Below are positions 1 to 64,000 of a DNA stretch of 64,000 bases, in pieces. A program made the translations under genes and the position numbers. Source of the DNA: Oerskovia merdavium (GTDB lineage Bacteria; Actinomycetota; Actinomycetes; Actinomycetales; Cellulomonadaceae); NCBI RefSeq assembly GCF_014836755.1, contig NZ_JACSQF010000001.1:355754-419753 (forward strand), read 5' to 3'. The notes below the pieces were generated by a model that worked only from the letters and a program-made list of their open reading frames with translations, did not search any database and was not told the origin of the DNA. Within the stretch, counting starts at the first letter, position 1. Each line of letters begins with the position of its first letter.

Positions 1-1
1 C

Positions 2-244
2 GGGATCGGGGGGACGGCCGTGGACATCGCGATCCAGGCCGAGAACCTCGAGTACACCAAGGGACTCATGCACCGGCTCACGGCCGAGCACACGGGCCAG
101 ACCACCGAGACCGTCACGGCCGACAGCGACCGCGACCGCTGGTTCACGGCCGAGCAGGCCCTCGCCTACGGCATGGTCGACCACGTCGTCACGTCGGTCG
201 ACGACGTCCGCCCCACCGCCCACTCCCGGAAGGTCGGCCTCTGA
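2..244 (+). CDS. clpP1: ATP-dependent Clp protease proteolytic subunit, C-terminal part (window edge)
   Basis: This is the last 80 codons of a ClpP serine protease subunit; the start and the catalytic Ser and His lie outside the window. Visible ClpP features are the helix following the active site ([21 protein letters not shown]) shown here as residues from about base 26, then a TADSDRDRW segment carrying the last Asp of the Ser-His-Asp triad, then the typical ending [14 protein letters not shown]. ClpP forms the tetradecameric chamber fed by ClpX or ClpC. The stop overlaps the next gene's start by one base (TGATG), so the two clpP genes are translationally coupled, as in the clpP1P2 operons of other Actinobacteria. 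Which of the two should be called clpP1 is by position only. Confidence 0.93.
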
Positions 245-849
245 TGTCCACCTACACGATCCCGACGGTCGTCGAGCGCACCCCGCTCGGCGAGCGCGCG
301 TTCGACGTCTTCAGCCGCCTCCTCTCGGAGCGCATCATCTTCCTCGGAACAGAGATCGACGACGGCGTCGCCAACGTCGTCATGGCCCAGCTCCTGCACC
401 TCGAGTCGGACGCCCCCGACCAGGAGATCGGGCTCTACATCAACTCCCCCGGCGGGTCGATCACGGCGCTCATGGCCATCTACGACACCCTGCAGTTCAT
501 CCGCTCGGACGTCTCGACGATCTGCATGGGTCAGGCTGCGTCGGCCGCCGCGGTGCTGCTCGCCGCGGGGACGCCCGGCAAGCGGTTCGTGCTCGAGCAC
601 TCGCGGGTCCTGCTGCACCAGCCCTCGGGCGGCGCCGAGGGCACCATCTCCGACCTGACGCTCCAGGCCCAGGAGATCCTGCGCCTGCGCGCGGAGACCG
701 AGCTCGTCCTGGCGCGGCACACGGGCCAGACCGTCGAGCGGCTGCGGGCCGACACCGACCGTGACCGCATCTTCACGGCCCACCAGGCCGTGGAGTACGG
801 GCTCGCCGACGCCGTGGTGACCTCGCGCAAGTTGCCGGTCGCGGCGTAG
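244..849 (+). CDS. clpP2: ATP-dependent Clp protease proteolytic subunit
   Basis: Complete 201-residue ClpP, normal length for the family. The catalytic triad is visible as Ser100 (in [10 protein letters not shown]), His125 (in LLHQPSGG) and Asp174 (in DTDRDR), with the oxyanion strand INSPGGS at 67-72. The start codon ATG overlaps the stop of the upstream clpP by one base. Actinobacterial ClpP1 and ClpP2 assemble into a mixed tetradecamer that degrades unfolded, tagged or regulatory proteins with ClpX/ClpC. The pair stands 1 kb from a ClgR-type regulator, the known activator of clp genes in this phylum. No clpX follows; the next gene is convergent, so the operon ends here at a hairpin. Confidence 0.95.
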
Positions 850-857
850 GTGCGTGG

Positions 858-893
858 CGCCGTCGGGCACGGTGGTCCCCCTGCCCGACGGCG
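858..893. terminator. Bidirectional terminator hairpin between clpP2 and the DUF6882 gene
   Basis: Perfect 12-bp stem (858-869 with 882-893, CGCCGTCGGGCA) around a 12-base loop, 9 bases after the clpP2 stop and before the convergent neighbour's stop. No U-tract, as is usual in high-GC Actinobacteria. Confidence 0.7.
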
Positions 894-951
894 TCGCTCA
901 CCTCCCGCGCCCGGGTCGCCCGCGCGGTGAGCCGGGCGGGCGGAGGGGAGG

Positions 952-1716
952 CTACTTCTTGCGGCCGAACCAGCCACGGCGCTCGGGCCGCTCGGGCGGC
1001 GGCGCCGGCGCGGGCTCCGGCTCCGGGGGGGCCGTGAGCGTCGCGGACAGGTTCGTCAGGCGACCGTGACCGTCGAACGCGACCGTCACCTCGCCGTCGG
1101 ACGCCCCGACGACGGCCGTCTGCTCGTCGAGCCACCGGATGTCGAGGCCGCGCAGGACCGCGTACGCGCGCACCGCGCGGCGGTGGTCGGCGACCGTCGT
1201 GCTGCCGATCCCCTCCGGGATCACGCGCAGGACCCGCGGGACCGAGGCCGGCGGGAGCTCGAACCGCGGGTGGGTCAGCAGGAACCATGCGCACGTCCCG
1301 CCGCCCGTGGGGGCCGCGAAGTGCGTGAAGTGGCCCGTGACGGCCTTGGCCGCGAGCGCGAGCCGGTACGGGACCGCGTCGGTCAGGAGGATCTCGGCCG
1401 TGCTCAGCTCGAAGATCCCTCCCGAGACCCCGCGCTGGTGGACGTGCTCGGCCGCGGCCACGACGCCCTCGGGGAAGTTGTTCACGTTGTGCCAGCCCCA
1501 CAACCAGCTCTGCGTCCCCGGGGCCGCGGTGCCCAGGAAGTGCGCCCCGCACACCAGCGGGATCTCGCTGTGGAACGTGAGCGTGCCCGCCTGGAGGTCG
1601 GCGTCCCACGCCGACTCGCCACCCAGCTCGGCGAAGTGCGCCTGGTGCTCGGTCGAGAGGATCACGGCTCGGTCGACGAGGTCCTGGAGGGTCGGGGCCG
1701 GGTTCGTCTGCGACAT
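952..1716 (-). CDS. DUF6882-like protein
   Basis: 254 residues, soluble, no signal peptide or membrane segment. The body resembles the DUF6882 family: an N-terminal helical part (FAELGGESAWDADLQAGTLTF), a SWLWGWHN motif near residue 70, and a FHFAAPTGGG-like stretch in the middle. The C-terminus (about residue 225 on) is a Pro/Glu-rich linker ending in a basic GWFGRKK tail. The function of the family is not known to me. It is convergent with clpP2 and shares a terminator with it. Upstream bases 1717-1894 hold only its presumed promoter and the end of the next gene. Family assignment is from motif resemblance and is moderately secure. Confidence 0.65.
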   Translation of the reverse strand: MSQTNPAPTLQDLVDRAVILSTEHQAHFAELGGESAWDADLQAGTLTFHSEIPLVCGAHFLGTAAPGTQSWLWGWHNVNNFPEGVVAAAEHVHQRGVSGGIFELSTAEILLTDAVPYRLALAAKAVTGHFTHFAAPTGGGTCAWFLLTHPRFELPPASVPRVLRVIPEGIGSTTVADHRRAVRAYAVLRGLDIRWLDEQTAVVGASDGEVTVAFDGHGRLTNLSATLTAPPEPEPAPAPPPERPERRGWFGRKK

Positions 1717-1894
1717 CCGTTCAGCACACCACCGACCGGACGCGGGCGCGCGGCGAAACGGACAGATCGCCGCGCGGGAGGGGGCGATTCACCCTCGGCG
1801 GAATTGGTGGCTCGCCGGAGCGCGCGGCCCGCGGGCGAGGGGACGAGGCGGGCCCGGCCGGGGACGGCGCGGTGGACGGGGTGAGCCGAGGCGA

Positions 1895-2323
1895 TCAGGC
1901 CGCGAGCAGCAGGACCGTCGTGGTGGGCGTGGTGCTGCGCACCGGTGCGCTGCTGCGGCGCGGCGCGGCGCCGAGCGTGTGGAGATCGCGCGCGGCACGC
2001 GGGCGTGACGTGAGGCTGCGGCGCTCGACGCCCGCACGGCGGTTCGCCTCGGCGTCGAACTCGTCCTGGCTGCGCGCCAGCAGGTCGACCACGCGCAGGC
2101 CGAGAGCGCGGCAGATCGCGGCGAGCACCTCCGAGGACGCCTCCTTGCGGCCGCGCTCGACCTCCGAGAGGTACGCGGTCGAGACCTGCGCCGCGAGGGC
2201 GACGTCGAGCAGGGTGCGCGCCTGCTCGGTGCGCTCTGCCCGCAGGATCCCGCCCACGACGTGGCGCAGCAACGGTTCGGCGGTCCGGCGCTCGAAGAGC
2301 ACCACCTGGCCTGCGGCTGCCAT
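1895..2323 (-). CDS. clgR: XRE-family transcriptional regulator, ClgR-like
   Basis: 142 residues. A lambda-repressor-type HTH spans about residues 22-82, with a recognition region [20 protein letters not shown] that closely matches ClgR, the activator of clpP1P2, clpC and lon in Streptomyces, Corynebacterium and mycobacteria. The C-terminal 50 residues are low in order, and the protein ends VLLLAA. In Streptomyces ClgR the terminal alanines target the protein for ClpP1P2 degradation, so the same feedback is likely here. The ATG is preceded by a good ribosome site (AGGAG, 2330s). The gene lies 1 kb from clpP1P2. A possible -10 (TAGGTT) lies near 2375 on the minus strand. Distinguishing ClgR from a PopR-type paralogue would need alignment. 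Confidence 0.75.
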
Positions 2324-2477
2324 CGCGTGCTCCTTCGTCGCGGTCGTGGGCTCGGCGGCCCTCGTCCCCTCAACCTAGCGCCGCCCTGCGGCCCAGAGGC
2401 CCGCAGGAGTGGCTCGTCTGCTCCTGGCGTAACGTGGGAACGACTCCGAGGAGACCTTCGCGAGAGGCGGCCCACCG

Positions 2478-2873
2478 ATGTTCCGCACGCTCTTCCCCAT
2501 CCTCGTCACGACCGACCTCGACCGGTCGCTCGGCTTCTACCGCGACCTCCTGCGCGGCACCGTGGAGTACCAGTTCCCTGCCGACGGCCCACCCGTCTAC
2601 GTCTCGGTCGCCGTGGGCGACGCGTCGCTCGGGATCGGGGTCGACCGCGAGAGCACCGACGTCGGGCACGCTCACCTGTGGGTCACGGTCGACGACTGCG
2701 ACCTGGCCGTGTCGCACCTGGCCGCGGCCGGCGTCGTCGTGGTCTCGCCGCCCGAGGACCAGCCGTGGGGCGAACGCGTCGCCCGGGTGCTGGACCCTGA
2801 CGGCAACCAGGTGTCCCTCGGCCAGGAGGCCGCCGAGGACCCGGAGCCGGACGGGCCGACGGGGTTGTCGTAG
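2478..2873 (+). CDS. VOC (glyoxalase/bleomycin-resistance/dioxygenase) family protein
   Basis: 131 residues, one pair of beta-alpha-beta-beta-beta modules. Typical marks are FPILVTTDLDRSLGFYRDLL at the N-terminus and WGERVARVLDPDGNQVSL near residue 105-120. Members bind a metal through residues at the ends of the strands and include antibiotic-binding proteins, lyases and dioxygenases, so the substrate cannot be stated. The position next to but divergent from clgR does not indicate a shared role. The C-terminal 12 residues are a Glu/Pro-rich tail. The stop is 7 bases before the tRNA gene's 3' end. Confidence 0.85.
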   Translation: MFRTLFPILVTTDLDRSLGFYRDLLRGTVEYQFPADGPPVYVSVAVGDASLGIGVDRESTDVGHAHLWVTVDDCDLAVSHLAAAGVVVVSPPEDQPWGERVARVLDPDGNQVSLGQEAAEDPEPDGPTGLS

Positions 2874-2879
2874 GCAGGG

Positions 2880-2953
2880 TGCCCCCACTGGGACTCGAAC
2901 CCAGACTGCGCCGATTTTAAGTCGGATGCCTCTGCCGATTGGGCTATGGGGGC
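2880..2953 (-). tRNA. tRNA with UAA anticodon and short (class I) variable loop
   Basis: Full cloverleaf on the minus strand: 7-bp acceptor stem GCCCCCA/TGGGGGC, three-pair D stem (GCC/GGC), anticodon stem CCGA/TCGG around the loop CTTAAAA (anticodon TAA), a five-base variable loop, and T arm CTGGG-TTCGAGT-CCCAG. The discriminator base is A; the 3' CCA is not encoded. The anticodon reads UUA (Leu), but ordinary bacterial tRNA-Leu has a long class II variable arm and this molecule does not. It is either an unusual leucine tRNA or a tRNA-like RNA. The product identity is therefore less sure than the fold. Confidence 0.88.
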
Positions 2954-3015
2954 CCGGGTGAGGATATCTCGGCGACGGCCAGGGACACCGCACGGCCCGC
3001 ACGGCGCGCCCTGCG

Positions 3016-3870
3016 CTACGACCCGGCCAGCGCCCAGCGGATCGCCTGCGTGACGGTCCGGCCACCCGCCCGCACGAGCACCGACTCGCCCCGCATCGGC
3101 CACCGCACCGGGATCATGCGCCGAGACCACGGGGGCAGCGACGCGACCGAGGCCGCGCCCAGGGCTGCGTACGGGCCACGAGCGAGGAACGGGAGCGGCG
3201 GCTCGGACAGCAGGAAGCGAGCGACGTCGTCGGACTCGGTGGTCCTGGCGAGCTGCGGGCGGAACTCCTCGAAGGCCCGCGCCAGCTCGGCACGCGAGCG
3301 CGGCGGGTCCACGGCTCCGAGCCGGTCCGCGATCGTCGCGGCCTGGGCCAGGTACTCGTCGCAGCCCGCGGCGTCGAGGGGACGCTCGCCGTAGCGCTGG
3401 TGCGCGGCGAGGAAGCTGTCGGCCTCGGCCACGTGGACCCAGCGCAGCAGCCAGGGGTCGTCGGCAGCGTACGGGCGACCGTCGGGAGCCGTGCCGCGCA
3501 CGCGGACGTGCACCGAGCGGACCACGTCGATCGCCTGCTGCGCGTGCTCGACCGTCCCGAACGTCGTGACCGCGAGGAAGGTGCTCGTGCGGGCCAGGCG
3601 ACCCCACGGGTCGCCGCGGTACCCCGAGTGCGCCGCGACCGCCGCCATGGCGAGCGGGTGCAACGACTGGAGCAGCAGGGCGCGCAGGCCGCCCACGAAC
3701 ATCGACGCGTCGCCGTGGACGCGCGCGATCGCCGAGTCCGGTGCGAACCAGCGGGGGCCCGGGGTGTCGTGGATCCGAGAGCGCTCGGCCGGGCCGTCCG
3801 GGCCTGCGACACGCTCGAACAGGGCACGGCCCGCACGGGACCGCAGGTCGTCGACCACGCGAGTGCTCAC
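3016..3870 (-). CDS. MpaB/DUF2236-family oxygenase-like protein
   Basis: 284 residues from the GTG at 3870; an open frame continues upstream but is Arg/Pro-rich and not protein-like, so I take the GTG. The protein has DUF2236 hallmarks: WFAPDSAIARVHGDASMFVGGLRALLLQSLHPLAM near residue 35-70, a GRLARTSTFLA segment, and a WVHVAEADSFLAAHQRYG helix. Family members are heme-dependent oxygenases related to rubber latex-clearing protein and fungal MpaB; the His residues in LHPLAM and WVH are candidates for heme or active-site roles. The physiological substrate is unknown. It lies downstream of ndh on the same strand but is separated from it by a hairpin. Confidence 0.85.
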   Translation of the reverse strand: MSTRVVDDLRSRAGRALFERVAGPDGPAERSRIHDTPGPRWFAPDSAIARVHGDASMFVGGLRALLLQSLHPLAMAAVAAHSGYRGDPWGRLARTSTFLAVTTFGTVEHAQQAIDVVRSVHVRVRGTAPDGRPYAADDPWLLRWVHVAEADSFLAAHQRYGERPLDAAGCDEYLAQAATIADRLGAVDPPRSRAELARAFEEFRPQLARTTESDDVARFLLSEPPLPFLARGPYAALGAASVASLPPWSRRMIPVRWPMRGESVLVRAGGRTVTQAIRWALAGS

Positions 3871-3906
3871 CCGTCCATTGTGCGCGCCGGTCGGCCTCCC
3901 GGGACG

Positions 3907-3942
3907 CCGCGAGGGCGGCCCCTTCCGGGACCGCCCTCGCGG
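3907..3942 (-). terminator. Terminator hairpin downstream of ndh
   Basis: Perfect 12-bp stem (3907-3918 with 3931-3942, CCGCGAGGGCGG) and a 12-base loop, 23 bases beyond the ndh stop and before the DUF2236 start. Confidence 0.7.
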
Positions 3943-3964
3943 GACGTGCTGACGTGCGGGTGGC

Positions 3965-5524
3965 TCAGGCCTTGGTCGAGGCCTTCTTGGTCGCCTTCTT
4001 GGCCGGACCGTGGCCCGCGTCGGTGCCCGCTGCCTCGGCGGGAGCAGCCGTGGAGGACTTCGCCTCGGCACCGCCCGACTCGGCCTCGGCGGCCGACGAC
4101 ACGGCCTCCTGCTTGACGGGCTCGCCCGCAGCCTTGGGGGGCACGGACGCCTGGCGGAACTCCGCGCGCGGGTCGTGGAGCGAACCGAGCGAGACGAGCT
4201 CGCGGCCCATGAGGAACTGACCCATCCAGCCGATCGCGATGCGGATCTTGCGGTTGCCCGTGGGCATCGCCATCACGTGGTAGCTGCGGTGCATGGCCCA
4301 GGCGAGGAAGCCCTTGAGCTTGAAGATGCCGAACAGCTCGGCGACACCCTTGTACAGGCCGAGCGAGGCGACCGTACCGACGCTCTTGTGCTTGTACTCG
4401 ACGGGCTCGTCGCTGCGCAGCACGGCGACCAGGTTGTCGGCGAGGCGCGTGGCCTCGCGGATCGCGTGCTGAGCGTTCGGCGGGCAGAACTTGCCGGGGT
4501 TCAGCAGGTCCGGGACGGCGGCGCAGTCGCCCGCGGCCCAGGCGTCGGGGATGACGTTGCCGTCCTCGTCCGCGACCTGGAGCGTCGGGAGCACGATCAC
4601 GCGGCCGAGCTTGTCGACCGGCAGGTCCGAGTTCTCCTTGAGGACCGGGTTCGCCTTGACGCCCGCGGTCCACACGATCGTGTCGGTGTCGAACTCGACG
4701 CCAGTCGAGGTGACGACGTGACCGTCGACGCACGAGGACAGGAACGTGTTGAGGTGGAACTCGATGCCGCGCTTCTTGAGCTCTTCAAGCGCGTAGAGGC
4801 CCATGGGCTCGGAGACCTCGGGGAGGATGCGCCCCGAGCCCTCGATCATCACGAAGCGCAGGTCCTCGGGGTTGATCGTCGGGTAGTTGCGGGTCGCGTA
4901 GCGCGCCATGTCCTCGATCTCGGCGATCGCCTCCATGCCGGCGAAGCCGCCGCCGATGAAGGCGAACGTGAGCATGCGCTTGCGCAGGTCCTGGTCCCAG
5001 GTGGACGACGCGACGTCCATCCGGTTGATGACGTGGTTGCGGACCGCGATGGCCTCTTCCACGTTCTTGAAGCCGATCGCGTTCTCCGCGAGGCCCGGGA
5101 TGGGCAGCGTGCGCGAGACCGAGCCGAGGCCGACGATCAGGTGGTCGTAGGAGACCGAGTAGTCGTCGCCCTCCTCCGGGTGGATCGTGATGTTGCGCCC
5201 GGCGTGGTCGATCTCGACGACCTTGCCCTGGAGCACGTCGACACCCTTGAGGGCGCGGCGGTGGGGCGCGACGACGTCGCGCGCGTCGATCGACCCGGCG
5301 GCGGCCTCCGGCAGGAAGGGCGCGTACGTCATGTACGGGCGCGGGTCGACGACGACGATGGCCGCCTCGCGCTTGCCGAGCTTCTTGCGGAGACGGCGGG
5401 CCGAGTACAGACCGACAGAGCCGCCACCCAGGACGATGATGCGGGGGACCTTGCGGGGACGCGGCGACGCAGCGTTGTCCGCGTTCTGGGCAGGGGTGAC
5501 CGAGGTCAGGTCATTCTGAGGCAT
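3965..5524 (-). CDS. ndh: Type II NADH:quinone oxidoreductase (NAD(P)/FAD-dependent)
   Basis: 519 residues. It transfers electrons from NADH to menaquinone without pumping protons. The FAD-binding Rossmann motif IIVLGGGSVGLYSARRLRK is at about 29-47, the second (NADH) Rossmann motif FAFIGGGFAGMEAIAEIE at about 193-210, and the FAD-site ATG/GD motif AWAAGDCAAVPD at about 330. The C-terminal region after residue 440 is an Ala/Glu/Lys-rich low-complexity tail ending KKATKKASTKA, longer than in most NDH-2 and possibly a surface-charge anchor. The gene is monocistronic: a hairpin follows and a leaderless-type promoter precedes it. Confidence 0.93.
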   Translation of the reverse strand: MPQNDLTSVTPAQNADNAASPRPRKVPRIIVLGGGSVGLYSARRLRKKLGKREAAIVVVDPRPYMTYAPFLPEAAAGSIDARDVVAPHRRALKGVDVLQGKVVEIDHAGRNITIHPEEGDDYSVSYDHLIVGLGSVSRTLPIPGLAENAIGFKNVEEAIAVRNHVINRMDVASSTWDQDLRKRMLTFAFIGGGFAGMEAIAEIEDMARYATRNYPTINPEDLRFVMIEGSGRILPEVSEPMGLYALEELKKRGIEFHLNTFLSSCVDGHVVTSTGVEFDTDTIVWTAGVKANPVLKENSDLPVDKLGRVIVLPTLQVADEDGNVIPDAWAAGDCAAVPDLLNPGKFCPPNAQHAIREATRLADNLVAVLRSDEPVEYKHKSVGTVASLGLYKGVAELFGIFKLKGFLAWAMHRSYHVMAMPTGNRKIRIAIGWMGQFLMGRELVSLGSLHDPRAEFRQASVPPKAAGEPVKQEAVSSAAEAESGGAEAKSSTAAPAEAAGTDAGHGPAKKATKKASTKA

Positions 5525-5533
5525 GAAACCAGA

Positions 5534-5539
5534 GTATTA
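5534..5539 (-). promoter_or_regulatory. Candidate leaderless promoter -10 for ndh
   Basis: Minus-strand hexamer TAATAC ends 9 bases before the ndh ATG, which has no ribosome-binding site in front of it. A start point about 7 bases after the -10 would fall within 2 bases of the ATG. No clear -35 is seen. Confidence 0.45.
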
Positions 5540-5662
5540 CCGTCTTCAACTTCTTGGTGAACTTCTGTCCGATCCGTGGGCGTGACAACCTTCACAAGCG
5601 GCCTGTTTGCGTGTCGTTTGGGGGCGGTACGGCGCTTTGGCGAGGGTTGCGAGGTCGCCGAA

Positions 5663-5710
5663 CCCGAGGTTCGCCAGGCGACCGACGTGGGTCGCCTGGA
5701 GAACCTCGGG
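5663..5710 (-). terminator. Terminator of the padR-HAAS operon
   Basis: 21-base arms (5663-5683 and 5690-5710), identical after folding except for one internal mismatch, with a six-base loop. It begins 14 bases after the membrane protein's stop. Confidence 0.75.
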
Positions 5711-5723
5711 TGACGGACGGGGC

Positions 5724-7166
5724 TCAGCCGCCCGACGACGCAGCTCCCGTCGAGGCCTCGAGCACCGGTCGGGCCGTGGCCGGGGCGGGCGCGCCCGGCC
5801 CCCGGCCCGAGGGGGCCGTGGTCCCCTCGACCGGCTGGTCGACCGGGGTCTCGCCGCCGACCGGGGCCTCCGGGGAGGCCGGCACCTCGGGGGCTGCCGG
5901 GTCCGGCGCAGTGCCGGGCGTGGCGTCAGGTGCGGTGCCGGGCGACGTGCCGGGCGTGGCCGCCTGTCCGCCGCCGCCCGTCGAGGGCACCAGGAGCGGC
6001 TGCGCCTGCAGGAAGGGCGACGGCATGGACCGCGGCTGCTCGCCCTCGAGCGGCACGGGACGCTCGGAGCCGTCCCACTCGACCGCGTCGTCGGGCAGCC
6101 CGCGCAACGGGTACACGTTCCAGCGCTCGCGCCCGTCGGTCGAGAACGACGGCTGGAAGTACCAACCCTGCTCGAAGTCCGGGAGGGTCCAGGCCTGCGT
6201 GGTGCCCTCCCCCGTGATGGTCCGGACGGGACGCCCCCGGTCGTCGAAGATCTGCACGTCCTGGAGAGCCCGACCGCTCGCGTCGTAGACGAACAGGTTG
6301 CTGACCTGCGAGCCGTCGACGAACACGCCGCCGTCCCCGCTCCCTGTGCTGACCTGGCTCATCCCGTCGCGCTGAGCCGCCTCGTAGCCGGCCCCGTATC
6401 CGATCTCGTGGCCGTGAGAGTACGACCCGCCATCGTCGTAGCCGCCCCAGCCGGTGAGCCCGTTGCTCGCACCGAAGGCCGCACCCAGGAGGAGGGGCAC
6501 AGCCACGACGACCGCGACGACGTTCACGACCTTGCGCAGGACGTGCACCGCGCGCCATCGCAGCCACCGGCCCCTCCCCCACTGCACGCTCACGACGATC
6601 GCCGCGAGCAGGAGCAGGCGCCAGAACGGCACCTGTGGCACGAGGCCGAAGCCCTCCGAGCCGCCCAGCCACTGGTGCACGACGAGCACCACGACCCACG
6701 CGCGCAGCACCCACCACACGGGCCGCAGCTCGGCTGCGAACTCCCTGAACGCGGCCCACTGCGGGGTGGACGTCAGCGGAGCCCACAGGGACTTCCACCC
6801 CGACTCGAAGATCCCTCCGACCACGGTCAACCGACCGCGCACCCCGATCCGTGGGCGGGGCCCCGGTGCTGCGGGATCCAGGCCGGCCGCCGACCGGAGC
6901 TCGGCCGCGTACTCGGCGGCCGGACCGAAGCGTGCGGTGACGTCGAGGAACGAGGTCGCTCCGCCGTCGGGCACCTCGCTCCCCGCAGGGGCGGGCCGCA
7001 GCGCACCCGGCATGTCGGCGAGCGCCTCCGCGAGGTCCGCCTCGAGGCCGTCCGTGAGGTCGTCGACCTGCTCGGGCGACAGGTCCGCGAGGTGCGCGCG
7101 GACTTCCGCGGCGTAGCGGTGGACCTGGTCGAGGATCACGTCCTCGGGGCTCATGGTCGTGGACAT
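5724..7166 (-). CDS. HAAS-domain membrane protein, partner of PadR
   Basis: 480 residues from the ATG at 7166, which overlaps the padR stop by one base. The N-terminal 75 residues are a HAAS-type domain (DQVHRYAAEVRAHL, LADLSPEQVDDLTDGLEADLAEAL) as found in DUF1700-like proteins encoded beside PadR regulators. Next come about four membrane helices (about residues 145-245, e.g. WWVLRAWVVVLVVHQWL, LLLLAAIVVSVQW, VVAVVVAVPLLLGAAFG), then an extracytoplasmic part rich in Gly/Tyr, then a beta-rich region (about 290-400) and a long Pro/Ala/Gly tail. In this class PadR represses its own operon and the HAAS protein acts as a signalling or stress membrane protein. The tail repeats (TPGTAPD-type) are low complexity. 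Exact function unknown. Confidence 0.82.
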   Translation of the reverse strand: MSTTMSPEDVILDQVHRYAAEVRAHLADLSPEQVDDLTDGLEADLAEALADMPGALRPAPAGSEVPDGGATSFLDVTARFGPAAEYAAELRSAAGLDPAAPGPRPRIGVRGRLTVVGGIFESGWKSLWAPLTSTPQWAAFREFAAELRPVWWVLRAWVVVLVVHQWLGGSEGFGLVPQVPFWRLLLLAAIVVSVQWGRGRWLRWRAVHVLRKVVNVVAVVVAVPLLLGAAFGASNGLTGWGGYDDGGSYSHGHEIGYGAGYEAAQRDGMSQVSTGSGDGGVFVDGSQVSNLFVYDASGRALQDVQIFDDRGRPVRTITGEGTTQAWTLPDFEQGWYFQPSFSTDGRERWNVYPLRGLPDDAVEWDGSERPVPLEGEQPRSMPSPFLQAQPLLVPSTGGGGQAATPGTSPGTAPDATPGTAPDPAAPEVPASPEAPVGGETPVDQPVEGTTAPSGRGPGAPAPATARPVLEASTGAASSGG

Positions 7167-7537
7167 CACGCGGCTCCTTCCGAGGTCCCGAGGAGGCCGG
7201 TCAGCGTGCCGGAGAACTCCTGCCACTCCTTGCGCTGGGTGTCGAGCACGGCCCGCCCCTGCGCGTTGATGCCGTAGTACTTGCGGTGCGGGCCCTCGTC
7301 GGAGGGGACCACGTAGCTCGTGAGCATCCCGCCCGAGTACAGGCGGCGCAGCGTGCCGTAGACCGACGCGTCACCCACCTCGACGAGCCCTGCGGCTCGT
7401 AGGCGGCGCACGACGTCGTACCCGTACCCGTCCTCGTCCGCGACGACGGCGAGGACCGCCGCGTCGAGGACGCCCTTCAACAGCTGTGTGGTGTCCACCC
7501 TGACTCCCTGCTCGACCGGCTCCTGTGCGGCAGACAC
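7166..7537 (-). CDS. PadR-family transcriptional regulator
   Basis: 123 residues with a winged-helix PadR domain: LLKGVLDAAVLAVVADEDGYGYDVVRRL, then SVYGTLRRLYSGGML and the wing containing HRKYYGINAQGRAVL. The start at 7537 is GTG; an internal GTG at 7498 has a better ribosome site (GGGAG) and would begin the protein directly at the canonical VDTTQLLKG, so it may be the true start. It is translationally coupled to the HAAS membrane protein. Bases 7538-7580 upstream contain repeated GTAGT units that could be its operator. Typical members respond to small molecules or cell-envelope stress. Confidence 0.9.
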   Translation of the reverse strand: MSAAQEPVEQGVRVDTTQLLKGVLDAAVLAVVADEDGYGYDVVRRLRAAGLVEVGDASVYGTLRRLYSGGMLTSYVVPSDEGPHRKYYGINAQGRAVLDTQRKEWQEFSGTLTGLLGTSEGAA

Positions 7538-7604
7538 TACTACGCGAACCGCACTACCGGTCAGAGCGAACTACCGCGTGTCGCGCTCGTGAGCACACAC
7601 CGTC

Positions 7605-7666
7605 GCCGAGAAGTGAGCAGATGCCCCTGGATCGCGCGATCCAGGGGCATCTACTCACTTCTCGGC
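7605..7666. repeat. 62-bp palindrome, copy 1 (upstream of the DUF559 nuclease gene)
   Basis: Near-perfect palindrome with 31-base arms and one mismatched pair, beginning GCCGAGAAGTGAGCAGATGC and centred on CGCGCG. It is identical base for base to 8653-8714. It lies in the divergent intergenic space between padR and the nuclease gene, where no transcript is expected to end, so a terminator role is unlikely for this copy. The two copies bracket one gene and delimit a unit of 1110 bp. Confidence 0.97.
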
Positions 7667-7764
7667 GGAGCGATGCTCATGCACAGGCCGCCCCCACGTG
7701 ACCGTTTCCACCGAAGCCCCCGGGGCCTCGACCGCGAGGCGGGGTTTCCCGCCACAGTGCGTGC

Positions 7765-8664
7765 ATGCGCACCGACGAACCGTTCACGGTGGCCGAGGGC
7801 CGAGCCGCCGGCCTCTCCACCAAGGAGCTGCGCCATCCCCGCCTGGCGATCCCCACACGGGGACTGCGTGTCGCCGCGACCAGGGCCGACGACCTCACCG
7901 TCCGGGCCGGCGCGCTGCTGAGGTGCGCGCCGCCCGGCTCGGCGATCAGCCACGGCAGCGCGCTCCGTCTGGTCGGCGTCGACCTTACCCGGCAGGTCGA
8001 CCGCGACGACCTCGTGCACGTCAGCGTCCCGAGCAGCGCCGTCGTGCCGCGCCGGGCCGGGTACGTGATCCACACGTACGACGCCGACCTGCCGGTACGC
8101 CGGACGAACGGACTGCTGGTCGTGACCGCGGAGCATGCGTGGCGCCAGCTCGCCGGGGTGCTGCCCCTCGACGAGCTGGTCGTTCTCGGCGACTCGCTGC
8201 TGCGTCGCAAGGGCGCGGTCTCCGACCGCGCCTCGTTGGAGGCGACCGTCCACGCCACGCCGCCCGGGGCGCGTGGTGTCGCACGGATGCGTGCGGCGCT
8301 CGACGACCTCCGCCCAGGCACCGACTCGCCCATGGAGACCAGGGCGCGGCTCGTCCTCGTGCGTGCGGGTCTGCCGTGCCCAGCCGTCAACGTTCCCGTC
8401 CTGGACCCGGCCGGACGCTTCGTCGCGCTCCCGGACATGACCTACCTGGCAGAGAAGATCGCGATCGAGTACGACGGGGACGTGCACCGGACCGACATGC
8501 GGACGTGGCGCCGGGACGTCGAGAAGCGGCAGTGGCTCGAGGACCTCGGGTGGAGGACCGTGGTCGTCACGGCCGACGACGTCTATCGCCACCCCGCCCG
8601 GCTGGTCGAACGCGTGGCGGCCCTGCTCCGGGCTCGTGCGGTCCCGGGGCGTGCCGAGAAGTGA
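7765..8664 (+). CDS. DUF559/Vsr-like endonuclease-domain protein with AbiEi-type N-terminus
   Basis: 299 residues. The C-terminal third is a PD-(D/E)XK-type fold related to DUF559 and very-short-patch repair nucleases: SPMETRARLVLVRAG (about 190-204), PDMTYLAEKIAIEYDGDVH (about 223-241, with candidate metal ligands Asp, Glu) and QWLEDLGWRTVVVTADDV. The N-terminal half resembles AbiEi-like proteins: a winged-helix start (FTVAEGRAAGLSTKELRHP) followed by SHGSALRLVGV. These proteins are very common single genes in Actinobacteria and of unproven role. The last codons and the stop (Ala-Glu-Lys-stop) are encoded by the first 12 bases of the downstream palindrome. No clear ribosome-binding site precedes the ATG. 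Confidence 0.8.
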   Translation: MRTDEPFTVAEGRAAGLSTKELRHPRLAIPTRGLRVAATRADDLTVRAGALLRCAPPGSAISHGSALRLVGVDLTRQVDRDDLVHVSVPSSAVVPRRAGYVIHTYDADLPVRRTNGLLVVTAEHAWRQLAGVLPLDELVVLGDSLLRRKGAVSDRASLEATVHATPPGARGVARMRAALDDLRPGTDSPMETRARLVLVRAGLPCPAVNVPVLDPAGRFVALPDMTYLAEKIAIEYDGDVHRTDMRTWRRDVEKRQWLEDLGWRTVVVTADDVYRHPARLVERVAALLRARAVPGRAEK

Positions 8665-8714
8665 GCAGATGCCCCTGGATCGCGCGATCCAGGGGCATCT
8701 ACTCACTTCTCGGC
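8653..8714. repeat. 62-bp palindrome, copy 2 (overlaps the nuclease gene stop)
   Basis: Identical to 7605-7666. It contains the stop codon of the nuclease gene and ends 18 bases before the stop of convergent ppx, so this copy can serve both genes as a terminator while also being one boundary of the bracketed unit. Confidence 0.97.
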
Positions 8715-8731
8715 AGGAGACTTCGCGAACC

Positions 8732-9685
8732 TCACGCGATCGACAGCGCGATCCCGTCCAGGATGTCGTGCTCGCTCGTCACGACCGACGTGAGCTCGCC
8801 GCCCGCGGCCGCGACGTCCTCGCGCACCCGGCGCACGACCTCGGACCACACGAGCGCCCCCGCCCCGATCACGTCGATGCGTCCCGGGTGCATGAAGCCC
8901 AGCGCCTCGCGCTCGGCGCGCGTGCGCCCCAGCAGGTCCTCGCACGCGTCCAGCGTCTGCTCGACGGTCAGCACCGCGCCGTCGATCCGGTCGCGGTCGT
9001 AGCGCTCGAGGCCCAGCGCGTGCGCGGTCACGGTCGTCACCGAGCCCGCGAGCCCGACGAGCGTCGCGGCCTTGCCCAGCGGGACGGTCTGCGTCGCGAC
9101 GTCGAGCGCGGCCCGCACGTCGGCCCTCGCCGCCGCGATCTCCTCGGCGGTCGGCGGGTCGGAGCGCAGGTGACGCTCGGTCAGGCGCACGCACCCGACG
9201 TCCATGGACCACGCCGCCTCGGGGGCATCGGTGCCGAGCACGAGCTCGGTCGACCCTCCCCCGAGGTCCACGACCACGAACGGACCCTCGTGGTGCGCCG
9301 CGACCACACCGGTCGCCCCGCGGAACGACAGCTCGGCCTCCTCGTTCCCGGAGACGACCTCCGGCTCGACGCCCAGGCGTGCGAGCACGCCCTCGACGAA
9401 CTCGCCGCGGTTCTCGGCATCGCGCGTGGCCGACGTCGCCACGAAGCGCGTGCGCGTCGCCCCGAGCTCCTCGATCACGGCCGCGTACTCGGCCGCCTGG
9501 TCGAGCGTGCGGGCCAGCGCCTCGGGCGCCAACCGCCCCGTACGGTCGACGCCCTGACCGAGCCGCACGACCTCCATGCGGCGGTCGAGCTCGGTGAGGA
9601 CGCCCGTCGTGGAGTCGACGTCGGCGACGAGGAGGCGGATCGAGTTGGTACCGCAGTCGATCGCGGCGACACGAGAAGAAGTCAT
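8732..9685 (-). CDS. ppx: Exopolyphosphatase / guanosine pentaphosphate phosphohydrolase family
   Basis: 317 residues, the short actinobacterial Ppx/GppA type without the C-terminal HD domain. It carries the ASKHA phosphate-binding motifs: AAIDCGTNSIRLLVAD at the N-terminus, FVATSATRDAEN near residue 83, and FVVVDLGGGSTELVLG near 137. It hydrolyses polyphosphate or pppGpp in the cytoplasm. The order eno, ftsB, DUF501, ppx on one strand matches the conserved actinobacterial block (for example Rv1023-Rv1026 in M. tuberculosis). It is the last gene of this run. Confidence 0.93.
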   Translation of the reverse strand: MTSSRVAAIDCGTNSIRLLVADVDSTTGVLTELDRRMEVVRLGQGVDRTGRLAPEALARTLDQAAEYAAVIEELGATRTRFVATSATRDAENRGEFVEGVLARLGVEPEVVSGNEEAELSFRGATGVVAAHHEGPFVVVDLGGGSTELVLGTDAPEAAWSMDVGCVRLTERHLRSDPPTAEEIAAARADVRAALDVATQTVPLGKAATLVGLAGSVTTVTAHALGLERYDRDRIDGAVLTVEQTLDACEDLLGRTRAEREALGFMHPGRIDVIGAGALVWSEVVRRVREDVAAAGGELTSVVTSEHDILDGIALSIA

Positions 9686-9753
9686 GGCATCAAGGGTGCC
9701 ATCCTCTGCGCCACCGGCGGGCGGCCGGCCCGCCCGTGGACCGGTTCAGGCGG

Positions 9754-10416
9754 TCAGCAGGTGCAGCGGTCCGCGCGCCACGAGCCGGAGATCATGACGA
9801 GCGCCTCGTCGCCGAGCGGGTTGACCCCGGGCCCTGCTGCGAGGGCGTGCCCCACGAGCACGTGCAGGCACTTGACGCGCACGGGCATGCCACCTGCGGA
9901 GATGCCCGCGATCTCCTCGACGTGGCCGAGCGACTCGCGGGCCGCGAGGTAGTGCTCGTGCGCGCGGGCGTAGGCCGCCGCGAGCTCCTCGTCCTGCGTG
10001 AGGCGCTCCGACATCTCCTTCATCACACTGTTCGCCTCGAGCGTCGAGGCGCCCGCGACCGCTCCCGGGCTCGTCAGGTAGTAGGTCGTGGGGAAGGGCG
10101 TGCCGTCGGGCAGGCGCGGGGCCGTGTGCACCACGAGCGGGCGGCCGCACACGCAGCGCGCCGCGATCCCGACGACGCCGCGCGCCGGGCGACCGAGCTG
10201 CTCCTGCAGGACCTCGAGGTCCTCGGGGGTCACCTCGGGGCGGGACCGGTCGGCCTGGGGCACGGCGAGCACGGCGGGCGTGGCAGGCGCGGCAGGCGCG
10301 GCAGGCGCGGCAGGCACAGCGTCGGTGCTGTCGGTAGCGGCCGTGGTCGTGCCCGAGGGGTTCCCCGGGACCTGGACGTTCTCCAGGTCGGAGGCTGCGG
10401 GGTGCGAGTCGTTCAC
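9754..10416 (-). CDS. DUF501 domain-containing protein
   Basis: 220 residues from the GTG at 10416 (an in-frame ATG at 10506 is possible, but its extension is basic and low complexity). The conserved DUF501 core runs from about residue 62 (VTPEDLEVLQEQLGRPARGVVGIAARCVCG) to PLGDEALVMISGSWRADRCTC, with Cys residues that could bind metal (CVCG, RVKCLH, CTC). Role unknown; the family is nearly always between ftsB and ppx. The N-terminal linker contains Ala-Pro-Ala repeats encoded by four near-identical 9-bp units (10282-10317). Confidence 0.88.
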   Translation of the reverse strand: MNDSHPAASDLENVQVPGNPSGTTTAATDSTDAVPAAPAAPAAPATPAVLAVPQADRSRPEVTPEDLEVLQEQLGRPARGVVGIAARCVCGRPLVVHTAPRLPDGTPFPTTYYLTSPGAVAGASTLEANSVMKEMSERLTQDEELAAAYARAHEHYLAARESLGHVEEIAGISAGGMPVRVKCLHVLVGHALAAGPGVNPLGDEALVMISGSWRADRCTC

Positions 10417-10515
10417 GAGAGGTTCCGTTCTGCGGCGTGCGGTGCTGGTCCGGCGCCGGGTACCGGCGCTCTCCCATTGTCCCCGCTCCCCCGGGTGGTT
10501 CCGCAATCCGCCGGC

Positions 10516-11469
10516 TCAGCCCGAGGGCGTCGCGGGATCGGTCGGGGTGTCGCTCGCGGGCGGCGGGGTCTGCACGCCGCCCGTGGGGCTCGCCGACCCC
10601 GGCTCGGGCTGCTCGCCCGCGAGCTGGACCGAGCGCCACAGCGAGGTGTACCAGGGCGCACCGACGTGCCCCGCGACGTCGACCGGCCCGTCGGTCACGA
10701 CCTGCCCCGTCTCGGGGTCCAGGTCGTCGACGACGGTGTCCGGGTCGACGACGCGCCAGGACCGTTCGCCCGGCATGACGTAGCTGAGCCGGTCGCGAGC
10801 CTGCGCGATCACGTAGGCCTGGTCGTCCCACCGGCCGAGCTCGACCTCGAGCGCGTCGCGTGTCGCCTGCGCCTCGGCCACGTCGGCGCGCAGCGCCCGG
10901 AGCTCGCCCGTCTGGTTGACGTAGGCGCGCACCGTGGGCAGCAGGAGGATCACGGCCAGGAGCACGACGACGGACATCACCAGGGCGCGGACCGTCACGA
11001 CCTCGGGGAGCAGCAGGCCGTACCTGCTCCGACGGCGGTCGGCGAGCGCGGGGGCGCGGCCTCCTGCCGTGCTGCGAGCACGCGGAGAACGGGACGACGC
11101 CGGACGCGCGGCGGCGGGCTTCGTCGACCCGGACCGGGCGCCTGCACCGCCCGGGGCCGGGGGCTTCTTCGTGCTGTTCCTCGCCGAGCCCTTGGCCGCG
11201 GCGGACGCCGAACCTGTCGGGTTCGCGCCCGTGGACTTCGGCGACTTCGGCGACTTTCCCGCCGGCGCGCCCTTCTTGGCCGGCTTCGCAGCGCCTGACG
11301 CGCCCGACGCCGGACCGGACGTCGCCGTGTCGGCGCGTGACGTCGTCGGGCTGGAGCCCGGGCTGCGCGCGCGGCCCGACGACGAACGACCGTCCCCGCG
11401 CGATCCCGCGCCACGTCCGCCCGGGCGCGCCGAGGCGCCAGGGGTGGACGGGCGGCGGTTCGAGGGCAT
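10516..11469 (-). CDS. ftsB: FtsB/DivIC-family septum formation initiator
   Basis: 317 residues from the ATG at 11469. The N-terminal 145 residues are Ser/Pro/Lys/Arg-rich and disordered, including KSPKSPKS repeats. One membrane helix follows (VRALVMSVVVLLAVILLLPTVRAYV, about 155-180), then a coiled coil (ELRALRADVAEAQATRDALEVELGRWDD) and the conserved AQARDRLSYVMPGERSWRVVDP motif. It is a bitopic divisome protein expected to pair with FtsL and FtsQ. The C-terminal tail is Pro/Thr-rich. It sits between eno and DUF501 as in other Actinobacteria. Confidence 0.88.
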   Translation of the reverse strand: MPSNRRPSTPGASARPGGRGAGSRGDGRSSSGRARSPGSSPTTSRADTATSGPASGASGAAKPAKKGAPAGKSPKSPKSTGANPTGSASAAAKGSARNSTKKPPAPGGAGARSGSTKPAAARPASSRSPRARSTAGGRAPALADRRRSRYGLLLPEVVTVRALVMSVVVLLAVILLLPTVRAYVNQTGELRALRADVAEAQATRDALEVELGRWDDQAYVIAQARDRLSYVMPGERSWRVVDPDTVVDDLDPETGQVVTDGPVDVAGHVGAPWYTSLWRSVQLAGEQPEPGSASPTGGVQTPPPASDTPTDPATPSG

Positions 11470-11624
11470 GGTGCCGATTGTGCCGTCCCGCGGTCCCCGC
11501 CCGCCGCAGGGTCTGCGGCGTGCCGGGCAACGTGGTCGGATCCACACCAAGCGTTCACAACCCGTGCCCCCTGACGTGTCGCGGCGGCGCGCTCCCCCCG
11601 AGAGGTCACGCCGCCCGGACGCAC

Positions 11625-11660
11625 GGACGCCCGGTGGTTCCGAGGAACCACCGGGCGTCC
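11625..11660 (-). terminator. Enolase terminator
   Basis: Perfect 16-bp stem (GGACGCCCGGTGGTTC) with a CGAG tetraloop, 46 bases after the eno stop and upstream of the ftsB start. Confidence 0.85.
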
Positions 11661-11705
11661 GGTCGCCGACCGCGATCAGACCGCGGCTAGCAGGTGAGCG
11701 TCAGC

Positions 11706-13076
<1,371 letters not shown>

Positions 13077-13168
13077 GTGGTCGGGAACACATAGTGCTCC
13101 CGTCGTCGGCACGTGGACACGATCGCCCGCATGTCGACCGCCCGCGGCCACCGGGCGTCCGGCGTGCG

Positions 13169-13975
13169 TCACGCTCGGGGCGCGGTCGCGCTCTTCTCGG
13201 CCGCCACGACCGCCTGCTCGACCTCGCGCAGGGCACCCCGCAGCGCCGTCTCGGCGTCCACGCCGTCGGCCTGCGCACGGCGCACCACGTCGAGCAGCTC
13301 GTGCCCGTAGGCCCGCTCGGCCGCGTCGACCGGCGCCCCGCCGGGGGCACCCTCGTCGCCCGCGGTCCGGACGTCCGTCGGGCCCGACGGCGCCGCTCCT
13401 CTCCCGAGCCGCGCCTCGCCCGGGGCGGGGGACGGGACCGACGGGAGCTCCGTCGTCGGGCCGGGATCCTGGACGAGCCCGGCGCGCTCCGCGCGGGACA
13501 GGACCTTCTGCGCACGGGCCAGCGCGCCCTGCGCGAGCGGGATCCCCTCCAGGACCGACTCGCGCTGCTTCTCCTGCTGCTTGATCTGGTCCCACTGGGC
13601 GTAGAGGGCCGCGTGGCCGTCGCCCGTGGCGACCGCGGTGTCCGCGAACACGTGGGGATGACGCCTGACGAGCTTGGCGACGAGGTCGGCCGCGACGTCG
13701 TCGACCGTGAACGGGTCGACCGGGTCCTCGCTCGCGATGCGCGCGTGGAACAGGACCTGCAGCAGCAGGTCGCCCAGCTCCTCGCGCACGCCCGCGCGGT
13801 CGCCCGTCTCGATGGCCTCCGCGAGCTCGTGCGCCTCCTCGAGCAGGTAGCGCACGAGCGACTCGTGGGTCTGCTCGCGGTCCCACGGGCAGCCACCGGG
13901 CGAGTACAGGCGGTCCATGACGGCGACGGACTCGCGCAGGGGGTCGACGGGGCTGGACGGCTCGCTCGTGGTCAT
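13169..13975 (-). CDS. mazG: MazG family nucleoside triphosphate pyrophosphohydrolase
   Basis: 268 residues. The N-terminal MazG domain is clear: LYSPGGCPWDREQTHESL, then LLEEAHELAEAIETGDRAGVREELGDLLLQVLFHA carrying the EExxE...ExxD metal site (about residues 46-73), then RRHPHVF. The C-terminal half is more variable: a Pro/Gly/Ala-rich stretch of about 50 residues (175-225) interrupts it before a final helical part. It hydrolyses NTPs, and in relatives (p)ppGpp-linked or oxidised nucleotides. Upstream of eno on the same strand, a frequent actinobacterial neighbourhood. Confidence 0.92.
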   Translation of the reverse strand: MTTSEPSSPVDPLRESVAVMDRLYSPGGCPWDREQTHESLVRYLLEEAHELAEAIETGDRAGVREELGDLLLQVLFHARIASEDPVDPFTVDDVAADLVAKLVRRHPHVFADTAVATGDGHAALYAQWDQIKQQEKQRESVLEGIPLAQGALARAQKVLSRAERAGLVQDPGPTTELPSVPSPAPGEARLGRGAAPSGPTDVRTAGDEGAPGGAPVDAAERAYGHELLDVVRRAQADGVDAETALRGALREVEQAVVAAEKSATAPRA

Positions 13976-13997
13976 GCGCCCATCGTAGGAGCGCGGA

Positions 13998-14027
13998 CCG
14001 GAGGGCCCCCGGACGGGGACCCTCCGG
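13998..14027 (-). terminator. Terminator of the amylase gene
   Basis: CCGGAGGG paired with CCCTCCGG plus four further G-C pairs past a one-base bulge, 15 bases after the amylase stop. Confidence 0.6.
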
Positions 14028-14041
14028 ACTGCCTGCTGCGG

Positions 14042-16432
14042 CTACTTCCAGGTGTCGTTCAAGGTCACGGCCCCGTTCGCCCCGACCGTCGCGGTGCGGT
14101 TGGCACCGCTCTCCCAGACCACGTTGCCCGCGCCGTCCTTCTTGACGTACTTGTACTCGAAGGTCGTCCCGGCGGGCAGGTCGAGCGTGAGCTTCCAGAC
14201 GGGGTAGGTCGCGGCCGAGAGCGGCTTGGCCGAGGCGGGTGCCCACGATCCGAGTGCCGTGATGCTGCCCACGACGTAGACGTTCTGCCCCAGGACCGTG
14301 GTGGCGTTGACCGAGAAGCTCGCATCACCCTCGGTGCCGCCGCCCTCGCCGCCCGTGCAGGGGTTGCCCGCGGTCACCACTCCGTCCGAGACCTGGACGT
14401 GCTGCCCCGTGAGGCTGAAGTCCTTGCCACCGTTGTTGTCCCAGGCGCCCGACCCGTTGGTGAACGCGGCCGTGACGGTCGCCCCGTTCGCGGGGATCTC
14501 ACGGGAGACCCAGCCCGTGCAGGCCGCGGTCATGTCGACGCCGGGGGCCGTGGTCCAGGCGCCCGAGCCGACCTTGTAGTGGACCTTGTACGCGTTCCAC
14601 CCCTTCGAGGTCGAGTAGTAGACCGTCGTGGTCGTGTCGACCGGCAGCGCGCCGGTGGTGGCCGTGGCCGTGGCGCTCGCCGCCGACCTGTTCTTGGCCG
14701 CCGACCCGTCGATCGCGGTGACCGTGATCGAGTAGGCGGTCGAGGCCGTGAGGCCCGTCAGGGTGGTGGACGTGCCGGTCACGGTCGTCTTCACGGTCGT
14801 GCCGCCCGCGGTGCGGGCCACCTCGTAGGTGAGGGGTGAGGCGCAGTCGTCGGTCGACGCGGCCCAGGTCACCGCGATCGAGGTCCCGGCCGCGGTGGCC
14901 TTGACGTTCTGGGGGACGCTCGGCGCGGTCGTGTCGTTCGCGCACGTGGGCTGGGTCGTCTTGACCTTCCCGACGTGCAGCGCGAGAGCCCCGTACGCGG
15001 GGACGGTCGCGGTGAAGGTCCCCGAGGCGCTCACGGTGTAGGTCGTGGAGCAGTCCTTGCTCGCCACGACGTCGCAGTAGGTGTTCGCGGGCAGCGACGT
15101 CTGGTAGGTGCGCGTCACGGCCGAGGCGGTGTTGTTGATCGCGACGTAGCCCTTGTCGCCGCGCCCGTAGGCGATGTTGTTGTTGCCGTCGTCCCACCAG
15201 TTCGACACCGACGTGCCCTCGACCGTGTTGTGGAAGCCGACCATGCCGGCGATCTCGGTCCAGCGCTGCGTGCAGGTCCAGGCGCTGTTGGAGCAGCTCG
15301 CGTCGGGGACCGACGTGCTGGTGGCGCCGGGGGCTCCGGCGTCCTTGTCGGTCCACGTGTAGCCCGTGTAGACCGAGGGCGAGCCGTAGGGCCAGGAGAG
15401 CATGAAGGCGTTGGCGAGCTTGTACTTGGCGCCCCACTTGTAGTTCATGGTCTCGCCGTTGCGCTCGGTGTCGTGGTTGTCCACGAAGACTCCGGCGCGG
15501 TCCGAGGTGAGCAGCCCGTTGCCGATCTCGTCGAGGCTCGCGATGCTGCCGTCGAAGCGGCTCTTGAGCGTGCGCGCGTAGTTGAACTCGTGCGAGTCCC
15601 CGCTGCCCAGGTACTCGGAGGGCTGGATGGGCTCGCCCGCGGCCCCGATGACCTCGTGGACCCAGTAGACGTTCGGGTTGGTGAGCTTGGCCTTGATGGC
15701 CTCGAGGTCTGCGGCCGGGATGTGCTTGGCCGCGTCGATACGGAAGCCGGCGACGCCCAGGCCGATCAGGTCGTTCATGTAGCCCGCGATCTTGCCGCGC
15801 ACGTAGTCCGAGCTCGTGCGCAGGTCCTGGAGCGAGACGAGGCGACAGTTCTGGACGTTGTACCGGTCGCCGTAGTTGGTGATGTTGGCGCGGCAGTCGT
15901 TGAAGTCGTTGGCGCCGTACGGGACGCCGGGGAAGTTGTCGACCGAGTAGCTGGTCCCTCCCGTGCCCGTGCCGGACCCGGTGTCCGCGCCGGCCGTGTG
16001 GTTGACGACCGCGTCCACCACGATGCCGACGCCGGCGGTCTTGCAGGTGCTGACCATGTTCTGGAACTCGGCGCGGTTGCCGAGCTTGGACTCGATCTTG
16101 TAGCTCACGGGCTGGTAGGAGGTCCACCACGCGGTGCCCTGGATGTGCTCCTGGGGCGGCGAGACCTGGACGTAGCCGAAGCCGGCGGGCCCGATCGTGC
16201 TGGCGCACTCGGCCGCGACCGAGTCCCAGGTCCACTGGAACATGTTGAGGACGACGTTCCCCCGCCCGTTGTCGGACGCGACCACGGGCGACGGGGTCGG
16301 CGCCTTGGCCGAAGCCGGCACCGCCCCCGCCGCGAGGCCCGACGCGATCACGGCGAGCGCCGTGAGCCCGGCGAGCACCCTGTGCCGTGGCTTCCTGCGG
16401 ACCGGTCTCCCGGTTGTTCGGCTGAGCATCAT
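14042..16432 (-). CDS. Secreted multidomain alpha-amylase (GH13, Fn3, two starch-binding modules)
   Basis: 796 residues. A Sec signal peptide with basic N-region and the cleavage motif ASA at 40-42 is followed by the GH13 catalytic barrel (about 57-490). Conserved regions are DAVVNH (140-145), GFRIDAAKH with nucleophile Asp233, Glu260 acid/base in YWVHEVIG, and FVDNHD with Asp321. A fibronectin type III module follows (about 503-590), then a CBM25/26-like module (TTVYYSTSKGWNAYKVHYK) and a C-terminal CBM20-like starch-binding domain (QNVYVVGSITALGSWAP). It hydrolyses extracellular starch. Two adjacent Met codons begin the frame. It is a single-gene unit with its own terminator and a repeat-bearing promoter. 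Confidence 0.96.
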   Translation of the reverse strand: MMLSRTTGRPVRRKPRHRVLAGLTALAVIASGLAAGAVPASAKAPTPSPVVASDNGRGNVVLNMFQWTWDSVAAECASTIGPAGFGYVQVSPPQEHIQGTAWWTSYQPVSYKIESKLGNRAEFQNMVSTCKTAGVGIVVDAVVNHTAGADTGSGTGTGGTSYSVDNFPGVPYGANDFNDCRANITNYGDRYNVQNCRLVSLQDLRTSSDYVRGKIAGYMNDLIGLGVAGFRIDAAKHIPAADLEAIKAKLTNPNVYWVHEVIGAAGEPIQPSEYLGSGDSHEFNYARTLKSRFDGSIASLDEIGNGLLTSDRAGVFVDNHDTERNGETMNYKWGAKYKLANAFMLSWPYGSPSVYTGYTWTDKDAGAPGATSTSVPDASCSNSAWTCTQRWTEIAGMVGFHNTVEGTSVSNWWDDGNNNIAYGRGDKGYVAINNTASAVTRTYQTSLPANTYCDVVASKDCSTTYTVSASGTFTATVPAYGALALHVGKVKTTQPTCANDTTAPSVPQNVKATAAGTSIAVTWAASTDDCASPLTYEVARTAGGTTVKTTVTGTSTTLTGLTASTAYSITVTAIDGSAAKNRSAASATATATTGALPVDTTTTVYYSTSKGWNAYKVHYKVGSGAWTTAPGVDMTAACTGWVSREIPANGATVTAAFTNGSGAWDNNGGKDFSLTGQHVQVSDGVVTAGNPCTGGEGGGTEGDASFSVNATTVLGQNVYVVGSITALGSWAPASAKPLSAATYPVWKLTLDLPAGTTFEYKYVKKDGAGNVVWESGANRTATVGANGAVTLNDTWK

Positions 16433-16579
16433 TGCTGCGTTCTCCGTTCGGTGCTGCGTACAGCCCCGCGTCGGTGCGTGACTGCCCGTCCGCGCCCCGG
16501 CATCGGTGCCGGTGCGTTACCGCTCCCCCTGTTCCCCCTGAACCGGCCTGACCGCCGGCCGAACCCGCGTCTGTCACCT

Positions 16580-16613
16580 TTGCAGAGAATTGCGAGTTCT
16601 TGCTGAAAGATTA
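16580..16613 (-). promoter_or_regulatory. Amylase promoter -10 with TTGC triple repeat (candidate operator)
   Basis: The minus-strand -10 hexamer TAATCT (16608-16613) is followed at the expected start site by GCAA at 16600-16603, 16590-16593 and 16580-16583, that is TTGC on the plus strand at exactly 10-bp intervals. GCAAG/CTTGC direct repeats are the type of site bound by LacI-family maltose regulators at Streptomyces amylase promoters. A weak -35 (GAGACA) is 17 bases upstream. The repeats would cover the start point and suit a repressor. The rest of 16433-16803 is the 5' leader and the hairpin listed next; no gene is seen there. Confidence 0.55.
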
Positions 16614-16695
16614 CACAGACCCGAAGGACGTGTCTCCCTTTCCGGACATGCAAGAAGGTTGCGGGTTCTCGGGCAGGGCGCGGGCACCACGAGAA

Positions 16696-16751
16696 AGAGG
16701 GTTCTTGTCGAGACAGAGGTCCACAGGCCTCTGTCTCGACAAGAACCCTCT
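16696..16751 (-). terminator. Terminator hairpin of the peptide ABC transporter operon
   Basis: Perfect 24-base arms (16696-16719 and 16728-16751) around the loop TCCACAGG, 52 bases after the last transporter gene. Base composition is lower in GC than the surroundings. It would also insulate the amylase promoter. Confidence 0.75.
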
Positions 16752-16803
16752 ACGTCGACGGGATCTCGCTGCGCCGCCACCGTGCCCGACGGCGGGACGC
16801 ACC

Positions 16804-17631
16804 TCAGGGCAGCGTCGGCACCGCCGCGAGCAGCTCGCGCGTGTACGCCGCCGTCGGCCGGGTCAGCACCTCGCGCGTGGGACCGGCCTCGACGACCTCT
16901 CCCCCGCGCAGCACCACGGTCTCCTCGCACAGCTGCCCGACGATCGCCATGTCGTGGCTGACCAGGACGAGCGTGAGACCCAGGTCGCGCTGGAGCCCGC
17001 GCAGCAGGTCCATGACCTGCTCGCGGACGGATACGTCGAGCGCGCTCACGGGTTCGTCGCCCACCAGGACCGACGGCGAGGGCGCGAGGGCCCGCGCGAT
17101 CGCGATGCGCTGGCGCTGGCCGCCCGAGAACTGGGCCGGGTACTTGGTCCGGACGTCGGGGTCGAGCCCCACCCATCCCAGGACCTCGTCGACACGCGCC
17201 GACACGTCGCCCCCGACCCGGAGCGAGCGCAACGGCTCGGCGACGATCCGGGCGACCGTCATGCGCGGGTCGAGAGACGTGCGCGGGTCCTGGAGGACGA
17301 CCTGGACCTCTCGCCGGTACCGCCGCATGAGTGCGCGGTCCCGACGGTCCAGGGGCGCGCCACGGTAGGAGATGGTGCCGCTCGTCGGGCTGTCGAGCCC
17401 CAGCAGCAGCCGCAGGAGGGTCGACTTCCCGGCTCCCGACTCGCCGACGATCCCCACGCTGCGCCCGGCCCGGACCGTGAGGTCGACGCCCGCGAGCGCC
17501 GTCGTCGGGGGCGTGCGGCGCGACCCGCCGAACTCTCGCCGCACGCGGTCGAGCGCGATGAGTGGCACGGCGTCGCCTGCAGTCCTGTCGCCGGGGACGG
17601 GCCGGTCGCCGCTCGTGGGTTGGTCGCTCAT
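16804..17631 (-). CDS. Peptide-type ABC transporter ATP-binding protein (OppF/DppF class)
   Basis: 275 residues from the ATG at 17631, which overlaps the previous gene's stop by four bases. It has Walker A GESGAGKS, the signature FSGGQRQR, Walker B VLVGDEPVSALD and the switch His in LVSHDMAIV. It powers, with its partner ATPase, the import complex formed by the two permeases and the lipoprotein upstream. It lacks the usual long C-terminal oligopeptide/dipeptide extension with Cys residues, ending TRELLAAVPTLP. It is the last gene of a five-gene operon that begins with a cysteine-rich leader peptide. Confidence 0.93.
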   Translation of the reverse strand: MSDQPTSGDRPVPGDRTAGDAVPLIALDRVRREFGGSRRTPPTTALAGVDLTVRAGRSVGIVGESGAGKSTLLRLLLGLDSPTSGTISYRGAPLDRRDRALMRRYRREVQVVLQDPRTSLDPRMTVARIVAEPLRSLRVGGDVSARVDEVLGWVGLDPDVRTKYPAQFSGGQRQRIAIARALAPSPSVLVGDEPVSALDVSVREQVMDLLRGLQRDLGLTLVLVSHDMAIVGQLCEETVVLRGGEVVEAGPTREVLTRPTAAYTRELLAAVPTLP

Positions 17632-18449
17632 CGGTCCTCCAGGGTCGGCAGGTGGGTCACGGCGCGCGCCGCGGTGAGCAGCGAGCGCGTGTAGGGGTCC
17701 TCGGGCGCGTCGAGGGCGCGTGCGACGCTCGTGGCCTCGACGACCTTCCCGTGCCGCATCACGACGAGGTCGCGCGTGACGCGGGCGACCACGGGCAGGT
17801 CGTGCGACACGAACACGAGTGCCGTCCCGGTGCGTTCGATCAGGTCGTCGAGCAGCGCGAGGATCTCGGCCTGGACGGTCACGTCGAGCGCCGTGGTGGG
17901 CTCGTCGGCGATCAGCACGTCGGGCTCGCACGCGAGCGCCATGGCGAGGCACGCGCGCTGGCGCTGCCCGCCCGAGAGCTGCCACGGGTAGGACCCGAGG
18001 ATGCGTTGGGTGTCGTCGAGGCGCACCAGGCGGCACAGGTCGGCGGCGAGCTCGGCGGCCCGGGCACGCGAGACCTTGCGGTGCAGGCGCAGCGGCCCGG
18101 CGATCTGCCGGCCGATCGTCATGAGCGGGTCGAGGGCAGTGAGCGGCTCCTGGAAGACCATCGCGATGCGCGCCCCGCGCACGCGGCGCAGCGCCTTCTC
18201 GCCCAGGGGCAGCAGGTCGGTCCCGTCGAGCAGGACCTGCCCGGTCGCGGTCATGCCGTCGGGCAGCAGCCCGAGGATCGCGGCCGCGGTGAGGGACTTG
18301 CCCGAGCCGGACTCGCCGATCACGCCCAGGCGCTCGCCGGGTGCGACGCGCCAGCTCACGCGGTCGAGCAGCACCCGGCCCGACGACGTCGCCACCGTCA
18401 GGTCGCGCACCTCGAGCCCGGCGGTGCTCGTCGTGGGGGTCGCGGTCAT
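17628..18449 (-). CDS. Peptide-type ABC transporter ATP-binding protein (OppD/DppD class)
   Basis: 273 residues from the ATG at 18449 (four-base overlap with the upstream permease stop). Motifs: GESGSGKS, LSGGQRQR, VLIADEPTTALD, and FVSHDLPVV. The Q-loop MVFQEPLTALDPLMTIG is typical of OppD/DppD. The family imports di/oligopeptides, nickel or glutathione; the cysteine-coded leader ahead of the operon favours a sulfur-containing substrate. Confidence 0.93.
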   Translation of the reverse strand: MTATPTTSTAGLEVRDLTVATSSGRVLLDRVSWRVAPGERLGVIGESGSGKSLTAAAILGLLPDGMTATGQVLLDGTDLLPLGEKALRRVRGARIAMVFQEPLTALDPLMTIGRQIAGPLRLHRKVSRARAAELAADLCRLVRLDDTQRILGSYPWQLSGGQRQRACLAMALACEPDVLIADEPTTALDVTVQAEILALLDDLIERTGTALVFVSHDLPVVARVTRDLVVMRHGKVVEATSVARALDAPEDPYTRSLLTAARAVTHLPTLEDR

Positions 18450-19381
18450 CGGTCGCCTCGCAGGCTCGGGTCGGTCTTTTCGCGGATGCCGTCGCCCAGG
18501 AGGTTCAGGCCGAGCACGGTCCACGCGATGAGGAGCCCGGGCAGGATCGCCCCGAGCGGCTGGACCGCGACGGACTTCTGGGCGGCGCTGAGCAGCCGCC
18601 CCCAGGACAGGGCCGACGGCGAGCCGAGGCCCAGGTAGGACAGCGACGCCTCGGCGAGGATCGCCCCGCCCGCGAGCAGCATGAGCTGGACGAGCAGGGT
18701 GGGGGCCACGTTGGGCAGGACGTGGCGGAGGATCGTCCCCCACCATCCCGTGCCCGACGCCGTCGCGGCCGTCACGTAGTCCTCGCGCAGCACGCGCGCG
18801 GCGTTGACCCGCGTGACGCGCGCGATCACCGCCGCCCCCGAGATGCCGATCGCGACGATCGCCGAGGTCAGCGAGGCCCCGCGGACCGTCACGATGAGCA
18901 TGGCCAGCAGCAGCGTGGGGAACGCGATCATCAGGTCGATCACGTTGAGCAGCGCGACGTCGGCCCACCGGGTGGTCGCCGCGGCGACCACGCCGATCGT
19001 GATGCCCAGGACGCCCGCGATGACGACCGAGGCGATCGCCACGGTCATCGCGACCGTCGCACCGCCCATGAGCTGGCTCAGCAGGTCGCGTCCCAGCCGG
19101 TCGGTGCCGGCCCAGAACTGCGCGCTGGGCCCTTCGAGCCGTCCACCCGTGCCGGCAGCGCCCGCACCCACGTCGTAGGGCGTCCAGAAGATCGCGACGA
19201 CACCGACGAGCGCGACCAGCCCGACCATGACGAGACCCGCGACGAACGACGGGCTGACGCTCCGTCGTCGGGCACGCGGGGCCTCCCCCGCGCCGCCCGC
19301 GACGTGCGGCGCGAGCGACTCCTCGACCTCGATGCGGCCCGCAGCGGCCCCGGGGATCTCCCCGCCCAGGTTGATGCTCAT
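18446..19381 (-). CDS. Peptide-type ABC transporter permease (OppC/DppC class)
   Basis: 311 residues from the ATG at 19381, overlapping the upstream permease stop by four bases. The N-terminal 40 residues are a soluble acidic/basic leader. TM1 is FVAGLVMVGLVALVGVVAIFW, followed by the conserved WAGTDRLGRDLLSQLMGGATVAM and the EAA loop with GAAVIARVTRVNAARVLREDYVTAATASG. The C-terminus carries EASLSYLGLGSPSALSWGRLL. About six membrane helices. Pairs with the OppB-like permease to form the channel. Confidence 0.93.
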   Translation of the reverse strand: MSINLGGEIPGAAAGRIEVEESLAPHVAGGAGEAPRARRRSVSPSFVAGLVMVGLVALVGVVAIFWTPYDVGAGAAGTGGRLEGPSAQFWAGTDRLGRDLLSQLMGGATVAMTVAIASVVIAGVLGITIGVVAAATTRWADVALLNVIDLMIAFPTLLLAMLIVTVRGASLTSAIVAIGISGAAVIARVTRVNAARVLREDYVTAATASGTGWWGTILRHVLPNVAPTLLVQLMLLAGGAILAEASLSYLGLGSPSALSWGRLLSAAQKSVAVQPLGAILPGLLIAWTVLGLNLLGDGIREKTDPSLRGDR

Positions 19382-20346
19382 CGTGCGCCTCCGAGGGCCG
19401 AGCCGGCGCGCAGCCGGGGGTCGATCCCGCGCTGGGCGAGGTCGACCAGGAAGTTCGTGACGAGGACCAGGGCCGTCAGCCCCAGGACGAGGGCCTGCAC
19501 GACCGGCAGGTCGCGCCCCTCGACCGACGACACGAGGAGCGTGCCGAGGCCCGGCAGCGCGAAGACGTTCTCCACGACCACGGCCCCCAGCAACGACGTC
19601 GCGAGCTCGATGCCGAGGATCGCGACGACCGGGACCGCGCCGTTGCGCAGACCGTGCCGCGCGAGGGCGTGCCACCGGCCGTAGCCGAGCGAACGAGCCG
19701 TGCGGACGTAGTCCTGGTCCAGCACGTCGAGCGTCGCCGAGCGCACGTAGCGGACCATGACCGACGACATCGCGATGGCCACCGTCGCCACGGGCAGGAC
19801 CAGCGACCGCACGGCCGCTGCGGGGTCCTCCCAGCCCTGGCGGGGGAACCCGCCGGGCGGCAGGACCCCCGCCTCGAGCGCGAAGATCCACACCAGGATC
19901 ACGCCGACCCAGAAGACCGGCACCGCGACGCCCAGCTGGGACACCGCCGAGACCGTGACCCCCACGACGCCACGCCGACGGACCGCCGCGACCACGCCGA
20001 GCGGCACCGACACGAGCACCGAGACCACGAAGGCCGCGAGGCTCAGGGGCAGCGTGATCGGGAGCTTGCTCGCGATCAGCTCGCCTACCGGGAGGCGCGA
20101 GACGAACGACGTGCCCGCGCTCCCCGAGAACAGTCCCGCGACCCACTGCCCGTACTGCGTCCACAGGGGCTGGTCGGTGCCGAGGTCGGCACGCAGCTGC
20201 TCGAGCTGGTCGCTCGTCGTGCCCACGCCGAGCGACGTGCCCGCGCTGTCCCCCGGCAGGAACCGGAGGACGGCGAAGACCACGACGCTCGCGAGGACCA
20301 ACGACAGCAGCAGCGTGCCGACGCGCGTCAGGAGGTAGCGGGACAT
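19378..20346 (-). CDS. Peptide-type ABC transporter permease (OppB/DppB class)
   Basis: 322 residues. Typical OppB start (MSRYLLTRVGTLLLSLVLASVVVFAVLRFLPGD), periplasmic segment with DQPLWTQYGQWVAGLFSG, and the EAA loop MVRYVRSATLDVLDQDYVRTARSLG. About six helices. It lies 10 bases after the substrate-binding lipoprotein gene. Confidence 0.94.
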   Translation of the reverse strand: MSRYLLTRVGTLLLSLVLASVVVFAVLRFLPGDSAGTSLGVGTTSDQLEQLRADLGTDQPLWTQYGQWVAGLFSGSAGTSFVSRLPVGELIASKLPITLPLSLAAFVVSVLVSVPLGVVAAVRRRGVVGVTVSAVSQLGVAVPVFWVGVILVWIFALEAGVLPPGGFPRQGWEDPAAAVRSLVLPVATVAIAMSSVMVRYVRSATLDVLDQDYVRTARSLGYGRWHALARHGLRNGAVPVVAILGIELATSLLGAVVVENVFALPGLGTLLVSSVEGRDLPVVQALVLGLTALVLVTNFLVDLAQRGIDPRLRAGSALGGAR

Positions 20347-20356
20347 GGGTGCTCGG

Positions 20357-21859
20357 TCAGCCTTCCCGCACGATGTCGGCGACGTAGAAGCTCTCCGTCA
20401 CCTGGTTCACCGGGAAACCCGTGATCTCGGCGCGAGCGACCCGGATCTGCGGGTCGAGGTACAGCCAGGCGCTCGCCGCCTCCTGCCCGATCGTCTCGTT
20501 GACCTGGGTCAGCAGGGCCGTCTGCTCCTCGGTCGTGGCCGCCTGGTCGGCGTCCGCGACCCACTGCTGGACGTCCTTGTTGTCGTAGCCCCAGTAGAAG
20601 TCAGGGTTCGCGTACCAGACGACGTCGCGCGGGTTCACGTGGCCCATGAGCGTGGTCTGGAAGTCGTGATCGGTGTAGATCTTCTGGTACCACGTCGCGT
20701 CGTCGACCGGGTTGAGCGTGAGCGTGACGCCCACGGCCTGGAGGTCGGCCTGGAGGAGCTGGGCGATCGTCTCGGACGGGTCGCCCGCGACATAGTCGAC
20801 CGCGATCGTCAGGTCGCTCACGCCCGCCTGCGCGAGCAGGTCCTTCGCCGCCTGCGGGTCGTACGCGTGCACGTCGGCCTGGTCGACGAACCACGGGTCG
20901 GTCGGGGGGACCATCGAGCCGATGACCTGGCCGTAGCCGTCCCACACGGCGTCGAGCACCTTCTCACGGTCGATCGCCTTGTACAGCGCCTGGCGGACGC
21001 GGACGTCGTCGAACGGGGCGACGCGGTCGTTGAAGGCCCAGATCTGCTTGGTCGTCGACGTGCCCTCGGTGATGGTGAACGCGTCGTTCCCCTCGAACTG
21101 CACGAGCTGGTCCGGGGAGTCCTCCGCGATGACCAGGTCGAGGTCGCCGGTCAGGAGCGCGTTGTTGAGCGCGGTCGTGTCCTTGAAGAAGCGGAACGTG
21201 ACACCCGAGTTCTTGGCGGGGGTGCCCCAGTAGTCGTCGTTGCGCTCGATCGTCAGGTGGTCGCCCTGCGTCCACTCGACGAACCGGTACGGGCCCGTGC
21301 CGTTCTCGCTCGACAGCTCGGTGTCACCGTCCTGCACGATCGTCACGGACGCGAGGTAGAACGGCAACGACTGGCTGCGGCGCGACAGGTCGAGCTGGAC
21401 CGTGGCGTCGTCGGGCGCCGTGATCGAGGAGATGACCGACAGGTCGTTCTTGCGTGCGCTCTTGGACTCGGGCGCGATGGTCTGCGAGATGCTCCAGACG
21501 ACGTCCTGCGCCGTGAGGTCCGACCCGTCGTGGAAGTGGACGCCCGGCTGCAGGTGGAACGTGTAGACCAGGCCGTCCTCGGACACGTCCCAGTCCTTCG
21601 CGAGGGTCGGGACCACCAGACCGTCGACGTCGACCGAGGTCAGGCCCTCGAAGACGTTGCGCGTCATGGTCTGCGAGACGCCCGAGCTGCCGCCGACGTT
21701 GCGGACGAGGCCCGTGGGCTCGTTGGTCGAGCCGATGACGATCTCGGCGTCGGCTCCGGCCGCAGCGCTGCTGCTCGCACCACCGGACCCGCCCGAGCCG
21801 CACGCGGCGAGCAGGAGGGTCGTCGCCAGGACCGCGGCGGCTGCCTTGAGGGTTCTCAT
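20357..21859 (-). CDS. ABC transporter substrate-binding lipoprotein (SBP family 5)
   Basis: 500 residues from the ATG at 21859, chosen because it starts directly at a lipoprotein signal: MRTLKAAAAVLATTLLLAAC with the lipidated Cys at 20. A Gly/Ser/Ala linker leads into the family 5 fold, with NEPTGLVRNVGGSSGVSQTM and the motif VYTFHLQPGVHFHDGSDLTAQDVVWS near residue 125-150. Such proteins bind peptides, nickel chelates, glutathione or sugars. It is first of the five transporter genes and is preceded by a 299-base untranslated region holding a cysteine-rich leader peptide and a small stem (21882-21898) just in front of the ribosome site. Confidence 0.93.
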   Translation of the reverse strand: MRTLKAAAAVLATTLLLAACGSGGSGGASSSAAAGADAEIVIGSTNEPTGLVRNVGGSSGVSQTMTRNVFEGLTSVDVDGLVVPTLAKDWDVSEDGLVYTFHLQPGVHFHDGSDLTAQDVVWSISQTIAPESKSARKNDLSVISSITAPDDATVQLDLSRRSQSLPFYLASVTIVQDGDTELSSENGTGPYRFVEWTQGDHLTIERNDDYWGTPAKNSGVTFRFFKDTTALNNALLTGDLDLVIAEDSPDQLVQFEGNDAFTITEGTSTTKQIWAFNDRVAPFDDVRVRQALYKAIDREKVLDAVWDGYGQVIGSMVPPTDPWFVDQADVHAYDPQAAKDLLAQAGVSDLTIAVDYVAGDPSETIAQLLQADLQAVGVTLTLNPVDDATWYQKIYTDHDFQTTLMGHVNPRDVVWYANPDFYWGYDNKDVQQWVADADQAATTEEQTALLTQVNETIGQEAASAWLYLDPQIRVARAEITGFPVNQVTESFYVADIVREG

Positions 21860-22157
21860 GGGGGTTCTTCCGTTCCAGGAGGTGCAGCACGGCTGCACGG
21901 GGACCACCCCGGACGCGGCCGGTGGCCGACGGACGGTGTGGTGAGGGGGATCGTGGAGCGTCGGCAGTCCGACGGCGTGGACGAAGCCACGAGACCGGGG
22001 GCCGAGGGGGCCGTCGGGCGTCGCCGCAGCGCGCCGCGCGAGGGCGCGGCAGGCAGGGGGAGGCGACTGCCGGAAGGCGGGGGAAGGATCAGACCTGTGC
22101 GAGAGGGGCCGTCACGTCGGGGTGGTCCCGCGACGGACGCCGCCTGTCAGCGGCTGC

Positions 22158-22247
22158 TCAGAGACAGCGACAACAGCGGGCGGCGCTCGTCGAGCCGTGC
22201 CGTCCGGTGCTGGGGGTGCGCGTGGGAGCGCTCAGGTCGAGAAACAT
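22158..22247 (-). CDS. Cysteine-rich leader peptide (candidate attenuator) of the ABC transporter operon
   Basis: A 29-codon frame too short for routine gene calling: ATG at 22247, stop TGA at 22158, product beginning MFLDLSAPTRTP and ending SAARCCRCL. The three Cys codons are all TGT, the rare choice in this GC-rich genome, and lie 2-5 codons before the stop. No ribosome site precedes the ATG; a -10-like TAGTTG ends 7 bases before it, so translation may be leaderless. Leaderless polycysteine short frames acting as cysteine-responsive attenuators are known in mycobacteria. Candidate mutually exclusive stems follow: 22033-22050, and 22048-22071, which shares GGC with the first. Otherwise 21860-22157 holds no gene. 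Confidence 0.65.
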   Translation of the reverse strand: MFLDLSAPTRTPSTGRHGSTSAARCCRCL

Positions 22248-22294
22248 GATGCGACAACTATCTCACCGACCGAGCGGTATGGATACGCGCGGCG

Positions 22295-22329
22295 GGTGTG
22301 GTGGTGGTCACGTCGACCGCCACCACACC
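22295..22329 (-). terminator. mfd terminator
   Basis: Ten-bp stem GGTGTGGTGG (22295-22304) with CCACCACACC (22320-22329), starting 9 bases after the mfd stop. Confidence 0.65.
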
Positions 22330-22337
22330 GGAGACGG

Positions 22338-25300
22338 CTACCGCTTCGCCGTCCCCACCGACGCGGCCGCACTCACGTCGCCCGTGATGACCGCGTCGAT
22401 GAGCTGGCGTGCCCAGGCGAGCACCTCCATGCCCCGCAGCGGACGGCCACCGATGCGCGCCGTCGTCGGGAAGGGCACGAGGAACGCGCGGATCGCGGGC
22501 TTGAGCATGGTGCCCGGGTAGAGCCGCTTGAGGCGCAGCTCCGCGGACTCCGGGAGGTCGACGGGCGCGAAGCGCACGAACTTGCCCTGCGCCGTGACGT
22601 CCGCGAGCCCCGCGCGGCGCGCGTGGTTGCGGAAGTCGGCGACGGCGAACAGCGCCTCGACGACCTCCGGGAGCGCGCCGTAGCGGTCGACGAGCTCGGC
22701 CCGCACCTCGGCGAGCGCGGGCTCGTCCTGGGCCGCCGCGATCTTGCGGTACGCCTCGAGGCGCAGGCGCTCGTGCGCGATGTAGTCGTGCGGGATGTGC
22801 GCGTCGACCGGGAGCTCGATCGAGACCTCGGGAGCTTCTTCCTCGACCTCGCCCTTGAACGACGCCACGGCCTCCCCGACCATGCGCACGTACAGGTCGA
22901 AACCGACGCCCGCGATGTGCCCCGACTGCTCGCCGCCCAGGAGGTTGCCCGCGCCGCGGATCTCGAGGTCCTTCATGGCGATCTGCATGCCCGCGCCCAG
23001 GTCCGTGTTGGCGGCCATGGTCGCGAGGCGGTCGTGCGCGGTGTCCGTCAGGGGGCGCTCTGGCGGGTACAGGAAGTACGCGTAGGCGCGCTCGCGCCCA
23101 CGACCCACGCGGCCACGGAGCTGGTGGAGCTGGGACAGGCCCAGCATGTCGGCGCGCTCCAGGATGAGCGTGTTGGCGTTGGAGATGTCGAGGCCGGTCT
23201 CGATGATCGTGGTGCAGACCAGGACGTCGAGCTCCTTCTCCCAGAACGCCGTGATCGTCTGGTCGAGCTGGGACTCGCTCATCTTGCCGTGCGCGACGCC
23301 GATGCGGGCCTCGGGGACCAGCTCCCGCAGACGCTGGGCCGTGCGGTCGATCGTCTCGACCTTGTTGTGCACGTAGAAGACCTGGCCCTCGCGGAGCAGC
23401 TCGCGCCGGATCGAGGCCGAGATCTGCTTCTCCTCGTACGCGCCCACGTACGTGAGCACGGGGTGGCGCTCCTCGGGCGGGGTCGCGAGCGTCGACATCT
23501 CGCGGATGCCCGTGACGGCCATCTCGAGCGTGCGCGGGATGGGGGTCGCGCTCATGGCGAGCACGTCGACGTTGGTCCGGAGCTGCTTGAGCGTCTCCTT
23601 GTGCTCGACGCCGAACCGCTGCTCCTCGTCGATGATGACCAGGCCCAGGTCCTTGAACTTGATGGACCCGGAGATGATGCGGTGCGTGCCGATGACGACG
23701 TCGACCGAGCCGTCCTTGAGCCCCTCGACCGTCTCCTTGGACTCGGCCTCGGTCTGGAAGCGTGACAGTGCCTTGACCGTCACGGGGAACGCCGAGTAGC
23801 GCTCGGCGAACGTCTGGAAGTGCTGCTGGACCAGGAGCGTCGTGGGGACCAGGACCGCGACCTGCTTGCCGTCCTGCACGGCCTTGAACGCCGCCCGGAC
23901 CGCGATCTCGGTCTTGCCGTACCCGACGTCGCCGCACACGAGCCGGTCCATGGGGACGGGCTTCTCCATGTCGGCCTTGACCTCGTCGATCGTGACGAGC
24001 TGGTCGGGCGTCTCGACGTACGCGAACGCGTCCTCGAGCTCGCGCTGCCACGGGGTGTCGGGGCCGAACGCGTGCCCCTGCGTCGCCATGCGGGCGCTGT
24101 AGAGGCGGATGAGCTCGCCCGCGATCTCCTTGACGTGCTTGCGCGCCTGGCTCTTGGTCTTGGCCCAGTCCGAGCCGCCCATCTTGTTCAGGCTGGGTGA
24201 CTCGCCGCCCGTGTACTTGGTGACCTGGTCGAGCTGGTCGGACGGCACGAACAGGCGGTCGCCCGGCTGGCCGCGCTTGCTGCTCGCGTACTCGATCACG
24301 AGGTACTCGCGCGTCGCGGCGTTGCCGCCCGTGCCGAGCGTGCGCTGCACGAGCTCGACGAACTTCCCCACGCCGTGCTGCTCGTGCACCACGTAGTCGC
24401 CCGCGCGCAGCGCGAGGGGGTCGACGACGTTGCGCCGCCGCGAGGGCATCTTGCGCATGTCGCGCGTGCTCGACCCCTGGCGTCCTGTGAGGTCCGACTC
24501 GCTGAAGACCGCCAGCTTGAGCTCTGGCGCGACGAAGCCCGGCCCCACGGGCGCGGGCGTCACGAGCACCACGCCGCCCTCGGGCTCGGTGTCGATCGAC
24601 GCGACCAGACGCGCCGCGGTGTCGACCGCGGACAGCTGCTCGGTCATGCGGCGCGCGGGACCGTGGCCCTCGGTCGTCAGGACCAGTCGCCAGCCGGCGT
24701 GCTGGAGCGAGCGCAGGTCGTCGCGCGCGCGCGCGACGTCCCCGCGGTAGGACTCGACGTTGCGCGCGGGCACGGTGAAGGTGGTCACGCCGTCCGTGCC
24801 CATGCCCGACGTCGGGCCCTCGCCTCCGGGGAGCTCGTCACCCGGGTGCGTCTCGCTGTCGGGGGTCGCGCCCTCGTCGAGGCCGAACGGGCTGAGCGTC
24901 CACCACCCGAGGCCGCGACGCTCGGCGACGTCGTGGACGTCGGCGAACGTCTCGAACGACGCGGCCGAGAGGTTGATCGGGGTCGAGCCGCCCGCGGCCG
25001 CACCGGTCCAGGCGGCGGCGAGGAACTCCTCGGTCGTCGCGACGAGGTCGTGCGCGCGACGGCGCACTCGCTCGGGGTCGTTGATGATCAGCAGCGCGTC
25101 GTCGGGGACGAGCTCCAGGACGGGCAGCATGCGGTCCACGAGGACGGGTGCGAGGGACTCCATGCCCTCCACGGCGATGCCGGCGGCGAGCTTGTCGAGC
25201 ATGTCGGTCGCTCCGGGGAGCGTCTCGATCAGCTCGGCCGCGCGGGCACGCACCGCGTCCGTGAGGAGGATCTCGCGGCACGGCGGCGCCCACACGCCGT

Positions 25301-26036
25301 GGTCCGCGATCTCCAGGCTGCGCTGGTCCGCGACCGCGAACCAGCGGATCTCCGTGACCTCGTCGCCCCAGAACTCGACGCGCAGCGGGTGGTCCTCGGT
25401 CGGCGGGAACACGTCGAGGATGCCGCCACGCACCGCGAACTCGCCGCGCCGCTCGACCATGTCCACGCGCTGGTAGGCGGCCGCGCTCAGGCGCTCGGCC
25501 ACGTCCGTGAGGTCGGCCGTCTCGCCCGTGCTCAGCTCGACCGGCTCCAGGTCGCCCAGGCCCTCGACGACCGGCTGCAGCAGGGCCCGGACCGGCATGA
25601 CCAGGACGCGCACCGGGCCCGACTGGCTGATCTCGCTGGTCGGGTGCGCGAGGCGCCGGAACACCGCGAGCCGCTTGGCGACCGTGTCGCTGCGCGGCGA
25701 CAGACGCTCGTGCGGCAGCGTCTCCCACGCGGGCAGGACCGCGACCAGGTCGCCCAGCTCGTCGGGCAGGTAGGCGCGCACGCTCGCGGCGAGCTCGTCG
25801 GCCTCGCGCCCCGTCGCGGTGACGACGACGAGGGGCCGGGAGCCCTGGGCGGGGGCGCCCCTCTCTGCCCCGGTGGTCTCCCCGGTCGCGGTCGCCCCCG
25901 CCATCGCGGCGAGCAACGGCGGGCGCACGCCGACCGGTCCGACGACGTCGACGGCGCCCCGCAGGCGCACGTGCTCGACGACCGCGCGCGCGGTCGGGTC
26001 GGCCAGGAGGGCGGGCAGGATTCCGGTGAGGTTCAT
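22338..26036 (-). CDS. mfd: Transcription-repair coupling factor
   Basis: 1232 residues from the ATG at 26036 (MNLTGILPALL), which has a GAAGGA ribosome site. Order of parts: UvrB-like N-terminal module (to about 420), RNA-polymerase interaction domain (DYVVHEQHGVGKFVELVQRT, about 540-600), RecG-like helicase with Walker A GDVGYGKTEIAVRAAF, IIDEEQRFGVEHKETLKQL, and SATPIPRTLEMAVTGIREMS, motif VI region LHQLRGRVGRGRERAYAYF, and the C-terminal autoinhibitory domain (ALYPGTMLKP-like end). It removes stalled RNA polymerase and recruits UvrA. An insertion of about 50 Gly/Thr/Asp-rich residues near 420-470 (FGLDEGATPDSETHPG) explains the extra length over E. coli Mfd. Confidence 0.97.
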   Translation of the reverse strand: MNLTGILPALLADPTARAVVEHVRLRGAVDVVGPVGVRPPLLAAMAGATATGETTGAERGAPAQGSRPLVVVTATGREADELAASVRAYLPDELGDLVAVLPAWETLPHERLSPRSDTVAKRLAVFRRLAHPTSEISQSGPVRVLVMPVRALLQPVVEGLGDLEPVELSTGETADLTDVAERLSAAAYQRVDMVERRGEFAVRGGILDVFPPTEDHPLRVEFWGDEVTEIRWFAVADQRSLEIADHGVWAPPCREILLTDAVRARAAELIETLPGATDMLDKLAAGIAVEGMESLAPVLVDRMLPVLELVPDDALLIINDPERVRRRAHDLVATTEEFLAAAWTGAAAGGSTPINLSAASFETFADVHDVAERRGLGWWTLSPFGLDEGATPDSETHPGDELPGGEGPTSGMGTDGVTTFTVPARNVESYRGDVARARDDLRSLQHAGWRLVLTTEGHGPARRMTEQLSAVDTAARLVASIDTEPEGGVVLVTPAPVGPGFVAPELKLAVFSESDLTGRQGSSTRDMRKMPSRRRNVVDPLALRAGDYVVHEQHGVGKFVELVQRTLGTGGNAATREYLVIEYASSKRGQPGDRLFVPSDQLDQVTKYTGGESPSLNKMGGSDWAKTKSQARKHVKEIAGELIRLYSARMATQGHAFGPDTPWQRELEDAFAYVETPDQLVTIDEVKADMEKPVPMDRLVCGDVGYGKTEIAVRAAFKAVQDGKQVAVLVPTTLLVQQHFQTFAERYSAFPVTVKALSRFQTEAESKETVEGLKDGSVDVVIGTHRIISGSIKFKDLGLVIIDEEQRFGVEHKETLKQLRTNVDVLAMSATPIPRTLEMAVTGIREMSTLATPPEERHPVLTYVGAYEEKQISASIRRELLREGQVFYVHNKVETIDRTAQRLRELVPEARIGVAHGKMSESQLDQTITAFWEKELDVLVCTTIIETGLDISNANTLILERADMLGLSQLHQLRGRVGRGRERAYAYFLYPPERPLTDTAHDRLATMAANTDLGAGMQIAMKDLEIRGAGNLLGGEQSGHIAGVGFDLYVRMVGEAVASFKGEVEEEAPEVSIELPVDAHIPHDYIAHERLRLEAYRKIAAAQDEPALAEVRAELVDRYGALPEVVEALFAVADFRNHARRAGLADVTAQGKFVRFAPVDLPESAELRLKRLYPGTMLKPAIRAFLVPFPTTARIGGRPLRGMEVLAWARQLIDAVITGDVSAAASVGTAKR

Positions 26037-26405
26037 GTGTTCCTTCGAGCAGGTCACCGACGGCGTGGCAGGGCGCCCACGGGCAAGAGCCCGGGCAGGT
26101 GTGGACACCGTTCGACGCGACCCACAGCGAGAGGCGGGCGCGCCGGAACAGCACGAGCGGCCCGAACCGAGGTGGAGACGGTCCGGGCTGGGGGTGCGAG
26201 CACCAGATTACGCCGAGGGACCGACACCTTGCCGTGTCCGGTCGCGGCGGACCATCCATCGATGACACGTGTCGTTTCACCCCGCGTCGACGTTGACGCC
26301 GACGTCGGGCCGACCACTAGCCTCGATACTGACGGCGGAACGGTCACGCCGAGCGACCGAGAGCACCGAGAGCACCGAGAGCACCGACGGGGAGGGGGCC
26401 GGGCG
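26037..26405. promoter_or_regulatory. Divergent promoter region between mfd and the glycan locus
   Basis: Non-coding, 369 bases. For mfd the minus-strand hexamer TAATCT (26205-26210) is the best -10, 169 bases from its ATG. For the plus-strand acyltransferase, TTGACG (26293-26298) and TAGCCT (26318-26323, 19-base spacer) form a possible promoter, followed by a 9-bp tandem repeat and a GGAGGGGG ribosome site. No gene or stable hairpin seen. Confidence 0.4.
26361..26387. repeat. Three tandem copies of GAGCACCGA
   Basis: Perfect 9-bp unit three times in a row, with a degenerate fourth copy just upstream, in the 5' leader of the acyltransferase gene. Could vary in copy number; no function evident. 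Confidence 0.85.
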
Positions 26406-27524
26406 ATGAAGCCGCCACCCGCCGGACGGTTCCTGCCCATCGACGCAATGCGTGGGATCGCGTCGATGTCGGTGCTCGTCTTTCACTTGTTCCGAAGCCC
26501 CCCTCAGACAGACGTACTTGCCGCCGCGTTCCCTGGCCCGGTTGAGATCTTCTCGGACTACGCTCGCAGCGGCGTCGCGGTCTTCTTCGTCATCTCGGGG
26601 TTCGTCATCGCCTACACCACTCGAGACCTGGGCCCGCGGGTGCGCGACGGGGTCCGGTTCGCGCTCCGCCGCCAAGTGCGTCTCGACCCCCCGTATTACG
26701 TCGTCATGGCGATCGTCCTGGTGCTCGCGGTCGGCGAGCGCCTCGTGCCCGGTCTTGAGTCACGGACACTGACCACTGGCGACGTCCTCCTCAACATGTT
26801 CTACCTTCAGGACATCGCCGGCGCGCCCGCTGTCCTTGCCGTCGCCTGGACCCTCTGCCTCGAGGTCCAGTTCTATCTCGTGGTCGTGGTCCTCGTCATC
26901 GCGTCAGGCTGGATTTCGCGAGGCCCAGGACCAACCGAGCACCGCATCCGCTTCGTGACGACCATTGCGCTCTTGCTCGGATTGGTCTCGCTGAGCCTCC
27001 CGTTCCTCGGCGCCGACGGCGGACCATGGTTCATCGGTACCTGGTGGATGTTCTGCTTCGGCATGGCGATCACCTGGTTCATGCTCGGCAGGCTCAGCGG
27101 TCACGTGATCGCCGCCATCTGCGGCATCGTGGGGGTCTGGTGTGTGGCCGTCTCGCTATGGTCCCCAGTCGCGGATCCCTGGGGAAGTCACTGGTTCGCC
27201 TACCTGACCGGGCTGGCAATCCTTCTGCTCCTCATCACGGGCAAGATGTCGATGCAGCCTCCTCGCTGGTTGCTCTACCTCGGAACCCTCTCCTACTCGC
27301 TGTACCTGGTGCACCTTCCCGTGATCGACACCGTCATGGCGGGCGCATACAAGGTCACCGGCGACAGCACGGTCGGTGCACTCGCCGCATACGCGGTCGC
27401 AGCGGCGGTCTCTCTCGGTGCAGCCTCGGTGGTCCATCGCCTGGTAGAGAGGCCAGCGATGGCCTGGTCGTCCCGACTGCGGACCGCCCGGATCGGAACG
27501 GTGCTGCATGCCTTCCACCGATGA
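26406..27524 (+). CDS. Acyltransferase family 3 membrane protein
   Basis: 372 residues with about ten membrane helices. The family 3 motif is at the N-terminus: LPIDAMRGIASMSVLVFHLF, with the essential Arg16 and His27. SGVAVFFVISGFVIAYTT follows, and YSLYLVHLPVIDTVM lies near residue 300. Such enzymes O-acetylate or otherwise acylate surface glycans from cytoplasmic donors. It is the first gene of the glycan locus and overlaps the PAP2 gene by 17 bases. Start selected from the GGAGGGGG ribosome site. Confidence 0.92.
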   Translation: MKPPPAGRFLPIDAMRGIASMSVLVFHLFRSPPQTDVLAAAFPGPVEIFSDYARSGVAVFFVISGFVIAYTTRDLGPRVRDGVRFALRRQVRLDPPYYVVMAIVLVLAVGERLVPGLESRTLTTGDVLLNMFYLQDIAGAPAVLAVAWTLCLEVQFYLVVVVLVIASGWISRGPGPTEHRIRFVTTIALLLGLVSLSLPFLGADGGPWFIGTWWMFCFGMAITWFMLGRLSGHVIAAICGIVGVWCVAVSLWSPVADPWGSHWFAYLTGLAILLLLITGKMSMQPPRWLLYLGTLSYSLYLVHLPVIDTVMAGAYKVTGDSTVGALAAYAVAAAVSLGAASVVHRLVERPAMAWSSRLRTARIGTVLHAFHR

Positions 27525-28167
27525 CCCAACTGAGACCTGCCCGGTCCCTCGCGTCCCGCGGCGCGCCCTCTCCCGGCCGTTCCTCCTGCTCGGGTTCCTC
27601 GGACTCACCGTCGGGTTCGTCACGCTCTACTGGTGGGCTGTCCGTACCTCCCCGGGCCAGCGCCAGGACATCCTGCTCTTCGCCGACGCGCAATCCATGA
27701 ACCAGGTGTTCGCACCACTCGCAGGGCTCCTACGGCCTGGCCTGCCTGTGGCCGTCGGGCTGGTGGCTCTCGTGCTCGGGGCGCTCTCCGCCCGCCGTCG
27801 CCGCTGGCGTCTGCTCGCCGCAGCCACGGTCGTTGTCCTCGTGTCAGCCGTCCTGTCGGAGGTCCTCAAGGAGGACGTGCTCGAGCGCCCCTACCTCGGC
27901 GACCTCGGCTACACGGTCAACAGCTTTCCCTCGGGTCATGTCACCGTGGCCACGGCACTCGTCGTGGCCACGCTCCTGCTCTGGCCGCCGCCGCTCCCCC
28001 GCAGCGCGCCCTGGGTCGCCGGTGGCGTCGTGTTGGTCGCATGCGTCGCATCGGTCGTCGGCCACGCGCACAGACCGAGCGACGCCCTCGCATCGGTCCT
28101 GCTCGTCGGCTCGGTGACGTGCCTGACCTGCGCGCTCCTGCGCGTCCCGAGAACGGCACCGGCGTGA
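27508..28167 (+). CDS. PAP2-superfamily phosphatase, membrane
   Basis: 219 residues with about five or six helices. Phosphatase motifs are all present: KEDVLERPY (KX6RP-like, about 120), SFPSGHVTVATAL (PSGH, about 140) and GHAHRPSDALAS (catalytic His and Asp, about 187). It probably dephosphorylates an isoprenoid (undecaprenyl) pyrophosphate or a related lipid, which would recycle carrier lipid in glycan export. Start overlaps the acyltransferase end. Confidence 0.88.
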   Translation: MPSTDDPTETCPVPRVPRRALSRPFLLLGFLGLTVGFVTLYWWAVRTSPGQRQDILLFADAQSMNQVFAPLAGLLRPGLPVAVGLVALVLGALSARRRRWRLLAAATVVVLVSAVLSEVLKEDVLERPYLGDLGYTVNSFPSGHVTVATALVVATLLLWPPPLPRSAPWVAGGVVLVACVASVVGHAHRPSDALASVLLVGSVTCLTCALLRVPRTAPA

Positions 28168-28230
28168 CCGGTGCACAATCGGACCGTGTGCGCCGTCCTC
28201 TGGGAGGGCGCCGACCGAAAGAGGTAGGAC

Positions 28231-29439
28231 ATGACACGCTTCATCGTGGTCGGGGCAGGGATCATCGGGCTCGCGACAGCGGCCCGGCTCGCGGCCCGCG
28301 GGGACGAGGTGACGGTCCTCGAGAAAGAGGCGGACGTCGCCGAGCACCAGACCGGCCGCAACTCCGGAGTGATCCACTCGGGTCTGTACTACCCACCCGG
28401 CAGCCTCAAGGCGACGCTCGGTACCGCGGGGGCGCGGTCCATGACGGAGTTCGCCGAGGAGCACGGGATCGCGGTCGAGACGTGCGGCAAGCTGGTCGTC
28501 GCCGTCGAGGAGGACGAGGTCGCACGGCTCGCGGTGCTGGCTGAGCGTGGACGGGCGAACGGCGTGCCCGTGCGTGAGATCTCCGCGGCCGAGGCACGCG
28601 AGTACGAGCCCCACGTGGTCTGTCGTGCGGCGCTGCACGTCGAGAGCACCGGCATCGTCGACTATCGCGGCGTGTGCCGAGCGCTGGCGGACCAGGTGCG
28701 CGCCGGCGGCGGCGAGATCCTGTTCGGACGGGCCTTCCGCGGCGCCCGGACCGAGGGCGACCGCGTTCGGGCATGGGTGGATGTCCTCGACGGAGGGCAG
28801 CGCGAGGAGATCGTCGCCGATGCCCTGGTCGTCTGCGGCGGCCTGCACGCGGACCGGCTCGCTCGGGCATGCGGTCTCGAGCCCGAGGCGCGCATCGTCC
28901 CGTTCCGCGGTGAGTACTTCGAGCTGGCACCCCAGGCGGCCGAGCTCGTGAACGGACTCATCTACCCTGTGCCGGATCCCCGCTTCCCGTTCCTCGGTGT
29001 GCACCTGACCAAGATGGTGGGGGGCGGAGTCCACGCCGGGCCGAACGCGGTTCTCGCCCTGGCACGCGAGGGCTACAGGTGGCGTGACGTGTCGCCCGCG
29101 GACGTCGCAGACGCCCTGACCTGGCCCGGCCTGTGGCGTCTCGGGGCACGCAACTGGGTTCCAGGTGCCCGTGAGGTGGCACGTTCGATGTCACGCTCTC
29201 TCTTCGCATCGTCGCTCGCCCGCCTCGTCCCCGAGATCGGTCGCGACGACCTCACTCCCTCGCCCGCCGGCGTCCGTGCCCAAGCACTTCGACGTGACGG
29301 CGGGCTCGTCGACGACTTCCTGATCCAGACGGTCCCCCGGCAGGTCCACGTGCTCAACGCTCCGTCCCCTGCGGCCACGGCCTCGCTCGAGATCGCCAAG
29401 CACATCGAGCGCGAGCTCGATGCGGGTATCGCGGCATGA
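28231..29439 (+). CDS. lhgO: L-2-hydroxyglutarate oxidase / FAD-dependent oxidoreductase
   Basis: 402 residues. N-terminal FAD motif FIVVGAGIIGLATAARLAARG, then the LhgO-typical HQTGRNSGVIHSGLYYPPGSLKA near residue 37-60 and PVPDPRFPFLGVHLTKMVGG near 248. The family oxidises L-2-hydroxyglutarate to 2-oxoglutarate, passing electrons to the membrane. Its presence between a PAP2 phosphatase and a GNAT protein in a glycan locus is unexpected; a related 2-hydroxy acid may be involved. Ribosome site AAAGAGGTAGG is good. It overlaps the next gene by four bases. Confidence 0.9.
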   Translation: MTRFIVVGAGIIGLATAARLAARGDEVTVLEKEADVAEHQTGRNSGVIHSGLYYPPGSLKATLGTAGARSMTEFAEEHGIAVETCGKLVVAVEEDEVARLAVLAERGRANGVPVREISAAEAREYEPHVVCRAALHVESTGIVDYRGVCRALADQVRAGGGEILFGRAFRGARTEGDRVRAWVDVLDGGQREEIVADALVVCGGLHADRLARACGLEPEARIVPFRGEYFELAPQAAELVNGLIYPVPDPRFPFLGVHLTKMVGGGVHAGPNAVLALAREGYRWRDVSPADVADALTWPGLWRLGARNWVPGAREVARSMSRSLFASSLARLVPEIGRDDLTPSPAGVRAQALRRDGGLVDDFLIQTVPRQVHVLNAPSPAATASLEIAKHIERELDAGIAA

Positions 29440-30137
29440 ACGCGCAGAGCCGCACCTCACGGCGAGTGCTTCCGCTCCCGGCAGACGTCCAGGATCTCTG
29501 GCTCCGACTGCAGACCCGCGTCGTCGAGGCGGTGCGGTGGCGGGTCGGCTACTACACCGAGCTCATGCTTCCGCCGTTCCCGGCCGGCGGCATCGCCGGA
29601 CCGGTCGCCACGCTGCGCCAGCACGTGGTGTCCGACTGCGAGGGACGCATCGAGCTCGAAGGATCCGCCGGCATCCTGTTCTGGAACCCGTTGCTCGAAC
29701 CAATGACCACGACGGCGGAGTACGCGCGCTGGCTCGCGGTGCGCAACCGGATGTTCAAGGAGAGCAGGGGGCCGTACTCGATCGCGATCGCGACGACGGA
29801 CGACGACCAGTACGTCGGCGAGCTGACGATCTTCCCCCTGCGAGACGTCCCGCAGACGGTCGAGCTGGCCATCGCGCTTCGTCCCGCGTTCCGCGGGAAG
29901 GCGTTCGGCCGGGAACCGGTCGAACTCGTCCTGACCTGGCTCCGAGAGACCCAGCAGGTCCACCGCGTCGTCTCGCGCCACAACGTGCTCAACAGACCGG
30001 CCTGCTTCATGAGCACCTCGCTCGGTCTCGAGAAGGAAGGCGTCATGCGCAGCGCCTACCACGCGACCCCCGACGACGACGTCCGGTGGCAGGACGCCTG
30101 CCACCACGGGCTGGTCCTCGACATACCGTCTCCGTAG
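29436..30137 (+). CDS. GNAT-family acetyltransferase (RimJ/RimL-like)
   Basis: 233 residues. A GNAT core spans about residues 60-215, with the acetyl-CoA-binding turn in IALRPAFRGKAFGREPVELVLTWL and the following VHRVVSRHNVLNRPACFMSTSLGLEKEGVMR, a RimJ/RimL-type ending. The ATG overlaps the lhgO stop. Substrate unknown; sugar amine or protein N-terminus are both possible. It ends this short plus-strand run and is convergent with the DUF4038 lipoprotein. Confidence 0.82.
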   Translation: MNAQSRTSRRVLPLPADVQDLWLRLQTRVVEAVRWRVGYYTELMLPPFPAGGIAGPVATLRQHVVSDCEGRIELEGSAGILFWNPLLEPMTTTAEYARWLAVRNRMFKESRGPYSIAIATTDDDQYVGELTIFPLRDVPQTVELAIALRPAFRGKAFGREPVELVLTWLRETQQVHRVVSRHNVLNRPACFMSTSLGLEKEGVMRSAYHATPDDDVRWQDACHHGLVLDIPSP

Positions 30138-30159
30138 GCACCGGGAAGCCTGCGGGCGC

Positions 30160-31605
30160 TCAGCCGCGATCGAGGAGCAGGAGCCAGTCGCCGTCCCCCG
30201 CGGCGTTGGCGCCGGGGGTCGTCATGTCCGCCGTCAGGGCGAACTCCACGAGTGCACCCGACGTCGGGTCGAACCACCGCGCACGGGTCACCTCCGGGAC
30301 GAGCGAGAGGTCCAGGGAGAGCCTGCGCGCGGTGGGGACGTAGACGACGGCGAGGTCTCCCGCCGCGCTACGGGCCGACGTCGCCCGGTCGGACTCGAGA
30401 ACGTCGGCGAACCCGCCGTCCTGCGTCCCTCGGGTGGTCGCCTCGCCGCCGCCCTCGACCAGGAGCGCGTCGTCAGCGTCGGGGACGAGGTCCCACCACC
30501 GGATCGACGAGAACTGCGCGTGGATCAGCTGGAGCTGCTCGACGGCGGGAGTGTCCGTCACCGACTCCCAGTCGTCGCTGAACTGCCACACCGAGCGGTG
30601 ACCGTACGCGGCGCCGGTCCCACCCGACGTGTAGGTCCAGAGCATCTGACGGCGGAGCGTCTCGTCCGTCGTCGGCGGGCCGCCCTCGTTGTTCTCGGAC
30701 TCGAAGTTCGCCTCGATGAGCATGACCGGCGCGATGCCGCGCTCGTAGGCGGTCAGGACCGGGCCGTAGGAAGGTCGGTAGGTGTAGGCGGCCTCGAGCT
30801 GGTAGACACCACGCCAGGCAGGGTTGTCGTAGGACGTCGAGTCGGTGTTGTAGTACTGGACCGTCACCAGGTGCCGGTCGCCACCCGCCCGAAGCCCGTC
30901 GACGAAGGCGAGCATCTCGGCGTCATACCGTTCCCAGTCCTCCGGGCGGTAGTCGACCCCCATGAGCCACACGATCCCCGGGGTGGCCGCGTAGCGCTCC
31001 CCGATCGCCCGGCCCATCGCGCTCGCCTGGTCCGCACCCCATGCGTGCCCCTGCTGCTCGGCCGCGACGCCGACCCCCGAGGCCGCGAGGAAGACCGTGA
31101 TCCCGTTCTCCCGTGCCACGGCAAGACGACGGTCCAGCTCTGCCCAGTACTCCTCGACGAACGTGACGCCGTCGTCCTCGAACGGGCGCAGCCCGTCCAC
31201 CGTGGCCATGGACTCACCATCGAGGCCGATCCAGGGCACCGGAGTCATGAGCACCGCGTTGAAGCCCTGGGCGTGCCGACGGGCCATGTGCGCGGCGAAC
31301 TCGTCGCCGTCGAGACTCTGCATCGCTGCCCAGATGGTCTCTGCGTGGACCAGGAGGGGATCGCCCCGCTGGTCGACCAGGTGCTGCCCGTCGGCTCCCG
31401 CGACGACCGGCAGGCCCTCCGTGGACCAGGTGCCCGTCGGCGCCGACGGCGGAGCGCTCTCGGAGCGTGCCGGTGCCGACGACTGCGGTCCGGCGGTGCT
31501 CGGTCCCGTGGTGAGGCTCGGCTCGCGCTCCTGGGGCCCGCTGGTGCACGCTCCGAGCAGCAAGGCGAGGAGGAGCGCACCGACCGCTCGCGTGCGCATC
31601 GTCAT
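30160..31605 (-). CDS. DUF4038-type (apiosidase-like) lipoprotein
   Basis: 481 residues. Lipoprotein signal with lipobox LLGAC and Cys20, then a Ser/Pro/Thr linker to about 60. The rest resembles the DUF4038/GH140-type TIM barrel: VDQRGDPLLVHAETIWAAMQSLDGDEFAAHMARRHAQGFNAVLMTP, FLAASGVGVAA, GIVWLMGVDY, MLIEANFESE (candidate catalytic Glu), YTSGGTGAAYGHRSVWQF, and a C-terminal beta domain. It is likely an exported glycosidase that trims the locus polysaccharide. Start ATG overlaps the stop of the upstream acyltransferase gene, so it belongs to a three-gene minus-strand operon with that gene and a glycosyltransferase. Confidence 0.8.
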   Translation of the reverse strand: MTMRTRAVGALLLALLLGACTSGPQEREPSLTTGPSTAGPQSSAPARSESAPPSAPTGTWSTEGLPVVAGADGQHLVDQRGDPLLVHAETIWAAMQSLDGDEFAAHMARRHAQGFNAVLMTPVPWIGLDGESMATVDGLRPFEDDGVTFVEEYWAELDRRLAVARENGITVFLAASGVGVAAEQQGHAWGADQASAMGRAIGERYAATPGIVWLMGVDYRPEDWERYDAEMLAFVDGLRAGGDRHLVTVQYYNTDSTSYDNPAWRGVYQLEAAYTYRPSYGPVLTAYERGIAPVMLIEANFESENNEGGPPTTDETLRRQMLWTYTSGGTGAAYGHRSVWQFSDDWESVTDTPAVEQLQLIHAQFSSIRWWDLVPDADDALLVEGGGEATTRGTQDGGFADVLESDRATSARSAAGDLAVVYVPTARRLSLDLSLVPEVTRARWFDPTSGALVEFALTADMTTPGANAAGDGDWLLLLDRG

Positions 31606-32747
31606 CGTCTCACCGCCGCACGGGCGCGCTCGAGCGTCCGGGCGATCCGCAGGGCAGCCCGGCCCGCGGCGTTCGCCCCGTACACGATCTTGCCCACGGG
31701 CAGTCGGCCAGGGTAGAGCGCGGAAGCTTGCGGATAGGTCTGCGGGTTGGCGCTGGAGTCGAACTGAAGACCGCTCTGCTCCATGTGCCGGATCTCGGAG
31801 AGCCGCCCCAGGTTGCCGACGCCGAACCTTGAGAACCGCTCGTCGTAGGCGTCGCGCATCCCGAACCAGCGGTCGCCCGCGCGGAGATCGATGGTCGCGA
31901 ACAGGGTGACGTCCCCCGCGCGCAGTTCACCGACGAAGAGCTCGTCGGCGTCCCGCAGACTGTCCGTCACCTCGACGAGCCACCGTGCGCCGTCCGGACG
32001 CGTCGCCACTCCTTCTCCTCCCCGCGCGACGTCGCCCTTCCATCCCCGCTGCTCGAGCGCGATGAAGTCGACGATCGCCTGCGGGTCGTCCGAACGGTCG
32101 GACCAGGTGACGGGGCCGAGCTCCCGGGCCAGGCCGGACAGCGACCGGTTGAGCGACTTGCGACGACTGCCCGACAGGTGCCCGAGCATCGTGGCGTCGA
32201 TCGCCACCGGCCGGCCCGACGCCGGCCGGTCGTTCGTCCCTGAGCCCGTGGAACCGTGCGCGGGCAGGACCGCCCCCCGTTCGCCCCGGTGCCGGACCAG
32301 CACGTTCGAGCCCCCGACGGCACCGACGAGGCCGTCCCACGCCGGACCGTCGAGCCGCTGCTGCTCGACGATGACGACGACGGGCGCCCCGTACGCCCCC
32401 CGGCCGACCTCAGCGAGGATCCCTCGCGACGCCTCGAGATGCCGCCCTCGCCGCAGCAGCGGCGTCTGGAGGTCCACCACGGTGGAGCCGAGCGGAGGTC
32501 CTGTGCTGCGCACCACCGCCCCCGTCCGCGAGCGCCTCTGGACGTAAGGGAGGACACCACACAGTCTGTCGTCGTCCCCGACGAGGACGACCCAGGGGTC
32601 GACGTCGGGACGCAGCCGACGGTGCGTGGTACGCAGAAAGTCGACGTCGAAGTAGGGGTTCGGTTCGACGGCGTCGGACGACAGCCCTCGCCACGCGTCC
32701 GCGTCCTGCGTACCGACGTCCGACAGCCGGACAGTCTTCGCCCTCAC
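31602..32747 (-). CDS. CelD/BcsL-type (Acetyltransf_6, FemAB-like) acyltransferase
   Basis: 381 residues from the GTG at 32747, which overlaps the glycosyltransferase stop. It has the double-GNAT arrangement of the Acetyltransf_6 group: PNPYFDVDFLRTTHRRL at 25-40, then the central LSGSRRKSLNRSLSGLARE and ALEQRGWKGDVARGGEGVA (about 225-240), and FGMRDAYDERFSRFGVGNLGRLSEI. It resembles the 40253-41386 product, including the Glu-x-Gly/Arg-x-Trp-Lys-Gly motif. Members transfer aminoacyl or acyl groups to polysaccharide or peptidoglycan precursors. Confidence 0.75.
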   Translation of the reverse strand: MRAKTVRLSDVGTQDADAWRGLSSDAVEPNPYFDVDFLRTTHRRLRPDVDPWVVLVGDDDRLCGVLPYVQRRSRTGAVVRSTGPPLGSTVVDLQTPLLRRGRHLEASRGILAEVGRGAYGAPVVVIVEQQRLDGPAWDGLVGAVGGSNVLVRHRGERGAVLPAHGSTGSGTNDRPASGRPVAIDATMLGHLSGSRRKSLNRSLSGLARELGPVTWSDRSDDPQAIVDFIALEQRGWKGDVARGGEGVATRPDGARWLVEVTDSLRDADELFVGELRAGDVTLFATIDLRAGDRWFGMRDAYDERFSRFGVGNLGRLSEIRHMEQSGLQFDSSANPQTYPQASALYPGRLPVGKIVYGANAAGRAALRIARTLERARAAVRR

Positions 32748-33889
32748 GAACCGCTCCTCGCGCCGGAGCGGCGGTACTGCTCGACGTAGTCTCCCGCGAC
32801 CCGCTTCCAGCTGTAGCCTGCCGCCCGGACCCTGCCCGCGTCTCCCAGTCGGTGGGCCAGCACGGGATCGTCCACCACCGCGGTGATCGCGGCGGAGAGG
32901 CGCACCGTGTCCTCCGGGTCTACCAGCAGGCCGTCGACCCCTGTCGTCACGAACTCCGGGGGCCCACCGTGCGTCGTCGCGATGACAGGGAGCCCTGCAC
33001 GCCACCCCTCGAGGATCGCGATGCCGAACGCCTCCGCACGGCTGGCGACCACGAGCAGCTCCGCGCGGGACATGCACTCGACGACCTGGGGCCGTTCGAG
33101 CGCACCGGTGAACAGTGTCCGGTCGTCGATGCCCAGGTCGCCCACCAGCCTCTCCAGCCCGCGACGAGCCGGGCCGTCCCCTGCGATGACGAGTCCCACG
33201 TCGTCGGGGAGCGACGCCGCGGCGAAGGCCTCCACCAGAAGATCCATGCCCTTGTTGTCGACGAGCCGACCGATACCCAGGACGTAGCGCCCCGGAAGCC
33301 CCGCAGGCGCAGCCCCCGCAGGCTCGTGCAGGTCGATGCCGTTGGGGATCACGACAACGTCAGCCGGATCGACGCCGTACGACGTCAGGTCGTGGGCGGC
33401 GTACCTGGAACAGGCGGTCACCGCCGCGGCTCTGCGCAGAGACCGCCGGAGTGCAGCAGGGAGCAGCCTGGACGACTGGAAGACCCCGTCGGCATCACCG
33501 AAGGTCTCGCCGTGAGTGGTGACGACGAACGGGGTCCGGTACATGCTCGCCACAGCCGATGCCCAGACACCGTTGGGGCCGAAGCAGTGCACGTGGAGCA
33601 TTCGCGGCGAATCCGCGCGCATCGCCCGACGCCACTCGGCGAGTGCCTGCGGGGCTCTCCGGGCGAAGGACAGGACGGCGCGCGGGGAACGAGCGGGCAG
33701 CGGGCACGGCAGGTAGCGCACGACGATCCCGTCGACCTCGGAGGGAGCCCCCACGTCGCTCTGGTCGACGGCCCAGATCGCGACGGAGACCCCTTGCGCT
33801 CGCAGCTCCCGCGCGACGTTGAGCACGTGCTCCTCGACACCGCCGAAGCGAGGGAGGAACGAGCTCGTCACCAGCACGACGTCGGTCAT
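32744..33889 (-). CDS. Glycosyltransferase family 4
   Basis: 381 residues, GT-B fold. N-terminal Gly-rich acceptor loop SSFLPRFGGVEEHVLNVARELRAQG, and the nucleotide-binding side with YVLGIGRLVDNKGMDLLVEAF and the retaining-GT EX7E region ASRAEAFGIAILEGWRAGLPVIATTHGGPPE. First gene of the minus-strand trio (GT4, acyltransferase, DUF4038 lipoprotein). The intergenic space to the divergent gene (33890-34092) is the shared promoter region. Confidence 0.93.
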   Translation of the reverse strand: MTDVVLVTSSFLPRFGGVEEHVLNVARELRAQGVSVAIWAVDQSDVGAPSEVDGIVVRYLPCPLPARSPRAVLSFARRAPQALAEWRRAMRADSPRMLHVHCFGPNGVWASAVASMYRTPFVVTTHGETFGDADGVFQSSRLLPAALRRSLRRAAAVTACSRYAAHDLTSYGVDPADVVVIPNGIDLHEPAGAAPAGLPGRYVLGIGRLVDNKGMDLLVEAFAAASLPDDVGLVIAGDGPARRGLERLVGDLGIDDRTLFTGALERPQVVECMSRAELLVVASRAEAFGIAILEGWRAGLPVIATTHGGPPEFVTTGVDGLLVDPEDTVRLSAAITAVVDDPVLAHRLGDAGRVRAAGYSWKRVAGDYVEQYRRSGARSGS

Positions 33890-34092
33890 CGGTCAGGTCT
33901 CCACCTCGTCGTCCCGTGTCTCGTTCGGCTGCCGATCGCCAAGCCACCCCAGGCCAGGAGCATACGTCGTCGGTCTGCGGCTGTGACCTCGACGGGCAAG
34001 ATTCACCCGTGCCACCCGACCCCGATGAGAGAGAATCGTGACCATGGCGTTGCACCGTCGAGCGCCCTGTGTCAAGAACCTCGAGGAGCACC

Positions 34093-35145
34093 GTGCCGAC
34101 ACGGCTGACCATAGCCACTCTCGCTTCTGCTGCCCCGATGGGGGCACAGGTCTACGAGGAGGAGATCGCGCGGCGAGCGCCGCAGGTGGCCCCCGAGCTC
34201 GACGTCCGCCGGACCGTCGTGCGGAGCCTCCGGTCCGATCTGCCCGGGACTGATCGGCTGCCGGCGTGGGTCCTCGGCGCCGCTCCCTCCTCGGTGCGAC
34301 GCGCGGCCGGGAGGCTCGTCTATCCGCGGAGCGGGCTCGTCCATCGGATGGGTCTCTCGCTCCCGCCCGCCCCAGGGCCAGAGGTCGTCACCATCCACGA
34401 CACGGTCGCCTGGCGATTCCCGGACGAAGGTACCCCCGAGCCGCACGCGGCCGTCGAGGCCCGACGCGCCGCCGCCGTCGTGTCCGTCTCTCGGTTCTCC
34501 GCCGACGACGTGGCCGAGCGCCTCGGGCTCGAGCACGTCGACGTCGTCCACAACGGCGTCGACGACGCGTTCTTCCACGCCGAGCCCCTGTCGAAGGACG
34601 ACCTGGCGCGCCTCGGAGTCGAGCGCCCCTATGTGCTGCACGCGGGAGGCTCCTCGCAGCGCAAGAACCTCGACGGTCTCGCTGCGGCCTGGCGCCTCGT
34701 GGAACGCGCGGTCCCCGACGCCCTGCTCGTGCTCTCCGGCCCGCCGTCGACGCGACGCGACGCGCTGTTCGGCCCCTCGCGGACGGCGACGCGCGTCGGA
34801 AGGGTGCCCTCACGGCTCGTTCCGGGCCTGGTCGCCGGTGCGCGCGCCGTCGTGGTGCCGTCGCTGTACGAGGGCTTCGGGCTGCCCGCGATCGAGGCCA
34901 TGGCCTGCGGGGTCCCGGTCGTCGCCGCCGACCGGTCGTCGTTGCCGGAGGTCTGCGGGGACGCCGCACTGCTCGTCGAGCCCGACGCCGACGGGATCGC
35001 CGAAGCACTGATCGCGGTGCTCCGGGGCGAGGTGCCGCTCTCGGACATGATCGAGCGTGGTCGCGCCCGAGCGCGCAGCTTCACGTGGGAGGCGAGCGCG
35101 ACCAAGCACGCCGAGATCTGGCGGCGCGTGCTGGCCGCCGCCTGA
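34093..35145 (+). CDS. Glycosyltransferase family 4
   Basis: 350 residues from the GTG at 34093, which has a GAGGAG ribosome site; an ATG 24 bases earlier lacks one. Motifs: LHAGGSSQRKNLDGLAAAWRLV and the EX7E element VVPSLYEGFGLPAIEAMACGVPVVAADRSSLPE. The N-terminal domain is short (ASAAPMGAQVYEEEIARRAP). First gene of the main plus-strand run that contains the ABC exporter. Confidence 0.92.
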   Translation: MPTRLTIATLASAAPMGAQVYEEEIARRAPQVAPELDVRRTVVRSLRSDLPGTDRLPAWVLGAAPSSVRRAAGRLVYPRSGLVHRMGLSLPPAPGPEVVTIHDTVAWRFPDEGTPEPHAAVEARRAAAVVSVSRFSADDVAERLGLEHVDVVHNGVDDAFFHAEPLSKDDLARLGVERPYVLHAGGSSQRKNLDGLAAAWRLVERAVPDALLVLSGPPSTRRDALFGPSRTATRVGRVPSRLVPGLVAGARAVVVPSLYEGFGLPAIEAMACGVPVVAADRSSLPEVCGDAALLVEPDADGIAEALIAVLRGEVPLSDMIERGRARARSFTWEASATKHAEIWRRVLAAA

Positions 35146-35210
35146 CTCGGGAGCGCAATTCACCCCGTCCGCGGTGCTACGAACCCCGTCACTTGGCTAT
35201 CGTTCCCTGT

Positions 35211-36425
35211 GTGTCCTCCTCCACTCCTGCGGTGCGTGTCGCCGGCCTCGGCAAGACCTATCGCATCGGTCTCTCGGGCGACCGTCCGACGACCGCCGTC
35301 GAAGCAGCGCTTCGCTGGGCACGCAATCCGGTCCGCCGCGGGTCGCACGAGCTGTTCGACGCGCTCGACGATCTGACGTTCGACATCCCGTGGGGCGAGG
35401 CGACCGGCATCATCGGACGCAACGGCGCCGGGAAGTCGACACTGCTCAAGGTCCTGACCAGGATCACTGCCCCGACACGCGGCCGGATCGAGCTCAACGG
35501 ACGCATCGGGTCGCTCCTCGAGGTCGGGACGGGCTTCCACCCGGAGCTGACCGGCCGCGAGAACATCTACCTCAACGGCGCTCTGCTCGGGATGACGCGT
35601 GGAGAGATCCGGCGACACTTCGACGAGATCGTCGACTTCTCGGGAGTCGCGCAGTTCCTCGACACGCCCGTCAAGCGGTACTCCTCCGGGATGTACGTCC
35701 GCCTCGCCTTCTCCGTCGCGGCACACCTCGAGACGGAGATCCTGGCGATCGACGAGGTCCTGGCCGTGGGAGACGCCGAGTTCCAGGCGAAGTCGCTCGC
35801 GAAGATGCGCGACGTCGCGAAGGACGGACGAACCGTCCTGTTCGTGAGCCACCAGGTGCAGACGGTCACCGCACTGTGCACGTCGGCGATCTATCTCGAC
35901 AAAGGACGCCTGGCGTACGAGGGAGACGTCGCGGGCGCGCTCGACCTGTACCGGCGCAGCTTCGAGAAGTTCGCCCTCGAACAACGGGACGCCGGCACCC
36001 GGCCTGGATCGGGAGAGCTCCGGGCGATCGACGTGGAGATCGGCGAAGACCAGCTCGAGCCCGACGGGGAGAAGACGATCCTCGTCCGGGTCGGTGCCAA
36101 CCCGAAGCTCATCGGGAGCTACTTCGTGTCCTGCCACATCAACGACGTCAACGGCAGCGTCCTCGTGCAGTGCGACTCGCGCGTGGTCGGCGGGTGGTAC
36201 GACGCCGCGACGGAACACACCATCCGGCTGACCGTCCGGACGCCCTGGCTCAAGCCCGGCCGCTACACCGTGGACGTCTTCGTCTGCAAGACCGGTGTCC
36301 TCGACGCCTGGGAGGGCGCAGCCGGCTTCGAGGTGCTCCCGCACAACCCGTACCCCGAGCTGGCCGGCGACGAAGCGCTGACCAAGGGGCTCGTCCTCGC
36401 CGACTTCGACTACAAGGAGGACTGA
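35211..36425 (+). CDS. wzt: Polysaccharide ABC transporter ATP-binding protein with C-terminal glycan-binding domain
   Basis: 404 residues from the GTG at 35211. Walker A GRNGAGKSTLLK, LLEVGTGFHPELTGRENIYLNGALLGM, the short signature YSSGMYVRLAFS and Walker B ILAIDEVLAVGD identify the Wzt/TagH group. After about residue 260 a Wzt_C-like beta-sandwich (to the end) carries FVSCHINDVNGSVLVQCDSR and AATEHTIRLTVRTPWLKPGRYTVDVFV; in O9a-type systems this domain recognises the finished chain end. No ribosome site in front of the start. The permease follows after two bases. Confidence 0.94.
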   Translation: MSSSTPAVRVAGLGKTYRIGLSGDRPTTAVEAALRWARNPVRRGSHELFDALDDLTFDIPWGEATGIIGRNGAGKSTLLKVLTRITAPTRGRIELNGRIGSLLEVGTGFHPELTGRENIYLNGALLGMTRGEIRRHFDEIVDFSGVAQFLDTPVKRYSSGMYVRLAFSVAAHLETEILAIDEVLAVGDAEFQAKSLAKMRDVAKDGRTVLFVSHQVQTVTALCTSAIYLDKGRLAYEGDVAGALDLYRRSFEKFALEQRDAGTRPGSGELRAIDVEIGEDQLEPDGEKTILVRVGANPKLIGSYFVSCHINDVNGSVLVQCDSRVVGGWYDAATEHTIRLTVRTPWLKPGRYTVDVFVCKTGVLDAWEGAAGFEVLPHNPYPELAGDEALTKGLVLADFDYKED

Positions 36426-36427
36426 CC

Positions 36428-37246
36428 GTGGTTCAGACCGTCATCACGCCGCCCGGCCGGTTCGCCGCGCCGAACCTGCGGGAGATGTGGAACGCCCGGG
36501 AGGTCCTCTATCGGTTCGGCATGCGAGACATCGTCCTGCGCTACCGCCAGACCGCCGTCGGCGTCGTGTGGGTCCTGCTGCAGCCGCTCGTCTCGGCGGG
36601 CATCTTCTCGATCGTCTTCGGCCAGGTCGCGGGGCTGTCGAGCGACGGCAAGCCCTACTTCATCTTCAGCTTCGTCGGGATGCTCGCCTGGAACCTGTTC
36701 TCCCAGGTGCTCAACCGTTCGGCCGGCTCCATGGTCGGTAGCCAGGCGCTGATCTCCAAGGTGTACTTCCCGCGGATCCTCGTCCCCCTGTCGGGGATCC
36801 TCTCCGTCTTCGTCGACTTCGTCATCGCGCTCGGGCTCTGCATCGTGCTGCTGTTCGTCTACGGCATCAATCCTGGATGGCCTGTGCTGCTCCTCCCCCT
36901 CTGGGCGGTCCTGATCGCGTTCCTGGGTGCGGGACTAGGGCTGGCGGCATCGGCGATCATGGTCCGATACCGTGACGTGGCCTACGTGCTGCCCTGGCTC
37001 GTCCAGACCCTCATGTTCGCATCGCCCGTCGCGTACTCGGTCAGCGACGTCCCGTCGAACCTCACCACGCTGTTCAACCTCAACCCGCTCGCATGGTTCC
37101 TCGACCTGTTCCGCTGGTCGCTGCTGGGCACCCCCGCACCCGAGCCGTGGAAGTTCGTCGGCGCCGTCGTCGTCTCGCTCCTGGTGCTCACGTGGGGCAT
37201 GTTCGTGTTCCAGAAGTTCGAGCGCGAGTTCGCGGACGTGATCTGA
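36428..37246 (+). CDS. wzm: Polysaccharide ABC exporter permease
   Basis: 272 residues, ABC-2 type with six helices. N-terminal REVLYRFGMRDIVLRYRQTAVGVVWVLLQPL and QALISKVYFPRILVPLSGIL are the family hallmarks; NPLAWFLDLFRWSLLG lies near the C-terminus. GTG start follows AAGGAGG. With Wzt it moves undecaprenyl-linked glycan (or teichoic-type polymer) out of the cytoplasm. Confidence 0.95.
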   Translation: MVQTVITPPGRFAAPNLREMWNAREVLYRFGMRDIVLRYRQTAVGVVWVLLQPLVSAGIFSIVFGQVAGLSSDGKPYFIFSFVGMLAWNLFSQVLNRSAGSMVGSQALISKVYFPRILVPLSGILSVFVDFVIALGLCIVLLFVYGINPGWPVLLLPLWAVLIAFLGAGLGLAASAIMVRYRDVAYVLPWLVQTLMFASPVAYSVSDVPSNLTTLFNLNPLAWFLDLFRWSLLGTPAPEPWKFVGAVVVSLLVLTWGMFVFQKFEREFADVI

Positions 37247-38089
37247 GTGCGCCTCCACGCGTACGTGCTGGCTGCCGACCCGGCGTTCCTCGCCCAGAGC
37301 GTGCAGTCCTACTACGACGTGGTGGACCGGATCGTCGTGTCGTACGACGCGGAGGGTCTGTCGTGGACGGGTACCCCGATCCCCGTCGAGCAGTGCCTGG
37401 AGATACTGCGAGCCATCGACACCGAGGACAAGTGCGTGTTCGTCCCCGGGGCGTTCGCCCGCCTCGACCACGAACCCCTCGAGAACGACACGTACCAGCG
37501 CCAGACCGCGCTCGACCTCGCGTCCGAGGGCGCGGACTGGGTGCTCCAGCTCGACACCGACGAGGTGCTCCCGTCGTCGGCCCCGCTGGTGTCGGCCATC
37601 CGGTCGGCCGAGGCGTCGGGCCACGGTGGCGTCGACTACCCTGCGCGGTGGCTCTACGCCCGCGTCGGCCCTGGTACCTACCTCGAGGCCAGCACCCGAT
37701 CAGGCCGCCCGGCCGCGAGCTTCCCCGGACCGCTCGCTGTCCGGTCAGGGACCACGCTCAGACACTGCCGGCAGGCAGACGTACCGCTCTTCCGCGTCGA
37801 CCTGCGGCCGTGGAACACCGACCCTTTCCACCCGCGGACGGCCACGGTCCACGAGGTCGTGGGCCATGAGGACGCGGTGATCCACTACAGCTGGGTCCGC
37901 TCCGACGAGACCATGCGTCGCAAGTTCGGCTGGTCGGGACACACGGCCGTGTACTCGCGGCCCGACGTCTACGACGCCTGGGTCCGTCGTGCACGACACC
38001 CTCGACTCACCGCCCTCACGAGCCCCCTCCGCTCCCGAGACTGGTACCGCGTCACGCACGCTCCTGACCACCTGGAGGGCGAATGGTGA
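37247..38089 (+). CDS. GT-A type glycosyltransferase-like protein
   Basis: 280 residues, GTG start directly after the Wzm stop. It lacks the classical GT2 N-terminus but has a GT-A-like core: VQSYYDVVDRIVVSYDAEG, then the acidic motif WVLQLDTDEVLPSSAPLV (DxD-like, about 100), and HEVVGHEDAVIHYSWVRSDETMRRKFGWSGH near 205. It resembles uncharacterised glycosyltransferases of surface glycan loci. Overlaps the next gene by seven bases. Confidence 0.75.
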   Translation: MRLHAYVLAADPAFLAQSVQSYYDVVDRIVVSYDAEGLSWTGTPIPVEQCLEILRAIDTEDKCVFVPGAFARLDHEPLENDTYQRQTALDLASEGADWVLQLDTDEVLPSSAPLVSAIRSAEASGHGGVDYPARWLYARVGPGTYLEASTRSGRPAASFPGPLAVRSGTTLRHCRQADVPLFRVDLRPWNTDPFHPRTATVHEVVGHEDAVIHYSWVRSDETMRRKFGWSGHTAVYSRPDVYDAWVRRARHPRLTALTSPLRSRDWYRVTHAPDHLEGEW

Positions 38090-39075
38090 ACCCCACGGTG
38101 TCGGTCGTCATCATCACCTACGCTCGCCCGCACTTCGTGGGTGAGTGCCTGCGCCACCTTGCCGCCCTGCGGACGGCGCCCCACGAGGTGCTCGTGGTCG
38201 ACGCCTCCCCGGACCCTCGCACCCGCACCCTCGTGAGCGAGGACTTCCCGGACGTGCGTTACCTGCGCAACGACCTCGGACCGGGCACGATGCCCGAGTC
38301 ACGGCAGATCGGGTTGGTGAACGCGACCGGTGACGTCGTCGCGTTCATCGACGACGACGCGTACGTCGACCCCGACTGGCTCGACGAGCTCGTGCGGCCC
38401 TATGCCGATCCGAGCGTCGGCGGTGTCGGTGGGCGCGCCTCGAACGGGATCGACGGCGAGGAGTCGCGAGGGCTCGACCTGATCGGTCGCTTCCTGCCGG
38501 ACGGGCGGCTCACCGGGTACTTCGGGGCCGATCCGGGACGTTCGATCGACGTCGATCACCTCCTGGGCGCGAACATGTCGTTCCGTCGGTCCACGCTCCT
38601 CGCCCTGGGCGGCATTCGTGGCAACTATCCCGGCACCTGCCTGTGCGAGGAGTCGGACATCTCGCTGCGCGTTCGACAGTCGGGCCACCGCCTGGTGTTC
38701 ATGCCGACAGCCGTGGTGCGGCACGTCGCAGCCCCGTACCAGACCGGTGGACAGCGGTTCGACCGGAGATACCTCTACTACGCCCGGCGCAACCACGTGG
38801 TGCTCCTTGCCCGCGTGTTCGGCTTCCGCGCCCCGGTGCTGCGACGATACGTCCTGACCGCTCTCCGAGAGCAGCGTGACTACCTGCGGACGACCTACCG
38901 GTTGGTCCGCGGGCGGCCCGACCACGAGGGGGTCGTCCCCTCGAGACGGCGCCGGCTGACCGCCCCGGTCGTGCTCACCCGCTCGCTCGCGGAGATCATC
39001 GGACTGGGCGCCGGGTTCCCCGCCGCGCTCGTCGCCCGACGGCGGGACCGCGCCGAGGGGGTGTCGACGCCGTGA
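38083..39075 (+). CDS. Glycosyltransferase family 2
   Basis: 330 residues. GT2 core: VSVVIITYARPHFVGECLRHLAAL, VVAFIDDDAYVDPDWLDELV (DDD metal site near 88), GANMSFRRSTLLALGGI and CEESDISLRVRQSG. The C-terminal 90 residues carry one hydrophobic segment (LTRSLAEIIGLGAGFPAALVA). Overlaps both neighbours (ATG inside the previous stop region, four-base overlap with the next). Confidence 0.93.
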   Translation: MVNPTVSVVIITYARPHFVGECLRHLAALRTAPHEVLVVDASPDPRTRTLVSEDFPDVRYLRNDLGPGTMPESRQIGLVNATGDVVAFIDDDAYVDPDWLDELVRPYADPSVGGVGGRASNGIDGEESRGLDLIGRFLPDGRLTGYFGADPGRSIDVDHLLGANMSFRRSTLLALGGIRGNYPGTCLCEESDISLRVRQSGHRLVFMPTAVVRHVAAPYQTGGQRFDRRYLYYARRNHVVLLARVFGFRAPVLRRYVLTALREQRDYLRTTYRLVRGRPDHEGVVPSRRRRLTAPVVLTRSLAEIIGLGAGFPAALVARRRDRAEGVSTP

Positions 39076-40256
39076 GCCGAGGGGGTGCGGTTCTCGGACA
39101 CACGCATCTCCTCACTCCGGGGGACCACTACTCCCCCCGGACCGGCAGTGCCGTGCCCACCGTGGTGCACGGCCTGTGCGGTGCGACACCCACCACCGCA
39201 CCCCGCCCACGCGTCCTCGTCGCCCGTGGCACCTACTCCGAACGCTACGACAGTGCCGAGAGCGTCGAGTACCCCCTGCGCCCCGGCCGACGGACCGACC
39301 GGTACCTCGACCTCGCGCTCGCGCGTACCCTGGCCGTGCGCCCGGCAGCGCGCGCCACCCTGCGACCGGCGCTCACGGCGCAGTCGGACTGGGATCCCAC
39401 GGTGTTCTTCGCCCACAACCTGCCGCAAGCCGTCCCCTTGATCGACGCCGACCGGCACGCGCCCGTCCTCTACGCTCACAACCAGCTGCTGCGCACGTAC
39501 GACCGGCGCGAGGCCCGTCGCACGCTCGGCCCCGCCGCCGCGATCGTCGCGGTGAGCGACTATCTGGCCGAGGCGCTGGCCTCACACCTGCCTCCCGAGC
39601 TTCGTGACCGGGTCGTCGTGGTGCGCAACGGGGTCGACGCGGAGGCGTTCACGCCCCGGACGCGGACCGACGACGGTGTGCTGCGGGTCGTCTTCGTCGG
39701 GCGGACGATCCCCGAGAAGGGTCCCGACGTCCTCGTCGATGCGGTGGTACGGCTCGGGCGTCCCGACGTCCACCTCCTCGTCGTCGGGAGTGCGGGCTTC
39801 GACCCCGAGGCACCTCTCACCGACTTCGAGGCCCAGCTGAGACGTGCCGCCACCCCGGCCGGAGGACGAGTCGTCTTCCGTCGCTTCGTTGACCGCCCGG
39901 GGGTCGTCGACGTCCTGCGTGAGGCAGACGTCGCGGTCGTCCCGTCGCGATGGCCCGACCCCTGCCCGCTCACGGTGCTCGAAGGCATGGCCGCGGGCGC
40001 GGCCGTCGTCGGCTCCGAGATCGGCGGGATCCCCGAGACCGTCCGTGGCGCGGGCGTCCTGGTCGCACCGGGAAGCGTCGACGCCCTGGCGCAGGTGATC
40101 GAGGGACTCGCCGACTCGCCCGAGGAGCTCGCCCGCTGGAGCGATGCCGGTATCGACCGCGCACGCTCCCGGACGTGGTCGGCCGTCCGCCACGAGCTCG
40201 ACGACCGCCTCGCACCGTTCGTCGGACAGCGACCGGCCGACAGGAGAACGAGATGA
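39072..40256 (+). CDS. Glycosyltransferase family 4
   Basis: 394 residues, GTG start overlapping the GT2 stop. Motifs: VLYAHNQLLRTYD, VVVVRNGVDAEAFTP, VVFVGRTIPEKGPDVLVDAV, and the EX7E-like VVPSRWPDPCPLTVLEGMAAGAAVVGSEIGGIPE (Asp replaces the first Glu). The next gene's ATG lies within its last codons. Confidence 0.92.
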   Translation: MSRGGAVLGHTHLLTPGDHYSPRTGSAVPTVVHGLCGATPTTAPRPRVLVARGTYSERYDSAESVEYPLRPGRRTDRYLDLALARTLAVRPAARATLRPALTAQSDWDPTVFFAHNLPQAVPLIDADRHAPVLYAHNQLLRTYDRREARRTLGPAAAIVAVSDYLAEALASHLPPELRDRVVVVRNGVDAEAFTPRTRTDDGVLRVVFVGRTIPEKGPDVLVDAVVRLGRPDVHLLVVGSAGFDPEAPLTDFEAQLRRAATPAGGRVVFRRFVDRPGVVDVLREADVAVVPSRWPDPCPLTVLEGMAAGAAVVGSEIGGIPETVRGAGVLVAPGSVDALAQVIEGLADSPEELARWSDAGIDRARSRTWSAVRHELDDRLAPFVGQRPADRRTR

Positions 40257-41386
40257 ACGGCAGGATCGTCGACGTCTCGGCCCTGTCGTCGGACGACCTC
40301 GAGCGATGGCGCGCTCTCGCGGAAGACGTCGTAGAACCCAACGTCTTCTACGAGCCCGAGTTCGTCGTGCCGACGCACCAGCACTTCGGCGAGGGGCGTG
40401 GCATCCGGCTCGTCGTGGCCCTGTCGCCCGACGGGTCGTGGCAGGCCGCACTGCCGTTCGAGTCGGTCCCAGGAGACACGCGGTGGCCGTTCCCCCATGC
40501 GAGCAACGCGGGTCCGGGCCTCTACGAGTACACCTCGCTCGGCACCCCTCTCCTGCGAGGGGACCCGGCGGAGTCTGCGCGTGCGCTCCTGGACGCGTTG
40601 CTCGCGCACCGATCTGCTCTCGGCCGCGTCTTCACGTTCCACCTCGTCACGACGACCATGCCGGGGGGCCGCGCCCTCCTCGACGAGATCGCACGCAGGC
40701 GTTGCGCCGTGCACGTGTGGGGCACCTCGGAACGCGCCGCCGTGGTCGCGGCGGACCGCCGGCCGACGAGCTGGCAGGATCTCGTCTCGACCAAACGCGC
40801 CCGGGTGCTGCGGCGACGCCTGCGCCTGCTCCGGGACGCCCTGGGAGGTGACGAGCAGCACCCCCTCGCACTGGTCCGCTCGGCGCAAGACATCGACGCC
40901 TACCTCGCCTTCGAGATGGGCTCCTGGAAGGGCGGCGAGGACGGACCGGCTTTCGCACGGCGCGACGGAGGTGCGGAGTGGTGGCGCACCGTCTTCGAGG
41001 GCTTCAGCACCAGGGGCGACGGGCATCTCCTCGAGCTCACCGTCGATGGCGGGCAGACGGCCTACATGGGAACGTTCCTCAGCTCGGGCCGGAGCGTCTT
41101 CTGCATGTACGACGCATACGCCCCGGCCTTCGGCTCGTTCTCGCCCGGCTCGCTCGGGCGCTTGCTGGTCAACGAGCACTTCTCGGTCTCGGGGGCCTAC
41201 GACCTCCTCGACACCTGCATGGACCCGTCCCGCTATCCCGACCAGACACAGCACTTTCCCGACCGCGTCAGCACCGTGTCGCTGACGGTCGCCCTCGGCC
41301 CGTGGCCTGTCCACGGTGCCCTCAGGCTGCGGACCACTGCCGGGCGAGCGGTGCATCGCCTCCGTGACCGGCTGGGCGAGGACTGA
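40253..41386 (+). CDS. CelD/BcsL-type (Acetyltransf_6, FemAB-like) acyltransferase
   Basis: 377 residues from the ATG at 40253, with AGGAGAA in front and a four-base overlap with the glycosyltransferase. Parallel to the 31602-32747 product: PNVFYEPEFVVPTHQHF, then LVSTKRARVLRRRLRLLRD, AFEMGSWKGGEDGPAF, FCMYDAYAPAFGSFSPGSLGRLLVNEH and SRYPDQTQHFP. It is the last plus-strand gene and converges (18 bases) on the acyl carrier protein operon, whose loaded group it could transfer to the glycan. Confidence 0.75.
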   Translation: MNGRIVDVSALSSDDLERWRALAEDVVEPNVFYEPEFVVPTHQHFGEGRGIRLVVALSPDGSWQAALPFESVPGDTRWPFPHASNAGPGLYEYTSLGTPLLRGDPAESARALLDALLAHRSALGRVFTFHLVTTTMPGGRALLDEIARRRCAVHVWGTSERAAVVAADRRPTSWQDLVSTKRARVLRRRLRLLRDALGGDEQHPLALVRSAQDIDAYLAFEMGSWKGGEDGPAFARRDGGAEWWRTVFEGFSTRGDGHLLELTVDGGQTAYMGTFLSSGRSVFCMYDAYAPAFGSFSPGSLGRLLVNEHFSVSGAYDLLDTCMDPSRYPDQTQHFPDRVSTVSLTVALGPWPVHGALRLRTTAGRAVHRLRDRLGED

Positions 41387-41404
41387 GGTCGCGGCGGGAG
41401 AACG

Positions 41405-41671
41405 TCAGGAGGTGAGCGACTCGACCAACCGTGCCAGCGAACCGATGGTCAGGAACGCGTCGCCGGTCACGAAGTCGTCGTCGATCGTGATCTCGAACCG
41501 ATCCTCGAGCGAGGCGATGAGGTCCAGGACCGCGAGCGAGTCCAGCTCGGGCATAGCCCCGAAGAGCTCGGTCTCGGCGTCGAGGCTCGCAGCCCGGTCG
41601 GCGATGCCCAAGGTCGAGACGATCACCTCGACGACTCCGTCCAGGGTCGAACCCGTATCCGGATCTGTCAT
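41405..41671 (-). CDS. Acyl carrier protein
   Basis: 88 residues. Four-helix carrier fold with the phosphopantetheine site LDSLAVLDLI (Ser45), preceded by LFGAMPEL and followed by EDRFEITIDDDFVTGDAF. Not the fatty acid ACP by context: it ends an operon with a ligase and decarboxylase. Its ATG overlaps the decarboxylase stop by four bases, so a fixed ratio of the two is likely. It presumably receives the acyl or aminoacyl group made by the ligase. Confidence 0.92.
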   Translation of the reverse strand: MTDPDTGSTLDGVVEVIVSTLGIADRAASLDAETELFGAMPELDSLAVLDLIASLEDRFEITIDDDFVTGDAFLTIGSLARLVESLTS

Positions 41672-42921
41672 GACGTCTCCTTTGCTGGTGCATCTCCGAC
41701 GAGGACCTCGACGGCCTCGGGGTGGCTGAGGAACGCTGTGGGGCTCGCCGTCAGGCCGTAGGCCCCGGCCTGGAAGACAACCACGAGGTCACCTTCCGTC
41801 GCAAGCGGGAGGTCCAGACGATCACCGAGCAGGTCGAGCGGGGTGCAGGACTTGCCCACGACGTTGGTCGGCTCCGTGGGTGCTTCGCCCATCCTGTTGC
41901 CGATCGCCAGGGGATAGTTCCTCCGGATCACCTGACCGAAGTTGCCTGACGCGGCGAGCTGGTGGTGCAGTCCGCCGTCCACGACCAGGAAGACCTGTCC
42001 GCGAGACTCCTTCCGATCGATCACGCGGGTCACGTAGACCCCCGCCTCGCCCACCAGGTAGCGGCCCAGCTCGATGACCGGCTGTGCCTCGGGCAGGGCC
42101 CGCCCCAGTCGGTCGACGGCAGCGGCGAGCCCCGCGCCGACCGCCTCGAGGTCGAGCGGCGAGTCCTTCTCGAAGTAGGGGATCCCGAAGCCGCCGCCCA
42201 GGTTGACGTAGCGGACGGGGTCGACGCAGTCGGCCGCGAGCTCGACCACGAGATCGACGGTCCGTCGCTGGGCGTCGGCGAGCACCTCGGCGCTGAGGTT
42301 CTGAGACCCGGCGAAGACGTGGAACCCGAGCAGGTCGACGTCGGCCTCCCCGAGCCACCGCAACAGGTCGGGCACCGCCTCTGCGTCGACACCGAACTGC
42401 TGCGCACCACCACCCATGCGCATGCCTGACCCCTTGACCACGAAGTCCGGGTTGACCCGCACAGCGACGCGAGGACGGATCCCCAGGGCGTTCCCGGTCT
42501 CGGCGACGCGCACCGCCTCACCTCGCGACTCGAGCTCGATCGTCGCGCCCGCGGCCACGGCCTGCGCGAGCTCCTGGCGAGACTTGCCCGGTCCCGCAAA
42601 GCTGACGCGTGAAGCGGGGACGGTCGTGTCGAGCGCCGTGCGCAGCTCGCGCCCTGACGCGACGTCGAAGCGGTCCACCACCTGCGCCAAGGCCTGGACG
42701 ACCGGGACGAACGGGTTGGCTTTCACCGCATAGCTGAGCTGTACCGAGGGGGGAAGCGCGCCGCGAACCCGCGAGACACGCTCGAGGAGGCGCCCCCGGT
42801 CGTACGCGAAGTACGGGGTGGTCCCCACGCGCTGCGTCAGCCGCGCAAGGGGAACACCCCCGACGAGGAGCTCTCCGCCCTGAGTCCTGTAGGAGCCGAT
42901 CACCTGTTCGTGGCCGTTCAT
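41668..42921 (-). CDS. PLP-dependent decarboxylase, alanine-racemase fold (exosortase-associated type)
   Basis: 417 residues. N-terminal fold III PLP domain with the Schiff-base lysine in YAVKANP (Lys68), GPGKSRQEL, then VNLGGGFGIPYF, ELGRYLVGEAG (the variant of the usual EPGR phosphate-binding motif seen in the exosortase A-associated decarboxylase group) and a C-terminal beta domain with CTPLDLLGDRL and VVVFQAGAYGLTASPTAFLSH, like diaminopimelate/ornithine decarboxylases. It likely decarboxylates an amino acid or a carrier-bound derivative. Between ligase and ACP, overlapping both by four bases. Confidence 0.88.
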   Translation of the reverse strand: MNGHEQVIGSYRTQGGELLVGGVPLARLTQRVGTTPYFAYDRGRLLERVSRVRGALPPSVQLSYAVKANPFVPVVQALAQVVDRFDVASGRELRTALDTTVPASRVSFAGPGKSRQELAQAVAAGATIELESRGEAVRVAETGNALGIRPRVAVRVNPDFVVKGSGMRMGGGAQQFGVDAEAVPDLLRWLGEADVDLLGFHVFAGSQNLSAEVLADAQRRTVDLVVELAADCVDPVRYVNLGGGFGIPYFEKDSPLDLEAVGAGLAAAVDRLGRALPEAQPVIELGRYLVGEAGVYVTRVIDRKESRGQVFLVVDGGLHHQLAASGNFGQVIRRNYPLAIGNRMGEAPTEPTNVVGKSCTPLDLLGDRLDLPLATEGDLVVVFQAGAYGLTASPTAFLSHPEAVEVLVGDAPAKETS

Positions 42922-44492
42922 GAAGCATGCACCTCTCGCAGCGTCGCGCGGTCGAACTTTCCGTTCGGGCCTCGTGGCACCTCGTCGACCACGACGACCT
43001 CCGACGGCACCATGTAGCGAGGAACTTCCCGGCGCACGGCCGTGAGGAGCCGCTCGACGTCGACGACCGATCCGTCGGGAGCCGTCACCACGAGCAGGAT
43101 CGACTGGCCGAGATCGTCGTCGGGGACACCCAGGGCAACGGCGTCGCCGACCAACCGTGTCGCGTAGACCACCTCCTCGATCTCGGTGGGGCTCACGCGG
43201 TAGCCAGAGGTCTTGATCATCTCGTCCGCGCGTCCCACGAAGTAGAGGAACCCGTCGTCGTCGGTGCGCACCAGGTCGCCCGACCAGACGGCGATCTCGG
43301 GTGCTCCCCACCCGGCGCCGCTGCCCGGGACCGGCCTGAACCTCTCAGCGGTGCGCACGGGGTCGTTCCAGTAGCCCAGCGCGACCAGGGCACCACGATG
43401 GACGAGCTCACCGACCTCTCCCGGGCCGGTGCGGGAGCCGTCCGGCGCTACCACCAGAATCTCTGCGTTGGGGATGGCCCTGCCGATCGAGTCCGGGCGC
43501 CTGTCGACCTCGTCGGGTTCGAGATAGGTCGAACGGAACGCCTCGGTCAACCCGTACATGAGGAACGGCGCTGCCGACGGGAAGGCCGAGCGCAGCCGGT
43601 CCAGGACGGTTCGCGGCAGGCGCCCTCCTGTGTTCGCGAAGTAGCGAAGCGTCCGCCCTGCCTCTGCCCACTCCTGATCGGCGATCTGCCGCCACAGCGG
43701 AGGCACGCAGGTCAGTCCCGTGACCCCGTGCTGTGCACACAGCTTCACGACGTCCCGCGGGAGGAGGTAGTTCGTCAGGACGACGTGAGCCCCCGCTGCC
43801 AGGCCTGTCGTGAGCTGGCTGAGCCCCGCGTCGAAGCTGAAGGGGAGAACGGCCAGGAGGACGTCGTCCGGACCGTTGTGCAGGTAGGCGTTCACGCTGT
43901 CGGCCCCGGCCAACAGGTTGCGATGAGTGAGGGCGACCCCCTTGGGCCCACCCGTACTCCCCGAGGTGTAGAGGATCGCTCCGAGGTCGAGGTCGATCGA
44001 CCGTACCGCCGTCGCGCTCTCGTCGTCCGGACCACAAGGGGCGGTCAAGACGTCCCACGGGACGATGTTCGCCCCCGATCCCTCCTCGTGCGTGGCGGCA
44101 CCCACGAGCACGACATGACGCAGGGACGAGGCCTCCGCACGTGTCGCCGTCAGAGCCCTCCACCGGTCCGCGGAGGTCACGAGGATCGTCGCACCGCTGT
44201 CCCGGAGGATGTGCTCGACCTGGCGAACCTTGAGAACAGGGTTGATCGGTACGAAGGCAAGGCCCGCGGCCGAGGCACCGAGAATCGTCGTGACCAACTC
44301 GTGGCGCTTCTCCAGGAACACGGCCACGCGGGCACCCCGCTCGGCTCCGAGGCGAGCGAACCCGCGCGACACGTCCAGCGCTGCGCGGCGGAGCTCGCCG
44401 TAGGTCGACGTCGACTCGCGGTACGTGATCGCAGGCGCATCCGGGTCCCGCTCCGTCGCGAGCTCGACGAGGTCGAAGAGTGTCGTGAGCAC
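42918..44492 (-). CDS. AMP-forming acyl/aminoacyl ligase
   Basis: 524 residues from the GTG at 44492, chosen for its AAGGGAG ribosome site; an in-frame ATG at 44525 would add 11 residues and overlap the gene upstream. ANL-superfamily motifs: YTSGSTGGPKGVALTHRNL (about 175-193), MYGLTEAF, WSGDLVRTDDDGFLYFVGRADEMIKTSGYRVSPTEIE and the catalytic Lys in PNGKFDR (Lys512). It resembles the exosortase A system-associated ligase group found with a PLP decarboxylase and an ACP. It adenylates a carboxylate and passes it to CoA or the carrier. Overlaps the decarboxylase by four bases. Confidence 0.9.
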   Translation of the reverse strand: MLTTLFDLVELATERDPDAPAITYRESTSTYGELRRAALDVSRGFARLGAERGARVAVFLEKRHELVTTILGASAAGLAFVPINPVLKVRQVEHILRDSGATILVTSADRWRALTATRAEASSLRHVVLVGAATHEEGSGANIVPWDVLTAPCGPDDESATAVRSIDLDLGAILYTSGSTGGPKGVALTHRNLLAGADSVNAYLHNGPDDVLLAVLPFSFDAGLSQLTTGLAAGAHVVLTNYLLPRDVVKLCAQHGVTGLTCVPPLWRQIADQEWAEAGRTLRYFANTGGRLPRTVLDRLRSAFPSAAPFLMYGLTEAFRSTYLEPDEVDRRPDSIGRAIPNAEILVVAPDGSRTGPGEVGELVHRGALVALGYWNDPVRTAERFRPVPGSGAGWGAPEIAVWSGDLVRTDDDGFLYFVGRADEMIKTSGYRVSPTEIEEVVYATRLVGDAVALGVPDDDLGQSILLVVTAPDGSVVDVERLLTAVRREVPRYMVPSEVVVVDEVPRGPNGKFDRATLREVHAS

Positions 44493-44517
44493 GCGGTGCG
44501 CTCCCTTCCTGGGCTGC

Positions 44518-45441
44518 TCAGCCATTCGACTCGGGAGAGCCGACGGTGCGCTCGATGAACATCAGCTCGCTGTAGAGGTAGTCGATCGCTTCGTCGGGGA
44601 ATCCCTCGCCGCGGTACATCCGGTCCAGCCTGATTCCTGCGGGCTTGGAGAACCTCGGGCGGAATCCCGCAACTCGTTCCTCGATCAGGGTGAAGAGTCG
44701 CCCGTAGCGGAACAGGAACCAGCTGAAGACCCGCGGACCCACGGTCCTGAAGACGTCCCGGTCGCTCACGTGCAGAATCGCGACGACCCCGCGCTGCCTC
44801 AGCGCAACCATGACCCGGCCGAGCGCCAGGTCCGGGTAGGCCCGGTACGCGACGTAGCACGGCTTGCCGTCGGCGACGACGACGAGATGCTCGAGCTTGT
44901 CGATCTCTCGATGATCGAGATACTGCTGGAGCACGGCCCCCGTGAGCAGGCTCTCGATCTCCGCGGGCCGGGTGACGACGCGGATCCTGCGTCGAAGCGA
45001 CATCCGCGGCACGTTCGGGACACGCTGCCCGACCTGGCTCAGCGACTCGAACCCGATGCGTTCGTTGATCCGGACCACCTTGGGGCTCGGCGAGACGTCG
45101 GTGAACAGGTCGTGGTCCTGCGCCAGGAGCGCACGGAGCAGCCTGAGGCTCGCGATCCGGTGGTCCTCGTGGACCACCCACGTCGCCAGGTTGCAGACGC
45201 TCAGGTCTCGCCCATCCACCGACCGGGTGGAGTAGTAGGCGAGATAGACGCCGACGACGTGCCCCGCGCTTCGAAGCAGGAACCCGTGGTTCGGCGCAGC
45301 ACTGGTCCAGGACGGAGCGATGGTCCTCTGCCAGTCCTCGGCGGTGAGGCCCTCATGGGTATTCTCCTGGAGGAACCGGGCGACCTCGGTGACGCTCTCC
45401 GCTCCGATCGGTTCGACGTCAGCACGAAACTGGCCACTCAT
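44518..45441 (-). CDS. GNAT-like acyltransferase protein
   Basis: 307 residues. The N-terminal half is GNAT-like (VTEVARFLQENTHEGL at the start, VVGVYLAYYSTRSVDGRDLSVCNLATWVVHEDHRIASLRLLRALL near residues 62-107, and NERIGFESL as the C-terminal strand motif). The second half (about 150-300) repeats an alpha/beta pattern (LEHLVVVADGKPCYVAYRAY, GRVMVALRQRGVVAIL) and may be a second GNAT unit. The start overlaps the Aat homologue's stop by four bases. Acceptor and donor are unknown; context suggests use of the carrier-bound group. Confidence 0.7.
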   Translation of the reverse strand: MSGQFRADVEPIGAESVTEVARFLQENTHEGLTAEDWQRTIAPSWTSAAPNHGFLLRSAGHVVGVYLAYYSTRSVDGRDLSVCNLATWVVHEDHRIASLRLLRALLAQDHDLFTDVSPSPKVVRINERIGFESLSQVGQRVPNVPRMSLRRRIRVVTRPAEIESLLTGAVLQQYLDHREIDKLEHLVVVADGKPCYVAYRAYPDLALGRVMVALRQRGVVAILHVSDRDVFRTVGPRVFSWFLFRYGRLFTLIEERVAGFRPRFSKPAGIRLDRMYRGEGFPDEAIDYLYSELMFIERTVGSPESNG

Positions 45442-46229
45442 CGGGCATCCCGTTCTGCCGACCCCGGCCGTCCACCGCGAACACCCGCGAGGACCAGTGC
45501 TGAGAACTCGTCCGTCCCCATTTCATGTGCGCCGTACCGTGCGAAGTTCGCCGTGAGGCTTCCACAGTCGATGACGTCCCACTCATCTCCCAGGGCGTCG
45601 ACCAGCGTCGCCATCACCACTGCCCCCGCCCCGCTCTCGTGGTGGAACATGCTCACGATCCCGAAGGTCCGTCCGACCTCGATCCCCCAGATGCCGGCTA
45701 CCAGCTCACCATCGCGGTACGCGGCGAGGTTCCGCACGTAGCCAGCATCTTCGACACGACTCCACGCTTCGACGACCGGAGCGACGATCCATGTGCGGGA
45801 ACGGTCGGCGCACCCCGCGATCACGGGCGACAGCGGCGCGTCCATGTCCACGACGTACTCCCCTCGGCGCTGGTAGGTCCGCACCCGCTTCGGCACGTGA
45901 GCCGTGTCGACGTCGATGATCGCTCGCGGTGACACATAGCGGAAGACAGGCTCCGGCTGGGCGTCGCCGCCACGTCCCATGAGGACGAAGCCACGAACGT
46001 ACTGTGCGACGACGTCCGAGGCAGTGACGGGTGCCAGCGGCGTGAGCTCCTCGGTCACATAGGCGACGGCCGCGCGTCGATCCCTCGTCGACTCCACTGC
46101 CCAGGCCGCGAGCCGGGGAGCCCCGAGCAGCTTGGTGAGAACACCGACCACCGCACGGCCGACATGCCCACCCAGTCCTCGTCCGATGTCACGGAGTCGC
46201 TGATGCTGCTCCCAGGACAGCGCCCTCAC
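45438..46229 (-). CDS. Leucyl/phenylalanyl-tRNA-protein transferase (Aat) homologue
   Basis: 263 residues, GTG start overlapping the GT2 stop. Aat signatures are strong: SPRAIIDVDTAHVPKRV (about 100-116), VIAGCADRSRTWIVAP (136-151), DGELVAGIWGIEVGRTFGIVSMF (173-195), VIDC (219-222) and YGAHEMGTDEF (232-242). Aat normally moves Leu/Phe from tRNA to protein N-termini in the N-end rule pathway. The N-terminal 90 residues are unlike Aat. In an operon with a ligase, a PLP enzyme and a carrier protein it may take its aminoacyl group from the carrier, or from a tRNA, and deliver it to a glycan. True Aat function is not excluded. Confidence 0.85.
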   Translation of the reverse strand: MRALSWEQHQRLRDIGRGLGGHVGRAVVGVLTKLLGAPRLAAWAVESTRDRRAAVAYVTEELTPLAPVTASDVVAQYVRGFVLMGRGGDAQPEPVFRYVSPRAIIDVDTAHVPKRVRTYQRRGEYVVDMDAPLSPVIAGCADRSRTWIVAPVVEAWSRVEDAGYVRNLAAYRDGELVAGIWGIEVGRTFGIVSMFHHESGAGAVVMATLVDALGDEWDVIDCGSLTANFARYGAHEMGTDEFSALVLAGVRGGRPGSAERDAR

Positions 46230-47230
46230 AGCTCGGCCTCACGCGTGGTGGACGGATGGAACGCCCCCACGTAGCGCCCCTTGGCGAGTCGGATCACGTT
46301 CCTCTTCACGTCGAAAGGGAAAAAGCGCCAGTTCGGGACGGTCCATCGGCGGACCACGACACCCACCGCACGTGCGCGCTGGGTGACGGAGGCCGGCGCA
46401 GTGGCGGCCTCGACGATCATCCGATGATTGAGGTACCACTGGGGAAAGGCGACCGGTCTGCGCCAACCGGGCGCATACGTCCGGACCTGGTCGAGCACGT
46501 CGCCGCCCTGAACCTTGTTGGTCTGCGCGTCGTGGCGTCGTGAGACGAAGAGCTGCTCGGGGACCTGGATCCACGGTGCACGCATCGCCATCTTGACGCC
46601 CAGGGCCACGTCGCCACCGTAGTAGCCGGGCAGCCCGCCCATCGCCCGGAGGACGTCCGTGCGGATCACCCCGCCGAAGCCGATCACCTGGTACACGTGC
46701 CGTGCCAGGAAGAGGTCGACGCGTGAGGACGGCGAGCCGTGCACGAAGTCCAGCCCCAGGTCGTCCATCTCGCCGACCGGGACGTCGTCGACGTCCACGA
46801 GGAGCACACGGGAGAACGCGATGCTCGCGTCACGGTGCTCGACGAGTGCGTCGCGGCACCTTCGCAGGTGGTCCGGTCGAACCACGTCGTCGGCACCGTT
46901 CCACATGAAGTAGGGGGCTCGGGCCTTCGCGAGCACCCGGTTCCAGTTCCAGGGGACTCCACGGTTCTCGGTGCTGCGCAGGACGACGAAACGTGGGTCG
47001 TCCTGCGCGAACTTCTCGGCGATCGTCAGAGTGCCGTCGGTCGAGCCGTTGTCGGACACGATGACCTCGATGTCAGCGAGGTCCTGCTCCTGCAACGCGA
47101 CGAGAGTCCGCTCCAGGAAGCGTTCGCCGTTGTAGACGGGGACTCCCACGGAGACGGACGGCACAGCGTGCAGCCGGGGGGACTCGGGATCCACGGAGAG
47201 CTCCATCGGTCGCGGGCAGGTGGTCGACAC
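46226..47230 (-). CDS. Glycosyltransferase family 2
   Basis: 334 residues, GTG at 47230 (an ATG at 47206 is an alternative). GT2 core: VSVGVPVYNGERFLERTLVALQEQD, IEVIVSDNGSTDGTLTIAEKF, YFMWNGADDVVRPDHLRRC (metal site) and IGFGGVIRTDVLRAMGGLPGYYGGDVALGVKM. First gene of the ACP/ligase/Aat operon, which ties that module to glycan assembly. Confidence 0.92.
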   Translation of the reverse strand: MSTTCPRPMELSVDPESPRLHAVPSVSVGVPVYNGERFLERTLVALQEQDLADIEVIVSDNGSTDGTLTIAEKFAQDDPRFVVLRSTENRGVPWNWNRVLAKARAPYFMWNGADDVVRPDHLRRCRDALVEHRDASIAFSRVLLVDVDDVPVGEMDDLGLDFVHGSPSSRVDLFLARHVYQVIGFGGVIRTDVLRAMGGLPGYYGGDVALGVKMAMRAPWIQVPEQLFVSRRHDAQTNKVQGGDVLDQVRTYAPGWRRPVAFPQWYLNHRMIVEAATAPASVTQRARAVGVVVRRWTVPNWRFFPFDVKRNVIRLAKGRYVGAFHPSTTREAEL

Positions 47231-47367
47231 TCACGAGCCTAGGGCAGCGACCTCCTCCGGACACCACCGTGACCGGGCGAAATACAGTCCGTCCCATGTC
47301 CTTCCCGGGCTCGCTCCGGCAGAATCGACAGGTGAACCGTCGTCGCCACCCTCACGTTGGAGAGAGA

Positions 47368-48309
47368 GTGATCGAACATCCTCCCGGCGCATCCGTGACA
47401 CCGCGCGTGAGCGTGGTCGTCGCGACGGACCGAGGAGGTCCCTACCTCGCCGAGGCGCTCGAGTCCATCGATCGGCAGACCTTTCGCGAGGTGGAGACGA
47501 TCCTGGTGGACGACGGCTCGAAGGCACCCGACGCACTCCGGGCCATCACGGACCAGTTCCCCGACGTGCGCGTGCTCCGCCAGCAGAACGCCGGAGTCTC
47601 GGTCGCACGCAACTACGGGGTCTCCGTGTCCAAGGGCGACCTCCTCGTCTTCCTCGACGACGACGACCGCTGGGAACCCGAACGCCTCGCGCGCCAGGTC
47701 ACCGCCCTCGATGCCGATCCTGGAGCAGTGCTGTCGTACTGCGGGATGCGGACGATCGACGCGGACGGTCACGAGCTCCTCGCTGCCGACCAGCGCCAGG
47801 TCCGCGACGTCCACGAGGTGCTTCGTCGGACGACGGGGATCATCCTCCCGAACGTCATGATCCGCCGGGAGACGTTCCTGCGAATCGGTGGATTCCATCC
47901 ATCGTTCCGTCGCGCCCAGGACCTCGACCTGGTCCTCAAGGCCGCGCTCGAGGGCGACTTCCTGTTCATCGACGAGACGCTCGTGGACTACCGGTTCCAC
48001 GGAGCGAACAACACTCGGCGTCACCGGGAGCTGTGCCGCAGCATCGATCATGTCGTCCGGCTGCACCTGTGGAACGCTCGGGAGCGCGGACGCGACGACC
48101 TCGTCCCGGACTACGAGGCGAGCCTCGCGGCGAACGACCGGTTCGCAGCGTGGAGCTCGGCCCGGGCGGCCAGACGGCTCCTCGCCGAGCGCCGACCTGG
48201 TCCAGCTCTCGGCGAGCTCGCCTGGGCGGCCCGGTTCGCACCGGGCGCACCCGTGTCGTGGGTTCGTCAGAGGCTCGGGCGAGCCGGAAGTCGTTCGACG
48301 ACAGACTGA
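47368..48309 (+). CDS. Glycosyltransferase family 2
   Basis: 313 residues from the GTG at 47368, with GGAGAGA in front; an ATG at 47269 has no site and adds non-conserved sequence. GT2 core: VSVVVATDRGGPYLAEALESIDRQT, TILVDDGSKAPDALRAI, DLLVFLDDDDRWEPERLARQV and FLRIGGFHPSFRRAQDLDLVLKAA. Stands alone on the plus strand. Its 3' end overlaps the convergent pyruvyltransferase-like gene by 43 bases. Confidence 0.92.
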   Translation: MIEHPPGASVTPRVSVVVATDRGGPYLAEALESIDRQTFREVETILVDDGSKAPDALRAITDQFPDVRVLRQQNAGVSVARNYGVSVSKGDLLVFLDDDDRWEPERLARQVTALDADPGAVLSYCGMRTIDADGHELLAADQRQVRDVHEVLRRTTGIILPNVMIRRETFLRIGGFHPSFRRAQDLDLVLKAALEGDFLFIDETLVDYRFHGANNTRRHRELCRSIDHVVRLHLWNARERGRDDLVPDYEASLAANDRFAAWSSARAARRLLAERRPGPALGELAWAARFAPGAPVSWVRQRLGRAGSRSTTD

Positions 48310-49577
48310 TGTGCTCGGCCCCCGTGCCGACCCTTGTTCCATCTCTCGAGAAGGTCATCCAGCTCGCGGAGCTGGGCCTCGGCACTCAGCGCGAACTGGC
48401 GCGTAGTCGACGAGACGGCCGCGCGGACGTCGTCGAGGTGCGCCACCACGTGCTCGATCCGTTCGACAAGGTCCTGCCCGTCGAGGCCCCGTGCCTCGAC
48501 GACGAGGTCTGACACCCCAGCCTCCCTCATCAGGCTGCGGACCTTGACGCGGTCCGCCACCGCGATGACGCCCGTCCCGCGGAGGAACGCGGCGACGAGG
48601 TTGTGGTACCGGGAGCAGACGACGACGTCGACGTCGCAGAGACGTTCGACCGTGTCATGAAAGGCGGGCGAGCCCCAGACCTCGACGCGATGCAGTACCA
48701 CCTCGTGACCGACCCGCCCTTCGACGACACGGACGAGCGCTTCGATCACCGGAGCGTCGGCCTTGTCTCCGCCGAACACCGCGACCGTGCTCGTCGGGAG
48801 CAAGTGCTCAACGACGTCCGCGAGCGCCTGCACATATGCCGTCCGAGCAAGCTCGTCGGCCCAGCCCTCGCCGAGCCACGGGAAGCGCATCACGCCGATC
48901 GCCACCCGCTTCGGCCCTGACTGGGTGCGAGAAGCCCTCGAGATCATGGGTGTGGCGAATACCAGGTCGCTGCTGACCCGGTCGTCGTCCTGCGCACCGT
49001 GCATGCCGACCAGGGCGTCCTTGCTCGCCGCGTCACGGAAGGACCGATACTCCGCGTAGCGCATCGAGCGGACCAGAAGGAACCGCTCGAGCGACCGACG
49101 CATCGACGTCCCACCGATAGAGAGCGTCGCGAAGTGATGGTGCCGGTGACTACTGACGAGTGCCAAGAGGAAGAAGCCCACCGCTCCCACCAACCCCCCG
49201 GCGGCCGCGGTGGACTCCGCCTCGAACACCCCCCCACCGGTGATCACCATGGCGTCGAACTGCCGGGTGATCGTCCAGTCGCGTCCGAGCTGACGGACCG
49301 ACTGCCAGCGTCGATGGACCGCGCGGCCGACCCGAGTCCGACCACGCTCCTCGACCGGTTCACCGAGCGTCATGAGCGGCAGGTGATCGATCGAGGTCGA
49401 CGGCGTCGTCTCGTCGGCATAGGACACGAGCACGACCTCGACGTCGTCGTGATGGCCGCGTACATGCTCCGCCACGACCCGTGCCGTCGCGTCGTTCCCG
49501 ATGTTCCCGGTGCCGAAGCCTCCATAGAGCCCGACCTTCAGCGGTTCGTTCCCGCCGACCTTCGACCGTCGTGCCAT
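48267..49577 (-). CDS. Polysaccharide pyruvyl transferase family protein
   Basis: 436 residues from the ATG at 49577 (GGAGAG site). Family features: LYGGFGTGNIGNDATARVV at the N-terminus, MVITGGGVFEAE near 112, VAIGVMRFPWLG, and VDVVVCSRYHNLVAAFLRGTGVIAVADRVKVRSLM near 340-370 (the SxxH/RxHxL motif region). Such enzymes move pyruvate from phosphoenolpyruvate to a sugar, making a ketal; the same family includes CsaB, whose product anchors S-layer proteins. Last gene of a minus-strand run with a deacetylase, cytidylyltransferase and aminotransferase. Confidence 0.85.
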   Translation of the reverse strand: MARRSKVGGNEPLKVGLYGGFGTGNIGNDATARVVAEHVRGHHDDVEVVLVSYADETTPSTSIDHLPLMTLGEPVEERGRTRVGRAVHRRWQSVRQLGRDWTITRQFDAMVITGGGVFEAESTAAAGGLVGAVGFFLLALVSSHRHHHFATLSIGGTSMRRSLERFLLVRSMRYAEYRSFRDAASKDALVGMHGAQDDDRVSSDLVFATPMISRASRTQSGPKRVAIGVMRFPWLGEGWADELARTAYVQALADVVEHLLPTSTVAVFGGDKADAPVIEALVRVVEGRVGHEVVLHRVEVWGSPAFHDTVERLCDVDVVVCSRYHNLVAAFLRGTGVIAVADRVKVRSLMREAGVSDLVVEARGLDGQDLVERIEHVVAHLDDVRAAVSSTTRQFALSAEAQLRELDDLLERWNKGRHGGRAHQSVVERLPARPSL

Positions 49578-49581
49578 CGCA

Positions 49582-50220
49582 TCACTCTCCGAGGGTGAGA
49601 ACTGCCTTCCGGATGACGAAGCCCTCCGCGTACTGCTGGCGACACTCGACGCCACGCAGACGCATCAGGCCGAGAAAGGTCTCGTCGTCCCACCAGTCGC
49701 GGTCCACCTGGGACGGGTACGACGTGGTGAGGAGGGAGACCTTGCGCCGTGCGTTCTCCGCACTGACGGGCACGTAGTGGGTGACACGGCCGAGGTCGCC
49801 GTCCCACTTGGGGATCTCGTACTCGAGGACGAGCGCGTCGCGCCACGCGGTAGGGACGAGCTCGGCCACGAGCCGATGGTCCTGGTGCGAGTCGGTCTTG
49901 CTGGGACACAGGACGAGGTCCGGCCGCAGCGACGACGCGAGCTCCTCGATCGCTGCCTTCACCTCGCCCCAGTGCGCGGGCAGGCGGCCGTCCGGCAGGT
50001 CCCAGAACCTGACCTCGGAACCGGGGACGAACGCCTCGGCGGCCGCTGCGGCCTCGAGTCGGCGTTCGGGCGATCCGGTGAGCATCACGAAGGTCGCACG
50101 GACCTCCCGGGCGGCGGCGAGCTCGAGGAGCGTGCCTCCGCACGCGATCTCGATGTCGTCCGGGTGCGCCCCGACGCACAGGACTTCCAGCAGGCCCGCG
50201 GGGAGCGAGAGCTCGATCAA
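49582..50220 (-). CDS. PIG-L (LmbE) family deacetylase
   Basis: 212 residues. Zinc site AHPDDIEIACGG (about 18-29) and HQDHRLVAEL (about 115), with the catalytic Asp in AHPDD. The start is TTG at 50220, overlapping the cytidylyltransferase stop by four bases. Members remove N-acetyl groups from GlcNAc-type sugars; here a deacetylated amino sugar for later acylation is possible. Confidence 0.9.
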   Translation of the reverse strand: MIELSLPAGLLEVLCVGAHPDDIEIACGGTLLELAAAREVRATFVMLTGSPERRLEAAAAAEAFVPGSEVRFWDLPDGRLPAHWGEVKAAIEELASSLRPDLVLCPSKTDSHQDHRLVAELVPTAWRDALVLEYEIPKWDGDLGRVTHYVPVSAENARRKVSLLTTSYPSQVDRDWWDDETFLGLMRLRGVECRQQYAEGFVIRKAVLTLGE

Positions 50221-51071
50221 CGCCGCCTCCCCGACCCGATCGTCGTGACGTCCCCGACCTCGACCACGGGCACGACTCGACCGGGCTCACGGTCCGTCCC
50301 GTCCCACACGGCCCAGGGACTCTCGCCCGTCCGGTAGAGCTCTTCCAGGTGCGACCGTTCCTTGAGCGTGTCCATGGGGGCCCAGAAGCCGTCGTAGCGC
50401 ACGGCACGGAAGCGACCGTCCTTGGCGGCGCGCACGCAGCCGTCCATGACCAGGTCCTCGCCCTCGCTCAGGTAGTCGAAGATCCCCTGACGCAGCACGA
50501 AGAAGCCACCGTTGATCCGCATCTCCATGTCGGCGACCGGCTCGATCCCGGTGAGGTTCCCCGTCGGGTCGATCTTCACGACGTGGAACGAGTCCTGGGG
50601 GTCGACCGCGAGGAGCGTCCCGACGGCGTCGGTCGTGAGGAAGTCGTCGACGATCTGGTCCATGGGGGCGTCCGTCAGGACGTCCCCGTAGTTGGCCAGG
50701 AACACCTCGTCGTCGTCGAGGTACCTGCGCACGCGCCGCAGGCGCTCTCCGATCGCGGTGTCCATCCCGGTGTCCACGAACGTGATCCGCCAGTCGCTGA
50801 TGTCGCTCGACAGCAGCTCGATCTCCTGCCCACCCTTCGAGAGCACGAAGTCGTTGGAGTGAGTCTCCTGGTAGTTGAGGAAGTAGTCCTTGACGGCCCG
50901 GGCGCCGTAGCCGAGACAGAGGATGAACTCGGTGTGCCCGAAGTGCGCGTAGTACCGCATGATGTGCCAGAGCACCGGGCGCGAGCCGATGGGCATCATC
51001 GGCTTGGGCAGGGAGTCGGTCCCGGAACGCATACGCATCCCGAGTCCTCCGCAGAACAGCACGACCTTCAT
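50217..51071 (-). CDS. rfbF: Glucose-1-phosphate cytidylyltransferase (RfbF-like)
   Basis: 284 residues from the ATG at 51071. Nucleotidyltransferase signature VVLFCGGLGMRMRSGTDSLPKPMMPIGSRPVLWHIM, LCLGYGARAVKDYFLNY, the metal Asp in FLANYGDVLTD, and GGFFVLRQGIFDYL. These are close to RfbF, which makes CDP-glucose. The C-terminus is extended by a short basic tail. CDP-glucose 4,6-dehydratase (RfbG) is not seen in the window. Confidence 0.85.
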   Translation of the reverse strand: MKVVLFCGGLGMRMRSGTDSLPKPMMPIGSRPVLWHIMRYYAHFGHTEFILCLGYGARAVKDYFLNYQETHSNDFVLSKGGQEIELLSSDISDWRITFVDTGMDTAIGERLRRVRRYLDDDEVFLANYGDVLTDAPMDQIVDDFLTTDAVGTLLAVDPQDSFHVVKIDPTGNLTGIEPVADMEMRINGGFFVLRQGIFDYLSEGEDLVMDGCVRAAKDGRFRAVRYDGFWAPMDTLKERSHLEELYRTGESPWAVWDGTDREPGRVVPVVEVGDVTTIGSGRRR

Positions 51072-51075
51072 GGCG

Positions 51076-52494
51076 TCACCCCTCCTGTCGGTCCGCGTCG
51101 CCCGCGGACGTGTCCGGCAGGCGCCGCGGTGCGGCGTACTCGCGCATCGCGGGCGCCACGGGACGTCCCCGCAGCAACCCGTCCGTCGTGCCGGCGTCAA
51201 CGGCTCGTGCGTAGACGGCGAGCGCCCCGCGCGCCGCGTCGACCGTCAGGTCGAGGTCCTCGTCGGTGTGGGCCGCGGAGATGACGAGCGACTGTCCCAG
51301 CACGCCCCGCTCGAGCATCTCCTGGATGAAGAGGGTGCGGAACGCCTGCGAGGGGTTGCCCTCGTGGTCCCTGGTACCGAAGACGAGGCACGACGGGCGT
51401 CCCATGATCGTCACGTGGTCGGCGAGGCCCGCCTCCGAGGCAGCCGACACGAGCGCGTCGCGAAGCTTGGCTCCTTGCGACTCCATGAGCCCGACGACGT
51501 CACGCTCGGCATAGGCGTCCGCAACGGCGAGATAGGCGGCGAGACCTGTCGTCTCGGCGCCGTGGGTCGTGGACAGGAGGAAGGGACGGGACCCGTCGGT
51601 GTTGAGGCCACCCTGATCCATGAGGTCTCGACGGCCGGCGAGGGCCGACACCGAGAAGCCGTTGCCGAGCGCCTTGCCCCAGGTCGACAGGTCCGGACGG
51701 ACGCCGTAGACGGACTGGGCGCCCCCGGCTGCCCATCGCATCCCCGTGATCATCTCGTCGAACACGAGCACGAACCCGTGGAGGTCGGCGAGCTCGCGCA
51801 GCCCCTCGAGGAATCCTGGTGCAGGTTCCGCGGTGGCGGTCGCCTGCTCGAGGATCAGTGCGGCGATCTGCCCGGGATGGGCGTCGAGCAGCGCACGGAC
51901 CGAGTCGAGGTCGTTGTACCGGAAGGACACCGTGAGGTCGCGCTGGGCCTGCGGGATACCGGCCGTCATCTGGGTGGTGCCGATGAACCAGTCGTCGGTC
52001 GAGAAGAACGGCTGGGTGCCGCAGACCGCGACGAGGTCGCGCCCGGTCGCGGACCGTGCGAGCTTGATGGCCGCGGTCGTGACGTCGGAGCCGTTCTTCG
52101 CGAACTTGACCATGTCGGCGCCCGGCACCTGCTCGAGGAAGCGTTCGGCGGCCCGCAGCTCCCACACCGTGGGCCGCGAGAAGTTCACGCCGTCGCGCGC
52201 TGCTGCGGAGACCGCCTCGACGACGGGAGCGAAGCCGTACCCCAGCGTCACCGCACGCAGGCCCATGCCGTACTCGACGAACCAGTTCCCGTCGAGGTCC
52301 TCGACCCGGGCCCCCACGCCCCGGGCGATGACGGGTGCCATGTTCTCGGGGTACTGGTCAGACCCCCGCGCGTAGGTGTGCGCCCCGCCGGGAACGAGCT
52401 CGTGGAGCCTTCGCTGGGCCTCTGCGGACCGGACGAACGATCGACGAGATGCGGCACCGGACGGGGCGAGCGCGGCGTGGGCGGGGTAGGACAT
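51076..52494 (-). CDS. Class III aminotransferase / glutamate-1-semialdehyde aminomutase-like
   Basis: 472 residues. PLP fold I: GARVEDLDGNWFVEYGMGLRAVTLGY, FAKNGSDVTTAAIKLARSATGRD, FDEMITGMRWAAGGAQ, and the Schiff-base Lys in STWGKALGNGFSVSALAG (about 265). Nearest recognised relatives are HemL-like enzymes used in sugar or amino acid modification, not haem synthesis, given the context. It is the first gene of the minus-strand run, 4 bases ahead of rfbF. Confidence 0.88.
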   Translation of the reverse strand: MSYPAHAALAPSGAASRRSFVRSAEAQRRLHELVPGGAHTYARGSDQYPENMAPVIARGVGARVEDLDGNWFVEYGMGLRAVTLGYGFAPVVEAVSAAARDGVNFSRPTVWELRAAERFLEQVPGADMVKFAKNGSDVTTAAIKLARSATGRDLVAVCGTQPFFSTDDWFIGTTQMTAGIPQAQRDLTVSFRYNDLDSVRALLDAHPGQIAALILEQATATAEPAPGFLEGLRELADLHGFVLVFDEMITGMRWAAGGAQSVYGVRPDLSTWGKALGNGFSVSALAGRRDLMDQGGLNTDGSRPFLLSTTHGAETTGLAAYLAVADAYAERDVVGLMESQGAKLRDALVSAASEAGLADHVTIMGRPSCLVFGTRDHEGNPSQAFRTLFIQEMLERGVLGQSLVISAAHTDEDLDLTVDAARGALAVYARAVDAGTTDGLLRGRPVAPAMREYAAPRRLPDTSAGDADRQEG

Positions 52495-52730
52495 CTTTGG
52501 CTCTTCCTGAGGTTGCGGTCGTGCGGGCGTCTTCGGTGGAGGACCAGCTGACGGCGGTTGCGGCTCCGCTCTCCGGTGGAGGGCCGTCCTGCGTGATGCG
52601 CCACGGCGTCGACGGTCCAAGTGTCCCCGCCCTGCGGCAGGCAGGGAAGCCGACCGGGCCGTTTTCATCCGCGCCCGATTCATCCGCTCCCCCTGTGCCG
52701 CACGGGACGCAGCAGCCCTACGCTGAGCGG

Positions 52731-53279
52731 ATGGAGATCATCGAGACGTCAATCCCCGGCCTCATCGTGTTCCAACCGACCCCCCACCGCGATGCCCGCG
52801 GCTACTTCTCCCGGACCCTCGACGTGAACATCCTGGCCGACGCCGGGATCGACCCGGCAGGTTTCAAGCAGGAGAACCAGTCGCGCTCCTACCAGGGAGT
52901 CGTCCGTGGACTGCACGGTCGCACGAACAAGGGGGAGGCAAAGCTCGTCCGGTGCGCCCACGGCGCGGTCCTGGACATCGCGATCGACGCCCGGCCCGGG
53001 TCGCCGACGTTCGGCCGCATGGAGACGTTTCTGCTCGACGACCAGGTCTGCCGCCAGGTCTACATCCCGCGCGGGTTCCTGCACGGGTACCAGGCGCTCA
53101 CCTCGGTGACCGACTTCGTCTACCGGATCGACGACTTCTACGGTCCCGACGAGGACGTCACGGTGAACTACCTCGACCCCGAGCTCGCCGTCCCGTGGCC
53201 CGCGCCGATCACCGTGGTGAGCGACCGGGACAAGGAGGGCATGTCCTGGGCCGCCTTCCAGGAGACGCTCGGCGTCTGA
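52731..53279 (+). CDS. rfbC: NDP-4-keto-6-deoxyhexose 3,5-epimerase (RfbC family)
   Basis: 182 residues, cupin fold. Motifs: PHRDARGYFSRTLDVNIL, QSRSYQGVVRGLHGRTNKGEAKLVRCAHGAVLDIAIDARPGSPTFG with the catalytic His in RGLH, and VYIPRGFLHGYQALT. The usual RGLHYQ is RGLHGR here, which may reflect a different hexose. The enzyme epimerises C3 and/or C5 of a 4-keto sugar nucleotide. Convergent with the methyltransferase-like gene across a shared terminator. Confidence 0.9.
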   Translation: MEIIETSIPGLIVFQPTPHRDARGYFSRTLDVNILADAGIDPAGFKQENQSRSYQGVVRGLHGRTNKGEAKLVRCAHGAVLDIAIDARPGSPTFGRMETFLLDDQVCRQVYIPRGFLHGYQALTSVTDFVYRIDDFYGPDEDVTVNYLDPELAVPWPAPITVVSDRDKEGMSWAAFQETLGV

Positions 53280-53295
53280 GGCACGTGCCCAGGCA

Positions 53296-53341
53296 CGACG
53301 AGAGGGACTCGACCCCGTTCCGGGTCGAGCCCCTCTCGTCG
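53296..53341. terminator. Bidirectional terminator between rfbC and the methyltransferase-like gene
   Basis: 20-base arms (53296-53315 and 53322-53341) with one mismatch and a six-base loop, placed 16 bases after the rfbC stop and 13 before the convergent stop. Confidence 0.85.
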
Positions 53342-53354
53342 AAGGGATCGGACG

Positions 53355-54530
53355 TCACGCCACGGGTTCGACCTCACGCGGCATCGGGTCGAGGACGACC
53401 CATCGCCCGCCGTTCGCCTCGATCTCGGGGAGCGCCTTGCGGACCTCGTCGAGCAGGTCCGGCACGAAGAGCAGGACGCGATCGGGGCGCAGCCCGACCA
53501 GGTCGGCGGGCGAGACGATCGGGATGCGGTTGCCAGGCATGGTCCGCCCGTGCTTGGCGACCGACGCGTCGGCCACGGCCACGACCTGCTCCTTCTCGAT
53601 GTGCGCCGAGCGGAGCAGCGCCGAGGTGCGCGAGGCCGCGCCGTACCCCGCGACGACCAGACCCTCGGCCGTCGTCCCGCGCAGGTACTCCTCGATCGCG
53701 GCGACCGACTCCGACAGTGCGGTCCCGAGCGTCGCGACGTACGCCGGGTCGGTGATCCCCTCCGCAAGCTCACGCTCGACCATCGCCGTCACGTCGGCCG
53801 TCTGGGCTCCGAAACGGGACCCCTCCTTGGCGAAGGCGAGCATCACGGTCCCGCCGTAGAGCGGGTACTCCCACGCGCCCACGGCGACGAGGCCGACCTC
53901 CTTGCCCATCTCGACGAGGGCAGGCGTCGAGTAGTACGCGAAGTGCCCGTGCCGCAACGCGTTCCAGATCCCGGAGCGGACGATCGCCGCGACCGTGTGG
54001 TACTGCATGAGCAGCACCCCGTCGTCGGTCAGGTGCCCGGCGCGCTCGAGCAGCGCGGCCTTCTGGTCGGCGTCGTGCATCATGCCGAAGATGTCGACGA
54101 GCAGCTCGGCCTCACCCTCCGAGACCTCGACCATGTCGCGGGCCGCGAGCTGGTCCACCCAGGAGCCTCCGTGCGGGCTCGGGTACTCCAGGACGCGGGT
54201 CCCCGGCCGGACGAACCCCGCCGCCTCGGCCTGCGCCACCGCCGCCTCGGCCTGCGCCACGAGGGCTGCCGGCTCGACGCCGCGCGGCTCCTGCGGGGTC
54301 GTGGGGTCGGTCTCGAGCTGGACGAGGCCGGTGCCGGTCCCGATCACCATCCGCAGCGGGTGCTCGGGGTCCGGCGTGGGGTCGTCGGGCAGGGGGAAGA
54401 GGTCGGCAGGCGGCTGGTCACCCAGGTCGAGGACGACGTAGCCCCCCTCGGCCCCCGACCAACGGTCGCGCCAGGAAGGGTCGGGCAAGGGGAGGCTGGT
54501 GGCCTCTGCGGTGCTGGTCGCGTCACTCAT
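53355..54530 (-). CDS. Sugar C-methyltransferase-like protein with eroded N-terminal and SAM motifs
   Basis: 391 residues. The C-terminal third is a good Methyltransf_14-type domain (YLRGTTAEGLVVAGYGAASRTSALLRSAHIEKEQVVAVADASVAKHGRTMPGNRIPIVSPADL). The middle (QYHTVAAIVRSGIWNALRHGHFAYYSTPALVEMGKEVGL) matches the body of TylCIII/NovU-type enzymes. The usual N-terminal Cys pairs of the zinc domain are absent (VVLDLGDQPPADLFPL remains) and the SAM-binding VLEIGSNDG motif reads VLEYPSPHGGS. It may be a repurposed or non-SAM version. ATG after GAGGAG; 34 bases after the SDR gene, same operon. Confidence 0.75.
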   Translation of the reverse strand: MSDATSTAEATSLPLPDPSWRDRWSGAEGGYVVLDLGDQPPADLFPLPDDPTPDPEHPLRMVIGTGTGLVQLETDPTTPQEPRGVEPAALVAQAEAAVAQAEAAGFVRPGTRVLEYPSPHGGSWVDQLAARDMVEVSEGEAELLVDIFGMMHDADQKAALLERAGHLTDDGVLLMQYHTVAAIVRSGIWNALRHGHFAYYSTPALVEMGKEVGLVAVGAWEYPLYGGTVMLAFAKEGSRFGAQTADVTAMVERELAEGITDPAYVATLGTALSESVAAIEEYLRGTTAEGLVVAGYGAASRTSALLRSAHIEKEQVVAVADASVAKHGRTMPGNRIPIVSPADLVGLRPDRVLLFVPDLLDEVRKALPEIEANGGRWVVLDPMPREVEPVA

Positions 54531-54564
54531 GCGGGCTCCTCGATGGGTCGTCGTGTTCGGGATG

Positions 54565-55587
54565 TCAGGGGGTGCGCAGGGTCGCGAGGTCGAGGCGTCC
54601 CGCGGATGCGAGCTCCTGGATCTTGCGCAAGCGGACGAAACGCGGTCCCTCGAAGTCGTCGGTCGTCAGCCCGCGCTCGCCGGCGTCGCGCCAGATCTCC
54701 CGGATGCCGTCGGGCACCGTCCACTGCGGGGCGAAGGCGGGCAGCACGGAGCGGATCTTCGTGAAGTCGACCTGATAGTTGCGGGCATCCGGACCGGCCC
54801 CGGCTGCGAAGGACACCGGCGCCCCGGTGATCTCGCTGACCTGCTCGGCGATGGTGCGGATCTGGACGACGTCCTCGTCGCGCCCGACGTTGAACGCCTG
54901 GTCGTGGACGGCCTCGCGCGGCGCCTCGAGCACCGCGAGGAAGGCTCGCGAGATGTCCTCGACGTGCACGAGCGGACGCCACGGCGACCCGTCGGACTGG
55001 AGCCGGACCTGGCCCTGGGTGAACGCCGTCCCGGTGAGGTTGTTCACCACGATGTCGGCCCGCAGGCGCGGCGACGAGCCGTAGGCCGTCGCGTTGCGCA
55101 GGTAGCTAGGGGAGAACGAGGCGTCCGCGAGCGGGGAGATCCCCTGCTCCGCCATGACCTTGCTCTCACCGTAAGGGGTGACCGGGTTGAAGTCGCCGTC
55201 CTCGGCGACGGGGGCATCGCCTCCTGCCCCGTAGAGGGAGCACGACGACGAGAAGAGGAACCGCTCGACACCCGCGGCCTTGGCCGCGCGCGCCATGTGC
55301 ACCGCGCCCTCGGCGTTGACGGAGTACGTCGCCCCGGGGTTGAGGTGACCGATCGGGTCGTTGGAGATCGCCGCGAGGTGGACCACCGCGTCGAAGCCCT
55401 CGAGATCGGCCGGGACCACGTCGCGGATGTCACCGGTGCGTTGCTCGTAGCCACCGGGCTGGGGGCCGAAGTCGCACCCGTCGTACCACCCGGCATCGAG
55501 GCCGACGACCTCGTGCCCCGCCTCCTGGAGGAACGGGACGAGGACCGCTCCGATGTATCCACGGTCTCCGTCAACCAGTACGCGCAT
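54565..55587 (-). CDS. NAD-dependent epimerase/dehydratase (extended SDR)
   Basis: 340 residues from the ATG at 55587 (AAGGA site). Rossmann motif GDRGYIG with the three glycines kept, VVHLAAISNDP, the catalytic Ser/Tyr/Lys as SSSCSLYG and YGESK, and RPLVHVEDISRAFLAVLEAP. Such SDRs accompany C-methyltransferases in branched deoxysugar pathways, acting on a 4-keto or 4-hydroxy group. First gene of a two-gene minus-strand operon. Confidence 0.9.
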   Translation of the reverse strand: MRVLVDGDRGYIGAVLVPFLQEAGHEVVGLDAGWYDGCDFGPQPGGYEQRTGDIRDVVPADLEGFDAVVHLAAISNDPIGHLNPGATYSVNAEGAVHMARAAKAAGVERFLFSSSCSLYGAGGDAPVAEDGDFNPVTPYGESKVMAEQGISPLADASFSPSYLRNATAYGSSPRLRADIVVNNLTGTAFTQGQVRLQSDGSPWRPLVHVEDISRAFLAVLEAPREAVHDQAFNVGRDEDVVQIRTIAEQVSEITGAPVSFAAGAGPDARNYQVDFTKIRSVLPAFAPQWTVPDGIREIWRDAGERGLTTDDFEGPRFVRLRKIQELASAGRLDLATLRTP

Positions 55588-55745
55588 GATGGTCCTTCTC
55601 AGCCAGGGGCAGGGTGGGTAGGTTCGCTGTCGAAGATACTCGCTCCCCCGACGCCTCAGCACTGCAGGAGCGGGTGGAATCCGCCCCGGGTGATCTTCCG
55701 GCGATCGGTGCATCAACCGGCAGACCGTGCGGGAGAATCGCACGC

Positions 55746-57785
55746 ATGAAGGTCCTCCGTGTCTCCCACAGCGCCGTCGTCGACGCCTGGCGCGGGCGGG
55801 AGCGTGGCCTGCGGGCCCGCGGGGTCGACGTCCGCCTCCTGAGCGCCCGGACCTGGGACGAGGGCGGCACGGCGGTCGATCTGGTGCGCCGTCCCGGCGA
55901 GAAGGTCCTGGGCGTGCGCACGATCGGCAGCCACCCGGCGCTCTTCCTCTACGACCCGCTGCCGCTGTGGCACGCGCTCGGCGAGACCTGGGACGTCGTC
56001 GACGTCCATGAGGAACCCTTCGCGCTCGCCACGGCCGAGGTGCTCCTCCTTCGCGCGCTGCGGCGGATGACCGGAACTCCGCCGGCGCCCTACGTCCTGT
56101 ACTCGGCGCAGAACATCACCAAGCGCTACCCCTGGCCTTTCCGGTGGCTCGAGGCTCGCGCCCTGCGCGGGGCCTCCGCGATCTCGGTGTGCAACGAGGA
56201 AGCAGGACGCGTGGCCCGTGCCAAGGGCATACGGGGAGCTGTCGAGGTGATCCCTCTCGGCGTCGACGTCGAGCACTTCTCGCCCGGGCCGGCGGACGAG
56301 CACGCACCCGGGCATGCCGACCACGGGACGCGCGCTCCGTCGTCGGGCCGTGTCGTGGTCGGATATGCCGGGCGGCTCGCCTCGCACAAGGGCGTCGACG
56401 TCCTCCTGCGCGCCGTCGCCGGCGACGACCGCCTGGCGCTGCGCGTCGCCGGAGCGGGACCCGACGCCGACGCGCTCCGTGCGACGGCCGGCCCGCTGGG
56501 CGACCGGGTCACGTTCCTCGGGCCGCTCGACGACGCCGCGCTGCCCGACTTCTACCGCGGGCTCGACGTGCTCGCGGTGCCCTCGCGCAACACGCCGGGG
56601 TGGATCGAGCAGTTCGGTCGCGTGGCCGTCGAGGCGATGGCGTGCGGCACCCCGGTCGTGGCGAGCGACTCCGGCGCGCTGCCGGACGTCGTCGGCGGCG
56701 CGGGGCTGCTCGTCCCCCCGGGAGACCCCGACGCCCTGCGGCGAGCCCTGCTCCGCGTGGGGACCGACCCGGACCTCGCCGCGACGCTCCGGCGCGAGGG
56801 GCTCGAGCGGGCCGCGACCTGCAGCTGGGCAGAGGTCGCCCACCGCTACCACCGGATGTACACCGACGTCCTGGCCGAGGCCGCGCAGCCCGGCGCGACA
56901 CCGGCTCGACCAGCAGGCGACCTCACCGCACCTGAGGTCGTGGTCGTGGCCTACGGCTCCCCCGAGCTGCTGGCCGACGCCCTGGCACCGCTCGCCGGAA
57001 AGTTCGAGCTGACCGTCGTCGACAACTCCTCGATGCCGGAGATCCGCGAGGTCGCGGCACTCGCGGGGGCGACCTACCTCGACCCGGGACGCAACGGCGG
57101 CTTCGCAGCGGGAGTCAACCACGCACTCGCTCACCGGCGGACTCCCGGGTCCGACGTGCTGCTCCTGAACCCTGACGCCGTGGTCACGCCCGAGGACGTC
57201 GTCGCGCTCCAGCTCGGCCTGCACGGCGACCCGCGGGCCGCGAGCGCCGGACCACGACAGGTCGACGGGGAGGGGACCGCTGCTCGTGTCACGTGGCCCT
57301 ACCCCTCGCCGCTCGCCACCTGGGTCGAGGCAGCCGGCCTCGGGAGGCTGCGGTCGACTCCCCCCGACCGTTCGTTCGTGATCGGGTCCGTGCTCCTGCT
57401 CCGTGCACAGGCGCTCGCAGAGGTGGGTGGCTTCGACGAGCGGTTCTTCCTGTACGCCGAGGAGACGGACTGGGCGTACCGGGCCACGCTCGCCGGCTGG
57501 CGCCACGTCCTCGTCCCTGAAGCTCGCGCACTGCACCTGGGAGGCGCGACGAGCAGCGACCCGGCCCGACGCGAGACCCACTTCCACGCGTCCCAGGAAC
57601 GCTACCTGCGCAAGCACTTCGGGGTACTCGGCTGGCAGACGGCCCGGGTCGCGGCGCTGCTCGGGTCGGCCGCGCGAGCCGTCGCCCTCCGTGGCCCCGC
57701 ACAGCACGCCGCGCGTCGGCGGGTCGGCCTCTACGCACGCGGTCCGGTGCGCTCCGAGGCGGCGCTCCCGGTGGGTGCACGATGA
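55746..57785 (+). CDS. Two-domain glycosyltransferase (GT4 fused to GT2)
   Basis: 679 residues from the ATG at 55746. Residues 1 to about 385 are a complete GT4: RVSHSAVVDAWRGRERGLRARG, VVVGYAGRLASHKGVDVLLRAV, and VPSRNTPGWIEQFGRVAVEAMACGTPVVASDSGALPD. Residues about 400-640 are a complete GT2: VVVVAYGSPELLADAL, LTVVDNSS, GRNGGFAAGVNHAL, DVLLLNPDAVVTPEDV and GGFDERFFLYAEETDWAYRATLAG. Two linkages may be made by one polypeptide, the GT2 half being rhamnosyltransferase-like (WbbL type). ATG overlaps nothing upstream; the next gene overlaps its stop by four bases. Confidence 0.9.
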   Translation: MKVLRVSHSAVVDAWRGRERGLRARGVDVRLLSARTWDEGGTAVDLVRRPGEKVLGVRTIGSHPALFLYDPLPLWHALGETWDVVDVHEEPFALATAEVLLLRALRRMTGTPPAPYVLYSAQNITKRYPWPFRWLEARALRGASAISVCNEEAGRVARAKGIRGAVEVIPLGVDVEHFSPGPADEHAPGHADHGTRAPSSGRVVVGYAGRLASHKGVDVLLRAVAGDDRLALRVAGAGPDADALRATAGPLGDRVTFLGPLDDAALPDFYRGLDVLAVPSRNTPGWIEQFGRVAVEAMACGTPVVASDSGALPDVVGGAGLLVPPGDPDALRRALLRVGTDPDLAATLRREGLERAATCSWAEVAHRYHRMYTDVLAEAAQPGATPARPAGDLTAPEVVVVAYGSPELLADALAPLAGKFELTVVDNSSMPEIREVAALAGATYLDPGRNGGFAAGVNHALAHRRTPGSDVLLLNPDAVVTPEDVVALQLGLHGDPRAASAGPRQVDGEGTAARVTWPYPSPLATWVEAAGLGRLRSTPPDRSFVIGSVLLLRAQALAEVGGFDERFFLYAEETDWAYRATLAGWRHVLVPEARALHLGGATSSDPARRETHFHASQERYLRKHFGVLGWQTARVAALLGSAARAVALRGPAQHAARRRVGLYARGPVRSEAALPVGAR

Positions 57786-59128
57786 GGCTCCGGCAGCTCC
57801 GGCACGGGTCGGCGGTCCTCGTCGGAGGGGTGGCGCTCGTCGCGGTGCTGGCCCTCGTCGGCGTCCTGGTCCCGGCCACCGGTCCGGTCGCGCTCGGCGC
57901 GGCCGTGGTCCTGCTCGCGATCGGGCTCACGGTGTACGAGCCCGTGGCCGTCCCCATCCTCGCGATGCCCGCGCTGGTGGTCGTCCAGCGGGTCGGTGGC
58001 GGTGGGGTCGACCTGTCGCTCAGTGACTTCGCCCTCTTCGGCGCCTTCTGGTTCGCCCTGTTCTTCGCCCCGCGCCCGTTCTCCGGCCCCATGCGTTCGT
58101 TGCTCTGGCTGTCGGCGCTCTACCAGGTCGCGACCCTCTTCACGGTCATCGCGAACCCCTACGTCGCCAACACCGTGGAGTGGTTCCACGCGTGGCTCTC
58201 CGTGGGCGGCGCCCTCGTGGTCGGCTGGGCCGTCGGACGCGCCGGCAGGGCCCGTGTCGGCCTGACGCTGTTCCTCGTCCCGTGCCTGGGGATCGCCGTC
58301 CTCACGTGCGTCACCGCGCTGCAGCAGCTCGCCGCGGGCAACACGGGAGCCGTCTATCTCGAGTGGCCCTTCGGGATGCACAAGAACTTCATCGGGTGCG
58401 TGCTCGCGTTCGCCGCCCTCGTCGCGTACGCCCGGCCGTGGTGGGTGGGCTGGCCCCGTTGGTTCGCGCTCGCATCGTTCTGGCTGTGCAGCCTCGCGGT
58501 CCTCGCTTCCCAGGCGCGCCAGGCCCTGGTCGGGCTCGCCATCGGGCTCATCCTCGTGACCCTGCGCGCCGACCCGGACCGCAAGCGGTCCAAGCTGATC
58601 CTGCTCGCCGTGATCCCGGCGATCTACTTCGTCGTGCTCGTGGTGCGCGAGCAGCTCTCCGAGAACAACCAGTTCAACTCCGCCTACCAGAGGCTCGCCT
58701 GGTACCAGCAGGCGCTCGAGGTGTGGCACCAGAACGAGGCCTTCGGCGTGGGCCTGCGGTGGTGGACGGCCGGACGGACCGAGTACTTCTTCCAGCCGCC
58801 GAACGCCGAGCTCGAGGTGCTCTCCTCGGCGGGCGTCGTGGGGCTCATCGGCTTCCTGGTGCTGTTCTTCGGGGCCTTCGTCGTCCTGTGGCGGATGAAC
58901 CCCCGCTTCGGCACGTTGGCCTTCTCCATCCTTCTCATGCGTTTCATCCAGGGCCAGTTCGACCTCTTCTGGTCCTCCGTGGTGGTCTCGGTCCCTTTCA
59001 TGATCGTCGGCCTGTGCGTCGGCGCGGAGGCCTACGCCCGAAGACAGCAGGAGGCGCGAGACCTCACCGGGGACGTCCTCCCCAACCCCGACCACCTGCG
59101 GTCGGTCGAAGAGATGAGAAGCGTGTGA
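57782..59128 (+). CDS. O-antigen ligase/polymerase-like membrane protein
   Basis: 448 residues with about 11-12 helices. It has the Wzy_C/WaaL profile: a large extracytoplasmic loop with VREQLSENNQFNSAYQRLAWYQQALEVWHQNEAFGVGLRWW (about 275-320; the conserved RxxxxxxAxxxxxxxPxxGxG-type motif), and many Leu/Val/Phe segments. It would polymerise repeat units or attach them to an acceptor outside the membrane. Overlaps both neighbours by four bases. Which of the two functions applies cannot be read from sequence. Confidence 0.85.
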   Translation: MRLRQLRHGSAVLVGGVALVAVLALVGVLVPATGPVALGAAVVLLAIGLTVYEPVAVPILAMPALVVVQRVGGGGVDLSLSDFALFGAFWFALFFAPRPFSGPMRSLLWLSALYQVATLFTVIANPYVANTVEWFHAWLSVGGALVVGWAVGRAGRARVGLTLFLVPCLGIAVLTCVTALQQLAAGNTGAVYLEWPFGMHKNFIGCVLAFAALVAYARPWWVGWPRWFALASFWLCSLAVLASQARQALVGLAIGLILVTLRADPDRKRSKLILLAVIPAIYFVVLVVREQLSENNQFNSAYQRLAWYQQALEVWHQNEAFGVGLRWWTAGRTEYFFQPPNAELEVLSSAGVVGLIGFLVLFFGAFVVLWRMNPRFGTLAFSILLMRFIQGQFDLFWSSVVVSVPFMIVGLCVGAEAYARRQQEARDLTGDVLPNPDHLRSVEEMRSV

Positions 59129-60303
59129 GGATCCTGCAGATCGCCCCGGTGATCGGGCCGGGCACCGGCGTCGGGGCCGTTGCTCACCACCTGGAGCAGG
59201 AGTGGTGCGCGGCCGGGCACCAGGTGGGACGGTTCACCATGGACGACGCCCGGGGCTCGTGGCTCCCCGAGCCCGGTCCTGGCATGCGCGGGAAGCTCGC
59301 ACTCATGGCACGGGTCGTCTGGTTCTCGACGGTGGGCAGCCTCCTCGCACGCAGGGAGCTGCGGCGGCACCCCGACGTCGTCGCGCTCTGCCACAACGAC
59401 GTCCTGGCAGGCGACGTCTACGTCAACCACGGCATCCTGCAGGCCGCGATGCGCTCACGAGGCAGCTACGGGCTCCGCATGCTCCGCAACCCCATGCACC
59501 TCTTCGTCGCGGCACGTGACACCTTGCGGTACCGGTCGGCGATCCACCAGGCCGTGGTCAACCTCGTCGACGAGGAGGACTCGGCGCTCCGGGCCACCTA
59601 CCCGCGGCTGCGACCACGGACCGTCACGATCGGCAACGGGGTCGACGTCGGGCGGTACCGGCCGCCCACGACGTCGGAGCGCACCGCAGCACGTCGTCGC
59701 CTGGGTCTGACCGACGACGACGTCGCCCTGCTCTTCGTCGGGCACGAGTTCGAGCGCAAGGGACTCCCGGCGGTGATGCACGCCCTAGCCCTGCTGCCGG
59801 CCCGTTTTCGCCTGATCGTCGTCGGGGGGACACCGGACATGGTGCAGGACGCCGGTCGTGCCGCCGACCGCCTGGGCCTGTCCGACCGCGTCATCCTTCT
59901 CGGACAGGTCCCCGACCCTCGTGAGGCCTTTCACGCGAGCGACGTCTTCACGTTCCCGAGCGCGTACGAGTCCTACGGGCTCGTGGTCCTCGAGGCGCTC
60001 GCGTGCGGGGTACCGGTCGTCGCGACGCCCGTCGGCTGCGTGCCCGAGGTCCTGCACGACGGCATCGACGGCTACATGACGTCGGCCGACCCCGGAGCAC
60101 TCGCACGAGCGGTCCGTGACCTCGCCGGCCTGGACCGCAGCGCGCTCGCCACCGCGGCGCGAGCCGTGGCCGAGGAGCACTCCTGGCACGAGGTGTCGCA
60201 GTCGTACCTCCGTCTGTTCGAGTCCCTCCACCACCCAGGCTCGACGGGGCCGACCACGAGCATCAACCCCGCGCCGCTGCGCACGAAGGGAGAGACCGCG
60301 TGA
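59125..60303 (+). CDS. Glycosyltransferase family 4
   Basis: 392 residues, GTG at 59125 overlapping the ligase stop. Motifs: IAPVIGPGTGVGAVAHHLEQEW, VTIGNGVDVGRYRPP, LLFVGHEFERKGLPAVMHAL and FPSAYESYGLVVLEALACGVPVVATPVGCVPE (EX7E). Operon with the two following glycosyltransferases. Confidence 0.93.
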   Translation: MRILQIAPVIGPGTGVGAVAHHLEQEWCAAGHQVGRFTMDDARGSWLPEPGPGMRGKLALMARVVWFSTVGSLLARRELRRHPDVVALCHNDVLAGDVYVNHGILQAAMRSRGSYGLRMLRNPMHLFVAARDTLRYRSAIHQAVVNLVDEEDSALRATYPRLRPRTVTIGNGVDVGRYRPPTTSERTAARRRLGLTDDDVALLFVGHEFERKGLPAVMHALALLPARFRLIVVGGTPDMVQDAGRAADRLGLSDRVILLGQVPDPREAFHASDVFTFPSAYESYGLVVLEALACGVPVVATPVGCVPEVLHDGIDGYMTSADPGALARAVRDLAGLDRSALATAARAVAEEHSWHEVSQSYLRLFESLHHPGSTGPTTSINPAPLRTKGETA

Positions 60304-61328
60304 GGATCGTCCACGCCATCCGGTCCGACGGGTTCGCCGGGGTCGAGAGGCACGTGGCCCGCCTCGCCGCCGAGCAGGCTCGGAGGGGCGACACGGTGCT
60401 CGTCGTCGGAGGCAGACAGGATGCCATGGCCTCCGCGCTGGCGAACACCGGGGTCCGCAGGGCCGCGGCCGCGCGAACGATGGACGTGGCCCGGGCGATC
60501 CGTTCCTCGTCCCGCAACGCCGACGTGGTCCACACCCACATGACCGCGGCCGAGGTCGGCACGACCCTCGCAGGGGCATCCGGCCGGAGGCTGCCCCCCG
60601 TCGTCACGACACGTCACTTCGCCGGCCCGCGCGGCAGCGGTCCCGGCTCTGCTCTCGTGGCCGCAGTCGGACGGCACCGGGTCGACGTGCAGATCGCCAT
60701 CAGCCGCTACGTCGCGGAGTCGGTCGACGGCCCGAGCGTCGTCGTCCACCCCGGAGTCCTCGACCAGCCCGCGGGGCTGAGCGTGTCCGACCGGCGCCGC
60801 ACGATCGTGATGCTCCAACGGCTCGAACCCGAGAAGCGGACCGGTGCAGGAATGCACGCGTTCGCCGCCTCGGGGCTCGCTGCGCACGGCTGGTCCCTCG
60901 AGATCGCGGGCGACGGCTCGGAGCGTGGGGAGCTCGAGGTCCTGGCGGGCCAACTGGGGATCGCGACGGCTGTCACGTTCCTCGGCCATCAGCGCGACAC
61001 CGAGCCGCTTCTCAGGACGGCCTCGATCCTGCTCGCTCCCTGCGACGTGGAAGGCCTCGGGCTGAGCGTCCTGGAGGCGATGTCCTACGGGCTCCCCGTC
61101 GTGGCCTCTGCGGCCGGTGGCCACCTCGAGACCCTCGAGGGTCTCGACCCGCTCGCGCTCTTCCCGCCCGGGGACGTGGAGTCCGCGGGGACACGGCTGC
61201 GGTCGCTCGCGCGGGACCCGAGCCGTCGCGAGGCCTACGCGAGCGCCGCCCGATCCGCCCAGCGCACCCGTTTCACCGTCGAGGCACAAGCCTCGGCGAC
61301 CGCTGCTGTCTATCGGAGCGTCCTGTGA
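60300..61328 (+). CDS. Glycosyltransferase family 4
   Basis: 342 residues, GTG at 60300, four-base overlap with the gene before. Motifs: HAIRSDGFAGVERHVARLAAEQARRG, IVMLQRLEPEKRTGAGMHAF and APCDVEGLGLSVLEAMSYGLPVVASAAGGHLE. Confidence 0.92.
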   Translation: MRIVHAIRSDGFAGVERHVARLAAEQARRGDTVLVVGGRQDAMASALANTGVRRAAAARTMDVARAIRSSSRNADVVHTHMTAAEVGTTLAGASGRRLPPVVTTRHFAGPRGSGPGSALVAAVGRHRVDVQIAISRYVAESVDGPSVVVHPGVLDQPAGLSVSDRRRTIVMLQRLEPEKRTGAGMHAFAASGLAAHGWSLEIAGDGSERGELEVLAGQLGIATAVTFLGHQRDTEPLLRTASILLAPCDVEGLGLSVLEAMSYGLPVVASAAGGHLETLEGLDPLALFPPGDVESAGTRLRSLARDPSRREAYASAARSAQRTRFTVEAQASATAAVYRSVL

Positions 61329-62533
61329 GTCGGTACCTGTCCCTCCGGCCGCACCGACCACGTGACCCGGACGGCAACGAGATCGTGGTGGTCTCGCTCG
61401 AGGCGTGGGACGACCACTGGCGGCGCAACCAGTACCTCGTCGCCGGTCTGCTCCGCGCGGACCCCACGCTCCGGGTGCTCTTCGTCGAGCCGGCCACGGA
61501 CCCCCTGCACGAGCTCCGACGGGGGTTCCTCCCTCGCCCGGGCAAGGGCCTGCGCCGGGCCACGGATCTCGAGGGCGTGGACCCCGACCGCCTGTGGCTC
61601 TATCAGCCGACCAAGATCCTGCCTCGCAGGATCGACCCGGTGGTCGACGGCAGGCTCGCGGCGCTCACGCGTCGTGCCGCACGTCGCGCCGGCCTCACGC
61701 ACCCTGTGCTGTGGATCAACGACCCGGCGGCGGCGAACCTGCTCGACCTGACCTCCTGGCCCGCGCTCTACGACGTGACGGACGACTGGTTGGCGGCGAA
61801 CCGGACGTCCGAGGAACTTCGGCGGCTCGCAGCCGACGAGCGGACGCTGCTCGTCGGCTGCGGTGAGGTCGTCGTGTGCTCCGAGCACCTCGCACGGTCC
61901 AAGGGAGCAGATCGCGCGGTCACGCTCATCACCAACGCGGTGGACCTCGACCGCTACCGTCGCCCGGTCCCTCGACCGCCCGACCTGCCTGCCGGCCCCG
62001 TGGCCCTCTACCTCGGCACGGTCCACCACGACAGGTTCGACGTCCCGACGCTGCTGAGGACCGCACGAGAGCTCGACGGCACGGGGACGGTCGTCCTGGT
62101 CGGCCCGCTCGTCGACCTCAGCACGGAGGAGGTCCGTGCCCTGCGGGCTGCCGGGGTCCGGCTGCTCGGTTCACGGCCCTGGTCTGCCGTTCCCGGTTAC
62201 CTGCAGCACGCGACGGTGCTCCTGGTCCCGCACCTCGTCAACGACTTCACCGACAGCCTGGACCCGATCAAGCTCTACGAGTACCGTGCCGTCGGGCGAC
62301 CCGTCGTCGCGACGCCGGTCGCAGGTTTCCGGGACACGACAGATCCGCAGGTGACGGTCGCGGCTGCCGCCGACTTCGCCTCCGCCGTGCGAGAGATCCT
62401 CTCGGCCCCGGGGACCGGGGCCGAGGACCGGCTTGCGGACGTCGCCGAGGACGTCCCGACGTGGGAGGGACAGACCCGCCGCATGGCGGAGGTCATCGAC
62501 CGCCTGCGGTCACCCGTTCCCACACGTCGCTGA
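61325..62533 (+). CDS. Glycosyltransferase (GT-B, TuaH-like)
   Basis: 402 residues, GTG at 61325. The N-terminal domain starts with VVVSLEAWDDHWRRNQYLVAGLL and YDVTDDWLAA, a pattern of TuaH/WcaI-like enzymes; the C-terminal part has ALYLGTVHHDRFDVPTLLRTA and LLVPHLVNDFTDSLDPIKLYEYRAVGRPVVATPVAGF. Its last 41 bases overlap the convergent glycosyltransferase gene. Confidence 0.88.
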   Translation: MSRYLSLRPHRPRDPDGNEIVVVSLEAWDDHWRRNQYLVAGLLRADPTLRVLFVEPATDPLHELRRGFLPRPGKGLRRATDLEGVDPDRLWLYQPTKILPRRIDPVVDGRLAALTRRAARRAGLTHPVLWINDPAAANLLDLTSWPALYDVTDDWLAANRTSEELRRLAADERTLLVGCGEVVVCSEHLARSKGADRAVTLITNAVDLDRYRRPVPRPPDLPAGPVALYLGTVHHDRFDVPTLLRTARELDGTGTVVLVGPLVDLSTEEVRALRAAGVRLLGSRPWSAVPGYLQHATVLLVPHLVNDFTDSLDPIKLYEYRAVGRPVVATPVAGFRDTTDPQVTVAAAADFASAVREILSAPGTGAEDRLADVAEDVPTWEGQTRRMAEVIDRLRSPVPTRR

Positions 62534-63728
62534 GCGTGCCGGCCGTCGATGCCACGGAGAACCTGGTGGTCGCGGACAGGTGGGCTCGGTCAGCCCGACG
62601 TCCCGCAGCGACCGGGTCGCCGAGGACCGCGACGACGGCTGCCGCGAGTCCTGCGACGTCGCCCGGGGCCACGAGGAGGCCCAGATCGGACTCGTGGACC
62701 GTCCCGGGTGCCGGTACGTCCGTCACCGCGCCGTCCGGGTCGAGGATCTCAGGGACGCCGCCCGCAGCGGTGGCCACCACCGGCACACCCCTGACCATCG
62801 CCTCGACGACGACCTGTCCGAAGGGCTCGGGGACAGGAGACGCGTGCACAAGGACGGTCAGCCCGTCGATCTCGGCGCGAGGATCCTCCGCGAAGCCCGT
62901 CCAGGTCACTGCCTCGTCGACCCCGAGACGTCGTGCCTCGGCACGCACGCTCTCCACATAGCCCTCGGCCCCGAAGAACGGTGCTCCGACGAACCTGAAC
63001 CGCGCCTCGGGGTGCCGCTCGAGGACGGTCGCTGCGGCGCGGACGAGCTCGAGCTGCCCCTTGGTCGGCGCGTACCGGCCGACCAGGCCGACCACCGGGG
63101 GGCGCGGGGCGCGGTGCACCGCCTCGCCGGTCGCCTGGTCGGGCGTGAACCCCGGGTACGCGATCGTCACCGGACCCGGCAGCGTCGCCGCGGTGGCGTG
63201 CGAGTTCACCACGACGGCGTCCGCGAGGCGTGAGAGCGCCCGGACCGCTGTCACGAGGTGCCGGGCGAGGTAGTCGTCGCTGATGCGGTCGTGCACGTGC
63301 CAGACGAGGGGGCGTCGGGCCACGCGGGCAGGCACGATCCCGAGCAGGTCCGCCTTGAGCGACGTGGTGTGCACGACGTCGGGCCGCAGCTCCCGCACCC
63401 TGCGCGCCAGCCGCACCTCGAAGGCTAGGAGCCGCGCGACGCTCCTCGCGTGGGCCGGTGCGGCCCTCGCCACCGTGGCCCGGTCGAGCTCGTTGAGGTC
63501 CGGGTCGAGCGGCAGGACCTCGACACGTACCCCGAGGCTCTCGAGCCTGTCCCGCAGCGGACCGTCGGCGAAGAGGAGGACGCGGACGTCGACGTCGGGC
63601 CCGAGCGCCTCGCACGTCCGGACGAGAGCGAGCTCGGCTCCCCCCAGTGCCCCGGTGTGGTCGAGGACGAGGACTCTCAACGGCCTGGCCGGGGTCCCGG
63701 GAACGTCGGAGCGACGGCCCCTCGTCAC
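62493..63728 (-). CDS. Glycosyltransferase family 4
   Basis: 411 residues from the GTG at 63728, which overlaps the stop of the upstream frame (GTGA); an ATG at 63827 would add 33 basic residues. Motifs: VLVLDHTGALGGAELALVRTCEAL, VGLVGRYAPTKGQLELVRAAATV and VHASPVPEPFGQVVVEAMVRGVPVVATAAGGVPE. Convergent overlap of 41 bases with the plus-strand glycosyltransferase gene. Confidence 0.92.
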   Translation of the reverse strand: MTRGRRSDVPGTPARPLRVLVLDHTGALGGAELALVRTCEALGPDVDVRVLLFADGPLRDRLESLGVRVEVLPLDPDLNELDRATVARAAPAHARSVARLLAFEVRLARRVRELRPDVVHTTSLKADLLGIVPARVARRPLVWHVHDRISDDYLARHLVTAVRALSRLADAVVVNSHATAATLPGPVTIAYPGFTPDQATGEAVHRAPRPPVVGLVGRYAPTKGQLELVRAAATVLERHPEARFRFVGAPFFGAEGYVESVRAEARRLGVDEAVTWTGFAEDPRAEIDGLTVLVHASPVPEPFGQVVVEAMVRGVPVVATAAGGVPEILDPDGAVTDVPAPGTVHESDLGLLVAPGDVAGLAAAVVAVLGDPVAAGRRADRAHLSATTRFSVASTAGTLSDVWERVTAGGR

Positions 63729-64000
63729 CAGCGGAAAGGCAGCCGGCGGGTACCGCTCTGCTGCTCCTCGTCGGTCGCCGGGCGGTGCTCGGTCTGGTCG
63801 GCGACGACGGTCGGCACCTTGCTCCACTCGGGCGAGAGGAGCGGACGGCCCTGCCCCTGTGCCTGTCCTTGCCCGCCCGAGTGACTCGTCGGGGGGCTCG
63901 CCGGAGCCCCGGCGTCGACCGTGGGAGCGGCTCGCCGTGCACGTCGGTCGTCGGTGCCCGGCGCCGTGGCCTGGGCGTGGCTACCGATCGTCGGGGGGAC
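63725..64000 (-). CDS. C-terminal 91 residues of an unidentified protein (window edge)
   Basis: An uninterrupted minus-strand frame enters from beyond 64000 and stops with TGA at 63727-63725, overlapping the GT4 start in the GTGA manner typical of this locus. The visible part is Ala/Pro/Gly/Gln-rich and basic (GGQGQAQGQGRPLLSPEW in the middle, ending TRRLPFRW), with no motif, membrane segment or fold that I recognise. It could be the cytoplasmic tail of a membrane or glycan-assembly protein. Confidence 0.6.
   Translation of the reverse strand, partial: VPPTIGSHAQATAPGTDDRRARRAAPTVDAGAPASPPTSHSGGQGQAQGQGRPLLSPEWSKVPTVVADQTEHRPATDEEQQSGTRRLPFRW

Follow-up and report, generated by a model that had tools for sequence, protein, structure and literature searches.

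Six minus-strand genes of Oerskovia merdavium, encoding a GT2 glycosyltransferase, an Aat homologue, a GNAT-like protein, an AMP-forming ligase, a PLP-dependent decarboxylase and an acyl carrier protein (ACP), lie in what the NCBIfam and Pfam scores of their neighbours mark as a surface-glycan cluster, within the 64,000-nucleotide stretch of DNA that was analysed here (the window; Table 1). Four-base overlaps join GT2 to the Aat homologue, the latter to the GNAT-like gene, the ligase to the decarboxylase and the decarboxylase to the ACP gene. A 25-base gap separates the GNAT-like gene from the GTG start of the ligase; use of the ATG at 44525 would give an 8-base overlap instead. The stretch AGGAAGGGAG stands directly upstream of the GTG, which we prefer as the start, the ATG being a possible alternative. 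The original prediction had described this layout with its single gap, and the description was borne out for the GTG start; its family assignments of the ligase, the decarboxylase, the ACP, the Aat homologue and GT2 all scored above the model cut-offs.

Table 1. Genes of the operon and selected neighbours, in positions of the window.
Feature	Position	Strand	Evidence
ABC exporter for glycan, Wzt/TagH kind (ATPase and permease)	35232-37246	+	ATPase 35232-36425
P0007, FemAB-like GNAT protein, convergent neighbour	40253-41386	+	PF13480 36.9 bits
P0002, acyl carrier protein	41405-41671	-	PF00550 29.8 bits (cut-off 20.8); serine in ELDSL
P0001, PLP-dependent decarboxylase, BtrK-like	41668-42921	-	TIGR03099 570 bits (cut-off 478)
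P0003, AMP-forming ligase	42918-44492 (GTG) or 42918-44525 (ATG)	-	TIGR03098 709 bits (cut-off 592)
P0004, predicted GNAT-fold acyltransferase, unnamed family	44518-45441	-	weak GNAT matches
P0005, Aat-family homologue	45438-46229	-	PF03588 95.6 bits (cut-off 22.7)
P0006, GT2 glycosyltransferase	46226-47230	-	PF00535 102 bits (cut-off 23.3)
PIG-L type de-N-acetylase	49582-50220	-	PF02585 75.7 bits

Among the neighbours, P0007 is possibly a further transferase, and the PIG-L protein might generate a free sugar amine. The exporter ATPase reached 184 and 175 bits with the NCBIfam teichoic-acid and galactan exporter models, both below their cut-offs, and the permease was assigned from its position and reading only.

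The scores of the ligase and the decarboxylase make them members of the exosortase A-associated pair, whose models TIGR03098 and TIGR03099 are 'hypothetical equivalog' models only. That no exosortase is visible nearby had been pointed out before, and this held genome-wide: PF09721 gave no match at E<=10 in the genome, whose completeness is 99.93%, and an exosortase system was rejected. An ACP, a FemAB protein and a deacetylase also accompany the accessory pair in an XrtA locus (L154), which, unlike the window, has no match to the P0004 profile.

The substrate-binding core of the ligase found its best solved match in VinN (122 bits, against 101 for the next enzyme), whereas over the full length multidomain synthetases ranked above VinN by summed domains. 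In the accessible text of the VinN reports, D230 binds the amino group of the substrate, and S299 and R331 bind the alpha-carboxylate (PMC7756342, PMC11253843). The equivalent residues are Asp, Thr/Ser and Arg in 30 of 30 sequences, the window ligase included, and the short loop carrying the R331 equivalent aligns without a gap. These sequences do not include a ligase of a different type with an 87-bit match (L112), another of a different type (L142) and one with a broken frame (L156); at L108-L111 and L113 no ligase match reached E<=1e-20. VinN-type Asp or Arg occupied the corresponding columns in none of seven other AMP ligases of the same genome, a control from which two weak matches out of ten (L151, L152), lacking a profile hit, were omitted. 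The Asp for the amino group and the Arg of the shortened loop are of the VinN type, but the window ligase lacks the bulky residue of VinN position 231: F231, important for the VinN substrate, is replaced by Ala in 27 of the 30 sequences, including that of the window, and by Tyr in three, and the substrate may therefore differ from that of VinN. In phage records, one 31% match to the ligase was seen, in an unannotated 4.5 kb record.

The decarboxylase is nearest to BtrK among solved structures (7ru7/2j66, 230 bits), ahead of free-substrate decarboxylases, the best diaminopimelate decarboxylase reaching 146 bits. BtrK is an L-glutamyl-ACP decarboxylase acting on carrier-bound glutamate. The CTPxD motif of the BtrK/VinO type is present in all 33 decarboxylase rows, while a distant paralogue of the same genome has CESGD. 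The ACP motif ELDS[LFM] was found in the window protein and in the 18 relatives looked at.

The GNAT-like gene, P0004, had been passed over by the original prediction, and it proved to be the constant partner of the trio. P0004 and an above-cut-off decarboxylase occur in an identical set of 15 out of 200 genomes of the same family. Besides the window, P0004 adjoins the trio in the 14 other family genomes, in L057 and in five alphaproteobacterial plasmid loci (three, plus two more distant). The 14 family loci are mutually related, so that few independent lineages stand behind this co-occurrence. Distant P0004 relatives are also found without the trio; four distant loci (L139-L142) among the six plasmid hits fetched had no match to the window decarboxylase.

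P0004 is predicted, from weak similarities, to be a GNAT-fold acyltransferase. No Pfam or NCBIfam model exceeded its cut-off, and the GNAT matches of its members were weak (Acetyltransf_1 in 4 of 21, best E 7e-4; Acetyltransf_9 in 5 of 21). Comparison by hhalign with a GNAT family gave 79% probability, and comparison with FemAB-like and Aat alignments gave no match. A single-sequence AlphaFold model had a pLDDT of 39.6, and PDB profile searches with P0004 and with the GNAT family f34 returned nothing significant. The P0004 alignment omitted L098, whose start is miscalled.

The conserved core is consequently P0004 with the AMP ligase, the PLP decarboxylase and the ACP, and not the four genes grouped originally, which had the Aat homologue in place of P0004. 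Alphaproteobacterial plasmids, Sinorhizobium pSymB among them, carry this cassette as well, in most cases with a sugar deacetylase close by. A NodB-type deacetylase matched in 17 of 19 cassette loci against none of 14 other TIGR03099 loci, a contrast in which distant deacetylases of the comparison loci could be missed, since the queries were drawn from cassette loci. The same type is annotated in L155 and L156, and the window has the PIG-L protein instead. The function of the cassette was not found described in open-access literature; in the accessible text of PMC1569441, the words ligase, decarboxylase and acyl carrier are all absent.

We propose, at roughly even chances and from sequence comparison, that the four genes form a cassette for carrier-bound amino-acid chemistry whose product would decorate the surface glycan. 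The ligase would adenylate the side-chain carboxylate of an acidic amino acid, most likely L-Asp and possibly L-Glu or 3-methyl-Asp, and load it onto the ACP. The decarboxylase would then remove the alpha-carboxylate from the carrier-bound substrate, yielding beta-alanyl-ACP (or GABA- or 3-aminoisobutyryl-ACP). P0004, the candidate transferase, might pass the aminoacyl unit to its acceptor, most probably a sugar amine that a sugar deacetylase has set free, and the glycan would thereby carry a short basic amide; transfer to glycan we infer from the gene neighbourhood. The earlier idea that an amino-acid-derived acid is activated, decarboxylated and put on a glycan thus gains carrier loading and on-carrier decarboxylation, to which the VinN and BtrK relatives and the conserved amino- and carboxylate-binding residues point, as well as a glycan-cluster setting, and loses the Aat homologue as a participant.

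The residue evidence would give the exosortase A accessory pair a definite, testable reaction, from Asp or Glu to beta-alanyl- or GABA-ACP. If true, the charge of surface sugars could be modified by way of a carrier protein, in addition to D-alanylation and the tRNA-dependent Fem or MprF enzymes, and this would explain exopolysaccharide-cluster genes such as those on pSymB of Sinorhizobium meliloti.

Analogous chemistry has been reconstituted in two systems, as far as the accessible text of the reports goes: AfcQ/AfcP/AfcK of AFC-BC11 converts L-Asp to beta-Ala on a carrier (PMC12186527), and VinN/VinO/VinL of vicenistatin does likewise with 3-methyl-Asp (PMC11284099). Both share with the cassette a VinN-type ligase, a PLP decarboxylase, a stand-alone carrier and the amino- and carboxylate-binding ligase residues; the cassette differs in its glycan clusters, its P0004-type partner and Ala instead of Phe at position 231. 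The butirosin enzymes BtrK/BtrI resemble it in carrier-bound decarboxylation, but their product goes to an aminoglycoside, and the butirosin ligase BtrJ belongs to another class. As in D-alanylation (DltABCD), the amino acid destined for a surface polymer would be loaded on its carrier by a ligase; the cassette, however, is built from other families and adds a decarboxylation step. The DltC model scored 15.2 bits in the window, against a cut-off of 68, and DltA was absent among the best 25 of 107 families for the ligase.

An alternative that we regard as unlikely is that the product of the cassette is a small amide natural product or a lipid head group, of the kind seen with vicenistatin, bolagladin or AFC-BC11, and that the place of the cassette in glycan clusters reflects either chance or export alone. 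Indeed, the VinN/BtrK-type trios in the accessible literature make antibiotics or lipopeptides. Moreover, the genes around L153 read, from their translations, as acyl-CoA dehydrogenase-like and KAS III-like, L142 has a halogenase gene next to its distant relative of P0004, and the L057 cassette lies among non-glycan genes, with no deacetylase match in 20 kb. Against this, glycosyltransferase, polymer-export and deacetylase genes surround the annotated plasmid loci and, as judged by reading, the 14 loci of the family, and no PKS or NRPS gene was recognised by eye beside the window cassette.

It is rather improbable that the trio supplies an ordinary acyl group through an acyl-CoA or acyl-ACP ligase, with the decarboxylase separately making a polyamine or free amine. 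The NCBIfam name of TIGR03098 is acyl-CoA ligase, and the long-chain fatty-acid ligase model PRK06187 scored 298 bits, against 266 for amino-acid adenylation domains; this reading is weakened by the invariant Asp and Arg, by the closeness of the ligase core to VinN and of the decarboxylase to a carrier-dependent enzyme, and by the overlap of the genes with an ACP gene.

A single pathway in which the Aat homologue takes up the carrier-bound unit, as first predicted, is decidedly doubtful: four-base overlaps with both its neighbours place it in the same operon, but the link had been made to depend on these genes being neighbours in other genomes, and the co-occurrence search that we ran found no Aat match in all 18 other cassette loci scanned (L155 and L156 were outside the scan) and the homologue in 1 of 200 family genomes. 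A conserved unit including Aat was accordingly discarded, and the homologue is a rare extra aminoacyltransferase-like gene outside the conserved cassette.

P0005 belongs to PF03588 and falls short of TIGR00667 (80.2 bits, cut-off 143.55). We take the catalytic Glu, Asp and Gln of Aat to be residues 156, 186 and 188 of the E. coli enzyme. Val and Gly stand in P0005 at the Glu and Gln kept in all 44 canonical rows, while the Asp and Trp of those rows are retained; a changed donor or acceptor is therefore plausible. The underlying table of 46 rows was drawn from 52 loci, including the 30 that scored best in the order, and the window protein and the L126 protein each appear in it twice. P0005 also differs from Aat by an N-terminus about 40 residues longer than the E. 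coli chain in the alignment and by its glycan-cluster location. As it is the sole PF03588 protein in the 200 family genomes, its own included, and has lost these residues, a housekeeping N-degron role was rejected. No relative came up in viral contigs or in two scans of genome contigs, a method that depends on near-exact matches over 8-9 residues and would overlook distant relatives; in plasmids, tblastn gave 24 records, 26-29% identical, none covering >80% of the length of P0005. One recognised relative (L126) also lacks the canonical Glu and Gln and lies in a different glycan cluster that lacks the trio, with no match to the window ligase or decarboxylase in its 20 kb and no TIGR03099 match at E<=1e-120 in its genome, which speaks further against Aat as the transferase of the pathway.

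The accessible text of one study puts Aat in a group with Fem and MprF/VlmA enzymes that have been drawn into other pathways (PMC2922099). As a long shot, glycans (for f34 perhaps peptidoglycan) might be beta-aminoacylated from a carrier protein, not from tRNA, by GNAT-fold transferases; the former Aat would here have been recruited likewise, either accepting the aminoacyl group from the ACP or extending the beta-alanyl amine by a second residue. Family f34 has MurJ and FemAB neighbours.

The constant unit of the locus is a cassette of four genes encoding P0004 (a predicted GNAT-like protein), the ligase (TIGR03098), the decarboxylase (TIGR03099) and the ACP, and the Aat homologue (PF03588) lies outside it. 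Our genome samples were even draws that take in part of the genomes available. TIGR03099 was found above its cut-off in 15 of 200 family genomes (14 more had a lower-scoring protein only), in one of seven genomes drawn from the genus and in 2 of 396 from the phylum. The P0004 profile (21 sequences; E<=1e-8; 12 candidates scored per genome) matched the same 15 family genomes and none besides; since it was partly built from the proteins of these genomes and recovers them by construction, its informative part is the 185 match-free genomes together with adjacency. The 20 kb fetched around each of 14 other family cassettes and around L057, a relative from another family, showed the order P0004, ligase, decarboxylase, ACP in 15 of 15 loci. 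The cassette of L057 is situated outside glycan clusters, so that such a location is possible. Homologues of all four genes are present in plasmid loci of Sinorhizobium meliloti pSymB (L136), Aureimonas (L137, with the ACP on the opposite side) and Rhizobium (L138), and in Shinella L155 and Rhizobium L156 the gene next to the ligase/decarboxylase/ACP trio encodes a P0004 homologue more remote in sequence (117 and 106 bits). All seven annotated P0004-bearing plasmid stretches fetched label P0004 a hypothetical protein. Four loci with distant P0004 (L139-L142), of six plasmid P0004 hits fetched, had no match to the window decarboxylase nearby, which counts against a strict link between P0004 and the trio. 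A tree of 30 ligases places the rhizobial copies beside those of the family and the window copy slightly outside the two groups, on a long branch and weakly supported; this fits horizontal movement and is no proof of it.

Coordinates of the window and of features in it and in comparison loci
Feature	Position	Strand	Remark
Window	G000:C11:355754-419753		source genome 4.49 Mb, 99.93% complete; G+C 71%
P0004	44518..45441	-	predicted GNAT-like protein
Aat homologue	45438..46229	-	PF03588
Ligase start	44492	-	if GTG is used
Glycan cluster	26-64 kb		much of this range, by reading of the genes
Three consecutive genes	49582-52551		PIG-L deacetylase, nucleotidyltransferase, aminomutase-type enzyme
Aat homologue of L126	L126:9539-10390	-	in glycan cluster
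Ligase of L156	L156:7341-8978		frame broken over three frames
P0004 relative and neighbours	L142:7499-13152		Rhizobium plasmid
P0004 relative and neighbour	L139:7965-10330		glycan locus without trio
P0004 relative and neighbour	L140:7833-10210		glycan locus without trio

The original prediction had made the Aat homologue a member of the pathway. This was not supported: no match to it was found in L057, in the 14 other family cassette loci (L094-L107) or in L136-L138; 14 loci with other TIGR03099 relatives likewise had none. It is the sole PF03588 match of its genome and among 200 family genomes. Scans of genome contigs, which reach close relatives only, revealed no relative of it. Canonical Aat is absent from the source genome, and the 199 other family genomes searched have no PF03588 match. 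Of 297 genomes from the order, 92 others contain a match, at 163-216 bits as for canonical proteins, except for one split match. In the class (296 genomes) the score is 473 bits for the window copy and 96 for the runner-up, and 109 of 396 phylum genomes match at E<=1e-5. The best phylum match after the window itself is at locus L126 (30% identity over residues 26-248), by reading a glycan cluster without the ligase/decarboxylase trio, where its neighbours are two FemAB-like proteins, two sugar aminotransferases, an epimerase and a hexapeptide acetyltransferase. Both proteins retain two canonical Aat residues, Asp and Trp, while the Glu and Gln invariant in 44 of 44 canonical rows are replaced by Val or Met and by Gly, respectively; weaker phylum matches were examined only in part for these residues. 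The residues compared (Glu, Asp, Gln) are presumably catalytic. We conclude that neither protein is an ordinary Leu/Phe-transferase. PMC2922099 groups Aat with the Fem and MprF/VlmA GNAT ligases serving other pathways, a precedent for such recruitment.

From the established chemistry of the ligase and decarboxylase families, the trio would be expected to yield beta-alanyl-ACP if the amino acid is Asp and GABA-ACP if it is Glu. Compared with BtrK, which the PDB names L-glutamyl-[BtrI acyl-carrier protein] decarboxylase, the decarboxylase reaches 230 bits, and diaminopimelate decarboxylases give at most 146. It shares the CTPxD motif of BtrK with all rows (33 of 33), and a distant paralogue in the same genome, probably LysA, has CESGD instead. 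PMC11284099 (VinN/VinO/VinL) and PMC12186527 (AfcQ/AfcP/AfcK) give worked examples, with thioester formation followed by decarboxylation on the carrier. In six loci of the window's family (L108-L113) the BtrK-like decarboxylase is more distant, and five of them have an ACP match alongside it; L109 by reading has an AMP-ligase-like gene, a second carrier protein and a KAS III-like gene, surroundings that read as a separate natural-product-like cluster.

Among solved structures, VinN matches the ligase core of 217 residues best, at 122 bits versus 101 for a gramicidin synthetase. With the full-length ligase, summed domains put multidomain synthetases above VinN, which is the first chain to match in a single stretch. 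PMC11253843 describes VinN residues D230, F231, S299, K330 and R331 and a shortened loop, and the five positions fit the PDB chain numbering with a single constant offset of 16. Across 30 ligases, window included, the equivalents of D230 and R331 are always D and R and that of K330 is always F; position 299 holds T in 27 sequences and S in three, and position 231 holds A in 27 and Y in three. In the sequences inspected, Ala231 pairs with Thr299 (27) and Tyr231 with Ser299 (3), a pattern that could distinguish two classes of substrate. At the D230/R331 columns, neither Asp nor Arg occurs in any of seven other AMP ligases from the genome; both are present in the exosortase-linked ligase at L154. 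The ligase open frame of L156 is broken and its decarboxylase intact, the break being a pseudogene or a sequencing error.

By co-occurrence, P0004 is the best candidate for the transferase. Its GNAT-type fold is predicted with uncertainty: matches to Acetyltransf_1 (best E 7e-4) come from 4 of 21 family members and to Acetyltransf_9 from five, and profile-profile comparison with a GNAT family from the eight loci of family f34 (L058-L065, with ACP-ligase-decarboxylase sets) gave 79% probability over 77 columns, three of four members of the f34 alignment passing the Acetyltransf_1 cut-off. The P0004 profile itself matched these loci weakly at six places, none clear. The f34 GNAT protein adjoins the ACP in seven of eight loci and is one gene apart in L063; MurJ lies inside the fetched stretch of every locus, and five also have a FemAB-like protein (one match weak), surroundings that hint at a connection with peptidoglycan or lipid-linked precursors. 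The GNAT-fold candidate of the exosortase locus L154 is an annotated FemAB protein about 7 kb off (PF13480, 86 bits). The trio is thus paired with a GNAT-type protein in each of these three settings; the pairing was not seen in the six loci L108-L113. The distant P0004 relative of L142 lies by an ACP-like gene, an SDR, an adenylate-forming enzyme and a halogenase annotated cmlS, and directly after those of L139 and L140 comes an unclassified protein, roughly 495 residues long.

A NodB-type polysaccharide deacetylase is present in 17 of 19 cassette loci, 14 of the 17 being from one family; the exceptions are L057 and the window, which has a PIG-L deacetylase. None of the 14 loci holding other TIGR03099 relatives had one at E<=1e-6 with four queries drawn from cassette loci (three checked as PF01522), a search that distant deacetylases elsewhere could escape. 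A deacetylase is annotated also in L155 and L156, and in L154, which is no cassette locus. Deacetylation of an amino sugar would expose the amine required by an aminoacyl transferase, and this argument from neighbourhood makes a glycan amine a candidate acceptor. The proposed analogy to D-alanylation stands in the sense of working like it and fails as membership.

The six-gene description of the operon agrees with the gene calls, the 25-base gap before the ligase being present with the GTG start. The surrounding cluster contains, by reading of the called genes, several glycosyltransferases and, by model matches, an ABC exporter ATPase resembling those for teichoic acid and galactan, a pyruvyl-transferase-like protein, a PIG-L deacetylase, a nucleotidyltransferase, an aminotransferase, a C-methyltransferase and an epimerase. 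The nucleotidyltransferase beside the PIG-L gene is glucose-1-phosphate cytidylyltransferase-like (score under cut-off) and the third enzyme of that run is of the glutamate-1-semialdehyde aminomutase type (NF004856, 667 bits, cut-off 486); these three genes may be the source of an unusual nucleotide-activated amine.
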